64,000 nucleotides of DNA, from NCBI GenBank assembly GCA_003665825.1, contig QPFY01000011.1, positions 496,001 through 560,000 of the forward strand, written 5' to 3'. Made by a program: the position numbers and the translations under genes. This DNA comes from Microbotryum silenes-acaulis (taxonomy: Eukaryota > Basidiomycota > Microbotryomycetes > Microbotryales > Microbotryaceae). The notes under the pieces are model-generated. The model ran no database searches, was not told where the DNA came from, and was given only the letters and a program-made list of their open reading frames with translations. This document shows positions 1 to 64,000 of this stretch, in pieces (within the stretch, counting starts at the first letter, position 1; each line of letters starts with the position of its first letter).

Positions 1-123
1 AGGATGTTCTTCTCCTCTTCACCAGAATGGAACGAGCGGCTCATCTTTGTGAAGAGGTCGGAAAGGACGATGCGCCAAGATGGGGAGTGGGGACAGCAAG
101 GGATCCACACCGTAATTCGGTAG
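1..123 (+). CDS. Possible 3'-terminal fragment of an unidentified gene
   Basis: Frame 1 is open from the window edge to a TAG at 121-123 (40 codons) and reads like ordinary protein (FSSSPEWNERL, then RMRQDGEWG-like residues). It could be the last exon of a gene lying to the left. No family was recognised. A longer antisense reading frame (positions 19-414, minus) overlaps it, is Pro/Arg-rich and has no recognisable motif, so the coding strand is uncertain. Positions 124-421, between this stop and the EXO70 stop, hold nothing else I can support. Confidence 0.3.
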   Translation, partial: RMFFSSSPEWNERLIFVKRSERTMRQDGEWGQQGIHTVIR

Positions 124-421
124 CTCTAGCTTCAGGCCTTCAGGCCCGACCGAACAACTTTCTAGACCATGCCCGACTTTTACGATGCTGGGTGCTAAAA
201 ATGGGATGAACGACTTGCGATAGGCTGCGCGCGCGGCACGACGACGCTGTGCGCCAAGCGGCCCGCGTGGTCCAATGCGGGGTAGCGCCGGGCCAATCCC
301 GAGCCCGACGGGGTAGGGCTTCACTCCTTTATCACCACTATCGCTGCGAAACCTTGGACTGAGAGGTAAACACTCGTGATTGACATGGATACGGCATGAT
401 ATAGATTTGGGCAAGGAGGCT

Positions 422-3206
422 CTACTCGAAGATGGCTTGAATGCGAGCCTCGAGTTGATCCGCGTCGAGTTTGAGATACTTTTCAGGATCTAGGTCGCGA
501 GAGAGTCAGTCCTCGGTCAGCCATCTTTCGAAGAGCACTCGAGATAAAAGGGGTTTCTCCACCCTATCACTCACTTTTGGAGAAATCGCCATTCCTATGC
601 TTTGCCAAGAACTTTGTATAAGTCGGCACGATCATCCTCTCAACCTCGCCCTTCAACCTCTCCTTCAACTCCTGTTCCCCTTCGTCCAACTTGGCCACGG
701 CATGCAGATTCTCCACTTCTTGCAAACCATCCCCGAAACGCAAGAAGCGATCTTTGGTTTGAGCCCTTTCGTTGCCTCCTCCCCCACCTCCTTTGACGGC
801 GGCTTTGATCGCCCCTGCTGCACCGGATTGTTCCAAGCCTGCGTCCAACAAGGCTGACACTAGCGGGGACCAAATTTCCAGATACGAGGCCTTGGTCGTC
901 CTCATCAACTTGTTCAACGCGTCCTCGCACGCTTCTCCCAACACATCCCCAATTTGTGACGACAAGACCTCCCTCCGGATGAACGAGACATTGTTGAGTA
1001 GGAAGATCGCCGAGATGCCCGATCGAGCTCTCAGTCCTTTGGCGCGTTGGTCCAACGCAGCGAGCAGAGTCTGTAGAACATCGTTGAGGTATCGGGTCAA
1101 GAGGGATTGTTCTTCGTCGCCGTCGCGTGTTGACACGGGGATTTTGGGTCCGCCCCAGTTGCCCGGACCGAGCACGTTGAGGAAGCCTTCTACGACGGTT
1201 TGGTTGTCCGAAAGTTGACGCATAAAGTTGACGACCTAGGTTCAAGGGAACGGCAACGAGTCAGCATGTACTTTGATAAGACGGGTCGGAGAGCCTAGAC
1301 TGACATTGAAAGTGACTGTGCCGACTCCAGCTCCTGATTCACTCGCAGAGATTCCTCGTGCTCCCCATTGCTGCGTCAAGACCATCACAGATTAGCCCCA
1401 GCCACTTCCATAGTTCGGCGGTCAACTCCAATGCGCTCACCTTTGTCGTATCAATCATCGCCGGCAAACTAGTCAAACAAGTACCTCTGAACGCATGCAA
1501 CAGCTCGCCCAACTCGTTGTCCTTCCTTGCGGCTTTGATCCGTACCCACTCCTCGAACTCGGCGATCTGTTCTTGTAGTTCCGAGAAGGTCGAAAAGGCG
1601 ATGGGAACGAGCGCATTGAGGGCTTTTTTGACGACGCCGTTGAGTTGGGTTCCTGTTGTGTAGAAGAGGGAGAGGGAAGGGGGGAGAATGTTGGAGTAGA
1701 TCTCGCGTCGGGTCGACGGTGGGACATTGGCAAAGACGGTCGGGAGGAGCGCGTATTCGGACTGAGCGGAGGGGAAGACAAGAGAAACTTCAGTTCTCAT
1801 GAGGAGGGCAACGTGCGAAGCGTCGCTCACCTTGAGCAACCCAAACATGACATCCAAGAACCTGCCCAAGCTCCTCCTCATATCGCTCACCGAGAGCATC
1901 GGTGTCGCATCGGTCAACACATCCTTGGACGCGTTCGCCAAAGCGGCTTCGACGAAGGAAGCACGTTCTTGACCATAGGCGATCTGCAAGTCCTTGAAGG
2001 CGCGTGGCCCGACTTCGGGTAGAGCTCGGATGTAGGCGATGAGAGGTAGTGCCGAATCGACAAAGGTCGGGGTGAGGGTCGGGAAGGGTTTGCCTGTACA
2101 GGAGTGATGACTTGAATCAGTGAGCTTCGCATAGGGTGGTCCGGCAAATACTTTGGATCCCGGCCTTCGCTAGCATACCTTTGTCGTACAACGATCCGGC
2201 ATCAATTTGGGGACTGGTTTCGTGTACCCATTGCCTGAAGACAGCGACGAGCTGTTGAGCGCCCGATTCTACCAGGCCCGCCTGCGATGAGAAAGATTCT
2301 GGATCAGTGCTGGTGGTGGGATCGAGAGTGGCTCGCTGAATGCCCACCATTTGGCCCAGCGCGCCGTTCCCCTTTGCATCCGTTTTGCGCACGGCTTCGG
2401 TCGCGATCGTGAGACGGTCGATCGCGTCCAGGTAAGGCTTGAGGTCGTTTGGATCGGGTCTAGTGGGGAGATGCATGTCGTAAAAGGACTATGAGTGATC
2501 GTGACGAAGTGGTGCCTCGTTGAGCCGGGGTTTGGACGAACCCGACTGAGATGAGCTCCTGCTCGTTCGTGACGAGGTCGTGGTGGCCCAACAGTCCTTG
2601 GATCGACTTGAGCGTGCTTTCGAGGTCTGTGGGGGTACATCCCATAGGGTCCGGTCAGTTACCGCGTTGGAGCCGAGACATGCTGGGCTACCAAGGAGGG
2701 GTTCCGCCAGGTTGACCGAGGGGGGGGGTGCCCCACATGCAGCCCCGGGTCGTCGTCGATTAGCTTTGGCCGGCCTAGGCGTGGCAATACACTCACTCTT
2801 GGACACCCTCGTCAATCTGCCCGTCTGCTTGTGGATCGGAACCAAGCTCTTTTCCAATCGTGCGAGGCTGAGATGGCGGAGAGTAAGTCAGCCTGCGCGC
2901 TTCCTCTTCATTCGGAGTGCAAGGCCGTACGCACCGATCATCAAAGTCGCCCAGCCTCGAGGTCATCTTGTCCGTGATACGTTTGGATTTGGCCAGCGAC
3001 TGGTTCAACAAGGTGAGATCGGCATTGCTCTGGACGCACACCGAGGCGGGGGCACCAGTCGGCGGCGCGTGTCAGTTGGGTGAGAGGGGGCAAGGGGGCA
3101 AGGGGGCAAGGGAATACACAGACCACAGACGACGTACCTGCTCCAGAGCTATCGAGGCCGAGTTGGACGTCGAAGCGGTCGGTTGAAATCGGGTGTACAT
3201 GGCCAT
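422..3206 (-). CDS. EXO70: Exocyst complex component EXO70
   Basis: EXO70 is the exocyst subunit that, with Sec3, binds plasma-membrane PI(4,5)P2 and Rho GTPases and helps tether secretory vesicles at sites of polarised growth. The start is set by the first ATG (3204-3206) of a short exon (MAMYTRF...) ending at a GTACGT donor at 3132-3137. The N-terminal exons give the family's coiled coil (DKMTSRLGDFDD, then LARLEKSLVPIHKQT). The C-terminal exons give the conserved helical-bundle signature (LNDVLQTLLAALDQRAK, then IFLLNNVSFIRR). The last exon reads NPEKYLKLDADQLEARI and ends in IFE, the usual Exo70 C-terminus. The gene is split into roughly ten exons by introns of about 60-150 nt. It is divergent from MRM2, with a 424-bp shared upstream region. 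Identity is secure; a few internal splice sites (for example the weak donor near 2530) are my best guess. Confidence 0.9.
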
Positions 3207-3630
3207 CGTGAGCGAAAGTAGCGGTGGTGCGACCTAGTGGGGATCAGACGGATCAGACTCGCCCGGCAAAGTGATCCAAGTTGAACTCGAGCTGATCGAG
3301 GTGGAGAAGAGACCGAGAGCGGAGGCCAGTGTCGATGCTGGTTGCCGCGTGTGGTTGCCGCGTGTGGTTAACCAGGGTTAACCCAATGCTGCCCAGTGGG
3401 CCACAAGGTAAACTTCAAAGCGCGCGCCGGAAGACTGTTATTCGTGCGCAACTGCTGCAGGTGGGAGCAGCGAACTCCATACGGGCCAGAGTCGGCCAGA
3501 GTGGGGTGAACATCGCGGACGCACGCGTCGAGTCGCGCTCGGACCTCTGCTCTCTCCTCTTCATACCCACTCGGCTTCTTCCCCTTCTGCGTTCTCTCCG
3601 GGTCACCGCTTCGACCCGAGTCTGGTCGAG
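3207..3630. promoter_or_regulatory. Divergent intergenic region between EXO70 and MRM2
   Basis: This 424-bp stretch separates two divergent start codons and must hold both promoters. It contains a direct repeat of the 13-mer GTTGCCGCGTGTG at 3341-3353 and 3354-3366, followed at once by GTTAACC...GGTTAACC, a short near-palindrome. No clear TATA box was seen. A role as binding sites for a shared regulator is inference only. Confidence 0.4.
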
Positions 3631-4674
3631 ATGCCTTCCTCCCGTATCCTCGTTCCGGCCCGCATCCCACCCCGTCAGCGCCTCCTCAACCCATCGCACC
3701 CCTGTCCTTGCTCCTGGCGGCTCTCCCTGCCCTACTCTGCCACACCAACCCAACACCGATCGACCAGTTCCAAATCGTCCTCCTCCTCGCAATGGCTTTC
3801 CCGCCAACGACGGGACCCCTTTGTCCGCTCACGCACCAACACGCTCCTCGACCCGTCCTCCTCGTCCTCGCAATCCTACGTCGCGCGATCCGCTTTCAAA
3901 CTACTCGAATTGCATCAGTCTTCGATCGGTGGGGGGAGGAGACCTTTGGTGAGGAAGGGGATGACGATCGTGGATTTGGGTGCGAGTCCGGGCGGTTGGA
4001 TACAGGCCTGTAGGACTCTGGTCGGGGGTAGCCGATCGTCCGGTCGAGCAGCAAGTGGTGCCCAAGGTCCTCCTTCTCGAGCGACCTCTCGAGCGGGTGC
4101 TTCAACCCGGATCATAGGCCTCGACCTGCTCCCCTTGGACCGCTCTCTCGATTCGGACGCCGACCTCGAATTCCTCCAAGGCGATTTCCTCGACCCCTAC
4201 ATCCAAGCCCAACTGTCCGAGCTACTCGGACAAGACCATGTCGATCTCGTTCTTTCGGACATGTTGAACAACCAATCCGGGTCGACGTTGAGGGATTCGC
4301 AACGCTCGATCGATCTCTGTCGTTCGGCTTGGGAATTCGCGAGAAAGCATTTGAGCGTTGACAAAGTACGGCCAACGGAAAAAGCAGGGGACGCGGCAAA
4401 ATCTTGGCCGAGTATTCAATTGGTGATCAAGTGCCTTCAGTCGGATTTGGCGATCGAGTTGGGCAACGAGTTGAGGGGTGATTTTCAAAAGGTCAGGTGG
4501 GAGAAACCCAAGAGTTCGAGGGCGGACAGTCGGGAGGGGTATTGGGTTTGTTCGGGGTTCAAAGGGCGAGGTGGAGCGGGTGCAGGAAAGGAGTCAAAGG
4601 AGGGGAAAGGAGAAACGGGGGCCGGAAAAGTCGACGAAGGAGTAGAAGAGAGTAGTGATGGGCTCTATTTTTGA
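3631..4674 (+). CDS. MRM2: Mitochondrial 21S rRNA 2'-O-ribose methyltransferase (FtsJ/RrmJ family)
   Basis: Single-exon gene for a 347-residue protein. After a Ser/Arg/Pro-rich, acid-poor leader that fits a mitochondrial targeting peptide (about residues 1-60), the RrmJ fold begins at RDPFVRSR. The S-adenosylmethionine loop is DLGASPGGW (115-123). The RrmJ catalytic tetrad is visible: Lys90 in ARSAFK, Asp210 in LVLSDM, Lys267 in LVIKCLQ and Glu302 in REGYWVC. Yeast Mrm2 methylates a uridine in the A-loop of mitochondrial large-subunit rRNA; the same reaction is inferred here. Two fungal insertions are apparent: a Gly/Ser/Arg-rich one at about 132-158 and a polar C-terminal tail. The longer leader distinguishes it from cytoplasmic Trm7 and nucleolar Spb1, which are also FtsJ proteins. 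Confidence 0.88.
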   Translation: MPSSRILVPARIPPRQRLLNPSHPCPCSWRLSLPYSATPTQHRSTSSKSSSSSQWLSRQRRDPFVRSRTNTLLDPSSSSSQSYVARSAFKLLELHQSSIGGGRRPLVRKGMTIVDLGASPGGWIQACRTLVGGSRSSGRAASGAQGPPSRATSRAGASTRIIGLDLLPLDRSLDSDADLEFLQGDFLDPYIQAQLSELLGQDHVDLVLSDMLNNQSGSTLRDSQRSIDLCRSAWEFARKHLSVDKVRPTEKAGDAAKSWPSIQLVIKCLQSDLAIELGNELRGDFQKVRWEKPKSSRADSREGYWVCSGFKGRGGAGAGKESKEGKGETGAGKVDEGVEESSDGLYF

Positions 4675-4918
4675 CTGCAACGATTCAAAGGTATTGTGAA
4701 AGATCCCTCCCCCTCTTGCAAACTCGAAGCGGTCCGAGCTCAAACTCGCCTTGCGCCGCGCTGAACGACCGAATGATGACGACGCGTCACCCATCGGCTC
4801 CCTCTCTCTTGCTCATCTCCCGGCTCCCACACCTCCACCAGTACCTCTTTCTCGCCGCACCGCACACCCTCTTCCTCCTTCTTATCTCCTCTGCCAACCA
4901 CCCCTGCTGCCCTGCCCC

Positions 4919-6723
4919 ATGGCGCCCAACATGGACGTGGATCAATCGGATGCGAGCGTGTACCTCACCCGACAACTGAGCTCGCCTTCGCTGCCCCACG
5001 AGCTGAAGCCGTTCTACCAGGCATTCGAGAGGTTCTACAACAACAAGTAAGTCAACTGGAGATGACTTGCAGCTGTGAGGTGCGATGTGGGCTGCCTCAC
5101 TTCTCACTTGGCTAGCCGGTGTGAACTGGCGGGTCGTGTGGAGCTGCTCCGTCCATCCCCGTTAGCTCACATCTTCCACTTCACACTGACATCCCTGCTT
5201 CTCACCTTCTTCTCAGGCTCTGGTACCAACTCACAAGTACGATCGAAAACTTCCTCCAAGTCCCCTCGTCGGGACCGTACCAGATCGAGTTATGGGAATC
5301 GTTCGTCTCGACTTTCGCGCAGAGGATCAACCAGCTCAAGTTGGTCACCGTTGGGATTAGCACGGCGAGGCAGTTCAGTGGTCAGTTCTTGTGATATCGT
5401 AAATGATTTGTGGAGGACAGGCGTCGTCGAGCGTCCGGAGTGGGTGCTGCTGAAGGCAGCGAATGGAGCTGATGTATCCCCTCTCTTTCCCCACCCGACT
5501 CTACGCACGACGTAACTCAGACGGCACCCAAGGCCTCCAATTCCTGACCAGGTTGGCCGAAAAAGTCGACACCCCCGAAACACGCGAGGCGTACGTACTT
5601 GCGACCATGGAAGCGGCCTACTTCAAGCTCTTGCTCGGCGACAATGAAGGCACCAAGAGCGCCATCGATACTTGCGCCAAAGTGCTGGACGCGATGGACA
5701 GTGTTGATTTGGTGGTGCATGCGAGTTATTATAGGGTTGCGGGGGATTATTACAAGGTAGTTCTGGTCCGGATGAGCGCGCAAGGTGAACCGTAATATGA
5801 TCGAGCTGACAACCCCATCTCGACACTTCGCTCAGGCCAAGGCCGAATACGCAGACTATTACAAGAACTCGTTGCTCTACCTCGCGTGCGTCACCGTCGA
5901 CAAGGACCTCACTCTACCGGAACGAGTACAACGCGCCCACGATCTCGCCCTCTCGGCCCTCTTGGGCAAGATTTACAACTTTGGTGAACTGGTCCGTCTT
6001 TGTCGTGTCGGAGAGATGGTCGGGGGACCAGGTACTGATGATCGATCATTGTTTGCGTACATACAGCTCATGCACCCAATCCTCGATTCACTGAATGGGA
6101 CCGAGTACGCGCCGATCAAGAACCTGTTGTTCGCTTTCAACGCCGGTGACATTGGTCAATTCGAGAGCCTGTCCCATGCGATTGCCCAAGAGGTGAGCTT
6201 CATTCACCCCCTATTGGGCCTAGAGACAAGCCCAACTGATCTTACATCTTTACCCTCGCTTCCCTGTAGCCCATCCTGCAAGAGAATTACAGCACCTTGC
6301 GCCAAAAGATTTGTTTGATGGCCCTGATCGAAGCCGTGTTCCGAAGACCAACGTCCGAGAGGGTCTTGCCTTTCAGCGTCATCGCCGCCGATACACGGTT
6401 ACCGATCGACGAGGTCGAGCATTTGGTCATGAAGGCTTTGTCGTAAGTTTGAAACCGTCTGTACCGAGTGGGTGGGCGGCGGGAGGATGTTCAGCTAAGT
6501 AAGGAAGGTTACCCCCCCCCCCCCCCACGCTCACAGACTCAAACTCATCCGAGGCACCCTGGACCAAGTATCTTCCACGACGTCCATCTCATGGGTCCAA
6601 CCGCGCGTATTGGACAAAGTACAAATTGCTGGATTGAGGGATCGATTGGCGGGGTGGACGGATCAGGTCACGAGTGTGGGGGAGTTCACGCAGTCGCAGG
6701 CGCCGGAATTGTTTGCTCAGTAG
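4919..6723 (+). CDS. RPN9: 26S proteasome regulatory subunit Rpn9 (PSMD13)
   Basis: Rpn9 is a PCI-domain scaffold subunit of the 19S proteasome lid. The start is the ATG of MAPNMDVDQ. Exons then read ELKPFYQAFERFYNNKLWYQ, a helical-repeat region (EAAYFKLLLGDNEGTKSAI; YYKNSLLYLACV), the PCI domain (LLGKIYNFGELLMHPIL, then AFNAGDIGQFESLSHAIAQ) and its winged-helix end (LPFSVIAADTRLPIDEVEHL). The protein ends VGEFTQSQAPELFAQ. Introns split a Lys codon near 5048 and a Ser codon near 6442. The last intron carries a run of 15 C residues (about 6512-6526) just before its acceptor. The gene lies 244 bp downstream of MRM2 on the same strand with its own upstream region. Confidence 0.9.
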
Positions 6724-7139
6724 GGGCGCAAGGGGTTCGGATGGGCTGGTGGTGTATGAGATGACAAATGAAACGAAACTGCATTCACTTGATTGGTGCC
6801 GTTCTTTGAGATGTTCGTCAGAACGGTTTCCTGGGCGGTGAGACTCCCGAGCCAAGTTTCATTCTCATTCTCGAGGTACGTCTGCCTCGCAGGGCAGATA
6901 CTCAAACTGATCCGTGTTCTTCAGTGAGTCGGTCGATCAAGATTCCAAGGCCTCTCAGTTCATGGTAGGCAACGTGTACTCCACCCGAACGATCAGGTGA
7001 TCTGCTGATGGCCCCTGTTGCCTACGGTCCAGATTCCTTCTTCGTTCATAGTGCTGCGGTCCCCCAATGCCGAGCCCGCCCCGTTTCGGGTTGATTCGCC
7101 TCTCTCATGGTCTCTGGTGTCTTTACAGAATTTCCTATT
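6724..7139. other. Intergenic, no gene supported
   Basis: This is the 3' flank of RPN9. Short open frames here are broken and show no family signature. It may contain the edge of the decayed repeat described next. Confidence 0.4.
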
Positions 7140-8420
7140 TTCATCCCGCTTTGTCGCTTACACGGTGAGGGGCATGCTGTAGACGCAGCAACCCCTGTCT
7201 GCGCCTTTCCGCCAGCTCGTCACCCAGGCGCGGTGGCATCCCCAAGCCCCAAGGAACTGACACCTAGCCTCCTTCTATGCTCTCACTTTGGCCACGCATC
7301 TCAACCGCAGTCTCGTATACCTGTCTCCTCCATCAGCATCTCCATATGGAGCGGACTCGAGGCAGTTCGGGGCGATTCCCAGGTCGACCGGAGCCCTTGT
7401 GCAGGACCCAGAGCCGAGAGCCCTTATCTTTGCTTGTGGTGCGCTAGACCGCTCTTGCTGCCATAATATGCATATTTGAAGCCGTTTCTCTGACTACGAC
7501 GAAGAGAGAAAGCATTGTAATGACATTGTAAACGCTATATAGAGCCCGCTGTTCCAGGGGTTCAATACGCTGCTCCACAAGTGTAGTGCTTGTTAAGACT
7601 TGTCGCTTCGGCGGGTACAATTTTTTGGACCACGAAAAATCGGCTGACCAAACTGTTGGACAATCCCATGCGCTACAAGAAGGTCAGAAAGGTGCAAAAA
7701 CAGGTAGATGGAGCCGGTGTTCCCTCTCCGTGGTACAGGTGAAGTTGGGTTCTTTTATACCCAGATTAAGGAGAAATGAGAAGTGAGTCTCCAGCTAGCC
7801 CTACAAATGGAGGCGACTCTACTTAAACAAAAGGCCCCATCTCCGACCGGCGCCCCCACCCAGTCTTTGTGGACTTTGTATGTCCGGTCGTGTCTCGCTC
7901 GGAACGTCGACTTGTCGAACTACGAGTCCTCTTCTTTCACTCGATCTGGAAGCTCTGTCGCCGTCGCTGATTCTCGTCGGATCTTTTGGAACCGATCGCC
8001 GAAACGGACTTCGAGGGGGGTGATCGGGCCGATGGCTCAGGAATTCGCCCGATGGCCCCGGCCGACCTGGAAATCGCCGTGAATCGCCTCGAGTCCACCC
8101 CGAATCGAGATGCTGATGGAGAGGAGGGGTGCAAGGTACTGCTATGAAGAGTCGTGGCCGAACTGAGGGCATGCAACGAGGCTAGGTGTGAATTCCTGGA
8201 GATTGGGGATGCCACCATGTGCCTGCCCGCCTGCAAGCAGTGCTGGCCCAGTGGATGCTGACGACGGCGAGGGAGCGAGGCGAGTCCCCGCCTTCATCTC
8301 CGGCAGTGAGTCCTTGACGTCGGTCCTGTATTTCGTTGAAATTAACATCTGCTCTTCCCGACACGAGGTCTTAGGGGACCCGGATCGACTCACCATCGTA
8401 AGCGAAACAAAGTTGTTCCC
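7140..8420. repeat. Diverged inverted repeat, possible remnant of a duplicated gene or element
   Basis: Two segments are recognisably related in opposite orientation: about 7140-7440 on the plus strand and about 8000-8420 read on the minus strand. Shared landmarks, in order, are CGCTTAC followed by a GTGAG donor-like site, GGTGGCATCCCCAA, CACACCTAGCCTC-like, CCATCAGCATCTC, GGACTCGAGGC and GAGCC. In one frame both translate to similar peptides around SPSAS...G.DSR.F.AI.RS. The arms are clearly diverged, unlike parts of the larger duplication to the right. The spacer (about 7450-7990) includes a TATATAG sequence near 7537. No transposase or reverse transcriptase is visible. It could be a decayed gene pair or a miniature element. 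Confidence 0.45.
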
Positions 8421-9446
8421 CGCTCCCGGGCCTTGGACAAAGCTCGCACCCTCTTGCACCTTCTCTAGCCATGACGATGGCTCCCCTGACCTGCATCAAA
8501 ATCACGACCGAGTACTCGAGATTTATCTGCGGTATAGGGGCTGAAGTGATGCAACCCTGTGGCGGTGCTAGCATTGTCGGTGATGGTGCGGGGGTCGCGG
8601 CCGGGTACTTCGGGCACCAAGCCGAGCGAACCCGTTTTTTCGGAGCAGATCAGAGTATGTAGATTGCCATGAAAGGAAAACGGTTAACGTGGCTCTGTTT
8701 GTTCACCCGAGTTGCATCGGTCAGCGATCGACATTGCGACATGTTGAGCACGCTCAGCGCTGAGCAAGAAGTAACTGCCTACCTTGGGAACAACAGGCTC
8801 AGGAGTACCAAGCCCCGGCCCAAGAGACAACGGACCCACCGCATCAGTCTCAAGGTGCACAGACCCCCATCAGATCCGAGTAGCTGTGTTACTTGATCTA
8901 ACCCGTGCCTATCGGCTGCTCGGCCAATTGAGCTCGAGTCAGCCTCCGATAATGTGGTCATCAATTCCGCGACGTTCGTACGTGTCGCTCACTGCGCCTC
9001 GATGCTGGGAAGGTACGGACAGTCGCCGAGTCGCCCATCAACATGAGAGGGTGTGGTCGTATCGGCATGGGTGCAGATATTGTGACGTCGATGCTGCATC
9101 GTCCCCGTCGACACGTGCAAGCGCCAGGCCGTCGACGATCGAGAGCGGACGATACAGCTCACGAGCAAGCGAGGTTTGGCACGCATACCAGAAATAACTC
9201 GCATGTCACGGACATCCTCGACAGCTATGGAGTTGACCAAGTGGTGAGCCCGGAGGTGTCGAGGGGATAGTCTATGGTGATGCAGATAAAGGCAAGGGAA
9301 GGCCCGAAAGGGGCCGAAACTCGAGGAATGGAAACCCCAGCTAGGCCACAAAAGGAGACGACACCGCGGATAGCTTCGGAACAGTGTGTTTTGTATACAA
9401 ACTTAGTACAAACAAAGCCCCCAGACACGAGCACCAACCAGTCACC

Positions 9447-11950
9447 TCACCTGTGCCTCGCCCCAATCAATGAGACAAATCCGACCGCGTCGGGCCGAAG
9501 CAAGACATTTCGCGCTCCTTCGTCATTGTGATGGAGACCCTCGTCGGCGATGAGTTTCAATGCGAGACTGCACGCACAGGAACGTCGAGTCGGCATCTAC
9601 AGATCAGCTGAGTCGAGTCGCGACACGGATTGCGACACGTCCATCCACGGTCTACGCACGATCCGGACTCACTCGACCTTGGCCTTCAACTCGGCATCCG
9701 CTTCCAATTGCTTGTGGGTGATCGGCGACCCTGCATCCTCCATCACGAAGATGTAGGCCTGTCCCTCGTTCCCACTCCGGTACAATTCATGGAAAGCGGG
9801 GAAGTACTCTTGTGCCTGGGAAGAAAGTAGAGGAACGATTGAGGTGTAGACAAAGTACTCCCGCGCGATCGAAGGGGAAAACTCTTCCCAAACGACTTTG
9901 GCCGCGAGCCTACCTCGTCCGACGCCTTTCGAGGAAGGACCAGAACGACCACCCATCGCCAACGGCAGATATGGGGCGGGCGGCGAGTAAGGCGTGCTCG
10001 TAACATCAAGGGGCGATCGTGGAGACGTGTTGGGTGTTGTCTCGTGCGATGGCGTAGGCGTTGAGGGGCTGGCGCTCGTAGTGAAAGACCTTTCCCCGGT
10101 GGAAACGCTCGAATCCGGACTTGCATTGCCCGCGCTGTGCAACCATTCGGCCTGCCAAACCGAGCTGCTCGCTCCGCGGCCGACTCGACGGACCAGATCC
10201 AGTCGCGACGTGAGCGTCGAAGCGAAGGGTGGCGAAAAACTACTCTCGGCTTTGGTGAATCGTTCGTCGAACGAGTATACTACATCGGACGAAAACAACC
10301 GCCGTATCGCAAGGGGTAGAGTCTCAGTGAGTTTCGGTCGAGGCGCAGCCGAGTCAAGACGAATCTTCTTCGCCGGTGGCGACAGGTGCGAAAGCGATGG
10401 TGCGGTACCGACTTCGAGTTCGATTGGGACCGCTACCATTCGAGAATCGTGCAATTTTCCCGTATCGCAGACAATCTGCATTCCGAAACGTGCGCAGCTG
10501 ATTAGTTCCAGTCCGATTCGAAGGCTACGTACAGACGAAAAGTTGAACTCGCTTACCGCCCGGTCCGGGAAATGACGAGCCATCACAGTCTGGTTACCTT
10601 GGTTGACAAAAGCTTTCAACTCCTCTGAAGAGTCGGACGTGTCGTCCGGTCGACGGATCGAGGTTGATGCAGCGGCTTCGTCGCTCCGGGCAGTGCTGGT
10701 ATGAGCGGGAGACGAATTGTCGAGCGTCGACTCGCGAGGGACATCGTCGGTGGGTTGGACCTCATTCACCACAGTCAGTTCATCAAGCTGCTTCACGTAA
10801 TCACGGATTCGCTGTTCCACCTCTGAGGAGTGACCTTCTACGCGGTAGTCGTCAAAGACATTCATGAGGGTGCCGAGTAGGACGCCCATGAGCGATTTAG
10901 GCTTGGCAGTCGAATGCTCGGGCTCGACCACTGCCGAGCACAGGTCGCTGATCAGTAGGTGCCGTTTTCCATCGATAACGACCACGAGAGGTAGTAGGGT
11001 AAGCGAAGCAACGAGGTCAGCGAGTTTGGCCTGGCCAGCGAAGGCTCGGAGGAAAAACTTTGACAGCATACCGACCTAATTCGGTGACGACAAAGTACGG
11101 CAAAGCCAAGATGATTGCAAATCGGCAGTGGCCAGACGAGATGGCATGTAAGGCGATCTAGGATCAGACAATGGGAGATGGTCAGATACGAGATAATTCA
11201 TCGGTAGCAATTTCTGGGCGGCTTCGCGCTAACACGCTTGGATTTGAGACCTACCTTAGCTGCAATGGCCCTGGCGGCTTCCAGTCTGACAGGTTCGCCT
11301 GTAGCAGTCACCACACGGATGTCCAATAGATCTGCACCGAGTCCTGGCCTGACAGCGGCTGATACACTTGGTGAACTGTCGTAGTGGGTCTTGAGGTCGC
11401 TGGCCATGTAGCCATGTAGCACCACCGGGTTGAAGACCATGTCGTCCTCGGGGGCGGGTGACGACGGGGGCGGACGCGCCCCTCTACGCGGTAGGAAACT
11501 CATGAAGTAGTACTCTCGACTAGCTACGGAGTGAGAGGGATACTTGTCGTCCGTTGCCGACTCCACGGAGGCCAAAGAGTCGTGGATGGTGGCTTGGATC
11601 GTGGGGTTCACCACTCGTAGTGCCATGTTGGGGAGGGCCACACCGAGTCCGGTCTCGACGCTGTCGATCACTCGACGGCGAGAGACCTCGCCGTCGATGT
11701 AATAGCCCATTGCGACGGGCAAGGGTGAATAACGCTGGCCACTCTTGTCGAGCCCTCGTCCGAGCCCCGAGAGGACCCTGTCGACAAGCGAAGAGTCGTG
11801 GCACGCGCTGATCAGGTCCAGTCCAGGTGGGAAGTGTTCACCTGGACCGCGCCGCGTGAGCGGAGGTGGTTCTTCAGGCTCGGCCCTTGTGTCGACCATG
11901 AACGTTGTAGAGTGGAAGACGAAGCTGAGCAAGTCGTTGAATGTAGCCAT
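9447..11950 (-). pseudogene. Kinase-like gene, left palindrome copy (apparently frameshifted)
   Basis: Exon 1 starts at the ATG at 11948-11950 (MATFNDLLSFVF) and stays open for about 230 codons to AAIAAKVGL, where a GTAGGT donor gives an intron ending CTAG near 11160. The next exon (IALHAISSGHCRFAIIL, then FVVTELGRYAVK) meets an apparent one-base insertion near 11056-11064. It then returns to a 460-codon frame running to AELKAKV. That frame holds kinase-like landmarks: a glycine loop VGRGASSSVW, a Lys-bearing strand LAAKVVWEE and a hinge region YIFVMEDAG. After a further intron comes a catalytic-loop-like HHNDEGARNVLL (HxD with Asn five residues on) and a TGA at 9447-9449. There is no DFG. 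The protein resembles the divergent kinase-like families expanded in fungi; the exact family is unknown. It may be a decaying gene, or an unrecognised intron may rescue it. Confidence 0.6.
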
Positions 11951-12024
11951 ATCGTATTGGCACTATGCGAGTGTTCTGAATGAACAATAGCCAGCGCCTG
12001 CAGTCGCAGCGCCCCGGGTGTCTG

Positions 12025-12032
12025 TGACGTCA
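12025..12032. promoter_or_regulatory. CRE-like TGACGTCA upstream of the left kinase-like copy
   Basis: A perfect palindromic TGACGTCA lies about 75 bp upstream of the left copy's start codon. This is the consensus for CREB/ATF-type bZIP factors. The right copy has only a partial version (GACGTCA, near 13823) at the equivalent place. A second perfect TGACGTCA occurs at about 25676, upstream of the hydrolase gene. A functional role is inferred. Confidence 0.3.
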
Positions 12033-13849
12033 CTGGAGTAGTACTCACCTCAGGCGTACCTTCAAAGGTACAGTGCACGCCAAAAACCTCAATCCTCAGC
12101 GAGTTTCATACTGGGGTGCCAGGAGTCCCCATCCCGGGGCCGTCAAGGGGACAGCAGTGTGTGTACTCCAACTACGAGATTATTGCGATGGGTCGAAGCC
12201 CCTAAAAATACTTCCCAAGCTGCCATGTGATGCCACTTCGAATATCTTCGTCTTGTCAGAGTCTCGATGGCCTCCGAGCTGAATCTGCGGCCCTGCGCTG
12301 GGTGCTTCACGGTCACGTGCAACCCGTGATCGAAGTCTGTTCTGTTGAAGTCGCGACCAACGGCGCGGCCGCGGCGGCGGCCAGAGTACGGCCAGCCCTG
12401 GCCAGCCGCAGCCAGCCGCGCGCTGCCGCGCGCCAAACCGCACGTGCCTATTCCTGTCCTTCCAACGCCCGGCCCTCTCCTTTATGTCTCTCTGTATTGC
12501 CTTGTTCTAACTTGGACCAAGTTTCCTTGCATCTCTAAGACAGGCTATCACACAACCGCCGTCATGCCACTTCTTCCGATCTTGTACACCTCCGCACCAT
12601 CGAGGTCAGCCCACAACGCTCAAATCTCGACGACGTGTTAAGCCTCGCGTCCACCACTAGCGACAGCCGATCCTCCCGCCGCACCGAACACGCACAATAT
12701 GTGTACTCCGGTCCACTTCTACGCAACAAGTGTCAGCACTCGATGATGTGGTTGTCAAGTGCAGTCTTGGGCAACTCGTGCGCAGCAGCATCAACTTCAG
12801 CATGGATCTCAGGCTGAAGGAGCTTTGTCGGGCGCACCACGTGGAAGGGTACTCCAGGAGGAATTCGCTTGCGAAAGAGCTATTTCTACAAGCACTCCTT
12901 TGGTCGTGCGATACCAACTGTGATGCTTGTTCGAATGGATATGTCTTCAGGCGGCAACAAGCCGCGAGTCCCGTGACTCCGCCACGTCGTCATTGCTTCC
13001 CCGATCACAGAGCATACGCATCAAGTCCTGTCGACGGGCTTCGAGCCGATCTGAACGAGGAAGTACAGGAAAATCGCGAGAAGTTCTCAGTGACTAACTC
13101 CAAACGAACGATGCACAGACGTCCACCGCTGCAGCCTGAACCCGAACAAGCAGAACTGTCAGAGAGTATAATGCTGCTTCATCCCACTCAGAGTCCCGAT
13201 TATGATCAGTTACTAGTTGTAGGTAGTAGTAACCATCCCTCAGCCGTCCCACGGGCGTCCCGACCCCGTCCCAAAGTTAAGCCATCCTCAAAATACACCC
13301 CCTTTTTGCTATGTGGGCGAGGAGGGGCCAGCAATGGTATACAACACTCTACCAAGCTTTCTCCGGGCCAAAAAAACAGAAAAGAGCTAGCTGCCTTACG
13401 TCCTTACCGCGCGCTGCAGTTCATTTGGCTGGGCCAATGAGCTGCCGACCTGACGCTTGGTCGCTCGTCGAGCGTCTCGTGTCGGCCAAGTAATACGACG
13501 AGCAATCTCCGACTGAACGACGTTTGTGCCAAACTCTGTTGATGAAAATAGTGAATATATAATAACTGGCTTGGTTTGGGCTTGGGGGCGAATTTCTCCA
13601 CGACACGCCCCCGCGAAGAAACCGGCGGGGCAGCGCAAGCAAGGGGGGGGGGGGGGGCCAAACGGGGTGGCGGGCGGGAAAGCAAAAAAAATCTGAAGTT
13701 TCGAGCAACAGGCGATGTTGCGAGCGAGAGCAGTTGGTTCTAGCAAGAGGGAGTGATTCACACCGCACTCGCCTTTCGACTCGCTCGGCGCGCCCGTTGG
13801 TCGCCTTTGGCAACCGGCCAAGACGTCACCGTAGTGATCTTCGGCGTGG
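12033..13849. other. Spacer between palindrome arms, no confident gene
   Basis: The longest plus-strand frame (12730-13440) lacks family motifs and has unremarkable composition, so I do not call it. Visible structure includes a GC-rich patch of GGCCAG/GCCGCG repeats at about 12358-12435, a run of 15 G residues at about 13643-13657, and an AT-rich patch (AATATATAATAAC) near 13552-13566. Nothing resembling a transposase, integrase or reverse transcriptase was found. The spacer could hold short transcribed elements that sequence reading alone cannot show. Confidence 0.4.
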
Positions 13850-13888
13850 GCTCCGACTGCAAGCGCTGCTCGTTCATTCAGGACGCTC

Positions 13889-16413
13889 ATGTTCGATATG
13901 GCTACGTTCGCCGACTTGCTCAGCTTCGTTTTCCCCTCGACAGGGTTCATGGTCGACGATACGGCCGAGCCCGAAGCACCTCCTCCCCTCACACAGCGCG
14001 GGCCAGGTGAATACTTCCCGCCTGGACTAGACCTGATCAGTGCCTGCCACGACTCTTCGCTCGTTGATAGGGTCCTGTCGGCTCTGGGACGAGGACTTGA
14101 CAAGAATGGGAAGCTTGACCTGGCCTTGCCTTTGACAATCGACAGCGCGGTCGTGTGGGACCGTTATGTGATCTACAGCGTGGACATCGCACTCGGACGA
14201 CTTAACTTGATGGCAATGAAAGTGGTGTCCATGCTCAAGGCGATCGGTGACGAACGTTTAAATTTTGATGTGTCAACAGCGAACGACAAGCACCATCCTC
14301 TGTCCGTGGCCAGTTGCGAGTACTATTTGTTCAGAGTCCCACCCGACGACGGCGCGCCGCCTCCGTCACCCGGCCCTACTAAGGACGACGAGGGCAGGTT
14401 CACCCCGGTGGTCATACATGGCTACAAGGCCAGTGATATCAAGACGTACTATGACGGTCTAACAAATGCATCGGGCGTTGAAAGACCAGGACTTGGTGCA
14501 CATCTACTCGACATTCGCATCGTCAACGCCACAGGCGAATTGGTCAGACTGGAAGGGGCCAAGGCCATTGCCGCCAAGGTGGGGCTCACATTCACGGGCG
14601 AAGCCGCCCGGGTGCGTTGCAGTCGGTGGGTGTTCTCATTTCTGACCATCTCACCTTTTGCATCCCAGATTGCCTTGCATGCCACCTCGCGCGGCGATCG
14701 TCGGTTTGCAATCATCTTGGTTTGCCGTACTTTGTCGTCACCGAACTGGGTCGGTATAATTTCCTGCGAGCCTTCGCTGGCCAGGCCAAACTCGCTGACC
14801 TCGTTGCTTCGCTTACCCTACTACCTCTCGTGGTCGTTATCGATGGAAAACGGCACCTACTGATCAGCGACCTGTGCTCGGCAGTGGTCGAGCCCGAGCA
14901 TTCGACTGCCAAGCCTAAATCGCTCATGGGCGTCCTACTCGGCACCCTCATGAATGTCTTTGACGACTACCGCGTAGAAGGTCACTCCTCAGAGGTGGAA
15001 CAGCGAATCCGTGATTACGTGAAGCAGCTTGATGAACTGACTGTGGTGAATGAGGTCCAACCCACCGACGATGTCCCTCGCGAGTCGACGCTCGACAATT
15101 CGTCTCCCGCTCATACCAGCACTGCCCGGAGCGACGAAGCCGCTGCATCAACCTCGATCCGTCGACCGGACGACACGTCCGACTCTTCAGAGGAGTTGAA
15201 AGCTTTTGTCAACCAAGGTAACCAGACTGATGGCTCGTCATTTCCCGGACCGGGCGGTAAGCGAGGTCGACATCTCCTCTGTGCGCAGCCTCGAAACTGA
15301 TCTGCTCACGATCATCTGCTCGGTCGTGACGGAGAACAGATTGTGTGCGATGTCAAAGAATTGCCCGACTCTCGAATGGTAGCGATACCCATCGAACTCG
15401 AAGTGGACACCGCACCCGCGCTTTCGCCCCAGCAGCCACCGGCCAAAAAGATTCGTCTCGACTCGGATGCGCCCCGGCCGAAGCTCACTGAAACTCTACC
15501 CCTTGCGATACAGGAGTTGTTCTCCCCCGACACATTCTTCAGCAAGGCGGAAGGCACACTCTCCTCACCGCTCGCCTCGGCGCTTACCTCGCGACTGAAT
15601 CTGGTGCGTCGAGTCGGCCGCGGAGCGGGTAGCTCGGTTTGGCAGGCCGAATGGTTGCATCACAGCGCGGGCAGTGCATGTCCGAGTCTGAGCGCTTCCA
15701 CCAGAAAGAGTTCTTCGACTACGAGCGCTTCCACCGGGAAGAGTTCTTCGACTACGAGCGCTTCCACCGGGAAGAGTTCTTTCACTACGAGCGCCAACCC
15801 CTCAACGCCTACGCCATCACCCCAGACAACACCCAACACATCTCCACGATCGCTACTTGATGTCAGGAGCACCCCTGACTCCTCACCCACCCCAGATCTG
15901 CCGTTGACAATGAATGGTCTTTCCTCGACAGGCATTGGCGGACGAGGGAAGCTCGTAGCCAAAGTCGTTTGGGAAGAGTTTTCCCCTTCGATCGCGCGGG
16001 AGTACTTTGTCTACACCTCAATCGTTCCTCTACTTTCTTCCCAGGCACAAGAGTACTTCCCCGCTTTCCATGAATTGTACCGGAGTGGGAACGAGGGACA
16101 GGCCTACATCTTCGTGATGGAGGATGCAGGGTCGCCGATCACCCACAAGCAATTGGAAGCGGATGCCGAGTTGAAGGCCAAGGTCGAGTGAGTCCGGATC
16201 GTGCGTAGACCGTGGATGGACGTGTCGCAATCCGTGTCGCGACTCGACTCAGCTGATCTGTAGATGCCGACTCGACGTTCCTGTGCGTGCAGTCTCGCAT
16301 TGAAACTCATCGCCGACGAGGGTCTCCATCACAATGACGAAGGAGCGCGAAATGTCTTGCTTCGGCCCGACGCGGTCGGATTTGTCTCATTGATTGGGGC
16401 GAGGCACAGGTGA
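13889..16413 (+). pseudogene. Kinase-like gene, right palindrome copy (apparently frameshifted)
   Basis: This is the inverted paralogue of the gene at 9447-11950. Exon 1 starts at 13889 (MFDMATFADLLSFVF) and is open for about 230 codons, clearly diverged from the left copy yet aligning throughout (FPPGLDLISACHDSSLVDRV is shared). Against the left copy it lacks one base near 14720 and two bases near 15228, so the central segment is out of frame; after the second loss the frame is restored. The downstream part keeps the VGRGAGSSVW glycine loop, LVAKVVWEE, VMEDAG and, after an intron with a GTGAGT donor, HHNDEGARNVLL. It ends at the same TGA as the left copy. A Ser/Thr-rich insert holds three tandem 33-nt units (15691-15789) where the left copy has only one. 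Function is unknown. Confidence 0.6.
15691..15789 (+). repeat. Three tandem 33-nt units within the right kinase-like copy
   Basis: Units at 15691-15723, 15724-15756 and 15757-15789 each encode an 11-residue motif (SASTRKSSSTT, SASTGKSSSTT, SASTGKSSFTT). The corresponding part of the left copy has a single related unit (TGERSFTT). This is an in-frame minisatellite expansion specific to one arm, placed in the low-complexity linker between the glycine loop and the Lys-bearing strand. Confidence 0.9.
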
Positions 16414-16895
16414 GGTGACTGGTTGGTGCTCGTGTCTGGGGGCTTTGTTTGTACTAAGTTTGTATACAAAACACACTGTTCCGAAGCTATCCGCGGTGTC
16501 GTCTCCTTTTGTGGCCTAGCTGGGGTTTCCATTCCTCGAGTTTCGGCCCCTTTCGGGCCTTCCCTTGCCTTTATCTGCATCACCACAGACTATCCCCTCG
16601 ACACCGCCGGGCTCACCACTTGATCAACCCCATAGCTATCGAGGATGTCCGTTTCATGCGAGTCACTTCTGGTATGCGCGTCAAACCTCGCTTGCTCGTG
16701 AGCTATCCCCTCCGCTCTCGATCATTACTGACGTCGAGGCGTCTGGGTCACGGTAGCCCAGTGGCGCTTGCACGTGTCGACGAGGACGATGCAGCATCGA
16801 CGACACAATATCTGCACCTATGCTGATACGACCACACCCTCTCACGTTGATGGGCGACTCGGCTACTTTCCGTAGCGCCCCAGCATTGAGACGCA

Positions 16896-17270
16896 GCTTC
16901 TACACGTGTTCTTCTTCTGGGGTCTTGAGAATCTTTCGCGGGTTTGTCTTTTAGGCGCCGCCCGAGTTCTAGGCGTTCATTTGCTTCCTGCTAGCACCAA
17001 AAAAAAAACGACCTATAAAAGCCATTCTGACCTCAGACTAGCCTTCCTTGCTCAACCTGGAAGACCCAGTCTTTGTCTGTCAGGTCGGTCGGTCTGAAAG
17101 TGGCGCTGCCAGTCGACCCTACGGGAAATCCGCGCAACCGCAGTTAGACCGCGGTCGACTTTGGCGCGACGATCGAGCCAAAGTGCGGGCACTCCCGTAG
17201 GGGCCAGTCGCCCCGCCAGCGCCTTCCCCTCCTCCTCTCCCACCTCAAGCAAACCCCAGTGGAAAGCATC
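16896..17270. other. Intergenic between the palindrome and the Asterix-like gene
   Basis: It contains an A9 run near 17000 followed by a TATAAAA at 17014-17020, about 250 bp upstream of the next start codon and possibly part of its promoter. It also has a pair of related segments around GGTCGGTCGG and GCGGTCGACT. No coding potential was recognised. Confidence 0.35.
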
Positions 17271-17993
17271 ATGGCCCGATCCGCGAAATCATACGACCCT
17301 TCCGAACCGCGGGATCCGAAGAAGGCTCTTCCGTATACCTATCCGTATTCGGATAACATCGTTGCCGGTGAGTTTGGAACCTGGTTGTGGGATAACAGGG
17401 GAAGGCAGGAGGGAAGGAGAGGTTCCCCACATAGCCCGTCAGACGTCAGCTGCTGCTCGTTTGCGTAGTTGAGAGCGGCTTGGAGGCAGGGGATGTCGTC
17501 CCAAGGCTGAAGAAGCGTATCCCAGTGCCGTCAAAGACTAAGCTCACACCCTTACATCTCTCCCAACCCCCCTCCACCGCACCAGACACCCTCGCGATCG
17601 TCGCAGCCATGTTCGCCTCCTTGGCCGTGATCACCCGTTACCCCGTCTACGTCTACTTTGGCTTTTTGTTCTCAATCTCGGCCATCAACACGGGCAAGAA
17701 GCTGGACAAGAGCAAGAGAGCGACGAGCGTTTCAGGTCCGTCTTAGGCTCTCACGGTCTTGGGGCTCCGAGTCCGGGCTTCATCTGCTCACTCCCTCGCT
17801 CGTCCTGTGGTTCATAACAGGTTGGAGTGGCCTCCTCTTCGTCCTCACTGCTTTTTTATCCGTATACTATCCTCTCGTCTCCGGAGTAGCCGTGAAAGCG
17901 CCGTACGATTTCTGGTCCAAACCTTTCCCGCTCGGATTGGGTGCGGGCACGATCCCGGCGCCGAGGTTAGCTCAAGTCGTGGAAGGGATCTAA
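17271..17993 (+). CDS. ER membrane PAT-complex subunit Asterix-like (UPF0139) protein
   Basis: Three exons. The first encodes MARSAKSYDPSEPRDPKK, a polar Pro-rich N-terminus (DPxxPxK...LxYxxP) like that of Asterix. It joins through a GTGAGT donor near 17369 to ADTLAIVAAMFASLAVIT, a membrane segment, then YPVYVYFGFLFSISAINTG, a second, followed by a short basic loop (KKLDKSKRATS). After another intron a third segment, LLFVLTAFLSVYYPL, precedes a short tail. Asterix with CCDC47 forms the PAT complex, an intramembrane chaperone at the Sec61-associated multipass translocon. The assignment rests on size, topology and the N-terminal motif and is less certain than the neighbouring calls. The conserved Asn-Ser (or similar) motif of the family appears only loosely as SAINTGK. 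Confidence 0.6.
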
Positions 17994-18097
17994 GTCGGGA
18001 ATAGTCTGTGTGTCATTGTTGTGCAATTCATAGTATCATATCTACATCAAGTTCCTCGGGAGAAAAACACAGTTCAAAGCTTCGCCACCCCACCCAC

Positions 18098-19789
18098 TCA
18101 ATCGAATGGGATTCTCCTCAACTTACCCCCACTACCTTCCTCCTTCCTCCTGATCGCCTCGGCAGCCGCAAAGGCCGAAGGGATCGCGATCCCACAACAA
18201 TCGCCAAAACCCTCACCTCTCACATGCACATGTCCGTGCGCATCCAAATGAACGCCTTTCTCCCCCTCCCCATTCCCTTCCAACTCTTCTCCATCCGGTG
18301 GTAATGGGAAGGGGAGGAGAGTGCCGAATAAAAAGTGTTGAGCGACGGGTAACTTGGCGAGTACTTCGGCCGTATACATTTTGAGCATGCCGGAATTGAC
18401 TTTGGCCCAGGTTTTGACACCGGAAATGTCGTCCAGCATCGGGGAGTGCCAACGGAGAGAGGCCGTTTTGATCTAGTTTTTTTGGACGGAGGTTGGCTCA
18501 GTAAGAATGAGAAGCTTGGTCAAGGGAGGGGGAACTGAGTCTTTCTTACCGAGTTGATGTACCGAATGTAGGAAAAGTACATGTAATCCTTGGCGAACTC
18601 GTCCAAAATTTCGGGATCATGAATCGCCTTGGGTCGTAAATGCTTATGATTGCGCAACTGGGCCGAACCGAAAACTGTAGCACACGGGCAGGTCAAACAG
18701 CGGTCAACCAAGCCAAGAGATCTATCTCTCGCAGAGTGTTGTGTGTGGGACCTACTGAAGACGGCAAAGTGATAATCGTCCAAACCTTGAGCACCGTGCG
18801 ACCCGGCGGGTTCGAGCCAATATTCAGTTTGCAGGAGACGCGCGACCGTCATGTACCTGAGATGGTGGAGATTGTCAGACATTCCCAAGACTTTTGCACC
18901 TCTAGTGCGGACAGGGCGACCCACCTCCAAAAGAGCTTGATCACGACCGCTCGATCGTCGTCGGGGGTCAAGATCTTCAATTTGTCCAAACACAGCCTGC
19001 TCGGGCAACCCATACGCACGATGGGTCAGCGTTCATGACCAGGCGATGGTAGGAAATGTTTCATGATCTTGTGTACTCACAACCAGCAAATGAAGTTCAA
19101 CTCCATACCGGATCCATAGTCGACGCGGGTGCGATTTCCCCAGCTCTCGGTGAAATAGCCACTCAGCTCGGTCACGTGCTCGGTTGGGAGATTTGGGATC
19201 GACCGATGCAGTTCAGCAGATTGCTGTGAGGTTGCGGATCGATGGGGCGTTGCAAGCCGTGGGGGGGTCGAGAAAAAATGACGGGACGATGTCTGGATCA
19301 GGTTTCGGTGGATAGCCCGGGTGCATCGAGTCAGGGAAGCGAGGAGGGAAGACCGACCTCGACGACTTTGTCGTAAAAGGTCCTGAATGCCGGATTACCG
19401 AACCTGCTCTGGCCGTTATCGATTGGTGGAGTCTCCTCGACGATCTTTTCGATCCGTTGCAAGACGCTCAATAGAGCATCGACGGCCTGCAGATGAAAAG
19501 AGGATGTCCGAAAGTTGAGGTCCCCCCCCCACACGTAGATGAGTCAGCTCCGAGAACCTAGCTGTAACGGTCATAGCTCGGCAGAACGAGTACTTGCGGG
19601 TGAGCACTGGATTGGATCGGTCAGTTTTACGTCTACCACGGCCTCGTTGAGCCGTTCGATGTAGTCGATCACGTGCTGGTGCGTCGGCGAGTCGAGGAAG
19701 CGCTGCAGATGGGCGCGCGAAATGATTCGTTTTGCAGGGGAGGAGGGGGAGGGAGGAGACTGAGAGTGGGGGCCAGCAGTGGTAGGCAT
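18098..19789 (-). CDS. Serine/threonine phosphatase 2A activator (PTPA; Rrd1/Rrd2 type)
   Basis: A peptidyl-prolyl isomerase-like activator that helps load metals into, and activate, PP2A-family catalytic subunits. The start at [12 protein letters not shown] precedes the family core. In order I see [33 protein letters not shown] with [28 protein letters not shown] with GLDDYHF (the PTPA signature around YxLEPAGSxGxWGLDDY); [39 protein letters not shown]; and [19 protein letters not shown]. The protein ends with a polar His/Gly-rich tail and RRIPFD. It is divergent from VPS53, with 259 bp between start codons. The Rrd1/Rrd2 distinction cannot be made by eye. The short exons near 19050-19330 and 19560-19640 have uncertain boundaries. 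Confidence 0.9.
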
Positions 19790-20048
19790 GTGCTCGGGTA
19801 GTAGTGTGGTGGTGGAAGCTATGATTGGAGCTGCGACGAGGGCGAAGGAAGGGAAAGAGGACCCGCGCGGTCATCCGTGCCCGGGTAATACAAATTGCGC
19901 ATCACTAATACGGCCGACATGTAATAATTCCCGCATTACAACTCGTGATTGAACCTCGCGCATCGCTCTCCACTTGACGCCGACGACAAGACCACTCGCA
20001 CGACCACTCGCACTCGAACTCGCACTCGAACTCGCAACTCGGCCCCCG

Positions 20049-23000
20049 ATGCCACCTCCGACACTCGTACTACCCAACACCGACGCCCAACCCCCACAAC
20101 CACAACATGCTGGCCATCCTACCGGTCCCTTGCCCGACCTGGCACACGAGCTGTTGATCGCTTTGGGCCAGGCGATCGACCGTGACGCGCTCGACTCGTT
20201 CGTGCTCAGTAGCAGTAGCAGTAGCAGTAGCAGCAGTCGGTCAGCCGCATCCGGCACAGCGGCCAACGGTGGTGGAGGCCCATTGCGTGTCGAAGAACTG
20301 CTCAACGAGCTGATCCCAGATGGTCAGTCACGCGTGCTCGTTCAGAACAAAGCCCGTGTCCTGACCCCGACTTCCTTGGACGACCCAGAACAAGCGATCG
20401 CTCAAACACCGCTCGTGTCGCTGCTCCTGCGAGCCAAGATACAAGACCTGCGCATCGAGATACAGGGCTTGACCCTCCTACTCGAACAAGATCAATCACC
20501 GGACAACATGACCCTCATACAGGAACTCATAGGCGTTGAGTCCGCCGGCACTTGGGGAGATTTCTTCCCTTCCCCCACCCACTCACTCTGCCCCTCGCCC
20601 CCACAGGAACTGCTCAGTCAGGTCACCGCCATCAGGGACGCCGCAACCGAGAGTGAGATGGTCGTCAGGGAGATCACCAGGGATATCCAATCGCTCGACT
20701 TGGCCAAACGCAACCTCGTCGCTTCCATCACCGCTCTCAAGCGATTCCAGATGCTAGGTTCGTTCGAGCAACACGTGCATAGATCAAGCCGCCCGTGGAA
20801 AACTGATCTTTTCGGTCAAACTCCGACACAGTCAACGCTTTCGATCAACTCAATCGACTGGCCAAATCGAGACGATATAGAGAGACCGCACAGGCCTTGG
20901 GCGCGGTCAAGCAGCTGTCGTCCTACTTCAAGACCTACGGCTCGGTCGATCGAGTCGCCGCCGTCAGTCGGGGCGTCGTCGATGTGCAAGGCGTACTGAG
21001 AACGCAGGTGATGAGGGACTTTGAAGAAGCGTGAGTGTCATGTTATCAGATCACGTCAAAAAACATACTCACATGATTTGGAACGCCAATTTTCACAGAT
21101 TCGCGAGCGACGCATCGAGGGCCGGCAAGAATAGCCAACTCGCCGATGCGTGTCTCGTCATCGATGCGCTGGGGGAAGAAGCCAAGTAGGTCCTGCCTGT
21201 TTCAGCCTGTTTTCCGAGAAACTATTGATCCGATGTGCATTCTCCCAAACAGGAACGGCCTGTTCAGTTGGTACACCGTCCTCCTCCTGCGCGACTACCG
21301 CAAGGTCTTCGGATCCAACTCTGAAGCCGGCCAACTCGACAACATCTCGAGGAGGTTCGCATGGTTCAGGAGGATACTCAAGACCCACGAGGACGAAAAT
21401 GGGACCATCTTCCCTTCCGTCTGGAGTGTCGGGGCCGTTTTGGCCGGGGGGTTCAGCGAAGTGACAAGGTGCGCTCGAATCTGTTCCTGTGACGGGTGTC
21501 AGCCGACTGCAGCTGATTGGCGCGATCGATTTGATCGCCCACAGAGACGACCTCAAGAGCGTCCTCCAGAAAGCCGCCCCAGGTCTCCAAGTTGGCCTCT
21601 TGCTCGAAGCCTTGGGACAAACGGTCGAGTTCGAGCGCGAACTGTCGCGCAAATTCACGCTCCCCTTCGACTACATCGCCTCGCTCTCGGCCGTACGCTC
21701 GGGTCGATCAGGCCCCACGGCACCCATCTCGGCCGTGTTCGAACCTTACCTTGGCATCTTTGTCGACGCCCAGGACAAAACCCTGTCGGATATGATGGGC
21801 ACCTTCACCTCGTCCCGCGTGTCCATCTCGCCCTCTGACAACCCGTCCGCAGTGTTGCCCTCTTCGACCGAGCTATTCTACTTCTACCGAGAGGCGTTGG
21901 AGCGGTGCGCCAAGTTGAGCGTCAAGCAACCCTTGTTGGATTTGTGCAAGGTCTATCGCAAGTGGCTCAAGATGTATGCCGAGGACGTATTGGCAGGGGC
22001 TTTGGTCAAGTGAGTGGAATGCATCCGGAGACGACTCGCACAGTCCATGGGGGGAGGCTGACGACTAGTCTTCCTCCCTTTCTTCACCTCACAGAACCGA
22101 TCGAAGATCAGTAGAAGGGCGAGGTCCCTCCTTGCACGAGCTCCAAACTGCCTGTCTGGTCCTCAACACCGCCGAATACTGTCTCGAAACCGCAACCCAA
22201 CTCGAAGAACGCCTCATCGAAAAGATCGACGCTGATCTCAAAGCCCAAGTCAGCCTCGAACGAGAGAAGGACCTCTTCGTCCAAACAACCTCGGCGAGTT
22301 TGTTGGCTATTCTGAAAGAGTTGGAAATGAGTCTGGAGGGACCGTTCAATTTGATGTTAAGGAGTCCTTGGAGGGATGTCGAGTATGTTTCGAATGAGAG
22401 TCCGTATGTCGCGGATCTGGTCAGGTGCGTCGAGACGGTCGTTACTGTTGTAAGGGATGGGGTCGAGCAGAAGAAATTCGTCAGGAGCGTGTGCGATAAG
22501 ATTGTTGGGTGAGTCGCTTGAAGGCTGTGGTCGGGTTTGGAGGATCACGTCGCTGACTACGGATGGTGCTTGTGCGCAGACTCGTGTTGGCCAAGTTCAC
22601 GCAGACGATCGTCCGGTGTCGACCAATAGCTCAGATTGGGGCAGAGCAGGTGCTTTCAGGCTTGGATCACGGTGGGAATGATTGGAGTTGGTAGCTGACC
22701 CTCCCGTGACTCCGATGCAGATTCTGCTGGATCTCCAATCCCTCAAGACGTGCTTGCTCCATCTGGTTCTCCCTCCTGGCGATACCTCAGCCGTGCCCAT
22801 GTCGTACGTACGATCTCCGGCGTACGAACAGGGCTCAACACTCACCACCTCTTCTTACGATCTCAGATATTCACGCTACGTCTCTCGAAGTGTCACCAAG
22901 ATCGACACGTTGCTCAAAGTCATCATGACGCCTGAAGAGCCCGCCGAAGAATTCGTCAAGAATTACCTCGTGTTGGTGCCATGCCAATCGTTCAGCGATT

Positions 23001-23602
23001 TCCAAAAAGTCTTGGACCTCAAGGTGAGTGCACAAGTCAGGATAATTTAGCGTATAGTACCTGGCGCTGATCGCTTCATGTTTTGGTGGACTCAGGGAGT
23101 TCGTCGAGCCGAACAAAACAACCTACTCGACATCTTTCTCGCTCGAACTTCGACTGCAACGGGTTTGGACGATACGTCCTTCCTCACCTCGCTCGATATG
23201 GACCCTAACGCGGCGATCAACTCGTTCCAATCTCCTTCTGGGTCGGGAGTTAGTTCGCCTTTACTCGCTTCGTCGAATACGAACTCGAATGCTCTGGGTG
23301 GCAGTACGGGTGGAGGAGGTGGGTTCCTCGGCTTGGGAGCCAGTCCTTTAGGCGGCTCCGGAGGCGGCTCAGGAGGAAGTCGAGAAGGTAGTCGAACGTC
23401 GACGCCCATCGGTGGATTCGGACGAGCCGGATCCTTGAGCGGACCTAGTGGTGGTGGTGGACAAAGTCAGTCCGGTCCGGGTGGGGGTAGTGAGGGTGGG
23501 CATGGGCATGGTGGGAAGGAGGCATTGGCGGAGTTTAGGAAGTTTGGGCAGAGGATCGGCATGGCGTCGAGGTTGTTTAGCGGGAGGGAAGGGGCGCATT
23601 AG
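20049..23602 (+). CDS. VPS53: GARP complex subunit Vps53
   Basis: VPS53 is a CATCHR-type tethering subunit that works with Vps51, Vps52 and Vps54 in retrograde endosome-to-Golgi transport. The first ATG of the open frame (20049) gives MPPPTLVLPNTD; an upstream extension has no ATG. A Ser run encoded by AGC/AGT repeats follows (20208-20238). The diagnostic coiled coil reads MTLIQELIG, then ELLSQVTAIRDAA with ESEMVVREITRDIQSLDLAK, and next YRETAQALGAVKQLSSYF. Later exons give NGLFSWYTVLLLRDYRKVF, ISRRFAWFRRILK and FTLPFDYIASL, then a helical C-terminal region (TPEEPAEEFVKNYLVLVP). A long Gly/Ser-rich tail ends at TAG 23600-23602. Roughly ten exons. The intron at 20535-20606 (GTTGAG donor) is 72 nt, in frame and stop-free, so a retained form would add 24 residues. 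Confidence 0.9.
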
Positions 23603-23783
23603 ACTGGGGCTGGTTCATTGAGGTTCGACTATCTTTTTTTTGTCTGTGCCGGTGTTCAGATGTATTCGTCTACTTGCAATGACTGAGGTTTGAGGACACG
23701 GATCTACACGAACACGAAACTGGCGGGGGCGGGTCTAGGTACTTGAGTTCAAGCCGCTAACTTAAATGAACACGCCGCCGCAT

Positions 23784-25514
23784 CTATAACTTTGCCTTAC
23801 CAAAAAAATAACTCTCGACCTCATCCCCTTGAGCTACCTTATAAAGCCTCTCCAAATGACGTACGATCGCCTCCGCAGTATCCTTCGGACGTTCCTGAAC
23901 GAGCAAATGACCCGCACCTTCGAAAATCTCGTGCGTCGCCCACGGGATGAGGTTCAGGAGGTTCGTAAGTTCCGAATCCAGTGGAAAGATTGAATTCTCA
24001 GCGATGATGAGATGGATAGGAAGGGTTTGTGGTATTTGAGGGAGGCGAAGGGATCCACGGCAGACGGTTAGGCCTTGGAGGTCGCAGAAGACCAGCTGGT
24101 GAGGGTGGGTCAGAGACAGTGTGAGCCCGTGAACGTCCTTCCGAGAGAGGGAGGTAAGGAGTTCAGAACATACCGCTTCATCCTGGGCCCGACATTTCAA
24201 ACCCACACCTCCCTCGGGAAGGTCTTTGCTCCCAGACTCGACATACAACTCCAAACACCTCTCATCCCACTTTCTAAAGAACTCCTTTTTCAACAACCCC
24301 TCCTTCATCCCCCTCTTGGAAATCCATGTTTCTCTCCTCCCCAGAGCCCCCTTCGTCAAGCCTTCGCAGGAACAAATCGCTCCTGGCGGAGGAAGGATGG
24401 GTTCACACAAGATGAGAGAGGAAAACAAGGAGGGCTGCGCCGTTGCTGCGTAGGCCATTCCTGCTCCACCTAGGGAGTGACCGATCCCGACTATGAGCCG
24501 GTTGCGGAAGATTCGGTGGGAGGGGAGGGGATGGCCCGGGCTCAGCGGGACGGTATCGAGGGCTTGGAGAAGGGCCGTTTCGGGTGTGTGGATGAAGGGG
24601 AGGTGCGGTGGGGACAAGCAGGGTGCTAAGGCGTCGGGTAGATACGAAATCAGAAAGTTGGCAATATCGCGGCCGTGGTCGGACCAGTCGACTGGAAGAG
24701 GGAGATACACTGAGCATCTGTCCGATGGGCGTAGGTGAGTCTCGGGTACATACACGTTTTGCCGAGTCTTCCTTGGTTCAAAAACGCAGAATCGCCCTGG
24801 TTGAAGGCGTCCAAAGACCACACTTCGCCGATCGGCGTCGCCGAGTCCCACGCATCGAGCACGTCCGAAATAGCCGGTTCCCACGTTTCTGCTTATCGAC
24901 GACCTAGATGAGTGACACACCAGCTGCCAAAGACAAGGTTTGAGCCGCTCACCTTTGTGCAATCCATTGGGGTGAGCGAAAACCAGCGTCAAGAGAGGCT
25001 TATCCTTGGAGGGTCTAACCGCCGTGTTGACATAGCGATTCACCGCGATGAACAATTGCGCTTGATTGCGAAGCTCTTGTTCATCGTAGACCGAAACTTT
25101 GCCTTGTTTCAAAGCTTCGAGCTGATCGGCACAAATCTGTATATACGCCTCTTCGATGCTGAGTCGAGCCTTGGGCGGTTCAGTTCGGCCTTTGGTCGGT
25201 TCGGTCGAGTTCGTCAGGGGATCCTCATTCAGCGCGTTCGGGCTCGACGCCGGCGACGTAATAAGCGTAGCAGCGCTGTTCTTGAACGACCTTGGAAAAG
25301 CAGCCGAGACTACAAATGTGTCGACTCTCCAAGCTGTGTGCTTATCAGCACCGAACGGGTAGCGCCTCGACGAGCCACGCAGTGCCACGTCGCGTGAGAT
25401 GCCAGTTGGATAGGAGGCTTTGGGAGCTAGTAAGGGGACGAGAGGTCCTTCCGGCGATAATGAGCGGGCCTGGGCTTCGATTGAGATGAGGCGTTCGCCG
25501 GGAGTGGGCGACAT
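23784..25514 (-). CDS. Alpha/beta hydrolase with a peroxisomal-type C-terminus (Lpx1-like)
   Basis: Exons read, from the ATG at 25514, MSPTPGERLISIEAQA; AWRVDTFVVSAAFPR; ICADQLEALKQGKVSVYDE; and LVFAHPNGLHK. The last is joined by splicing to ETWEPAISDVLDAWD, forming the HPNGLHKExWEP oxyanion-region motif of this fungal hydrolase subfamily. The nucleophile elbow is GHSLGG and the probable catalytic His lies in EGAGHLL. A Ser/Pro-rich insert separates the N-terminal parts. The last three residues are AKL, a recognised PTS1 variant, so peroxisomal import is likely. Yeast Lpx1, a peroxisomal lipase, is the closest named analogue I can suggest; substrate is unknown. It is convergent with VPS53, with 181 bp between stop codons. 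Introns lie near 24115, 24720-24760 and 24885-24950. Confidence 0.8.
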   Translation of the reverse strand: MSPTPGERLISIEAQARSLSPEGPLVPLLAPKASYPTGISRDVALRGSSRRYPFGADKHTAWRVDTFVVSAAFPRSFKNSAATLITSPASSPNALNEDPLTNSTEPTKGRTEPPKARLSIEEAYIQICADQLEALKQGKVSVYDEQELRNQAQLFIAVNRYVNTAVRPSKDKPLLTLVFAHPNGLHKGERLKPCLWQLVCHSSRSSISRNVGTGYFGRARCVGLGDADRRSVVFGRLQPGRFCVFEPRKTRQNVYVPETHLRPSDRCSVYLPLPVDWSDHGRDIANFLISYLPDALAPCLSPPHLPFIHTPETALLQALDTVPLSPGHPLPSHRIFRNRLIVGIGHSLGGAGMAYAATAQPSLFSSLILCEPILPPPGAICSCEGLTKGALGRRETWISKRGMKEGLLKKEFFRKWDERCLELYVESGSKDLPEGGVGLKCRAQDEAVCSELLTSLSRKDVHGLTLSLTHPHQLVFCDLQGLTVCRGSLRLPQIPQTLPIHLIIAENSIFPLDSELTNLLNLIPWATHEIFEGAGHLLVQERPKDTAEAIVRHLERLYKVAQGDEVESYFFGKAKL

Positions 25515-26188
25515 GGGTGCGTGGACACTGGCCAGCTTGGGAGATGGAGAGGAAGAGATATCGAATTCATGCCCGCCGCAGAAATGCTGGCCCCGACCTC
25601 AAATCTCCTAAAATCGAGCGGCGTTTAGAAGTCCCCGTCGGACCGGGTTCAAATCGCCGCAAAATGTCAGCGCCGTGACGTCATGTGGAGCAGTGAGACC
25701 GCGAGGACTTGGCGTTCTGGGTCAGCAAACTAGGAACGATGGGGGCAGCGCGGCTAAGGCGGATTTAGGGGTGCGTTGTTTCAGAAACGCGCATTGCGGA
25801 TTACGATTCAGGCCGCGACATCGGCCTCGGCTGAGCACAGGGCGCCGAGGGCGGGCGGGCGCGGACCGGTGTGGGACCCGAGCCCGGTTCGATTAAGCGT
25901 CGAATTGTCTGGCGCGCCTTGGCCTGGGACAGACGCGAGCGGTCAACCTTCCCTCCGGACCAACACACGCACCAACAACCGGACACAACCTACGAGCCCA
26001 CGGCACTAGCTGATACTACATAAGGTCTCACGTGCATACTTGTAGTTCATCAAAGTCAACGCCCGCACTTGATCCCGAATCGCGACACTCCGTCGGACGA
26101 CTCTTTTCGGACGTTGACGTCGGTCGGCCATTGCACAACCAGTCGCCGTCCTTGCAGTCCGTTCACACGTTGAGGAAAGACGAAGACG
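25515..26188. promoter_or_regulatory. Divergent upstream region of the hydrolase and the small secreted-protein gene
   Basis: This 674-bp stretch lies between two divergent start codons. It holds a perfect TGACGTCA near 25676 and GC-rich sequence with no open frame I can assign. The stretch GGGTTCAAATC near 25648 resembles a tRNA B box, but no T-stem or cloverleaf can be formed around it, so it is not called as a tRNA. Confidence 0.35.
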
Positions 26189-27074
26189 ATGCTGTTGCCT
26201 TCCACAATCCGTGCCTTGGCCTTGACTCTGTTTCTGCCATATGCCTTGGCTCAAATCTCCAACCTCATCGTAAGTATCACCTGCTGCTCCTCGACCGTCG
26301 CGGAGAGGTATATGCGGCCACGGCGACCGGCGTCCGACGAGGGCCATTGTGCGCTTGCCTGGACGCCGGGCGCGGGCGTCCAGGCAAGCGCGGGCTAGCG
26401 GCCACGGCGAACGAAAGCCGTCGTCGAGGTCACGAGCGCGGGCCAGTTGCTAGCTAGCGCGCCATGATTGCACTGCTGCGCCTTGGTTGTAGGCCGTAGC
26501 CGACCCGCAGTGCTCAGCTGCAGAATGCAATGGTCCGAGTGTCAAGTTGACGAACTGATCGACCCCCAATTCCGCGCTCGCAGTACACTTACGAGGGTCA
26601 ATCCGCGCCGGCGAGCGTGCTCCAGGCGATCTCGTCGGCCGGCGCTCCCGCACTGTCGATCCTCAACAGCCAAGGTGTCGACACGGCAACAGGACTCGTA
26701 GCTGCCTTCCCGACAACGGCAACAGTACTTGATACCGTAACCGCTCCCGCCGAGACAGGAGCACCGATATTTTCGAGTGGCTCTCCGTGAGTACATAAAT
26801 CAATGGCCAGTGGGTCGCGGCTCGGCAAAGTGCTCACCGCGAAGACCCTTTTTCCGTGATGCGCAGTGGCTTGAACACAGCAACCGTCCCACGATCACCC
26901 TACGTCGCAACTGGCACAATCAATCTCTCCTTGCCCACTACATCGGCTGCGAGTGCGACGTCAAAATCTTCGGCTGGACGAGTCTCACCGCCGAGTGGAT
27001 TCACGTTCGGCTTCTCGGAAGGCGTCCTGACCACCGTCGTAGGGATGTTCCTCGGCCTCGCCGTCGCTCTGTGA
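26189..27074 (+). CDS. Small secreted, possibly GPI-anchored, Ser/Thr/Ala-rich protein
   Basis: The first exon, starting at ATG 26189, encodes a signal peptide (IRALALTLFLPYALA, probable cleavage before QIS) and ends at a GTAAGT donor after NLI. A second exon carries the only clear cysteines (ADPQCSAAECNG). A third reads YEGQSAPASVLQAIS, then QGVDTATGLVAAF and TAPAETGAPIFSS. The last is Ser/Thr-rich (LPTTSAASATSKSS) and ends with the hydrophobic VLTTVVGMFLGLAVAL and a TGA at 27072-27074, the layout expected for GPI attachment. The exon 2-3 junction (about 26550-26590) is uncertain. No family was recognised. It is probably a cell-wall or surface protein. The first intron contains a striking perfect hairpin, listed separately. 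Confidence 0.6.
26351..26391. repeat. Perfect 17-bp inverted repeat with a 7-nt loop inside an intron
   Basis: GCGCTTGCCTGGACGCC (26351-26367) is followed by the 7-nt loop GGGCGCG and then by its exact reverse complement at 26375-26391. It lies in the first intron of the small secreted-protein gene. The stem is GC-rich, so the RNA hairpin would be very stable and could affect splicing. In DNA it could form a cruciform. Confidence 0.95.
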
Positions 27075-27719
27075 TCCCGATTTTGATGGCCGTATGGACA
27101 TTACTTCCTTCGCCATCCTGTCGATTTATCACCTAGGGTTTTTTGCTCGTTTCGATTATCTTGTTTGTATGACCATTCATAATTAGGCGTCTGCGGAGGA
27201 AATGGCAGTCATCGCTTCGAGTCAGCCCGCCGCAGGAATGGACCACATATATGCGAGCATGGTCCAACTGCTCGTAAGCAGACATCGCATGTCACTGCGG
27301 TTCCGTGTCGGGCGAACCAAGATAATTGGTGCCCGCTCCGGGAGCTCCGAATGACAGGAGTTTGATGTCTCTTGAAAGGAAAACGAGTTGGGAATTTCCT
27401 GGCGCAAGCCTTTGAACCTGGAAGTGAAAGAAAGATGCCGTGTTATGCTGTGCAGGATTATTTTTTTCCGCGTGCCTCCAATTGCGTCGCGAGTCCTTCG
27501 AGGTCGCCGAGGCTTCGACCAAATGCCATGCGAGCAACTTTGCATTACGTCACTCGCGTCGCGCGTGCGGGCGTACACGCCTCTGCCGTCGATTGATCGG
27601 CAGAACCTTTTTCTGCTGCTCGTGATCTACACTAGGTCAACTCTGTCCGGCTCCCTCCTTTCTTCCTCGTCCCTTATCCTTCAAACTCCCCGTCTAACTT
27701 CCCCCATACCTCACCCACT
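27075..27719. other. Intergenic, upstream of the alpha-amylase
   Basis: 3' flank of the secreted-protein gene and promoter of the amylase. The last 80 bp before the amylase ATG are strongly pyrimidine-rich (CCTCCTTTCTTCCTCG and similar), typical of leaders of well-expressed fungal genes. No other coding sequence was recognised. Confidence 0.4.
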
Positions 27720-30125
27720 ATGAGTGCTCAAGAAGAAGCCAAGAAGCCCGAGCAAAAGTACCGCACGGCCAACTACAAGGCCAATGCCGTGAGTCGGCGT
27801 CGTCATCGTCATCGGTGGCCGAACCAAGAAGGCACTTTATCCGAATCGAGCCGACAAAGCTGACACGTGATTCCACCAATGTTATCGATGCCATCCGTTT
27901 AGCGTGGCCTGGGTCGGGAACAAGAGGAGCATCACAACTACACCATGATGCAGGGTCAGTAGTCGCAGTCTCTACAGAGGCGGCCTCGCGAGTTCCGCCA
28001 TGGAAGTTGCGATTGGGGTTTAGATTATCGGCCCCCGGAGCTGAGAAACTGATCGGACACTCCATTGCTGGACACCAGGTTTCGAATGGTACTCCAAGGG
28101 TGGCGGAAAGTTTTGGAACGACTTCAAGCAAAAGTCCAAGAGTCTTGCCGACATGGGCATCACCGCGGCTTGGCTGCCACGTACGTCCGATTGCCTATCG
28201 CTCAAGGGGAGCAACTTGGTCCTCGAGCTGCACAGCTACGATGGCTGATTTGCTTTGCTCCTCCTTCCTTCAAGCTCCCACCAAGGGCCAAAGTCCTGAA
28301 GACAATGGCTATGGTGTCTATGATATCTACGAGTAAGTCGCACTTAGCCCTCCAATCCTTCGGATTTGCTAAAGCTTCTCCGCCTCGTCTCGCTCTGCAG
28401 CCTGGGAGAGTTTGACGCCAAGGGAGGCAAGGCGACCAAGTGGGGTACAAAGGAGGAGTATATTGACTGCATTAAAACTTGCAAGAAGAACGGCATCGTC
28501 GTGTACATTGGTCAGTCTTCGACTGAGCTCGAGGCTTTCTCCTAGTGTGAAAACCGAGCTGACACGTACTTTCTGCAAACTCCTCTCAGATGCGGTCTTG
28601 AACCACAAGGCCGGCGCCGACGAAGCCGAGCCTTTCATGGCCACCGAAGTTGACGAGAATAACCGCAACCAGGAGGTTAGTGGAGCTGTAAGTTTGCCCT
28701 GCTGCAGTCGAGACGAGCTGGAACAGGATCATGGGTGCTGACCTACCCGGCACTCGTCGACATAGTACGAGATCGAGGGTTGGACCAAGTTCGATTTCCC
28801 CGGTCGTGGTGACAAGTACTCGGATCTCAAGTGGCGCCACTACCACTTCACCGGTGTCGATTGGGACAATCGTGCCGAGAAGAAGGCCATCTTCAAGATC
28901 CAAGGTGAAGGTAAAGGCTGGGCCCTGGCCGTCGATGGCGAGAAGGGCAGTTTCGACTACCTCATGTTCGCCGACATCGATCACAACCACCCCGAAGCCC
29001 GCGAGGATATCAAGAAGTGGGGCACGTGGATCATCAAGGAGACCGGCGCCGAGGGTATCCGCTTCGATGCCGTCAAGCACATCGACGAGGGCTTCATCTC
29101 CGAGTTTGTCCAACACATTCGCAAGGAGCTGGACAACCCTGACTTGTTCTGCGTCGGAGAGTTCTGGAAGGACGACATTGGAAGCTTGACCGGCTAGTGA
29201 GTCTGGAGCCTTGACTTGTTCTCTGTGTTGGCCTCTCAGCCGGACCGTGCACTAACGACGATCTCACATTGAACTCTTTGCAGCCTGGATCGCTTCGGTG
29301 ACCAATTCAGTTTGTTCGATACCGCGCTCCATTACAATTTCAAGGAGGCGTCGACCCGCGGTGGCGACTACGATCTTCGCGCCATCTGGGACGGCACCGT
29401 TGTCAAGGACCACCCTATGGATGCCGTCACGCTCGTCGACAACCACGACACCCAGCCCCATCAGGCGCTCGAGTCGTGGATTGACCCGACGTTCAAGCCC
29501 CTCGCGTACGCCTTGATCTTGTTCCGCGGCGATGGATACCCTTGCGTCTTTGCCGGTGATCTCTACGGCTGCAACAGCGAACCTTTCGTCGAGCCCATGG
29601 TAAGGCGGCCACGACGACTTCAACCTGACACCGCTTGTGCTCGAAAGCTGATAAGCTTATTTTTGTGCATTTTCAGTCGCAACTTGACGACTTCGTCAGA
29701 ATCCGCAAGTGCTTCACTTACGGCCCGACCCGAGACTACTGTGCGTCACAACCGTGCCTGAAAGTCCTCCTGACCTTGCGCGTGCCGACACCCTGACCTC
29801 ACCATTCATTACATTACATATCGTTCTTTTGGTGCACCACGAATCATCTACAGGGGACCACCCGCAATGCGTTGGATGGGTTCGTGAGGGCGACGCCGAC
29901 CATGATGGCTGCGCCGTCGTCATCTGCAACGGCTCCGAGGAAGGCAAGAAGCGTATGCAGATCCCCGACGGCCACGCGGGCGAAAAGTGGACCGATGTGC
30001 TCGGCTGGTACCAAGGCGAGGTCACGATCGGTGATGATGGATGGGCCGAGTTCTCGTGTCACGAGCGATCCGTGTCCGTCTGGGCCAAGGTCGACGCCAA
30101 GCATCGCGAGGAGTTCAACAAGTGA
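27720..30125 (+). CDS. Intracellular alpha-amylase, GH13 (subfamily 5-like)
   Basis: Starts MSAQEEAKKPEQKY with no signal peptide, so cytosolic. It hydrolyses internal alpha-1,4-glucosidic bonds of starch-, glycogen- or maltodextrin-like chains. The barrel begins YTMMQGFEWYSKGGGK and MGITAAWLP. Conserved GH13 regions follow: region I VVYIDAVLNHKAGA; region II GIRFDAVKH, holding the nucleophile Asp; region III FCVGEFW, holding the acid/base Glu; and region IV TLVDNHDTQ, holding the transition-state-stabilising Asp. GDGYPCVFAGDLYG and a C-terminal beta domain ending REEFNK complete it. This arrangement matches liquefying bacterial-type enzymes and the fungal intracellular amylases linked to alpha-glucan or glycogen turnover. 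About nine exons. All catalytic residues are present. It is not clustered with other starch genes. Confidence 0.9.
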
Positions 30126-31541
30126 GCGCACGTGCGCGTACCCCCCTACCTACTGGAAAAGAAGCCATGTCGGTTGCGAAATATATAGAGCGTTTGGTTT
30201 CTTGACGTGCTAGACCCGTTTGTTTTCTGTATGCTTCCTGGTACCACAATAGATTTGGCTCGTAATGCTTTGGGGCTGTGCTGAGTCCTGCAATAGAAGG
30301 TCTCGGACATGTGAACGGTTCTTTTCCTTTCTGGGAGAGGGCAGGAGCCCCTTTTGCTCGGGGCCTGCGGGGCCGGGGCTGCAGGCCGTGCAATTGGCCA
30401 ATGCACACTTAGAATCTTGAAAATCCAATAAGTGCAGGCCTAAGGTCGACTGGTTCGTGGTTACCAAACTCGGGCGGCGCTCACGCGGTGGCCGAGCGAC
30501 CGCGAACTTGAGGCGGGCAGCCATAAGCGCCGCCGCGCACAGCCTGAGTCGACTGTCCCACCTGGGCAGGCCCCCTCGTGCTGACGGCGCTGACGCTGGC
30601 CGAGCGCAATCAAGCCCGGATTACTTGTTTTGGAGTGTCCGGTCAGGAAACACTTGTTGCGCCTTGTGTCCAAGGGCTCACAACTTTCGGGTATGGTCGT
30701 GTTTTCTTTGGATCGAGCGACGCGACAGTGATCAATGTGCACACTCAATTGAAGGCCCCCCTCCCCCCACACGACCCGCAGCTTGTGACGACCGATCGAG
30801 CCCGGTCGCGCTCTCGGCGCCGCGCCCTTCGCGCCCCGGCGACCGGCACAAGCCCCTTTCCTCAGGTCGCCGGTGCGCGGGCGACGCGACTTCGCCACAA
30901 GGTGCTTTCGCTTCGCGACGTTCAAATGTCTCAGATCTCACCCTTTTCTGATATGCGTTTCGGTGCACGAGTAACGGTTAAAGACGACGCTTCCCAAAAC
31001 GATCCCGACGATCAAGAAACACTTTGGATCCGATTTGTTACATCCTGCCGCGACACCTTTGCGATCCTAATCGGCCGGTACGCATCCCACTTGAGAGCTG
31101 GGCTATAGGCAGCCTATTCACACATAGGGGGAAGTACGTACTCCACCCCTGTAGCGCACTGTTACAAGCTCGATGTCATCGCCTATTTCACGAAGCCAGA
31201 GTCGGAATTTGCGCGCCCTGCTTTGGCGGATGATGAAAGGCGCCAACGTGCTGGTGAGCGAGCTTACGTCCGGCGCCACTCAGGGGCTGGGGTTCAGCGC
31301 CTGGAGCAGGCTGCCTCTCTTCCCTCACAACTACAGCCGAAAACGGGACCTTAACCAGTTCAAGCTTGCACATGCTTTTCGTAATTACATGGCTACTTCT
31401 ATCAAGTCCAAGATATAAACGTTAACAACCCGAGCAGCTTGTATTGGGGAAAGAGGCTACGGAAACCCGAAACGAAAGCTTTTCCTTTTCCCTCTTCTAA
31501 ATCCATTCCTTGCTCCCCCATCACATGATTCAAAGACCACT
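30126..31541. other. Convergent intergenic region between amylase and polygalacturonase
   Basis: 1.4 kb between two stop codons. Contains the amylase 3' flank. A long plus-strand frame (about 30578-31108) has no ATG at its head and no motif, and minus-strand frames overlap it, so none is called. The stretch 30440-30860 is rich in CGG/GCC. No RNA gene was recognised. Confidence 0.4.
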
Positions 31542-33426
31542 TTAGACGTCCGTGCACTTAAAGTCAAGCTGAGAAGAGGGGTAAGGTAGCATCAGCTTCT
31601 TGTTAGAGTGAAAGTACGAAGCAGAGCATTTGAGGTCGTGTCACACTCACAGGAGTCTCGTCGCGGATGTGGGTGCAGTTGTAGACCGGCGTGACACCGG
31701 CGAACTTGGGGAGGGGCAAGGTCAAGTTGGTGCCGGTCGCACTGATGGACGTGCAGAAGTTGGAGCAGTCGAGGACGCCGACAACGCCCTTTTGCTTTCC
31801 ACTGGCGGTGCCGGTGACATTGATGTAAGTGACGTCGGATATGGTTATCAACGAAGGGTTCGCCTCGCAGAACGGCTGCTGGTAGTTGTAGCAACTCGTG
31901 ATGATTAGGGGAGCATCAACGTTGTTGTTGACGAAGTTCTTGAAGGTGATGTTCTTGACGAAGCCGAGACCTCCACCACTGGCGGGGTCAGCGAAAGGGC
32001 TGTTGGGCCAGACCTGTTACACAGAGAACGAAAAAAAATAATCAGCAAAGTTGGTCTCGCGCGCCCAGCCACCGCTCTCGGCCCGGATCCCACAACCACA
32101 GGCAATCTACCTTGATGCGGGCACCAGCTTGGGCGTTGGACATGGAGATATTGTAGATGTTGACGTTCTGGACGATGTCAGTTTGGCCCCTGTATTGTCC
32201 GAGCGATCCAACCGAGATACCGTGCGAGCCGTTGCAAACCATGTTGCCGATCTCGACCTCGGTCGAGTTGGGCTTGAGTGACACGCAGTCGTCACCATTG
32301 TTCACGTTCCAGTTGACGAGCTTGACGCTCGACGATCGGTACACATCGATACCATCGGTGTTGTAGATGAAGTACTTGGACGCGGACACGGCGTTGATCT
32401 TGATGTTCTGGATCGTGACGTCGTGTGAGTCGCCCAAGAAGATGTTCCAGAACGGTCCTTGCAGGAGACTGAGATTCTCGACGATCATATTGGTCGAGTT
32501 GCCGATCGCAAGCATGATCGGTCGAGCGAACAAAGGTCCCACAGTGGTGTTTCCGGCGGCCTTGTCGATGGCGAATTGATCCCACCAACGCTGCGCGCAA
32601 TTCACGCACGGACACGCCAAACGAATTTCAGCCATGGGTTCTTCGTCACAGTGCTACATGGCTGCACTGCATTGCACTGACCTGGCCGTTGCCCAAGAAA
32701 CCGGAGTTGGGGTACGCGACGTTGTCACCGTGGAACCAAACATTGTCACCGGAGAGCTGTTTCGAGAACCAAACAGAGGCTGTTGAGTCAGAATCGAAGT
32801 GCTGGAGGTCCGATCCACTTCAATTGCTACTCACCAAGAAGAAGGTCGTCGCATTCTGGTAGACCAAGTTGTAAGAACCGGGGCCAGCGGTGTTGAAGGT
32901 AGGGGTCGACCAGTAGGAGAAGTCGTCGCTGTAGTTGACTAGAAGGAAGTGAATCCAAGCGCCGCGCCGCGCCATGTCAGCATTTATCTTGTACCCATTT
33001 TTGGTCGGCAAGGAGGTGATGTGGGGGCACGTGACTCACAGGCACCGGCCAGGCGGATTTCGACGTTGGACAGGTGAGGGGTCACGAGCAGGGTCTTGAT
33101 CTGGAAATAGCCTTCCAGAAGAATCTAGTTGCGTGAAGGGAGTTTGCGGTGACATTGGAACATCAGCACTGCACCCCAAGACGCGCCGCATGCCGATCAT
33201 GACGGGCGTCGCACGGCGGACTCACGACGGAGTCCTTTTGGCATGCCTTGAAAGCGGCGAGGAGCGACGGCGTCTGATCACCGTGTCCACCACCGTGGAC
33301 ACGGCAGCGACCTGTCCTCGGAGGAAGAGCTGCAACTGCTCGCTTGTCGATAGGAGCAGGGGCGGCTTGTACCGTGGCAGCCAACAAGGACGCGCCGAGC
33401 AGGAAGGTCGAGAAAAAGCCCTTCAT
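31542..33426 (-). CDS. Secreted exopolygalacturonase, GH28
   Basis: Releases galacturonic acid from the non-reducing ends of homogalacturonan (pectin). The precursor starts MKGFFSTFLLGASLLA, a signal peptide, with a Kex2-type KR shortly after the cleavage region (APIDKR). The beta-helix shows the family motifs: NTDGIDVYRSS, GDDCVSLKPNS, NGSHGISVGSLGQYRG and AGARIKV followed by WP. The Asp of NTDG and the two Asp of GDDC are the catalytic carboxylates; the His of GSHG and Arg-Ile-Lys are the substrate-binding residues. GSHGISVGSLGQY with many N-glycosylation sequons (NST, NATT, NVT) is typical of exo- rather than endo-acting fungal enzymes. The last exon is short (LDFKCTDV then TAA at 31542-31544). 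About eight exons. The gene suggests contact with plant material. Confidence 0.9.
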
Positions 33427-34312
33427 CACTTTTGATCTTTGGCGAGGGTGGGTCGGAAAAGAAAAAAAGAGCGAGTGATGGAGAGAAAGACAGAGAGGGA
33501 CCTCGAAAGAACAGGTCAACGAAATAGAAAACTGACACGAAACGGGGTGTGATCACTAAAACCACAGGTGTGGAGCTCCGGTCACCCCGGAGACAGAGCA
33601 GGGCCAGTCGGCTTTGCGGAGACGAAAATTGGAGAAGGTTGGTGCTAAAAAAGGGGCCTCGGCGGCGCCGGTCCGGGCGCCGCAAGCCTTGAAAATCGGG
33701 CGCAGCTCGAGTCGACCAATCCCAGGCCACAGTCGCGTGCAGTTCAGCCTGGGTCCCGGATCGACGCATGGTTGACACCGATCAAGGGCGCTCACCGGGT
33801 GCTCAGTCTTGAGTCCTGAGTCCTGACTCTGGGTCTTTAGGGCAGGATTCTGGTCTAGTTGCACAGAAAGGGCTCCCCGACACCTCTGGCTAAGCCCGTG
33901 CGGATGCCGCCGGACCTCCGACCCCGAACGGGCCGACGACCGGCGCGCGCCATAGCACCTCGGATGTGATGGCAAATGTTTTGGAGAAATGGTCGCACCG
34001 AGTTGGAGCAGTAGCACTTATGACATCGTGGAGGTTAATCCTCTCCTTGAAGCGAGGATGGAATCGCGTTGGAAAATCACACAACCAGAGATCGTTGCGA
34101 ATCACGATTTTCCGGTGGTCACGTTCTTCTTTCCCACTTGTTTCATTTAGCGAAGTGGCGGCTTCGGTTTTAACGGACTCCTGATCCCGTCGACATTCGA
34201 AGATCGTGGTCGGCGGTCTCAGAATAATGGTACAAGAAGGTATTTAGCATCTCCTTGTAATCTATTCCACCTAAAAAGCTACACAGGGAGAGGAAAATGG
34301 GCCGTGCGCACT
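33427..34312. promoter_or_regulatory. Upstream region of the polygalacturonase gene
   Basis: 886 bp that hold the polygalacturonase promoter and the 3' flank of the Rsc7-like gene. The 5' leader next to the start codon is pyrimidine-rich on the minus strand (TTTCTTTTTTTCTTTTCC-like). A short tandem of GAGTCCTGA units occurs near 33810-33830. No gene was recognised. Confidence 0.4.
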
Positions 34313-36313
34313 TCACTTGGTCGCCCGGCTAAGGTCGACGTTCGCGAGTTCGGCAGTTCGAAAGACCCACATCCCAGGTAACAAGTCCTCGCCAATTCTT
34401 CCGAGTGTACCCTCCTCTTCGACAACGGTTTCGATCGTCGCTATCCCCAACTTGGCCGCTTCCGACTCGATCCTCCTCCGTTTTGGCTCTTGCCTCTCCG
34501 CTTGGTTCTCCCACAGATGTGGCACCTCATCAACGACAACGGTCTGGCTCCTCGTCGCTTGGGTTTGTTTCCACACATGAGGGATGTTGGTCTCGGGTTC
34601 GTAGATCCCTCGCAGCGGATTGTAAACCCTGACCCTTCGTCTCCTCTCGGGCCCGGCATCCATCCTCTCTTCACCTGTCTCCTCATCGCTAGGCACATCC
34701 TCCTCCACTTCGAGCCATGCATCCTCTTCGCGATCGCCAATCAACCCACTAGGGTTCAAATGCACCTGTCCGACATTGGCTCGGCGGATATTGCTCAGTT
34801 CGACATCTTGGCGTCGTACAGCTTTGGCGTATTCGAGCATCCAAATCTCCATATTCAGATGAGCTGGCGGTCGGGCCTTTTTAGCCGTAGGGTCCCACGT
34901 CTTGGCGAAAGGTTGAAGACCGATCCCGCCGAAGGTCGTTCCACCTCCTGCGATGGAAATGTATTCGTCGCGTGGGGCGGATCGCTTCGTCGAGGTTGAA
35001 GTCGAGGTCGTCGTCGTTGCTGGGGCAGCGGCCGAGGCGCTGGCGTTGGCTGCGGCGGTTTCGGCTTCGGTCGGTTCGACTGGGTCGTTCGAAGCTTGTT
35101 CTCCAGGTTGATGGCCTTCGGCAAGGGCCTTGTCCTCGTCTGTAGGGCGAGGGCAGCAAGGGTCGGACCCGGGTCAGCTTTCGCCCTGCCTCCAGAGCTT
35201 GGACGCTTTCGAGGCTCACAATAGTCGTCGAATACGTATTTGCCGTCTGTGAATGAGAGCAATCAAGAACCAAAAGATGAGTACGGCACTCAAAGACCGG
35301 GCATCTCATTGGTTTGCTCTACTCACTCTTGATGAACTCTGCTCCGAGGACCTTGAAGACGTTCCGCGCGGTGACCATGGTGACGATCCTACTCTTCATG
35401 CTCAACGATAACTTGCCTTCAGCGATCAGCTTGTCCTTTTCGGCTTGGCCGATCGTGATTTTGTGGACGGTAGGGTGCCGACGGAAGAAGTAGAGCGAGT
35501 CGCGGAAGCCGGCGGCGCGCGCGGTGTCGATGGAGAACATGTAGAGCTTTTTGGAATTGGGTCGCATAGATGAGGTGAAGGCTTTGGTTTTGTATTGTCG
35601 ACCTGCAGCGCCGACGGAATGAGATGTGAGATCACACCTCGTGCTCGTGTCCAGCGCGGTGGGACTCACCTCCGAGCAAGTTGCCGAGTGCGTCTACTTT
35701 GGCGTCACCTCTCGGGTCATCATCGAGCATCAACTCGTCGTTCGAGATGGTGTAGACTTGGCCTTTGATGACCTGCGTGATCGTGATCGTGATCGTGCGC
35801 GAGCGTTAGCCTGCCGGTCGAGGGGAGCGGCGAGATGAGAGCGCGTGCCTCATGCTCTTCAAGGTGCACGAACGCATCAGTACTGACCTTTGTTTCCAGC
35901 TCTTTGCGCTTGTGGAAGTTGATCGCTTTGCTCCTTCTGACATTGTCCGACAGGGCGGGGGTAGCTTGACCCGAGTTGATGGGGTCAAGATCACCATCGT
36001 TGATCTCGGCGGGCTCCTGATCGTCCTCATCCCGATCGTCCTCATCCTCGTCATCGTCCTGATCATCGTTGTCGTCGTCGTCGTCGTCGTCATCGTCATC
36101 GTCATCGTCATCGCTCGCCATGGGTGTAGCACTGTTGGTCGTGGTCGTGCCGCCGGTGGTGACCCTCAACGAGCGACGTTGGTCCGGGTTGAAAGTCGAG
36201 GTCGAACGTTGACGAGTCGAACGAGAGCCCTGGTCGTGGGTGGAGGTGCCTCGGGGTGTGTAGGATCCTCCGTAGGTCTCGTCTTCGTCTTCTGAATCGT
36301 AGACGGCGGGCAT
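34313..36313 (-). CDS. Chromatin-remodelling complex subunit, Rsc7/Swp82 family
   Basis: The N-terminus (MPAVYDSEDEDETYGG) is acidic and disordered and includes a run of Asp encoded by GAC/GAT repeats (36071-36113 on the plus strand). The Rsc7/Swp82 core follows: VIKGQVYTISNDELML; RQYKTKAFTSSMRPN; LYMFSIDTARAAGFRDSLYF; FFRRHPTVHKI; and SRIVTMVTARNVFKVLGAEFI, then GKYVFDDYYEDKAL across a spliced codon. The C-terminal part has the conserved TTFGGIGLQPFAKTWDP and EIWMLEYAKAVRR, then YNPLRGIYEPETNIPHVW. Family members are subunits of RSC or SWI/SNF nucleosome remodellers; which complex this one joins cannot be told from sequence. The ATG at 36313 is divergent from the GAS2-domain gene, 458 bp away. 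About five exons. Confidence 0.85.
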
Positions 36314-36771
36314 GCTGGCGGGTAGGCGGATCGGCGGCGGTGGTGGGACGCGCTCAGTGAGGCGGCAGCGTGACCACTTAGAGTGGGAGAGCCGAGGCGT
36401 GGTGTGTGTTGAGGGTGTGACGGGTCGACGATCGTCGCAGAGTGGGTACACTCGTCGTCAGCTCGGACAAAAAGAAAGGCACGAAGGCAATGAATAGGTT
36501 TCGACGGCGGGACGAGCGCGTCGCGTAGCAATTTGACGCGCTTCGACCACGCACAGGAAGGCAGTAGGAAAGTAGTAGGAACACCCCGCTACAGCCCGCT
36601 ACTAATAGTAACTGCCCCGCTCGTAGCCGCTCGTCCAAATCGCACGAACAGACCGTGCCCAGGACCGTCGTGGGCTCCACCACCCGAAGTCCTGTTCTGG
36701 TGCTTTGACCCCTCCGCCTTCCTGGACATCCCTCATCATGAGTGCTCGGCTCTGAAACGCTGACTCGGTCG
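36314..36771. promoter_or_regulatory. Divergent promoter region, RSC7-like and GAS2-domain genes
   Basis: 458 bp between divergent start codons. Contains CCCGCTAC repeats (about 36584-36605) and several CTCGTCG-type sequences. No open frame or consensus element that I can support. Confidence 0.3.
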
Positions 36772-39700
36772 ATGGGTCCCTTTAGCAACCCTCTGCGGTC
36801 GACGCATGTGGGTACGGCCTCTACCTCGGCAACCTCAACGTCAACGTCGCTCAAGTCGTCGTCGTCGCCTGCGCTGGGCTCACCGTCACCTTCGTCGACT
36901 TCGGCTTTCCAGCACGAGCAGCACCGCGCACGGTCTGCATCGTTCTCGTCGCCTTCGTTGGGGTGGATCACCGGTAGATTACCTACCAAAGGGGAGAAAC
37001 TACCCAGTGATCAACTGCTCGAGCTTACGAGGTGCGTGGCCCATCAGCTCGGATCGTTGAGGTCGTGGCTAGTCCGCGTCGGTTCGAGGCCATTCGGTGA
37101 TCTATCTTCACGAGCTTGATCACCGAGCGCGCCTCAAAGGACTACCCATCTCGTGCTGAATCCGACTTGGTCTCGGTCCGGTAAACAGATTCGCTCACAA
37201 GAAAGTCTGGATAGACGAAAAGATCAACGTCCGTCCCATTCGCACCCATCTCCCCACACCACATCCAAGCTGACTTTTTTCTTTCTTTTTTTCCGTCCAT
37301 TTCGGAGCGAACAGTTTCTCGCTTCTCTCCCGCCGATCAATGTCACGGCCCCTGCTCCGCCGGAGCCTTCGACGACGACGGCTGAGCAATTGGAACAATG
37401 GTGGACCGAACATGATCGTATAGAAGAGCAAGTGCAGCAGTACGATATGGGTGATCTCGCGCATCTCAAACGACTCGCCAAAGGTCAGCTCTTCTCCGGG
37501 CTTTGAGCAGGTGGGGAAGTCACTTTCGCAGTGCTGACGGCTACGAAAGCATCTTTGGGCACGCAGAGGCGAGTCAAAAGGCCATGTCACCCAAAGACAC
37601 GGACTTGATCGAGATCACCTTGACCACGCTCTTTGCCGTCGACAAGTTGCTCAGTCTGCTCAAGAACCGGAGAAAAGCTTTGACCTTGCTTGATCATCGT
37701 CTCCAGTTGAGTTCTTCGGTCGTTCTGCTGGCTTGGGGAGAACTTTCACCGACATCATTCCATTCCATTTACCCCACAGATGGGAATTCCAAGTCCAGCA
37801 ATGTTGGCAATCGCATCGAGCGATCCTTGCGGACGTGCCTTCCTTCCTCTCCAAATCGCGCTGGACCGTCCCACCCACCTCGGCACCTGCCCTCGTATCT
37901 CCGACTTCACCGACCACCAGCTCGTTCCCGCTCGATCGTCGCTCCTCGATCCTTCTCCCCTCTTCCCATCCATCCTCCTCCTCCCTCAACCGTACCCTCC
38001 GAACCGACACACTCTCCCTCTCCCTAGCCACCTTCAAATCCCGTCTCTACGAACTCTCGCACCAACTCCTCCCCGAATCCGCCTCGACACTCGATCAATT
38101 GATCGATAATACGCCCGAACCTTTACCCGATGGTTTTCTGGACGAACAAGATCGGTTGGAGGATCGGATTGAATTGGAAACGCAAGGGTTGGAGATGTTC
38201 TTGATCGAGATGAAGGCCCAGTGGGTGGTCGCGGATTCGATTTGGGACGGATTGGGAATTTCGCTTGGGATGTTGGAGAAGGCGAGGGAAGGGGTACTTG
38301 CAGCTGCGGAGGAGGGGGGGAGGATGGAAGGTGTTGAGGAGTTGTTGAGGAACGCTAGGACGGGGTGGGAATTGGGGAGGAATCGATTCCGAGGCGAACT
38401 CATCATGCCCAACCATCCAACCGTACACGACCAAGCGGACGAGAACAAGAGGTTGTCGCGGACGTTCGAGAGAGCGATTCGTAAGATCGAGGCTGAGCTT
38501 TTAGAGGTCGAGACATTGGTGGGGGAACATGAGGGGGCTGTTGAGGTGCTGAGAAGGGCCGATGAGATGGGGCAAGAGCTCGAGCGGGTCACAGTCGCGT
38601 TGGATGGCTTTGTGGAGGCTGAAAGGAGTTTGAGTGGGAGACCGGATTTGGACGATGTGAGGTGCTTGGATCTCGATGCGACGGGGTTCGAAAGCATCCA
38701 AGAAATGTTGACGAGCAAGGTCAAGGTCGATTCGTTGGATCCTTTGCCGACTTTGGTCCAAAGCGTCAATTCGGTCATTGTGGATCTAGGCAAGTTACCG
38801 ACGAGGTTCACCACGTCGAAAGAGGTTCGCAAGTCGGTGAAGGCGCGCTTGAATGAGCTCACGGAGGGTCGGACTCGAGTCGAGAAGGTTTTGCGACTGG
38901 CGCAGGAGAGCAAGAAGTGCTTGAAGGCCGCGCAGAACTTGAGCAACGCGACAAAGGAATGTATAGCGCTCGTCGAGGGGGTCAAACAGAGGGTCTCGAA
39001 GAGAATAGAAGACGTCAAGTGGCATCCGTCTCGATCGTCGCCTTTGGCACCGAGCGAGGACTCTGGCGAGCTGCGTCTGGGACTTACGCAGGTTAACTCA
39101 CAAATCGCCAAGCTCATTCCGCAGCCCTTCGAAGTCGCGCGGGAATGCCTCGCCACACCTCATCCAGAGCTGTACCAGCACCTCGCTTCCCTCGTTGACG
39201 AATTGCACGATCGATCGGACGAGCTCAAGAACCTGGATGCGACGCTGGAGAGCGTGGAGAGCCAAACGGCTGCGGCCGAGGGGATCGTGCAAGAGCTTAA
39301 GGAGGCAGAAGCCGAACTGGAAGGCATTCGAGTGGAGATCGCTTCGCGGGGGAACGAAACGAACGTCGAAGAACTTGCTCAATTGGGATATCGACTGGGC
39401 TCAGAAATCGATCGAGTCGAGCAGCGTATCGTAACCATCTCAGATGGGATCCACGAACGAGTCACCTTCTTGTCGACCCGTTATGAAGCGAAGGAATTAG
39501 CAGAACAAGACTCAGTCGTACGGCAGGGGTTGAACGAAGCGGTCGTGCGGAGTCGGGCGGCTGTGGTGGAGGTACGGGGGAGGCTGGAGGTGCTAGGGCA
39601 TCGACGTGAAGGCTTGATATGGGATGGGCAGCATGGGACGGCTGCGGGGGACTTGGCTGCTTTGCGAGTTCGGCTCGATCAAGCGCAACGGGATTTCAGT

Positions 39701-42700
39701 GCAAGAAGCACTGATGACCCAGGTGGGTGTGCAGATCGCCCCCGCAATGATTGGGATATTTAGCTGATCACTCACCTTTGACGGTACTCAGATACCTTGG
39801 ATCAACACACTAAACGTATTGCCGACCTCAAATCACATCATCAGCTGCTCCGTCCCGTGCTCGATGATCTCACGTCCTCGCATTCGGCCCTCAGTTCGAC
39901 CAGGCACGCCGAAGCACGATCTCCTCAACTTGAACAGACCAAAGCGCACCACGATATCATTGGCAGCTTCATCGCCGAATTTGAGCGCTCGATTGAACAA
40001 GCTGGCGTCGCGTACGAAGTTCGACAAGCGGCTGAATCACAAGCTGCTCTTGAAGCCTCGGCAGCGGCTATGGCGGCTCGTCGGGCGCAACTTCTTGCTG
40101 AGGCGGTGAGCTTGAAGTCTGAAGCAACGGCGCTCGTTGAGGATGCTACAAAGGTGACAGCGAAAACAGAGGAAAGGGAAACGACGACGAAGGAGCAGCG
40201 TGCGGTGTTACTCGCGTCGCAGGACTTGTCACTCGAGTCGGATGTCGATCCGAGTTTCGTAGAAGAGTCGGAGCAGCAATTGGTCGAACTGCAAGCACGC
40301 GTGGCCGAGCTCGAGGGACGAAAAACTGCGTTACATACACGACTTGATCAAGAGTCCGGAGACGAAAGTGATGATCTGGTGGCGACTCGATCTTGTCTTT
40401 CTGAATGCGATACTCAGGTGGACCGCTCGAGTACATTGCTCGATACGCTGCAACATCACGTCGAAACGAGTCGGCTGCGACGAGGCGATTGGATTACAGC
40501 TCGACAAGCTCGTGTCGAGGCTAGACAGCGATATTCTAGTCTCCAAAAAAGGATTGAGGATGTTCTCGCTGGAATGAGCCGAGATGAACAAGAGGTCGAA
40601 CAGTCATCGACGGCAAGGAGACTCGCTTTGGATAAGGTCGTCGAACAAAGGGCCAACTTGTCCCAGGCTCGGCACGACCTCCTTTCTTCGTCTGACTTTA
40701 ACAACTCGACCCCCAGCCCGGCGATGGATGTAGCGGGTGAGAAAACTCATCTTGAACAAGATCTTATTCGACTGGAACAGCTCCGACAACGCGCTGAGGC
40801 CAGAATACGAGCGCGCCAGGCCATCGTCGAGGATTTGCACGCGTTGTCGAGTGACGGTGAGGAGGGAGTCGAGTCGCTTGTGTCGCTAACGGAACGGTCG
40901 CAAGCCCTCGATAAGCGATTGGAGGACCACTCGGCGTCGTTGGCCGAATTTACGACTGTCTTGAGAGGCATTGCGTCGGACGAGCAAGACTGGTCAGAAC
41001 GACGTACGGCTTTGCATGAGGAGCAAAGAAGACGGAAAGAAGAGGACCAACGTCTGGATCGGGAGGCACGGACGAAGGAGCGCTCGACTGAGATTGTCAA
41101 GATGGAGCAAACACTCGAGCAAGTGGAACAGAAGCTGCGAGAGCAGCAATACGCGATTGCTGAATATAATGTGAGTTAAGTGCGAGGTTCTTGACGGGAT
41201 TTATTTGGCGTGTGTTGATCCTTCGAAAACAATTACAGGCACTCCTTGAGGTTCCAGCGCTGGACGCTTCACCACGAGAGCTGGCCAAGGCAATCGAGGA
41301 TCTCCAACGATCGGATCTCTTCGACCTTACCAAGAACGATCTGGCCACAATCGAGGATCGTCGCACGGCATTGCTACTCGCGGCGCGGGAACACGAAGAG
41401 GAGAAAGCAGTGACCACACAACTCGAGCCCCTCGACGATCGTGTTATGTTGACACATGCAATGCTCGAGTCGGTCCGTTTGGGGTGGAACGCTTGCTTGG
41501 AAGCGTTGAGCTCGCGCTTGTTCGAGGTTGAAAGGGTGCAGGAGAACGCACGATCGGGGACGACGACCTCCACGACACGTTCGCCCTCCGTCGCGCAACT
41601 TCGTGAAGACAGCTTGCCTCGAGTTAGAGAGGAGCACGCCGAGACCAGTGATGCGGCGTCGCATGGAACGCTTCCTCGATCAAGTGGTCGAAATCTCTTT
41701 GGAGCGCCTCAGCACGTCGTTGACGTCTTTGGAACCAAGTCTTCGGCGCCGCCTTACGAATTCGATTCCACGCCTGAGGAGTCAGTCGAGGTCATCTCGT
41801 TTCGAGAGCAGCTCGACGCAATTGCTGTCGACGTTTGGTTGGACTCGAAGGCCGCTCAGCGACTCCCAACAGCGGAAGAAGTTGCTCAGATCAAAGTGCA
41901 GGTCTCACGAGTCGACGCGGACCTTCATGCGTTTGAGAGCGATACGAGTGGTGCGGGTGTGTGGGCCGATCTCGACCCGTTGAAAGAACAGCTCAAGCGC
42001 AAGACGAAGAGTCTCGGCCAGGTCGAGAAGCTCGGTCACTTCAGTAATCTCGTTGCGCAGGCGGATAAGACGCTCAGCAAGCTACTCATCGTCATCGACT
42101 CGGTCACGATGGAATCCGCCGACTTGGACGACGCGAGCTCGACGTCTTCCCTGGCTAGTGATGGCGATTCTCTGGCGACGGCGACAGAGTACCCCGTTCC
42201 CGAGGCGCTGAGGTTGGCTGGTGAAGCTGTCACGCTCGTGCGCAAGAGCGCAATCCCCTTTATCGACGACGATCGCGTGACCAAGAACGTCGAACGGATT
42301 GAAGAGACGTACGGCGAGATGTCGTCGATGGCGATGGATCTCGTGCCACGATCGCCCTCGCTGCCGAGCAGCAGTGGAGACGACATGTCGGACGCTGGAA
42401 CCGAGCATGCTGCGCACGTTACCAAGGCCTTCTCCAACAGCACTCGATCCGCGTCGTCCTTGAGCTACGTCTCTTCTTCGGCTTCCGATTCGTCGAGTCG
42501 AGCTTCTTCGAGACAGTCGAATGCCTCCACCACGAGAACCCCCACGCGTCCCCGGCGGCTTCCATTCATGGGAGACCCCGAAGCGACCCCTCGTCGCCGC
42601 CCTTTCTTGCCCAGCATCGATGCTTCTCCTGCTTCTGCCAAGTCGGGTGTTCCTCCTGTACCCTCGTTTGGCTCCTCCGTCAAGTCTCGGGCTACCCATC

Positions 42701-43819
42701 GATCCGTCTCTTACAACCCTCCCTCTACGACGAAGCCGGTATCGACCTCGCGCCGATCCAATCGGCACGCCTCGAGCTCGGATACGTTCGACAGCCATAG
42801 TATGCCTCTTTCCATGGATGCTCCCCGCGGCAGCACCAGCTCCCGCTCTGCGCCTCGAATGTCGCCGCGTCGTACCTCCAAGTCCTCCGCCCGGCCTCCA
42901 CCACGAGCGCTGTTCGATCAGGCGTCGACGTCGAAGAGCAAGCGCAAGTACCGTGCCAATCCATCACGACAAGTTGATGTCGAGGTCGGCCGAATCGTCA
43001 ACGAGCTTGATGTAAGTCGAGTCGAAAGCCTGTGCCTGACAGGACTCGTCGTGCTCATGTTGACTCGGTTCCTGCAGATTGATGTACCGATTCAAGCTGC
43101 CGAAGACGCCCAGGGCTCGGACAGTGGACTGTACTGGATCGGAGATAGTGACACGGGTCGGTACTTCTACTGCCGCATCTTGCGCTCCAAGACGGTCATG
43201 GTTCGCGTCGGTGGGGGGTGGGAGAATCTTCACCAGTTAGTCCCAACTTTTTTACCGGCGTCGCAGATTGCTCTGATTTGCTGACGATCGTCTTCGTATT
43301 CCTGTTCTTAGTTTCATCGTGACTCGGTTCAATTCCAACAGCGTGGTTAACCTGTCTCCTCAACTGTCGCCCAGTTCAGCTCGACAGCTGAGTCCGGAGC
43401 CGAAGTGGATCACGGGTGGCGGCAGCGAGCGCGAGTCCGGTGGTCTCGCCGGTCGCACAAGCCTCACACCTTCCCGACTGGGGTCGAGTCTGCGCGTCTC
43501 GGAGCAACACCTCTCACCTCGCCTGTCGAACAGCTCGAAGCTTGCTTCATCGCGATCGTCGTTGTTGTCGGTGTCGGCTTCTTCATTCACCGACTCGCTC
43601 GCGCTCGGAGTGGCGACGGGATCTTCGTCGAGATCGCGTCGGAGCTCGGTTTCGCATCACTTTGCTGGCGGATCCGAGTCGCGTGCTTCTCTCGCGGCTG
43701 GCTCCCTCAATATTAATGGTCTTGTGCATGGGAGCCGTCCGACCAGCCGGAACACAATGTCTTTGAGTACGAGCGGGAGCAGTGGTACGCCAACCGTCAA
43801 ATCGCCATGGCGGCCTTGA
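36772..43819 (+). CDS. Giant coiled-coil protein with C-terminal GAS2 (microtubule-binding) domain
   Basis: Starts MGPFSNPLRSTHVGTAS, a Ser/Thr-rich disordered head, then FLASLPPINV and AEQLEQWWTEHDRIEEQVQQY. The main body is a very long helical array rich in Glu, Leu, Arg and Gln with spectrin-like spacing (WEFQVQQCWQSHRAILADV; LNELTEGRTRVEKVL; EQLVELQARVAELEG; QSQALDKRLEDHSASLAEF-like). A Ser-rich linker leads to the GAS2/GAR domain: VDVEVGRIVNELD, then IDVPIQAAEDAQG, GLYWIGDSDTGRYFYCRIL, RSKTVMVRVGGGWENL and FIVTRF. A Ser-rich tail follows. In animals GAS2 domains bind microtubules in spectraplakins and GAS2 proteins. No calponin-homology domain was seen at the N-terminus, so this is not a full spectraplakin. 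Eight exons with clean junctions. A microtubule or cortical linker role is inferred. Confidence 0.85.
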
Positions 43820-44222
43820 GGTTAACCACCACACTTTTAAATTTCGAATTCTGAGTTTGTTTCACCTTTGTATTGAGTACTCAGTTTTCTTGGTTATATC
43901 GCTGTCTAGTGCTGCTCTGTTCTTGGTACCTCGGATTTCCTCCTTATTTAACGCTAGCATGTTTTCGCAATACCTACATCTTGTCATTCTGGTCCATGCC
44001 ATTGCTGCTGCTGCAAAGTTGCTGGAGGCATTTGCAAAGTTTTATTAGCGTTATTGTATATCTAGCTCGCGCTCTAATGCGCAGTGCGCCTGCTGCCCTC
44101 GCCCCCACTTGTGGCTCGGGACTGCTCGGGACATTGGTTGGCCTTCCTTTTCAACGCGCCTCGTACATCGTCGATCATCGACCAATTCGCGGCACTCGCC
44201 TCCTCGATTTGTCAAAGAAGCC
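43820..44222. other. Intergenic between the GAS2-domain and NIMA-kinase genes
   Basis: 403 bp, AT-richer than its surroundings in the first half (probable 3' UTR and terminator of the upstream gene) and GC-rich before the kinase start. No gene was recognised. Confidence 0.4.
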
Positions 44223-47168
<2,946 letters not shown>

Positions 47169-47958
47169 AGTAGACCCGGGGTCACGCTTTTCACGGTGAC
47201 GTCGTCGACGCACACACGCTATATACCTCTGACTCCATCTACTGTATTTCACCTGTACTACCGTGGGGTTTTCCAATTCCTTTGTTTCTTCCGGGACGTG
47301 CTAGGTCCTATTTCGCAGGGCGGCGTGACCATTACTTCTTGTTCTTTTTGTACGAGCATCGTCGATTTCTTCGCATACCCCAACCCCGCTGCCTTGGCTT
47401 TGGGCGCACACTTTTCTTTATTCCTGCTTGCAATGAGCGATCTTGTGGATGTTTCCTTTCTGTTTTTGTTGGGAGATGAAACGCAATTCTGCGTGGCTGA
47501 TGCAAGTGCAGGCGAGCATGCTAGGGGGGGCGGCGTGGTGAGCACGCTAACGCGTCGCGGGACTGTCGCGAGCTGTCGCGGGAGGTTGCGGCCCCCCTGG
47601 CTCCCCCAAACGACGGTGCCCCATTTGCCTCCTGCCACTTGTCACGCGTTTGCCCAGGTTCATACTCCCCTGCGCACACTTCAACCACGTGATTCGTGAG
47701 TATCAGCGACCTGTGAACCATCTGATGCGTATCACCTACTGACTGGACCAGTTCCTACCACCTGCAGAGTACGTCCCCCACTGCGAGTCCGACTGTCCGA
47801 GTCGACTCTCTTGTCAGCCTGCCAAGGGCTCCACTTGCTCAGACTTGCTCGCGTCCACTGCTCGTCAGCGCGTCAGCTGCTCGCTCAGCGCTCAGCGCCC
47901 AGCTCCAAGCCCCCCTCTTTCTTGTTGGTGGCCCACCGCATTAGTCTCGGTGCAGACC
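47169..47958. promoter_or_regulatory. Intergenic region with MCB-like element
   Basis: 790 bp between the kinase stop and the next ATG. It contains ACGCGT (47550-47555), the MluI cell-cycle box recognised by MBF-type factors, followed by two direct CTGTCGCG units (about 47563-47580). A cell-cycle-regulated promoter for the downstream gene is possible. The open frame of the next gene extends upstream of 47959 without an ATG. Confidence 0.35.
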
Positions 47959-49938
47959 ATGGCCGCCGTGGCATCCAACTCGGCTTCGACATCCAGTCTC
48001 GGCCAACAGCATGGCACGCCCCGCCAGCAGAAGAAGCTGTTCCGCTCCATTTCGAGGTTCCTCAGTGGCGGGCGTAGTCGACCCAAGCTAGCGCCCGAGT
48101 CGGGCTCACGTACGACCGTCCCCGCCGCCGTCGCGCCGTACCAACGAACGACTGCCCCACCTCCACATGCCACCGCCGCAGACACATCATCCCCCGCTTC
48201 CGCACCTAGACCCCGCATCTCCGGCACGGATAGTGCTCAGTCTAGTGCACGTGTGAATAATGGTACGGCCACGAGCAGTGCACCGTATGTCGACCACGTG
48301 CCCATGGAGTACGTCGGACGAGGCGCAGCAGCGGGACCACCCCCGGCCTTGGGCGCTCGCACGAGTCAAATCACCGCCAGTTCGAGAGGGTACGACGAAG
48401 AGGACGAGATATATCCGCATTCAAGACGGTCCATGATCTCGTCCGATGCTCCAACGCGCCACTACGACGATGACGATGACGAGACCGACAACTACTCGGT
48501 CGGCGCCGACACGGACGCTTCGATTCGACCCATCTCACCAGCATCTTACGCCACGTCCTCGATCGCCTCGTCCTCTTTCGCGCCGACGCATGCGACACAT
48601 CGAAGCTCGACCTCGACCAAGCCGACGACCCATCTGTCGATCGACTCAGGGGGAGCGAACCGCATCGCCGTCGTGCCTGGGACGGGCATGCTCTTCTCCG
48701 GCACCCCAGCCCATGCGGGTTTCTTGTCGGCAACAGCGCCTTCCTCGAGTCCCTTGGCGAGTGTACCACCTGTGAATGCTCCTCAACCCGGCGACACGTT
48801 GCAGGACGAGCAGAGCACGATCTCAGCCGCCACCTCGGCCGGTCCCTCGACGCCGACTCGGGAGATTGCCGAGCCTTCCCTGACCCATCTAGCTCCCAAA
48901 GGATCTCTGGCACCCCACGACGCGTCGATTCTAGGCGCTACTCACGCGTCCAACGTCCCCGGTCATACGCTCGCTCACCCTCGCAACAACCCTCACCCGA
49001 ACGGACCCCCACCGGACAACGCCTCTATGATCACGCTCGCTTCCTCGTCTTTCGCACCTTCCGTCTTTGCGCGCGGGCCGGCGTCTCCGTCCATGCATGC
49101 CGTGTCGGGGATCCAGAGGATATGGAAGGAGGGAGGTGGAGTACCCTCGACCTCGGGCATCACCGCCGATGAAGATGCTTCCGTCCGAGCGCTGGCGCCG
49201 AGTCGGAGAGCCAGCGACGAATCTTTGGGCAGTCGCAGTACGTGGTCGGCCGCGGTCGGGCGAGTCGGACTTGGCGGCCCCGCACTTTCCATCAAGGGTC
49301 GGACGCCGAGCATCAGGACGACAGGAACCGGTGCCGAAGACCTCGAGTCGGCCGGGCCGGACATCGAGACCGAGGCGCAGAAAGTCGTTCGAAGGGAAGG
49401 CGCGAGGAACGATGCCGTCGTGGCCAAGTTCAACTCGTTGTCAGCGGCGAATGCAGGTGATGCGGGATCCGTTCGATCCGCACCGTTCATGCTTGGTTCG
49501 GGTGGTCTGAGTCGATACCTTTCTGCGTCCGACTCGGTCAAACGAGGATCACCTTCGATCTCATCCTCGTTGCGCGGGATCGCGCCGGCGCCTAGCGAGA
49601 AGGGTTTCGGCGATGATGAGGACGACGTCAGCTCTTATGTGGGTACCGAAAGGGACGATGAGGATGCCACGACGGCGGGGGAGGGGGAAGAGGCTGACCA
49701 CAGAGAGTTGCCGAGTCACGCTGCTGCGGAATCGGATATCTTAATATCTACCACGCCGGAGGAGGCTCACACAGATTATGTCGACAACGAGGCCAGCGAT
49801 ATTCATGGACAAAGACGACAATCACTGTTACTGTCGACGGAACTCGGAACACCGAGACCGGGGGAAGCTGAATTGGTCACGCCGAGGGTCGGGAAAGGAG
49901 GCGCCTTTTGGAGGGGCGATGTCGTCGTGCCATCGTGA
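47959..49938 (+). CDS. Uncharacterised Ser/Thr/Ala-rich disordered protein
   Basis: Uninterrupted 659-codon frame from the first ATG (MAAVASNSASTSSLG) to TGA 49936-49938; there are no introns, unusual for this window. The N-terminus has a basic patch (QQKKLFRSISRFLSGGRSR). The rest is dominated by Ser, Thr, Pro and Ala with acidic stretches (YDDDDDETDNYSVGADTD; GDDEDDVSSYVGTERDDED) and repeated SSFAP motifs. No folded domain or membrane segment was recognised. Codon bias is like that of the neighbours and the frame is long, so it is probably real. It may be a phosphorylated scaffold or a septin/cortex-type protein, but that is a guess. Confidence 0.7.
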   Translation: MAAVASNSASTSSLGQQHGTPRQQKKLFRSISRFLSGGRSRPKLAPESGSRTTVPAAVAPYQRTTAPPPHATAADTSSPASAPRPRISGTDSAQSSARVNNGTATSSAPYVDHVPMEYVGRGAAAGPPPALGARTSQITASSRGYDEEDEIYPHSRRSMISSDAPTRHYDDDDDETDNYSVGADTDASIRPISPASYATSSIASSSFAPTHATHRSSTSTKPTTHLSIDSGGANRIAVVPGTGMLFSGTPAHAGFLSATAPSSSPLASVPPVNAPQPGDTLQDEQSTISAATSAGPSTPTREIAEPSLTHLAPKGSLAPHDASILGATHASNVPGHTLAHPRNNPHPNGPPPDNASMITLASSSFAPSVFARGPASPSMHAVSGIQRIWKEGGGVPSTSGITADEDASVRALAPSRRASDESLGSRSTWSAAVGRVGLGGPALSIKGRTPSIRTTGTGAEDLESAGPDIETEAQKVVRREGARNDAVVAKFNSLSAANAGDAGSVRSAPFMLGSGGLSRYLSASDSVKRGSPSISSSLRGIAPAPSEKGFGDDEDDVSSYVGTERDDEDATTAGEGEEADHRELPSHAAAESDILISTTPEEAHTDYVDNEASDIHGQRRQSLLLSTELGTPRPGEAELVTPRVGKGGAFWRGDVVVPS

Positions 49939-50305
49939 GAACAGAGAAGCGTGGTCCCTCTATCACTTTCTTGATTTGCCAAGACCAGATAGTGTTTCTT
50001 CTTGTAATTGAACACTTGGTGTTCCTTGTTCATGTGCGACTTCATGAATCAGCAATCGAGTGAAGACTGCATCGTATAAATTGATCAGGATATGATATTC
50101 TTAAAAAGTGAAGACGCGCCTACATTAAATACAATATTCGACAGATCCACTACACTACATGAAGATGAAGATGATAAGGATACGAACGATCAAGAGATAC
50201 CGCCGTGCCTCGTGAAACAGGACGGTGCAAGCACAGTCCACAGAGCTAGTGGTACAACACCCAGAAGTACAACAGATGAACTTTCGTGTTAGAAAGACGG
50301 TCCTC
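49939..50305. terminator. Convergent 3' flanks
   Basis: 367 bp between convergent stop codons, noticeably AT-rich (for example AAATTGATCAGGATATGATA and TACATTAAATACAATAT near 50078-50140). It is the likely site of polyadenylation for both genes. No precise signal is claimed. Confidence 0.4.
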
Positions 50306-52388
50306 CTAAGCTTGTTGGACCATCGTTGGCTCGAGGGTCGTCGACGTTGGCAGGACATACTGCAGCCCATCCGGTACGACCCTAGCGTCGATACCGGCTC
50401 CCGTCGGCGATCGCCCCCTCGCATCTTGGGTTGGGTAAGGCGTGCGAAGGTTGTTGTTGGACCTCACTTTCCTCGCCAAACTGGCGTTCGAGCCTCGTCG
50501 CTCGATCATCGGTCCGGATTGGGGACCAGCGCCTTCTAACCATTGGCCCTGATCGGGTGAGGTTGCGGGCGCGGGGATGGAACCCGTGGGTGCCATCGAG
50601 TAGGCAGGGTCAATGCCGCCACTTCGCTCAGGAATCGAGTGGAGGGATCCACGCCTTCCGTACGCTGCTCGATCGACCGTGGGAAAGTAGTTCACCGCGG
50701 GCGTCGTCTGAGGCCATGCGCCATAGACGTACTCCGTCGTCGGAACGGAGGACGGGGCAAAAGCCGGTGCAGCGTACGCGGTGCGAACGTCGGCGCCGAC
50801 AGGCCATTGCGGCGCCGCGATACCCCCGATGCGCGTCGGCGACGTCACGACGTTCGCGTTGGATCCGTTAGCAAGGTTCAGCGTCGCGTCAAAAGCTTGA
50901 TCTAGGGCTTGCACGGAGCCGCGATGTTCGGCCAGTCGGGAGTTGTTGGCAAGCTGGGGGTCGAGGGGGAGATTGAAAGATGAGGTCGAGGGGTGGTGGT
51001 GCGAAGCGATCGAGTACGTGTCGGCTATGTCCTCTTGCAGGTCCGAGCCCTCGTCGTCATCGCGTCGACTGATGTAGTCGTACTCGCGATACACGTGCGT
51101 GAGCTGAGGATCGATAGGGGGTGTCGCGTAGGGCAACGAGTGGTGGCCCTCTGCGGCACTGTGATAACTGCTCTGCGTTCCTGCACCATCGTAGGCGGGT
51201 AAGGAGAACCGTTGTGGTGCCTGCGATGTGACGTATCCGTGTTCCGTCACGCCGTCGGTCAAGCCGGCCGGGAGCGCATCGAGAGGGGATTGATTCCGGA
51301 GCGATGTTGGGGTCGGATACCCTCCTCGGCCCGTCGGTTGACCGTACACGTTCGTTGAGGCGTGCGCAGGAAGAGCGGTCGCATAGATGGGCCCACTCGT
51401 AGATGGCGGCCACCCGGATGGGTCGTAGTAACCATCAGGTGGGGACTGCGAGCTCTTACGATTCGGGGCGTAGTGAGCGGCGCGGGAATCGAAGCCGTAG
51501 TCGGGCTGGTGAGCGTAATCGCCACCATTCGCTGCGTGGCTCTCATAGTACGCGCCGTGCTCCTGCGCGTTCTGCCCGTCGGCGTACGCCCAGTATTGCT
51601 GCTCTCCTATGCTCGCATCCTCCGGGTGCACTCGTGCCGATCCGTCGACCGACGCGGGGTCGATTCCGTCCTTCACGGCCTTCTCACGCAGCTTCTTGAT
51701 TTTGGCGCGACGATTTTGGAACTACAAAAGAAGGAATGCATAAGCGCCAAGCCCCGAATGCGAAGTATATGGTGCGATGCTCGAACTTACCCAAACTTGT
51801 ACCTCTCGAGGGGTCATCTCGAGTTGTTCCGACAGCGTTTTACGAACATTGACATCAGGCTTGGGGTTTCGCCCAAAGTGGTGCTCGAGAACCTTGAGCT
51901 GCTGCGGTGATGTCCGTCGTCGGTGTTTGACACTGTCAAGCCCATAGCGCGCACAAAAGTCAGCAATCAGATCGGCGTTGTTCACCATAAATTACCTTGA
52001 TCAGCACTTACCGAAGGGGATCGTAGCTAGCCGAGTCGTCATCACCATCTGGCTTGTCGTCATGGTTCATCCCTACTTCTTCTCCCGGTGTTTGTGTTCG
52101 ACGAGAGCCCGACGCCGATTCAGCAGTACTGCCGGCTCCGCTATTGGGAGACGCTTGAGAGGACGCAAACTTTACGCCGTTCATTTGCTGTGTAGCCTCA
52201 GAGGCGAGGTACTGAGATTTGTGATTCGGGTAGCTCTGGTGGAACCCTGGAACGGAGGTGCCAGTAGAGGACGAGCCCGGTTGCGATTCGAGGTAGTGGG
52301 GTTCCGACGCTTGGACAGAGTGGAGCGACGCCGAGGTTGAGGAAGGTTGTAGATATACAGGAGGTGAGATTGAAAATGCAGAGCTCAT
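50306..52388 (-). CDS. Homeodomain transcription factor (typical, non-TALE)
   Basis: Exon 1 begins MSSAFSISPPVYLQPSS (ATG at 52386-52388) and is Ser-rich. It ends in an acidic patch (DDKPDGDDDSASYDPL) at a GTAAGT donor. A short exon restores the homeodomain: VKHRRRTSPQQLKVLEHHFG, then NPKPDVNVRKTLSEQLEM and TPREVQVWFQNRRAKIKKL, the last joined across a second intron near 51720-51790. The recognition helix VWFQNRRAK is intact and there is no three-residue loop extension between helices 1 and 2, so it is a typical rather than TALE homeodomain. The roughly 440-residue C-terminal part is low-complexity (Tyr, Ser, Ala, Pro) and ends TMVQQA. It is nuclear and probably regulates development or stress; nothing nearby marks it as a mating-type HD1/HD2 gene, which normally come as divergent pairs. 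Confidence 0.88.
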
Positions 52389-54420
52389 GGCTGTGCAACC
52401 CAAGCAAGGTGCCGTGGACGGCAGAGGAGTGGAAAGTGGATTGTGATCGACGAAGCGAATGGTAGCGGTGTGAAGTGTCAGCCTTAATCTTCTGAACAAT
52501 AACAGGCAGTGGATCCCCATCCATGGACAAGCTGCGACGATAGGTGAGCAACGCGACCCCGGTCTCGCGTCGATGGGCCTGTTTGCAAGGTCCACCGCGC
52601 CCCCGGGACCCGGACAGGGCGCCAACGCGCCAACCCCTCTCGCCGCGCCGCGCTCGCGAGAGCAATCCACGATTGAGATCAACGGGTCCCAAGACCGCGT
52701 CGTTGCGAATGCAGCAGGTCGACCACACAAGGGCTCTAACCGGGAGTTCACTCCAATACCAAAACCCTGTATAAAACACTGCACGACGCTTATCACCGAC
52801 ATTGGGTGCAACACCCGACGGTCGGGATCGGTGGGTTTGGGCGCGCGCGCCGTGCGCCAGAGAGCTGAGGCGACTTCCGGTCCAATGCGAGTCGACACCC
52901 ACCGACTCGCGCGAGCGACCAAATGCTGATCGAAATAGACCTGGCTCGGGGAAGAACAGCCCAAGAGTTGCCAAAAACTCACCAGGTTGCACGGAAAAAA
53001 ATGTGACCGGAAGTCGTTCCTCGAGTGGAACAGCGGCAGGATTCACGAGGCCAGTGCAGATCCCGAAGGTTGTGCGTCTCAAAGAAAGGTTTCAGTTGCG
53101 GTGGTGGGGCGACCCGTTGGACGGCAGCGCGTGGGGCGCCGAACGGTGGGCGATCGGGCCTAGTGCGCGTAGCCTCGCAAGTGATCGCTTTGGTCCCCAA
53201 GTCGACTCAGGGGCGACCCTGGGAGGGTGCGAATAGACGGAGCGGCTGAGGAAACGACGGTGGCTGCTGCTGCAGGTGTCGACTAGGCCGCACACGAGTC
53301 GTTACGCGATCGCGGCAACCGGTGAGAGAAAGTGGCGGTCCTGAACCCGTCGCCGTCGGAGTACAATCGGAGCGGCCGCACTGGGCAGTGCCAGTCGGGC
53401 TCGACTGGGGGTTTCGACGGTGGGTCGTCGATACGGAGCTCCGAGGGACCGTGAAGGAGGTCGGAGTCGATGCAAGGAGAGAGGTGGTCGAGTGCCGTCG
53501 ACTCTGTGCGTGGGTGGGTGCAACCCAAAAGTGGTGCAGTCGATATGGGGGGAGATGAAGCAGTGAGCCTGAGTCGAAGACTGGGTCGAAGACTGGGTCG
53601 AAGACTGGGTCGACTTTCGGGGCGTGGGCGAGGAACCAGGATCGCGCTCGGGAACGGGGAAGGGAGGTGCCTGTGCGCACGAGCTGAGTCTGACGAACGC
53701 AGGCGCCGCCGACAGGTCGAACGGCGGGCCAATTGGCTGCAAAAGCGTTTCGAGTTCAGCGGGTGCCTATGTTGTGAGCCCGCGGAACATGGGTGAGACT
53801 TTGCGAGTCGGAATCCATGAAGGAAGCGTCGAGCGAGCTTCCTTGAGTTCGGAGACCTGCTCCAACAGGCCCAGACAAGAACGGCGGGTTCGGAGACGAA
53901 CAAAGTTTGAGCCCAGCCGAGCGCCGAGATCCCGCCTCGGTCTAGGCCCTCCCGCGCGTTGGCCATCGCCAAACTGCCTGCGCAGCGCAGGCTAGACCGC
54001 CGCGGTCCTGCCCAACTCGATGTGCATCAGATTCGGCTGGCAAGTGGCACCAAGTCCGACCGCACGACTGCAAGAAAATTCGTAGTTAGGGTAAGCAGGT
54101 ACGCACTTGTCATTAATGGACCCATGAAATTTTATACAGTGGTGCCCAGGCGTCTGTGCCACGGTTCAGGCGGTGTTCAAAGCACCTGCCGGTCAGATCT
54201 CCTGACCGACCGACGATGACGCTCGTGAGCCCCCGCTCCGCACTACGTGTATCGCACTTCCCGCAAGTGTGTTGGAATGGGTTGGTGCAACAGAAGACGA
54301 TCTCGTCTGTGAGCACAGTGGGAGCCAACTGGGTTGAGGCGGTGATCGCGAGTGAGAGCGAGGCCAGGGATTCTTGGGCTCAGTATTCATTAGAAAGTGT
54401 CCAATTGGGTATTGCTTAGA
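52389..54420. other. Long upstream region of the homeodomain gene, no gene supported
   Basis: 2 kb of GC-rich DNA with overlapping long frames on both strands but no motif. It includes a tandem 12-nt array (listed separately). The long 5' region could carry the promoter and leader of the transcription factor. Nothing else is supported. Confidence 0.35.
53573..53608. repeat. Three tandem copies of a 12-nt unit
   Basis: GTCGAAGACTGG is repeated exactly three times (53573-53584, 53585-53596, 53597-53608) and followed by GTCGAC. Being a multiple of three, it would encode repeating tetrapeptides on either strand, but no surrounding gene is supported. Confidence 0.9.
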
Positions 54421-56920
54421 CGTTGTTAGGCTCCGCGCGCAGAAGCGGCTTAGTTTCTCCCCATCCGCTTCTCAATGTGCTTTCGCTGATCAGGGAGTCG
54501 ATTTCCTCAACGTCTCTAAGAACTCTATAAAGTGTAGCTCAAAACAAGCCTCGCTGCTACCAAAACCCGGTGGAAGATCTGTTCCCCAGTTAGCGTGCTG
54601 ATCCCAGTACCTAGGTAAACTACACGGGCCCCGAAGGAGGTAGAAGCTAATTCGGCGAAAATGCCCGCCCGATGTCTCATGCTGGAAAACGACATGACTT
54701 CCGCAACGCTTCGTGGTAAGACTTGCGCTCGATCTTTGATGTAAGAAAGAGTGTCTTTCAACACTGCTGTACGGGTGCATTATCACCCTACATCCTGCTA
54801 TGACTTCGATTCCAATCCCGTTCTTGGGCACAAAACCGATCGATCAACAGGCTCTTGTGACCCCTGAATGCAAGGCTAATAGGTATTCTCACTAGGCTAG
54901 CGTTACAGTTATTTCCTCAAGCGAATACCTGTATAGCACACAAAACAGACAACTGGAATGATGTCTTCCTAGTCACTATAAGAATCCGGGGCCCGGTGGC
55001 ACGTAGGCAGAGAGGTACTGTGCAACGTGCCCGCCGTCGGCAAGCTGTTACAGCTCCTAGAATATCCTGGGCACGACGGGGACGTCGCCGTGGCCTCGGC
55101 AATGCGGTACGGCTTGGTACCTAGGTATCGCTCAGTTTTCATACCTAGTCGTAAACCAGTAACCTGGTACCTTGTGCCCGCGTGGGCTCCGTGTGAAACG
55201 GGTACCTTGCACGGCGAACAGTCGAACCCGCACGCGATGGGTACCTGACGAACTGCCTCCTCAGACTTGCTGATGCCGAAAGCTCGAACCTGACCGCTTT
55301 GGCGTCGCACTTACTTACTTCAAGCTGATCCGGTTCGGTTAATGTAAGAACCTCACAAAAAAAAATCTGAACGGCGAGCAACAATTCTACGTCAGGTAGT
55401 TTTCCGGCGGTGACAGTGACAGGGGTCGCGTCGGAGGGCACGAGCTGAATCCGTGCGGCGTGCGCGCGCCTGCCAGCCTGCCAGTGGCAGGCGCCGTCGA
55501 TCGTCGAGTGACAGAAGCCGCCGAGCGGCACTCCATATGCACTTCTGTTCCGTTTCAATTTCTGAAAGCTTCTGAGTTCCAATTCCAAGTCCAAGACATT
55601 GCACAGCAACGGGTTCCCAGCCCAGTCAACACTCTCCAAGAAATTGTGGGACCACTCCATGACCTACATCCCCGTGTAGCGACGCGGCGGGTACAAAAAT
55701 GACCTCGATCCTCGAAGGATATGGCCCGGGGGGGCATTATTAGCAGCCCTAGCCCAACATATTAGCTCCCCAGGCTTACCCACGCCCGGCTCGTCTGTGA
55801 CTACTACGACGTGCTTTTAGCGGTAAAACCGACGTCGGGAATCTTCAGAGTTTCGAAAATCCCGCTGACGCTCTTCGTGCCCTAGCCCTTCGTCTCCGTC
55901 CCTGACGATTTCATTTTCGCGAAATGGCGACCTTTTGCAGTTGACGACACCGGGCAATTACCCGCGGCGATTTCAATATGAGCTTACCATCAACACCAAA
56001 TGAAGTGAAAATGATATCCTAGGTAATCGTCGACAACTTATTTAAGCTGTAGTTCCAGCTTTAGGTGCTCCGTGACATGTCCACAGCTGGTGCCCAACTT
56101 TGGAACCTTCAGCTGCGCGTCCTCCGTTGCGCGGCCCTCGCTAGTCTGGAGGAGTGAATCCTGTAGATCCTGTGCAAGTGATCAAATTGACCGGTGCGAC
56201 CCTCTTAGATCTGCCCCAGCCTACCGTCTGACCTTTGCGGACTGTTTATTTTTGTATGACCGATCGGTCGCGCTGAACGAACATGGCACACGCCGTCAAC
56301 GAAGTTCCGCGGATCGGAGAGAAGAAACGTGCATGTTGCAGACCCTCTTGTTCTCTTTTGGGGAATCTGCTTTAGCCACCAACTCCTTTTGTGAGGGAAA
56401 GGTTTCCGGTATGTGATGATTTTTCAACTTGCCTCTTGGCTGAGGGATGAATGGGCTCCCTTCCTGTTGCTCCCTCGATCAAGAGGTTTGGCCTGTGTGC
56501 AACGTTTTGGGCAACGACCAGGCCCCGAGGTGTTCGTCGCGTTAGACGTGAACAAGTTGCGCGTGACGGGGACCGGCGCGCTCCTGGCTCATCAGCTCGA
56601 TCTTCTGACCCCTCAAAATGACTCTGAGCCATGGACGGGCAACACAAGTAATGGGTCGTTCGGACTCAGAGTAGTACGAGCAGATGCGTTAAAATACGAG
56701 TGTCATTTTGCAACCATCAAGAACTCTGCTTTTATCATTGTTGCTGCTACAAATCAGGTCGACTTGGTGACTGAGGGGTCTCCTTTCGGAAGACCGCAGC
56801 GCCGAGGGAGCTGCGATGCCGAGCGGCGGCGGCGCGGGCTAGCGTCATTGGCACGGATGAAGCAAGCTCGTAGAGCTTGACCTCAAATCGCCTGAAAAGC
56901 GCCAAGCCTGGCCTCAGGAC
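54421..56920. other. Gene-poor region, AT-richer, possible decayed mobile DNA
   Basis: No gene is supported. Short broken frames exist; one of 79 codons on the minus strand (54525-54764) reads plausibly (FGARVVYLGTGISTLTGEQ) but matches no family I know. The decanucleotide palindrome TACCTAGGTA occurs at 54608-54617 and 55118-55127, with related GGTACC and CCTAGGTA elements near 55163, 55200, 55240 and 56021. Composition differs from the flanking genes. It may be an old transposon graveyard or a regulatory or chromosomal structural region. Confidence 0.3.
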
Positions 56921-56923
56921 GAG

Positions 56924-56971
56924 TATAAAAGCGCCCCCCCCCCCCCCCCCCCCCCCCACCCCCCCCCCCCC
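56924..56971 (+). repeat. TATA element followed by a C24-A-C13 homopolymer tract
   Basis: TATAAAA (56924-56930) is followed within a few bases by 24 C residues (56934-56957), one A, 13 C (56959-56971) and then a CTCACCTCTCTCTCTCTCC pyrimidine tract. A TATA box followed by a pyrimidine-rich stretch is a common core-promoter layout in fungi, so a transcript may start here and read to the right. The exact homopolymer length is likely to be unreliable in sequencing. Confidence 0.6.
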
Positions 56972-57828
56972 TCACCTCTCTCTCTCTCCTTCCTTCTTCT
57001 TCGTTGATGAGTACCTCTCACATGGCTCCTCCACCACTGGGCCGTAACCGACTAGCGCATCGACGCAGCACCGAGGCGGTAGGTGGTGGAAGTCGGCAGT
57101 AATGTACCATCAGCCACCGTGAGTTCACCCCTCCCACTCGTTGCAAGTACCACCGTCGCTGACTTGGCCACTGCCCTCCTCTCGTCTTGACTCGGATCGT
57201 CACCAGCCTCCGATCGCACGCTCTTGATCGAAGAGGGGCCCACGGCAGTCCTGGTCGTCTTGCGAGGTAAAAAGTTTGGGAGAGGTTTTTGGTTGTCACT
57301 GTATCGGGTCAGTCCCGCTTGTGGCCACCTCCGAGCATGTACCGCCACCGCCACCGCCACCGCCGCTGCCATCATCGGCCGGACCCGACCTCGTACGACG
57401 GGCTTGGGCTGACCTTGCTCTCACCTTCACCTTTGCATGCCCGTTCATCTTCATCTAACTTCACATCACACCATCCCCACCACATCACACCATCCCCACC
57501 TCCATCACTATCCTCACCTCTTCACCCTTCACCCTTCACCCTTCCCCCTTCCCCATCACGTTCGCTTCCACCTCGAATCACCTCCACCTCCACCTTGATC
57601 CCTTGTCTTCACCTCTACGTCTGTTCCTCCCCATTGCACCTCCACCTTCGACGTGCCCTCATTTCATGCTGCTCTTTCTTTGACCTTGATCTTGATCGTC
57701 AACCTCCCCTTCACCGCACCGTCAACCTCTTGCTTACGTCATCCACCTCCACCTCCACCTTTGCCTCCACCTCGGGATTTGGCGTCACAGGGAGTTTCCT
57801 TGTCCGCCAATCGGCAGTGCAAGACGTC

Positions 57829-58370
57829 ATGACCGGTATCAATGATGAATCAACAACTTTGTCCACAAAAAGTGAGTTTTATGCACACCAAGTGTGACTA
57901 CCTACTAGTAGTTCCCTCTGCTCGAAGGTAAAGTTGCGAGCTGCTGCTAACATGGTCACCCCCGGCCAACAGCTGCTTCAACTGGCAATGCGGCGGGACA
58001 GGTCAGACTCGAGGATGGGGATGATGGAGAGGAAGTGGGGATGTGTGGGGTTTCGCTGTGGTTTTTCATTAGTCTTTTTATCACGTGCACGTATCAGGCC
58101 GCGCTGCACAGCGACTCCGACGGGTGTCCTCTTCTTTGTTTTCTCATTGTTTGGGTAGAACAGGCGCGCCGGCACAACTTTCGCTGGAGCCACGGGCGAG
58201 CGCCGGTGGGCCCAGGGTCTGGAAGGTTCTGGACTGCTTCTGTGGGGGCCGGCTGCCCGCACTCTTGACTGCATACAGCCTCCTCCACTTGCGGGCTTTA
58301 CGATGTGTAAGATGGAACTTGCGCAAATCCCGACGTATTCGCTGACACAGCGGTCGAGTCTTGAATAAAG
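57829..58370 (+). CDS. Tentative small multi-exon gene
   Basis: An ATG at 57829 starts MTGINDESTTLSTK and meets a good GTGAGT donor (57872). A CAG acceptor at 57972 opens TASTGNAAGQ to 58001, followed by a GTCAGA donor. An acceptor at 58097 continues AALHSDSDG. Splicing a 40-nt intron then gives RAGTTFAGATGERRWAQ and an open frame to about 58370. The joined product is small, hydrophilic and Gly/Ala/Thr-rich at first, then unremarkable. A 500-bp CT-rich leader with CCACC repeats lies upstream. No family was recognised, and the third intron is short for this genome. It could equally be non-coding. Confidence 0.25.
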
Positions 58371-59001
58371 CTCCTCGAATCAGGTCAAGTATGGACGGTT
58401 TGCGATGCAACATGCCGTACCTACGTCGCATGCGCGGCAAGTTCGGAGTGCGGATCTCGCAAATCTTGCCTGAACTGATTTGTTACCCAATGTCTGCAAG
58501 CGCCTGAGCAAGACCCTAATCAGCACCTACGCCAACAGGTAGGTAGACGATTGATCTTGCGAGCGCCGAGTAGCTGTCAGGATTGATGGTCTCTTAAGAG
58601 ATGCTTTGAGATCGGCGGATCGCGGTCGATCGAGTCGGGCCTCGAGGGAGCGCTGACAGGGGCGCTTTCCCACCAGCTGCGAGGTCAAGGCGCCTCAAAT
58701 GTCCCCACACCAAGTGATATCCTCAACAACGTCATCTTCATTCCGTCATACCCACCCCCAGGCTGGCTTCTAGCTGAACACCACCTTTTCCTGCTGTAAC
58801 AAAACCCGACTTTCGAAATGTGAGCTGGGCTAATGTCCCAAGGCTAATGGGTGAAATGTGACTAGTCCGCAATTGACTGTGTCCGCGAAGCACTGGCCTG
58901 AACTTCTTCGTGCTCTGGCCGCGGTCCCCTCATCAACTACGCCGACGCCCACGCCAAGGGCCCCACAGCAAGGCCGGGACTGGGCACTCATATCTCCAAC
59001 C
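58371..59001. promoter_or_regulatory. Upstream region of the uS9m gene
   Basis: 631 bp before the mitoribosomal-protein ATG. The coding frame runs open upstream to about 58858 without an ATG. No clear promoter element or gene was seen. Confidence 0.35.
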
Positions 59002-60322
59002 ATGACGTCCAAGTCATCGGTGCTGCACCAGACGTTCAAGTCGACAGCCTCGACTCGTGCGCCGTCTTCTTCTTACGCCTCCGGGTCATCTTCCTCCTCC
59101 TCCTCGTCGCCGTCCTTCTTCCCCCTCGCCTCATCGCACTCGGCACGTGTCGTGCACCCACCAACATCGTATTGGTACACCTCTCGACCATCCCTGAACG
59201 CGACCCTGGCCTCGCTCGAACGCACGCTCAACCAATCGCGGACGCACCTCTTCAAATGCGGTCTCTTGCGCTCCATCGCGACCCCTCTCTCCAGTTCCGA
59301 GTTCGCATCCTCGTTACCCCATCCTCGTGAAAGGAGGTGGAAGGATGCCAAGGAGATGGGCGTTTATCTGCGCAACGGAACCGACTTGCGCACGAGCGAA
59401 TACCGTCGCTTGACTGGTGTGCTCGCCCATCTTGAGGGCCTCCTGCCTTACGCCAAACTCGCCGATGAACTGCCACCCCCTTCGACGACTTCACCTCAAG
59501 GTATCAATCGATCGGTTCTACCACCTAGCCTGGTCGTCGATCCCGTCGCGGCGAACCGGGCGCTCGCGTCTCGCAGCCAGCAGAAAGACGCACCCGCCGA
59601 GTCCGCCGAGCCCGAATCCGAGCATCAAGACGTCGATTCTTACCGAGGCAGTGCCACGACCCTGAGTGAACAACTCGACGTCCTCTTGTCGCGCTTCGTA
59701 GCCCCCGCCGTACTTTCAGCCACGGGCGCGACGCTCGAGCGAGTTTCCGGAGCGGCTCGCCGTTTAGGTCGAATGGACCACCACGGTCGAGTCAATGCCG
59801 TGGGTCGACGCAAGGAATCCACCGCAAGGGTTTGGATCATCCCCGCGAGCAGTGCAGCAACCGAGTCGACGGAACAAGACCCGACTCCTGGACGAATTCT
59901 CGTCAATGCGACGTCTTTACCCGAATACTTTTCCGTCGCTTCGCATCGATCGGCCGTCGTGCGACCTTTGACGCTCACGTCCAGTTTGGGCGTCTTCAAC
60001 GTGTTTGCTATTGCTGAAGGTGGTGGAATTGCGGCGCAGGCTGAGGCGGTGGCGATGGCGATGGCGAGGGCTTTGGCCGAATGGGAGAGGTGCAAGATTG
60101 AGCAGGGCGAGTTGCAGGAGGGTGAAGTCACGTGGAGGGAGATTTTGAAAAAAGGTCAGTCTCACTCTGCTTTTACACCCTGCATAATATCGTCACCAGA
60201 TGTTGACTCCGTCAACTTGCGTTTTTGCAGCCAACTTGATCGACCGAGATCCTCGAATGGTCGAAAGGAAAAAGACGGGTCAGGCCAAGGCCAGGAAAAA
60301 GTTCGCCTGGGTCAAACGATAG
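59002..60322 (+). CDS. MRPS9: Mitochondrial small ribosomal subunit protein uS9m
   Basis: The start at ATG 59002 gives MTSKSSVLHQTFKSTAS with a basic, Ser-rich presequence followed by a long mitochondrial extension (YWYTSRPSLNATLASLERTL; MGVYLRNGTDLRTSEYRRL). The conserved uS9 domain begins GRMDHHGRVNAVGRRKES and TARVWIIP, continues PGRILVNATSLPEYF, LTLTSSLGVFNVFAIAEGGG and AQAEAVAMAMARAL. After one intron (60155-60230) it ends ANLIDRDPRMVERKKTG and ARKKFAWVKR, the universal uS9 C-terminal tail (RDPRMVERKK...KR) that reaches toward the ribosomal P site. The second exon is only 92 nt. It is convergent with TRS120; 176 bp separate the two stop codons. Confidence 0.93.
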
Positions 60323-60498
60323 AAGAGAAGACCTTTTGTCTCCAATGGCTTTCGCAATACAAGACGCACGTCATCCGCAGCTTCTGTTGCACGTCATGCC
60401 TTGAGATATAGAGAGTTCACCCCGCTAGGTTCGTCGGCGTGCCAAGGAGTACATTTCAACAGGATGAAGGTGCAGATGAGAGAAGCCAAGCAAACGTA

Positions 60499-63400
60499 TT
60501 AAGCTACATCAACGATCAATGGTTCCCTCGCCGTCCAGGCCTTATCCGCCTCCGCACCTTCCCTCACATCCTCCACCACGCACCCCAACTCGTATCTCCC
60601 CTCGGCCAGTAGACAAATCGACACTTTGACCGTCTCCGACTCCCCTGGTAACAGCGTCCTCACAGCGACGGGGGAGACTCCTTCAATGATGATATGTCTT
60701 GCCAAATGAGTGAGTGACGAAGCGACCGTCGCATCAGGGGGTTTGAGATCCAACCTCAGCGCCAATTGAACGGCCAACGGGGAATGATTCGACACATAAG
60801 CGCACACATCGATGAATTCGTTCGGTTGGGCAGCGTAGACGAGGCGGTTCCCTCGGCCTTTGAAACGAAAGGCTTCGGGGGAGGAGGCTTCGTTCTCGAC
60901 GAGTTGCAGTTCGACTTCGACTTCGTCACCTTTGAGGACGTCCAATAGGCTTGAGGAAAGCTTGAGGGAACGGAGGGAGATGGTGCCCGTCCTCAAGGAG
61001 CCGACTTCATTCCAGGTCGCTCGGATGCGGCGAAGGAGTTCCTCGCGGAACCAAAAGAGTTCACGGGTGGAGCGTTGTTCGGCTGCTGAGACTTGGTGCT
61101 TGGAGAGGACGAATTGACGTTCGGATAAGACAGGGATAGGACGTTCGGCTTCTTCGGCAGGAATGTTGATGCGGTCGATGCGAGCGAGCATGCGTAGGGT
61201 CGCCCCTGGCTCAAGACGTTGGCGTACTTGGAAGAAGCCACTTTCTGTTCACTCGGAATGAAGTGAATCCAAATCAGCTTCGTGCAGATGCGAACACTAT
61301 CAGCCTCTGTCTCGACTCACCGTCCTCACACCGCTCAATCTTGACCTCGAATGGCTTCCCATAAGCATTCATCACATCAATCGACACCAAACAATGTTCC
61401 CCATCGTCAACGTCCCTCAAGCTCTGTTCAAGCCTTTGATCCAATGCCGCACCGCGTCTCCCTAGATATGCCACACTCGCCGAACGGCCATGGGCAAAAG
61501 CAACGTGCTCAGGAAGGGCTTGTAAGCGGAGGATATCGAGTGTGTGTGCGAGCAATGCGCGATGGACGGTCATGAATACGTCGCAGAGGATTTGACGCGT
61601 GTGGAAGACCGTTGTTGGATCGGCCATGGCTTCCGAAGGAGGCAACGTCGCATAATCGATTTGGATCGTCCCGCTCCCGCAACTGACTTTTCCCAAACAT
61701 TGGACATCGAGGAGATAGGTCTGACCCGGTTCGATGCGGGGCACTTGGTCGACCGTCCAGGAAAAGACCGGTCGATCTCGATTATCGGCTTCGATCTCGT
61801 ACGCTTCGGCAGGCGGTAACTCGTTCTCATCCACGTAGGCTTGCGTCGTCGTCGTGTGCAAGTCCGAGAAGGTCAACTTGACGAAATCGACCGGTCGCGT
61901 CGAGACGTTCTCAAGGGCGATCCGAATGGTCGATGTTTCTCCATCGTACAGCATCAACGCCCCATGCGTCAACGACGTCGAACGTACACACAACAACGGC
62001 ATCTCTCGCACGACCGTACATTCCAAGAAGCGGAACTCTTGCTCCGTCGTCGTCGTCGATTGTTCGGCCGCTCCTTGACTCGCCTGACGGTTCGTCACAA
62101 ACGCCGTCAACCCCGTCGTCTTGATCCTTTCCCTCGCCGTATCGAGCAAAGCGACTTTCTGCCTCTTCTCCTCCTCTTGATCATTCCAAACGGGCAAGAG
62201 GAACTCTCGACTCGTACACCCAGCGAGAAGGATGTGACATCCTCGAATCGTCAATCGACCCGGAGCTTGAGGCGTCCCTGATAATCGAACGGTATGGAAC
62301 GATCCGGCGGGGACGATCGTCGACAAGGCGTCGCAGATGAAATCGACGCCGGTAGTACTGAGTTGCATCGATTGGATCTCAAGGTCGAAGCCGAAGGGGT
62401 TCTGCAGCGTCACGAAGACTTCGGCGACTTCGTTCGTGATCAATCTTGGACGGATGCGTGGCGATGCATCGTTGGGATCGTGGGTCGCGTTCAAGGAGCT
62501 TCGTTGTCCTCCTATTATGAAGGGATCCTTCTTGGCCAGAGCAAAGTTGTTGAATGTCCCGTTCGCTTCGGCGTCTTTGATCGAGTGTTCGATCGGTAAT
62601 CGATTCGGTGTAAGTCTGTGAGCCATTGGTCTTTGAAGCATGAGCCACAATCATCTTTCGCATGCTGCTGATTTGCGATGATACCACTCACGGTGTTATC
62701 TCAAGGGACATGACCAACTGCGTCGGACCCCAATACTCCAACTCAAAAGCCGCCCCCCTTCTCGTCGCCGCCGCCAAGATTCTCGGGATGCTCCGACTCA
62801 ACTCCAATTGATCCCAAGCTGGCATCGTTTCGGCGAACGCCCTCAATGCAGTGACGGTGAAACGAATGGCGGCTTGATAATCTGGTAATGCCTCGGCGAC
62901 GGAGATGGCATCCTTGAGAACGCCCATTTGTAAATGCGACCAACCAAAAGGACTACTCGAGGAAGAGAGCCGGTCATCTAATTCCAGGGGTCGTCCTTGT
63001 AGAAGAGACTTTTGCCTCGAATGATGCCCCGATGCCGGATTGGCGGTGGTGGTGTCTATGGCTATCCGAGGAACGACGACGATCCCGAACGATTCGCACA
63101 CCTTCTCGGCGATGCGGATAATGGATTCGTTACCTGCCGAATCCGAGGTCGTGCGGACGATCGAAGCGGTTCTGTCGTTCATGGCAGGTAACAACTGGCC
63201 TCCGCTAACCTTGGGTCCGTCCTTGGTCGCTGAAACGGGACTGGTCGGACTAGGGCCATGAACGGCAGAGAAGACTTCGACCCCTTTACCTGCGACTCCT
63301 TGACCACACAACGCTGCGAGTTCCCTCAAGACAAAGCCTTCTTTCCTCCGATACCCGATCCGACCAAAAAAACTCGCGATCTCACCCGTGACCCTCAACC

Positions 63401-64000
63401 GTGTCGGAAGGGCAAGTTGACCCAGATGAGCGCTATATGCCATACTTGCCCATTGAGCGATCATCGACCTCGGTACGGGATTTAAAGGGGACAATGACCG
63501 CCACCGAGCTTCTTGTGCTTCATCCTCGCTATGCTTCGTCCGCGCGGCAGAGGTCGACGTCATGAACGTCGAGCTCTTGCGCAACGCCGACGAAGCCGAG
63601 CAATTCGAAGGAATGATGAGTTTCTCGATCGCTCGGTCGATCTTGCCCCTCGCTTCATGAACGGCGAGGAGGAACCGAGCGATACGGAGACATGCTTCGG
63701 CGTAGATCAAGGGATGACAGCGGTCTGGGTCCGGAGGGGGTGGTGTTTCGAGCGAGTTGGCCAAGGCTAGATTGGGGAGCATTTTCTCGTACAAGCCTAC
63801 AGCTTGACCTAGTCGATCAGGGATGGACGAGAGGAATGTCGATGGGTCGGCGGCGTTCGAAGCCAAGGTCGAAGTCGGGGTCGAGGTTCCATTCGCCGTC
63901 TTTTTAGATATCGAGTTCGTCGATTTGGATATCGAGTTCGTTGAAGCATGCTTCGCCGTTGCAGCTGCAGCAACAGCAGCGGCGGGGGACGGTGGTCTCC
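60499..64000 (-). CDS. TRS120: TRAPPII subunit Trs120 (TRAPPC9), 5' end beyond the window
   Basis: Trs120 is one of the large subunits specific to TRAPPII, the exchange factor for Ypt31/32 (Rab11) in late-Golgi traffic. From the right edge, the frame reads a low-complexity Ala/Ser/Thr stretch (ISKSTNSISKKTANGTST), then PSTFLSSIPDRLGQAVGLY, LIYAEACLRIARFLLAVHE, FGRIGYRRKEGFVLRELAAL, the Trs120 signature region, and GVLKDAISVAEALPDY. Later exons give the immunoglobulin-like Trs120 C-terminal modules (VAEVFVTLQNPFGFDLEIQ; GVDFICDALSTIVPAGSF; GRYELGCVVEDVREG) and stop at 60499-60501. Three exons are visible, with introns near 61192-61280 and 62600-62690. The N-terminal part lies outside the window. 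Confidence 0.88.

Follow-up and report, generated by a model that had tools for sequence, protein, structure and literature searches.

A head-to-head pair of kinase-like genes in Microbotryum silenes-acaulis is identical over two sharply bounded tracts and strongly diverged elsewhere, and we are highly confident that this patchwork is best explained by an old inverted duplication followed by recent gene conversion from arm to arm. The pair was studied within a stretch of 64,000 nucleotides of contig QPFY01000011.1, referred to as the window; positions are those of the window unless another contig is named. Gene conversion had already been proposed in a preliminary description of this DNA. The proposal holds up, i.e., the perfect tracts are sharp-edged, dS between the arms is 0 inside them compared to 0.36-0.68 outside, and the phylogeny switches by segment.

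Self-comparison of the window yields the following arrangement.

8992-11954, minus strand: left arm with kinase-like gene L and its 3' flank, transcribed leftwards
11955-13893, no strand: non-repeated spacer between the two 5' ends
13894-16896, plus strand: right arm with kinase-like gene R and its 3' flank, transcribed rightwards

That is, two inverted arms of ~3 kb are present as described before, with genes L and R head-to-head. The spacer is present as well, with a length of 1939 bp by self-comparison rather than the ~1.85 kb given earlier. It contains a run of 15 G (13643-13657), which is a likely spot for sequencing errors or fork stalling. Two additional features were observed at or near the left arm. 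A further inverted repeat of ~165 bp and 77% identity (7232-7395 / 8054-8216) is located ~0.8 kb beyond the arm. The outer end of the arm (8990-9037) has a 92% match over 48 bp at C11:840040-840087 and may contain a short dispersed repeat that marks the boundary of the duplication. An Rfam scan of the window gave 0 matches.

Within the arms, we distinguish the segments below, for which tract A was delimited by base-level alignment.

10548-11048, minus strand: tract A of the left arm; 499 ungapped columns paired with right-arm positions 14767-15265, including one 2-bp length difference
14767-15265, plus strand: tract A of the right arm; the tract reaches at its 3' edge a few bases into a putative intron (~15257-15339)
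9903-10547, minus strand: diverged stretch between the tracts in the left arm, paired with right-arm positions 15266-15957; dS 0.364
15690-15794, plus strand: 33-bp minisatellite of 3.2 copies between the tracts in the right arm; the left arm has a 66-column gap
9275-9902, minus strand: tract B of the left arm; 628 bp identical to right-arm positions 15958-16585
15958-16585, plus strand: tract B of the right arm; spans the final portion of the kinase-like part together with the last intron, the last exon and the 3' flank
16188-16292, plus strand: putative intron of 105 bp in tract B (GTGAGT...GTGCAG), placed by eye from reading frames and homologous proteins

The two essentially identical blocks reported earlier are recovered as perfect runs whose ends deviate by at most 2 bp from those given. 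Identity along the aligned arms is patchy: 0 mismatches are found in the 499 + 628 columns of the tracts, compared to 398 mismatches in 1749 ungapped columns (22.8%) outside. If the 20 columns just past tract B are included, the tracts show 1 mismatch in 1147 columns; past position 9275, one mismatch is followed by 19 further identical bp, to position 9255. Tract A comprises a perfect run of 461 bp (left 10588-11048, right 14767-15227; base-level alignment), followed by the 2-bp length difference, after which identity resumes for 38 bp up to left position 10548 and right position 15265. Its edge is sharp, i.e., the 499 mismatch-free columns are succeeded by ten mismatches between left positions 10547 and 10519. 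The minisatellite of the right arm codes in frame for a Ser/Thr-rich repeat.

Runs of this length are not expected from the overall divergence of the arms. Among 20000 permutations (399 mismatches in 2896 columns), none produced a run of at least 461, and the longest run was 43.7 on average and 106 at maximum. For a divergence of 7%, which is the lowest value among the 100-column stretches sampled outside the blocks, the run probability is near 10^-20 (628) and 10^-14.5 (461), respectively. Arm-to-arm dS is 0.677 for the N-terminal part and 0.364 between the tracts; synonymous differences within the tracts amount to 0 in 123 sites (tract A) and 0 in 79.7 sites (coding part of tract B). The pair therefore shows the hallmarks of interlocus gene conversion, namely sharp-edged identity between diverged paralogues with homogenisation of neutral sites, too. 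A rise in GC content within the tracts was not seen in a coarse test (tract A 0.573, tract B 0.549 vs. 0.565-0.585 in the diverged parts of the arms).

Tract B reaches well beyond coding sequence. The putative 105-bp intron is the same in both arms (right 16188-16292, left 9568-9672), and ~170 bp past the end of the coding sequence of the homologues are also inside the tract. As judged by eye, the second block thus indeed contains an intron and untranslated flank, as had been stated before. Homologues P0001 to P0003 read through into the last 14 residues of the protein, and two paralogues on contig C1 match continuously across them. Both window arms shift frame at the same place just before these residues, within tract B. 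Given that the frame change is common to both arms within the tract and not found in the relatives, conversion probably spread the lesion; the simplest reading is probably a single frame-changing lesion that was copied along with tract B. The right arm shows an additional frame change elsewhere, and therefore at least one gene of the pair is probably broken. Sequencing errors are a possible source of the frame changes, too.

All of the 8 distinct homologous proteins found in three protein searches stem from Microbotryum, with relatives in M. silenes-dioicae, M. saponariae, M. lychnidis-dioicae and M. intermedium; each search scored only the ~8000 candidates sharing most words. Searching with the family alignment provided no additional relatives among the ~8000 candidates scored. 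In the window's genome, at least 19 places match the family at E <= 2.2e-11. With regard to function, Pfam assigns 0 families to the 4/4 window protein pieces scanned, and an APH match occurs in 6/6 homologues scanned (of 8) with E-values of 0.0037-0.031 and 14.5-17.5 bits, i.e., below the 23.2-bit cut-off. A profile search against solved structures gave kinases (best E = 0.0029), with matches over 36-50 C-terminal profile positions, and a structure model of P0003 built from 7 sequences has a mean pLDDT of 29.5, which is too low to be informative. Together with motifs recognised by eye, the weak APH/kinase matches provide a lead that the protein may carry a small domain of kinase type in its C-terminal part.

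We compared segment-wise phylogenies across species, which was done on the protein level only and with window protein rows read across frame changes. Here, WL and WR denote the two window arms, sdL and sdR the M. silenes-dioicae proteins g06093 and g06094 (adjacent numbers), sapL the M. saponariae protein Chr9g10408 (we take Chr9 of this relative to be an autosome) and ldR the M. lychnidis-dioicae protein MVLG_02976. In the N-terminal part (285 columns), WR groups with sdR and ldR with support 100/100, and WL groups weakly with sdL and sapL (77/76). A grouping of WL with WR is rejected for the N-terminal part (p-AU 7e-07), between the tracts (93 columns, p-AU 0.017) and also just upstream of tract B (63 columns, p-AU 0.003). 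The tree of tract A (166 columns) places WL as sister to WR, with a weak node (71/64), and each of the two groupings by arm is rejected (p-AU 0.0007 and 0.005). Owing to a frame change, the protein row of the right arm is read wrongly at the tract A edge, such that 8 of 144 columns differ from the left row even though the DNA is identical; the tract A tree therefore understates the likeness of WL and WR. In tract B, the identical WL and WR rows are placed with sdL (70/74). That is, paralogues group by species in tract A and by locus in the N-terminal part. The N-terminal part of the left arm is mixed, since both arms are of right type at 14 of 78 diagnostic sites. Since sdL matches the left arm in its N-terminal part and sdR the right arm, the duplication appears older than the split from that species, and as far as sequence can tell, the inverted duplication predates the split of several Microbotryum species.

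The residues that distinguish sdL from sdR also bear on the direction of copying. Between left positions 10031 and 9905, sdL and sdR differ at 17 sites, of which both window arms follow their respective arm at 9, only one does at 3 and neither at 5. Just inside tract B, both arms carry the sdL and not the sdR residue at five sites (left positions 9890, 9884, 9878, 9821 and 9818). At these five sites, sapL has the sdR residues, i.e., the left type is represented by sdL alone. Over all 11 differing sites of tract B, the window agrees with sdL at 6 and with sdR at 5; at the six sites besides the five above, it has the sdR residue in five cases and the sdL residue in one. At several of these six sites, the state of sdL seems to have arisen later, given that the window's residue also occurs in other members of the family. 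Copying of tract B from left to right is therefore more likely by residue comparison. Tract A comprises 7 diagnostic sites, where both arms show the right type at the 4 sites nearest to the 5' end and the left type at the 3 nearest to the 3' end. The right-type residues suggest that the 5' part was probably copied from right to left. The left-type residues at the 3' end may reflect later changes that M. silenes-dioicae and M. lychnidis-dioicae have in common, or they may result from a second event; that is, tract A may represent more than one conversion event.

Homogenisation is not confined to the window pair. The proteins sdL and sdR agree in all 70 residues of a stretch that differs between the arms of the window (corresponding to left positions 10409-10184), and along this homogenised stretch sdL groups with sdR and ldR (96/91). 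The comparison with relatives, which had been put forward as a check, thus shows homogenisation on the protein level for the M. silenes-dioicae pair, at a different place. At the 17 sites upstream of tract B, the residue of sapL is that of sdR in 10 cases and that of sdL in 2. Furthermore, the same genome holds a second inverted pair of the family:

C1:2359543-2361756 and C1:2363582-2365753: tail-to-tail family pair with a spacer of ~1.8 kb

This pair has a perfect run of 850 bp, compared to a longest run of 210 in 10000 permutations. Outside of its near-identical block of 915 bp, 158 of 1248 columns differ (12.7%). One of its arms stops within the kinase-like part, near the end of identity. 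When 16 of the 19 family copies counted were compared in both orientations (120 pairs), perfect runs above 99 bp occurred only in the window pair and the second C1 pair, both of which are adjacent and inverted. Direct neighbours (C1 2355 and 2359 kb), which serve as a control, have a longest common run of at most 24 bp. A third inverted family pair (C1 1887/1889 kb; 68.5% identity over 232 bp) is without a tract, which counts against a simple inversion rule. The conversion had been called ongoing in the preliminary description. This is supported in the sense of recent events, with further cases in related species and in the second C1 pair, and not in the sense of present activity.

Two further observations concern other family copies. 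The third longest run among the 120 pairs (99 bp, perfect) is shared by C18:522267 and C9:1233893, i.e., by different contigs. On C21, C35 and C46, weak matches to the kinase-like exon recur every ~10.03 kb, a spacing that resembles a long tandem repeat; most of these matches lie in open frames of 231 residues.

Strong purifying selection could in principle hold both blocks identical, and tract B spans the gene region with the best DNA matches between paralogues (69-72%). Against this, there are 0 synonymous changes in ~203 sites, the putative intron and the 3' flank are identical as well, and no other copy matches the DNA of tract A among the genome matches listed. In addition, four relatives differ from the left arm in 12-17% of 144 residues of tract A, so the block is not slow-evolving. 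We assign selection a next to negligible probability. A different history would be a recent inverted duplication in which identity is ancestral, with other family copies as the later source of the diverged stretches. Such import would yield patchwork identity as well, and the at least 19 family places are possible sources. However, each of the two arm-specific N-terminal parts has counterparts of its own in other species, which makes the duplication old rather than recent. Moreover, none of the genome matches listed is comparably close: apart from the arms themselves, they reach 69-72% over a few hundred bp, 75% over 87 bp and 92% over 48 bp, and none of comparable length is closer to either arm than the arms are to each other. 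We thus consider later import highly improbable.

An assembly artefact, i.e., reads of one arm that were collapsed into those of the other, or polished towards them, along the tracts, has to be weighed given a genome assembly of 29.85 Mb in 88 contigs, and the small length differences at or near the tracts might be sequencing errors. Yet each tract is flanked in both arms by that arm's own diverged stretches, the window is without N, and the separately annotated M. silenes-dioicae proteins show a similar patchwork at another place, such that we deem an artefact very unlikely. Conversion might also have been mediated by cDNA from a spliced RNA intermediate, since tract A corresponds approximately to one exon and ends a few bases into the next putative intron. 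But these intron bases are themselves part of the tract edge, and tract B retains its putative intron and flank unchanged. The chances of the cDNA route are about as slim as those of later import.

Based on direct arm-to-arm conversion after an old duplication, the following course of events is proposed. A kinase-like gene would have been duplicated in inverted orientation before several Microbotryum species split, resulting in the head-to-head pair. A break or stalled fork in one arm would presumably have been repaired using the other arm, a few kb off, as template, whereby a few hundred bp would be copied. In the lineage of the window, at least 2 recent events would account for the 499 columns of tract A and the 628 bp of tract B, and a lesion that changes the frame would have passed between the two genes in the course of copying. 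The tracts with their sharp edges, the switch of phylogeny by segment and the recurrence in a relative and in the second pair are observed, while the repair step, the directions of copying and the passing-on of the lesion are inferred and less certain. Tentatively, and with considerable doubt, one may go further and regard adjacent inverted pairs of the Microbotryum kinase-like family as two-way modules, with tracts of opposite direction, shuffling of L and R exons, species-specific mosaics and lesions that at times spread to both genes.

How does the pair relate to known systems? Inverted hsp70 pairs of Drosophila undergo concerted evolution with nearly uniform coding regions, while identity in the window pair comes in patches that differ by species. 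The wtf meiotic drivers of fission yeast are a multicopy fungal family linked with nonallelic gene conversion; the present genes are different ones, and both families are fungal and multicopy. The closest fungal precedent is found in Aspergillus flavus/oryzae, for which recursive ectopic conversion between paralogues, some on opposite strands, is described as independent per species (PMC12844118). According to this account, conversion includes introns, and gene-splitting stop codons are copied to the paralogue (PMC12844118). The likeness thus lies in paralogues homogenised species-wise, introns included, with lesions being spread. The Aspergillus case is reported for several paralogue groups in proximal regions of one chromosome, with paralogues that are similar over their length (PMC12844118), whereas the window pair is head-to-head, with sharp-edged tracts below gene size and arm identity kept elsewhere. 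For human Y palindromes such as P6, arms that are >99.9% identical, mean tracts of 2068 bp and a GC bias are given (PMC3723533). The window pair resembles them in having inverted arms with conversion between them, but its arms are ~23% diverged outside of perfect runs of 0.5-0.6 kb, without a rise in GC.

With regard to tract length, a review gives an average minimum for ectopic conversion in yeast of ~500 bp according to one study and of 200-300 bp according to most (PMC3924818). At 0.5-0.85 kb, the runs in the Microbotryum pairs somewhat exceed these values, and two or more events may have merged in each of them. For transposable elements of Microbotryum, conversion among old copies is judged rare in a survey of the genus (PMC10502011); gene pairs and transposons may differ in this respect. 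Among the matches listed for literature on Microbotryum gene conversion, palindromes, concerted evolution and paralogs, no title concerns this pair.

Interlocus gene conversion is a known process, of which the pair is a well-resolved new case, such that its value lies in resolution and recurrence. Conversion in a fungus is documented here with unusual clarity, i.e., one end keeps arm identity, edges are defined at the level of single bases, and the tract of a relative is located elsewhere. Caution is advised for such pairs, as orthology and dating vary with the segment chosen. Comparing this one 8-kb locus across Microbotryum strains could yield the tract length, the direction and the divergence limit of conversion.
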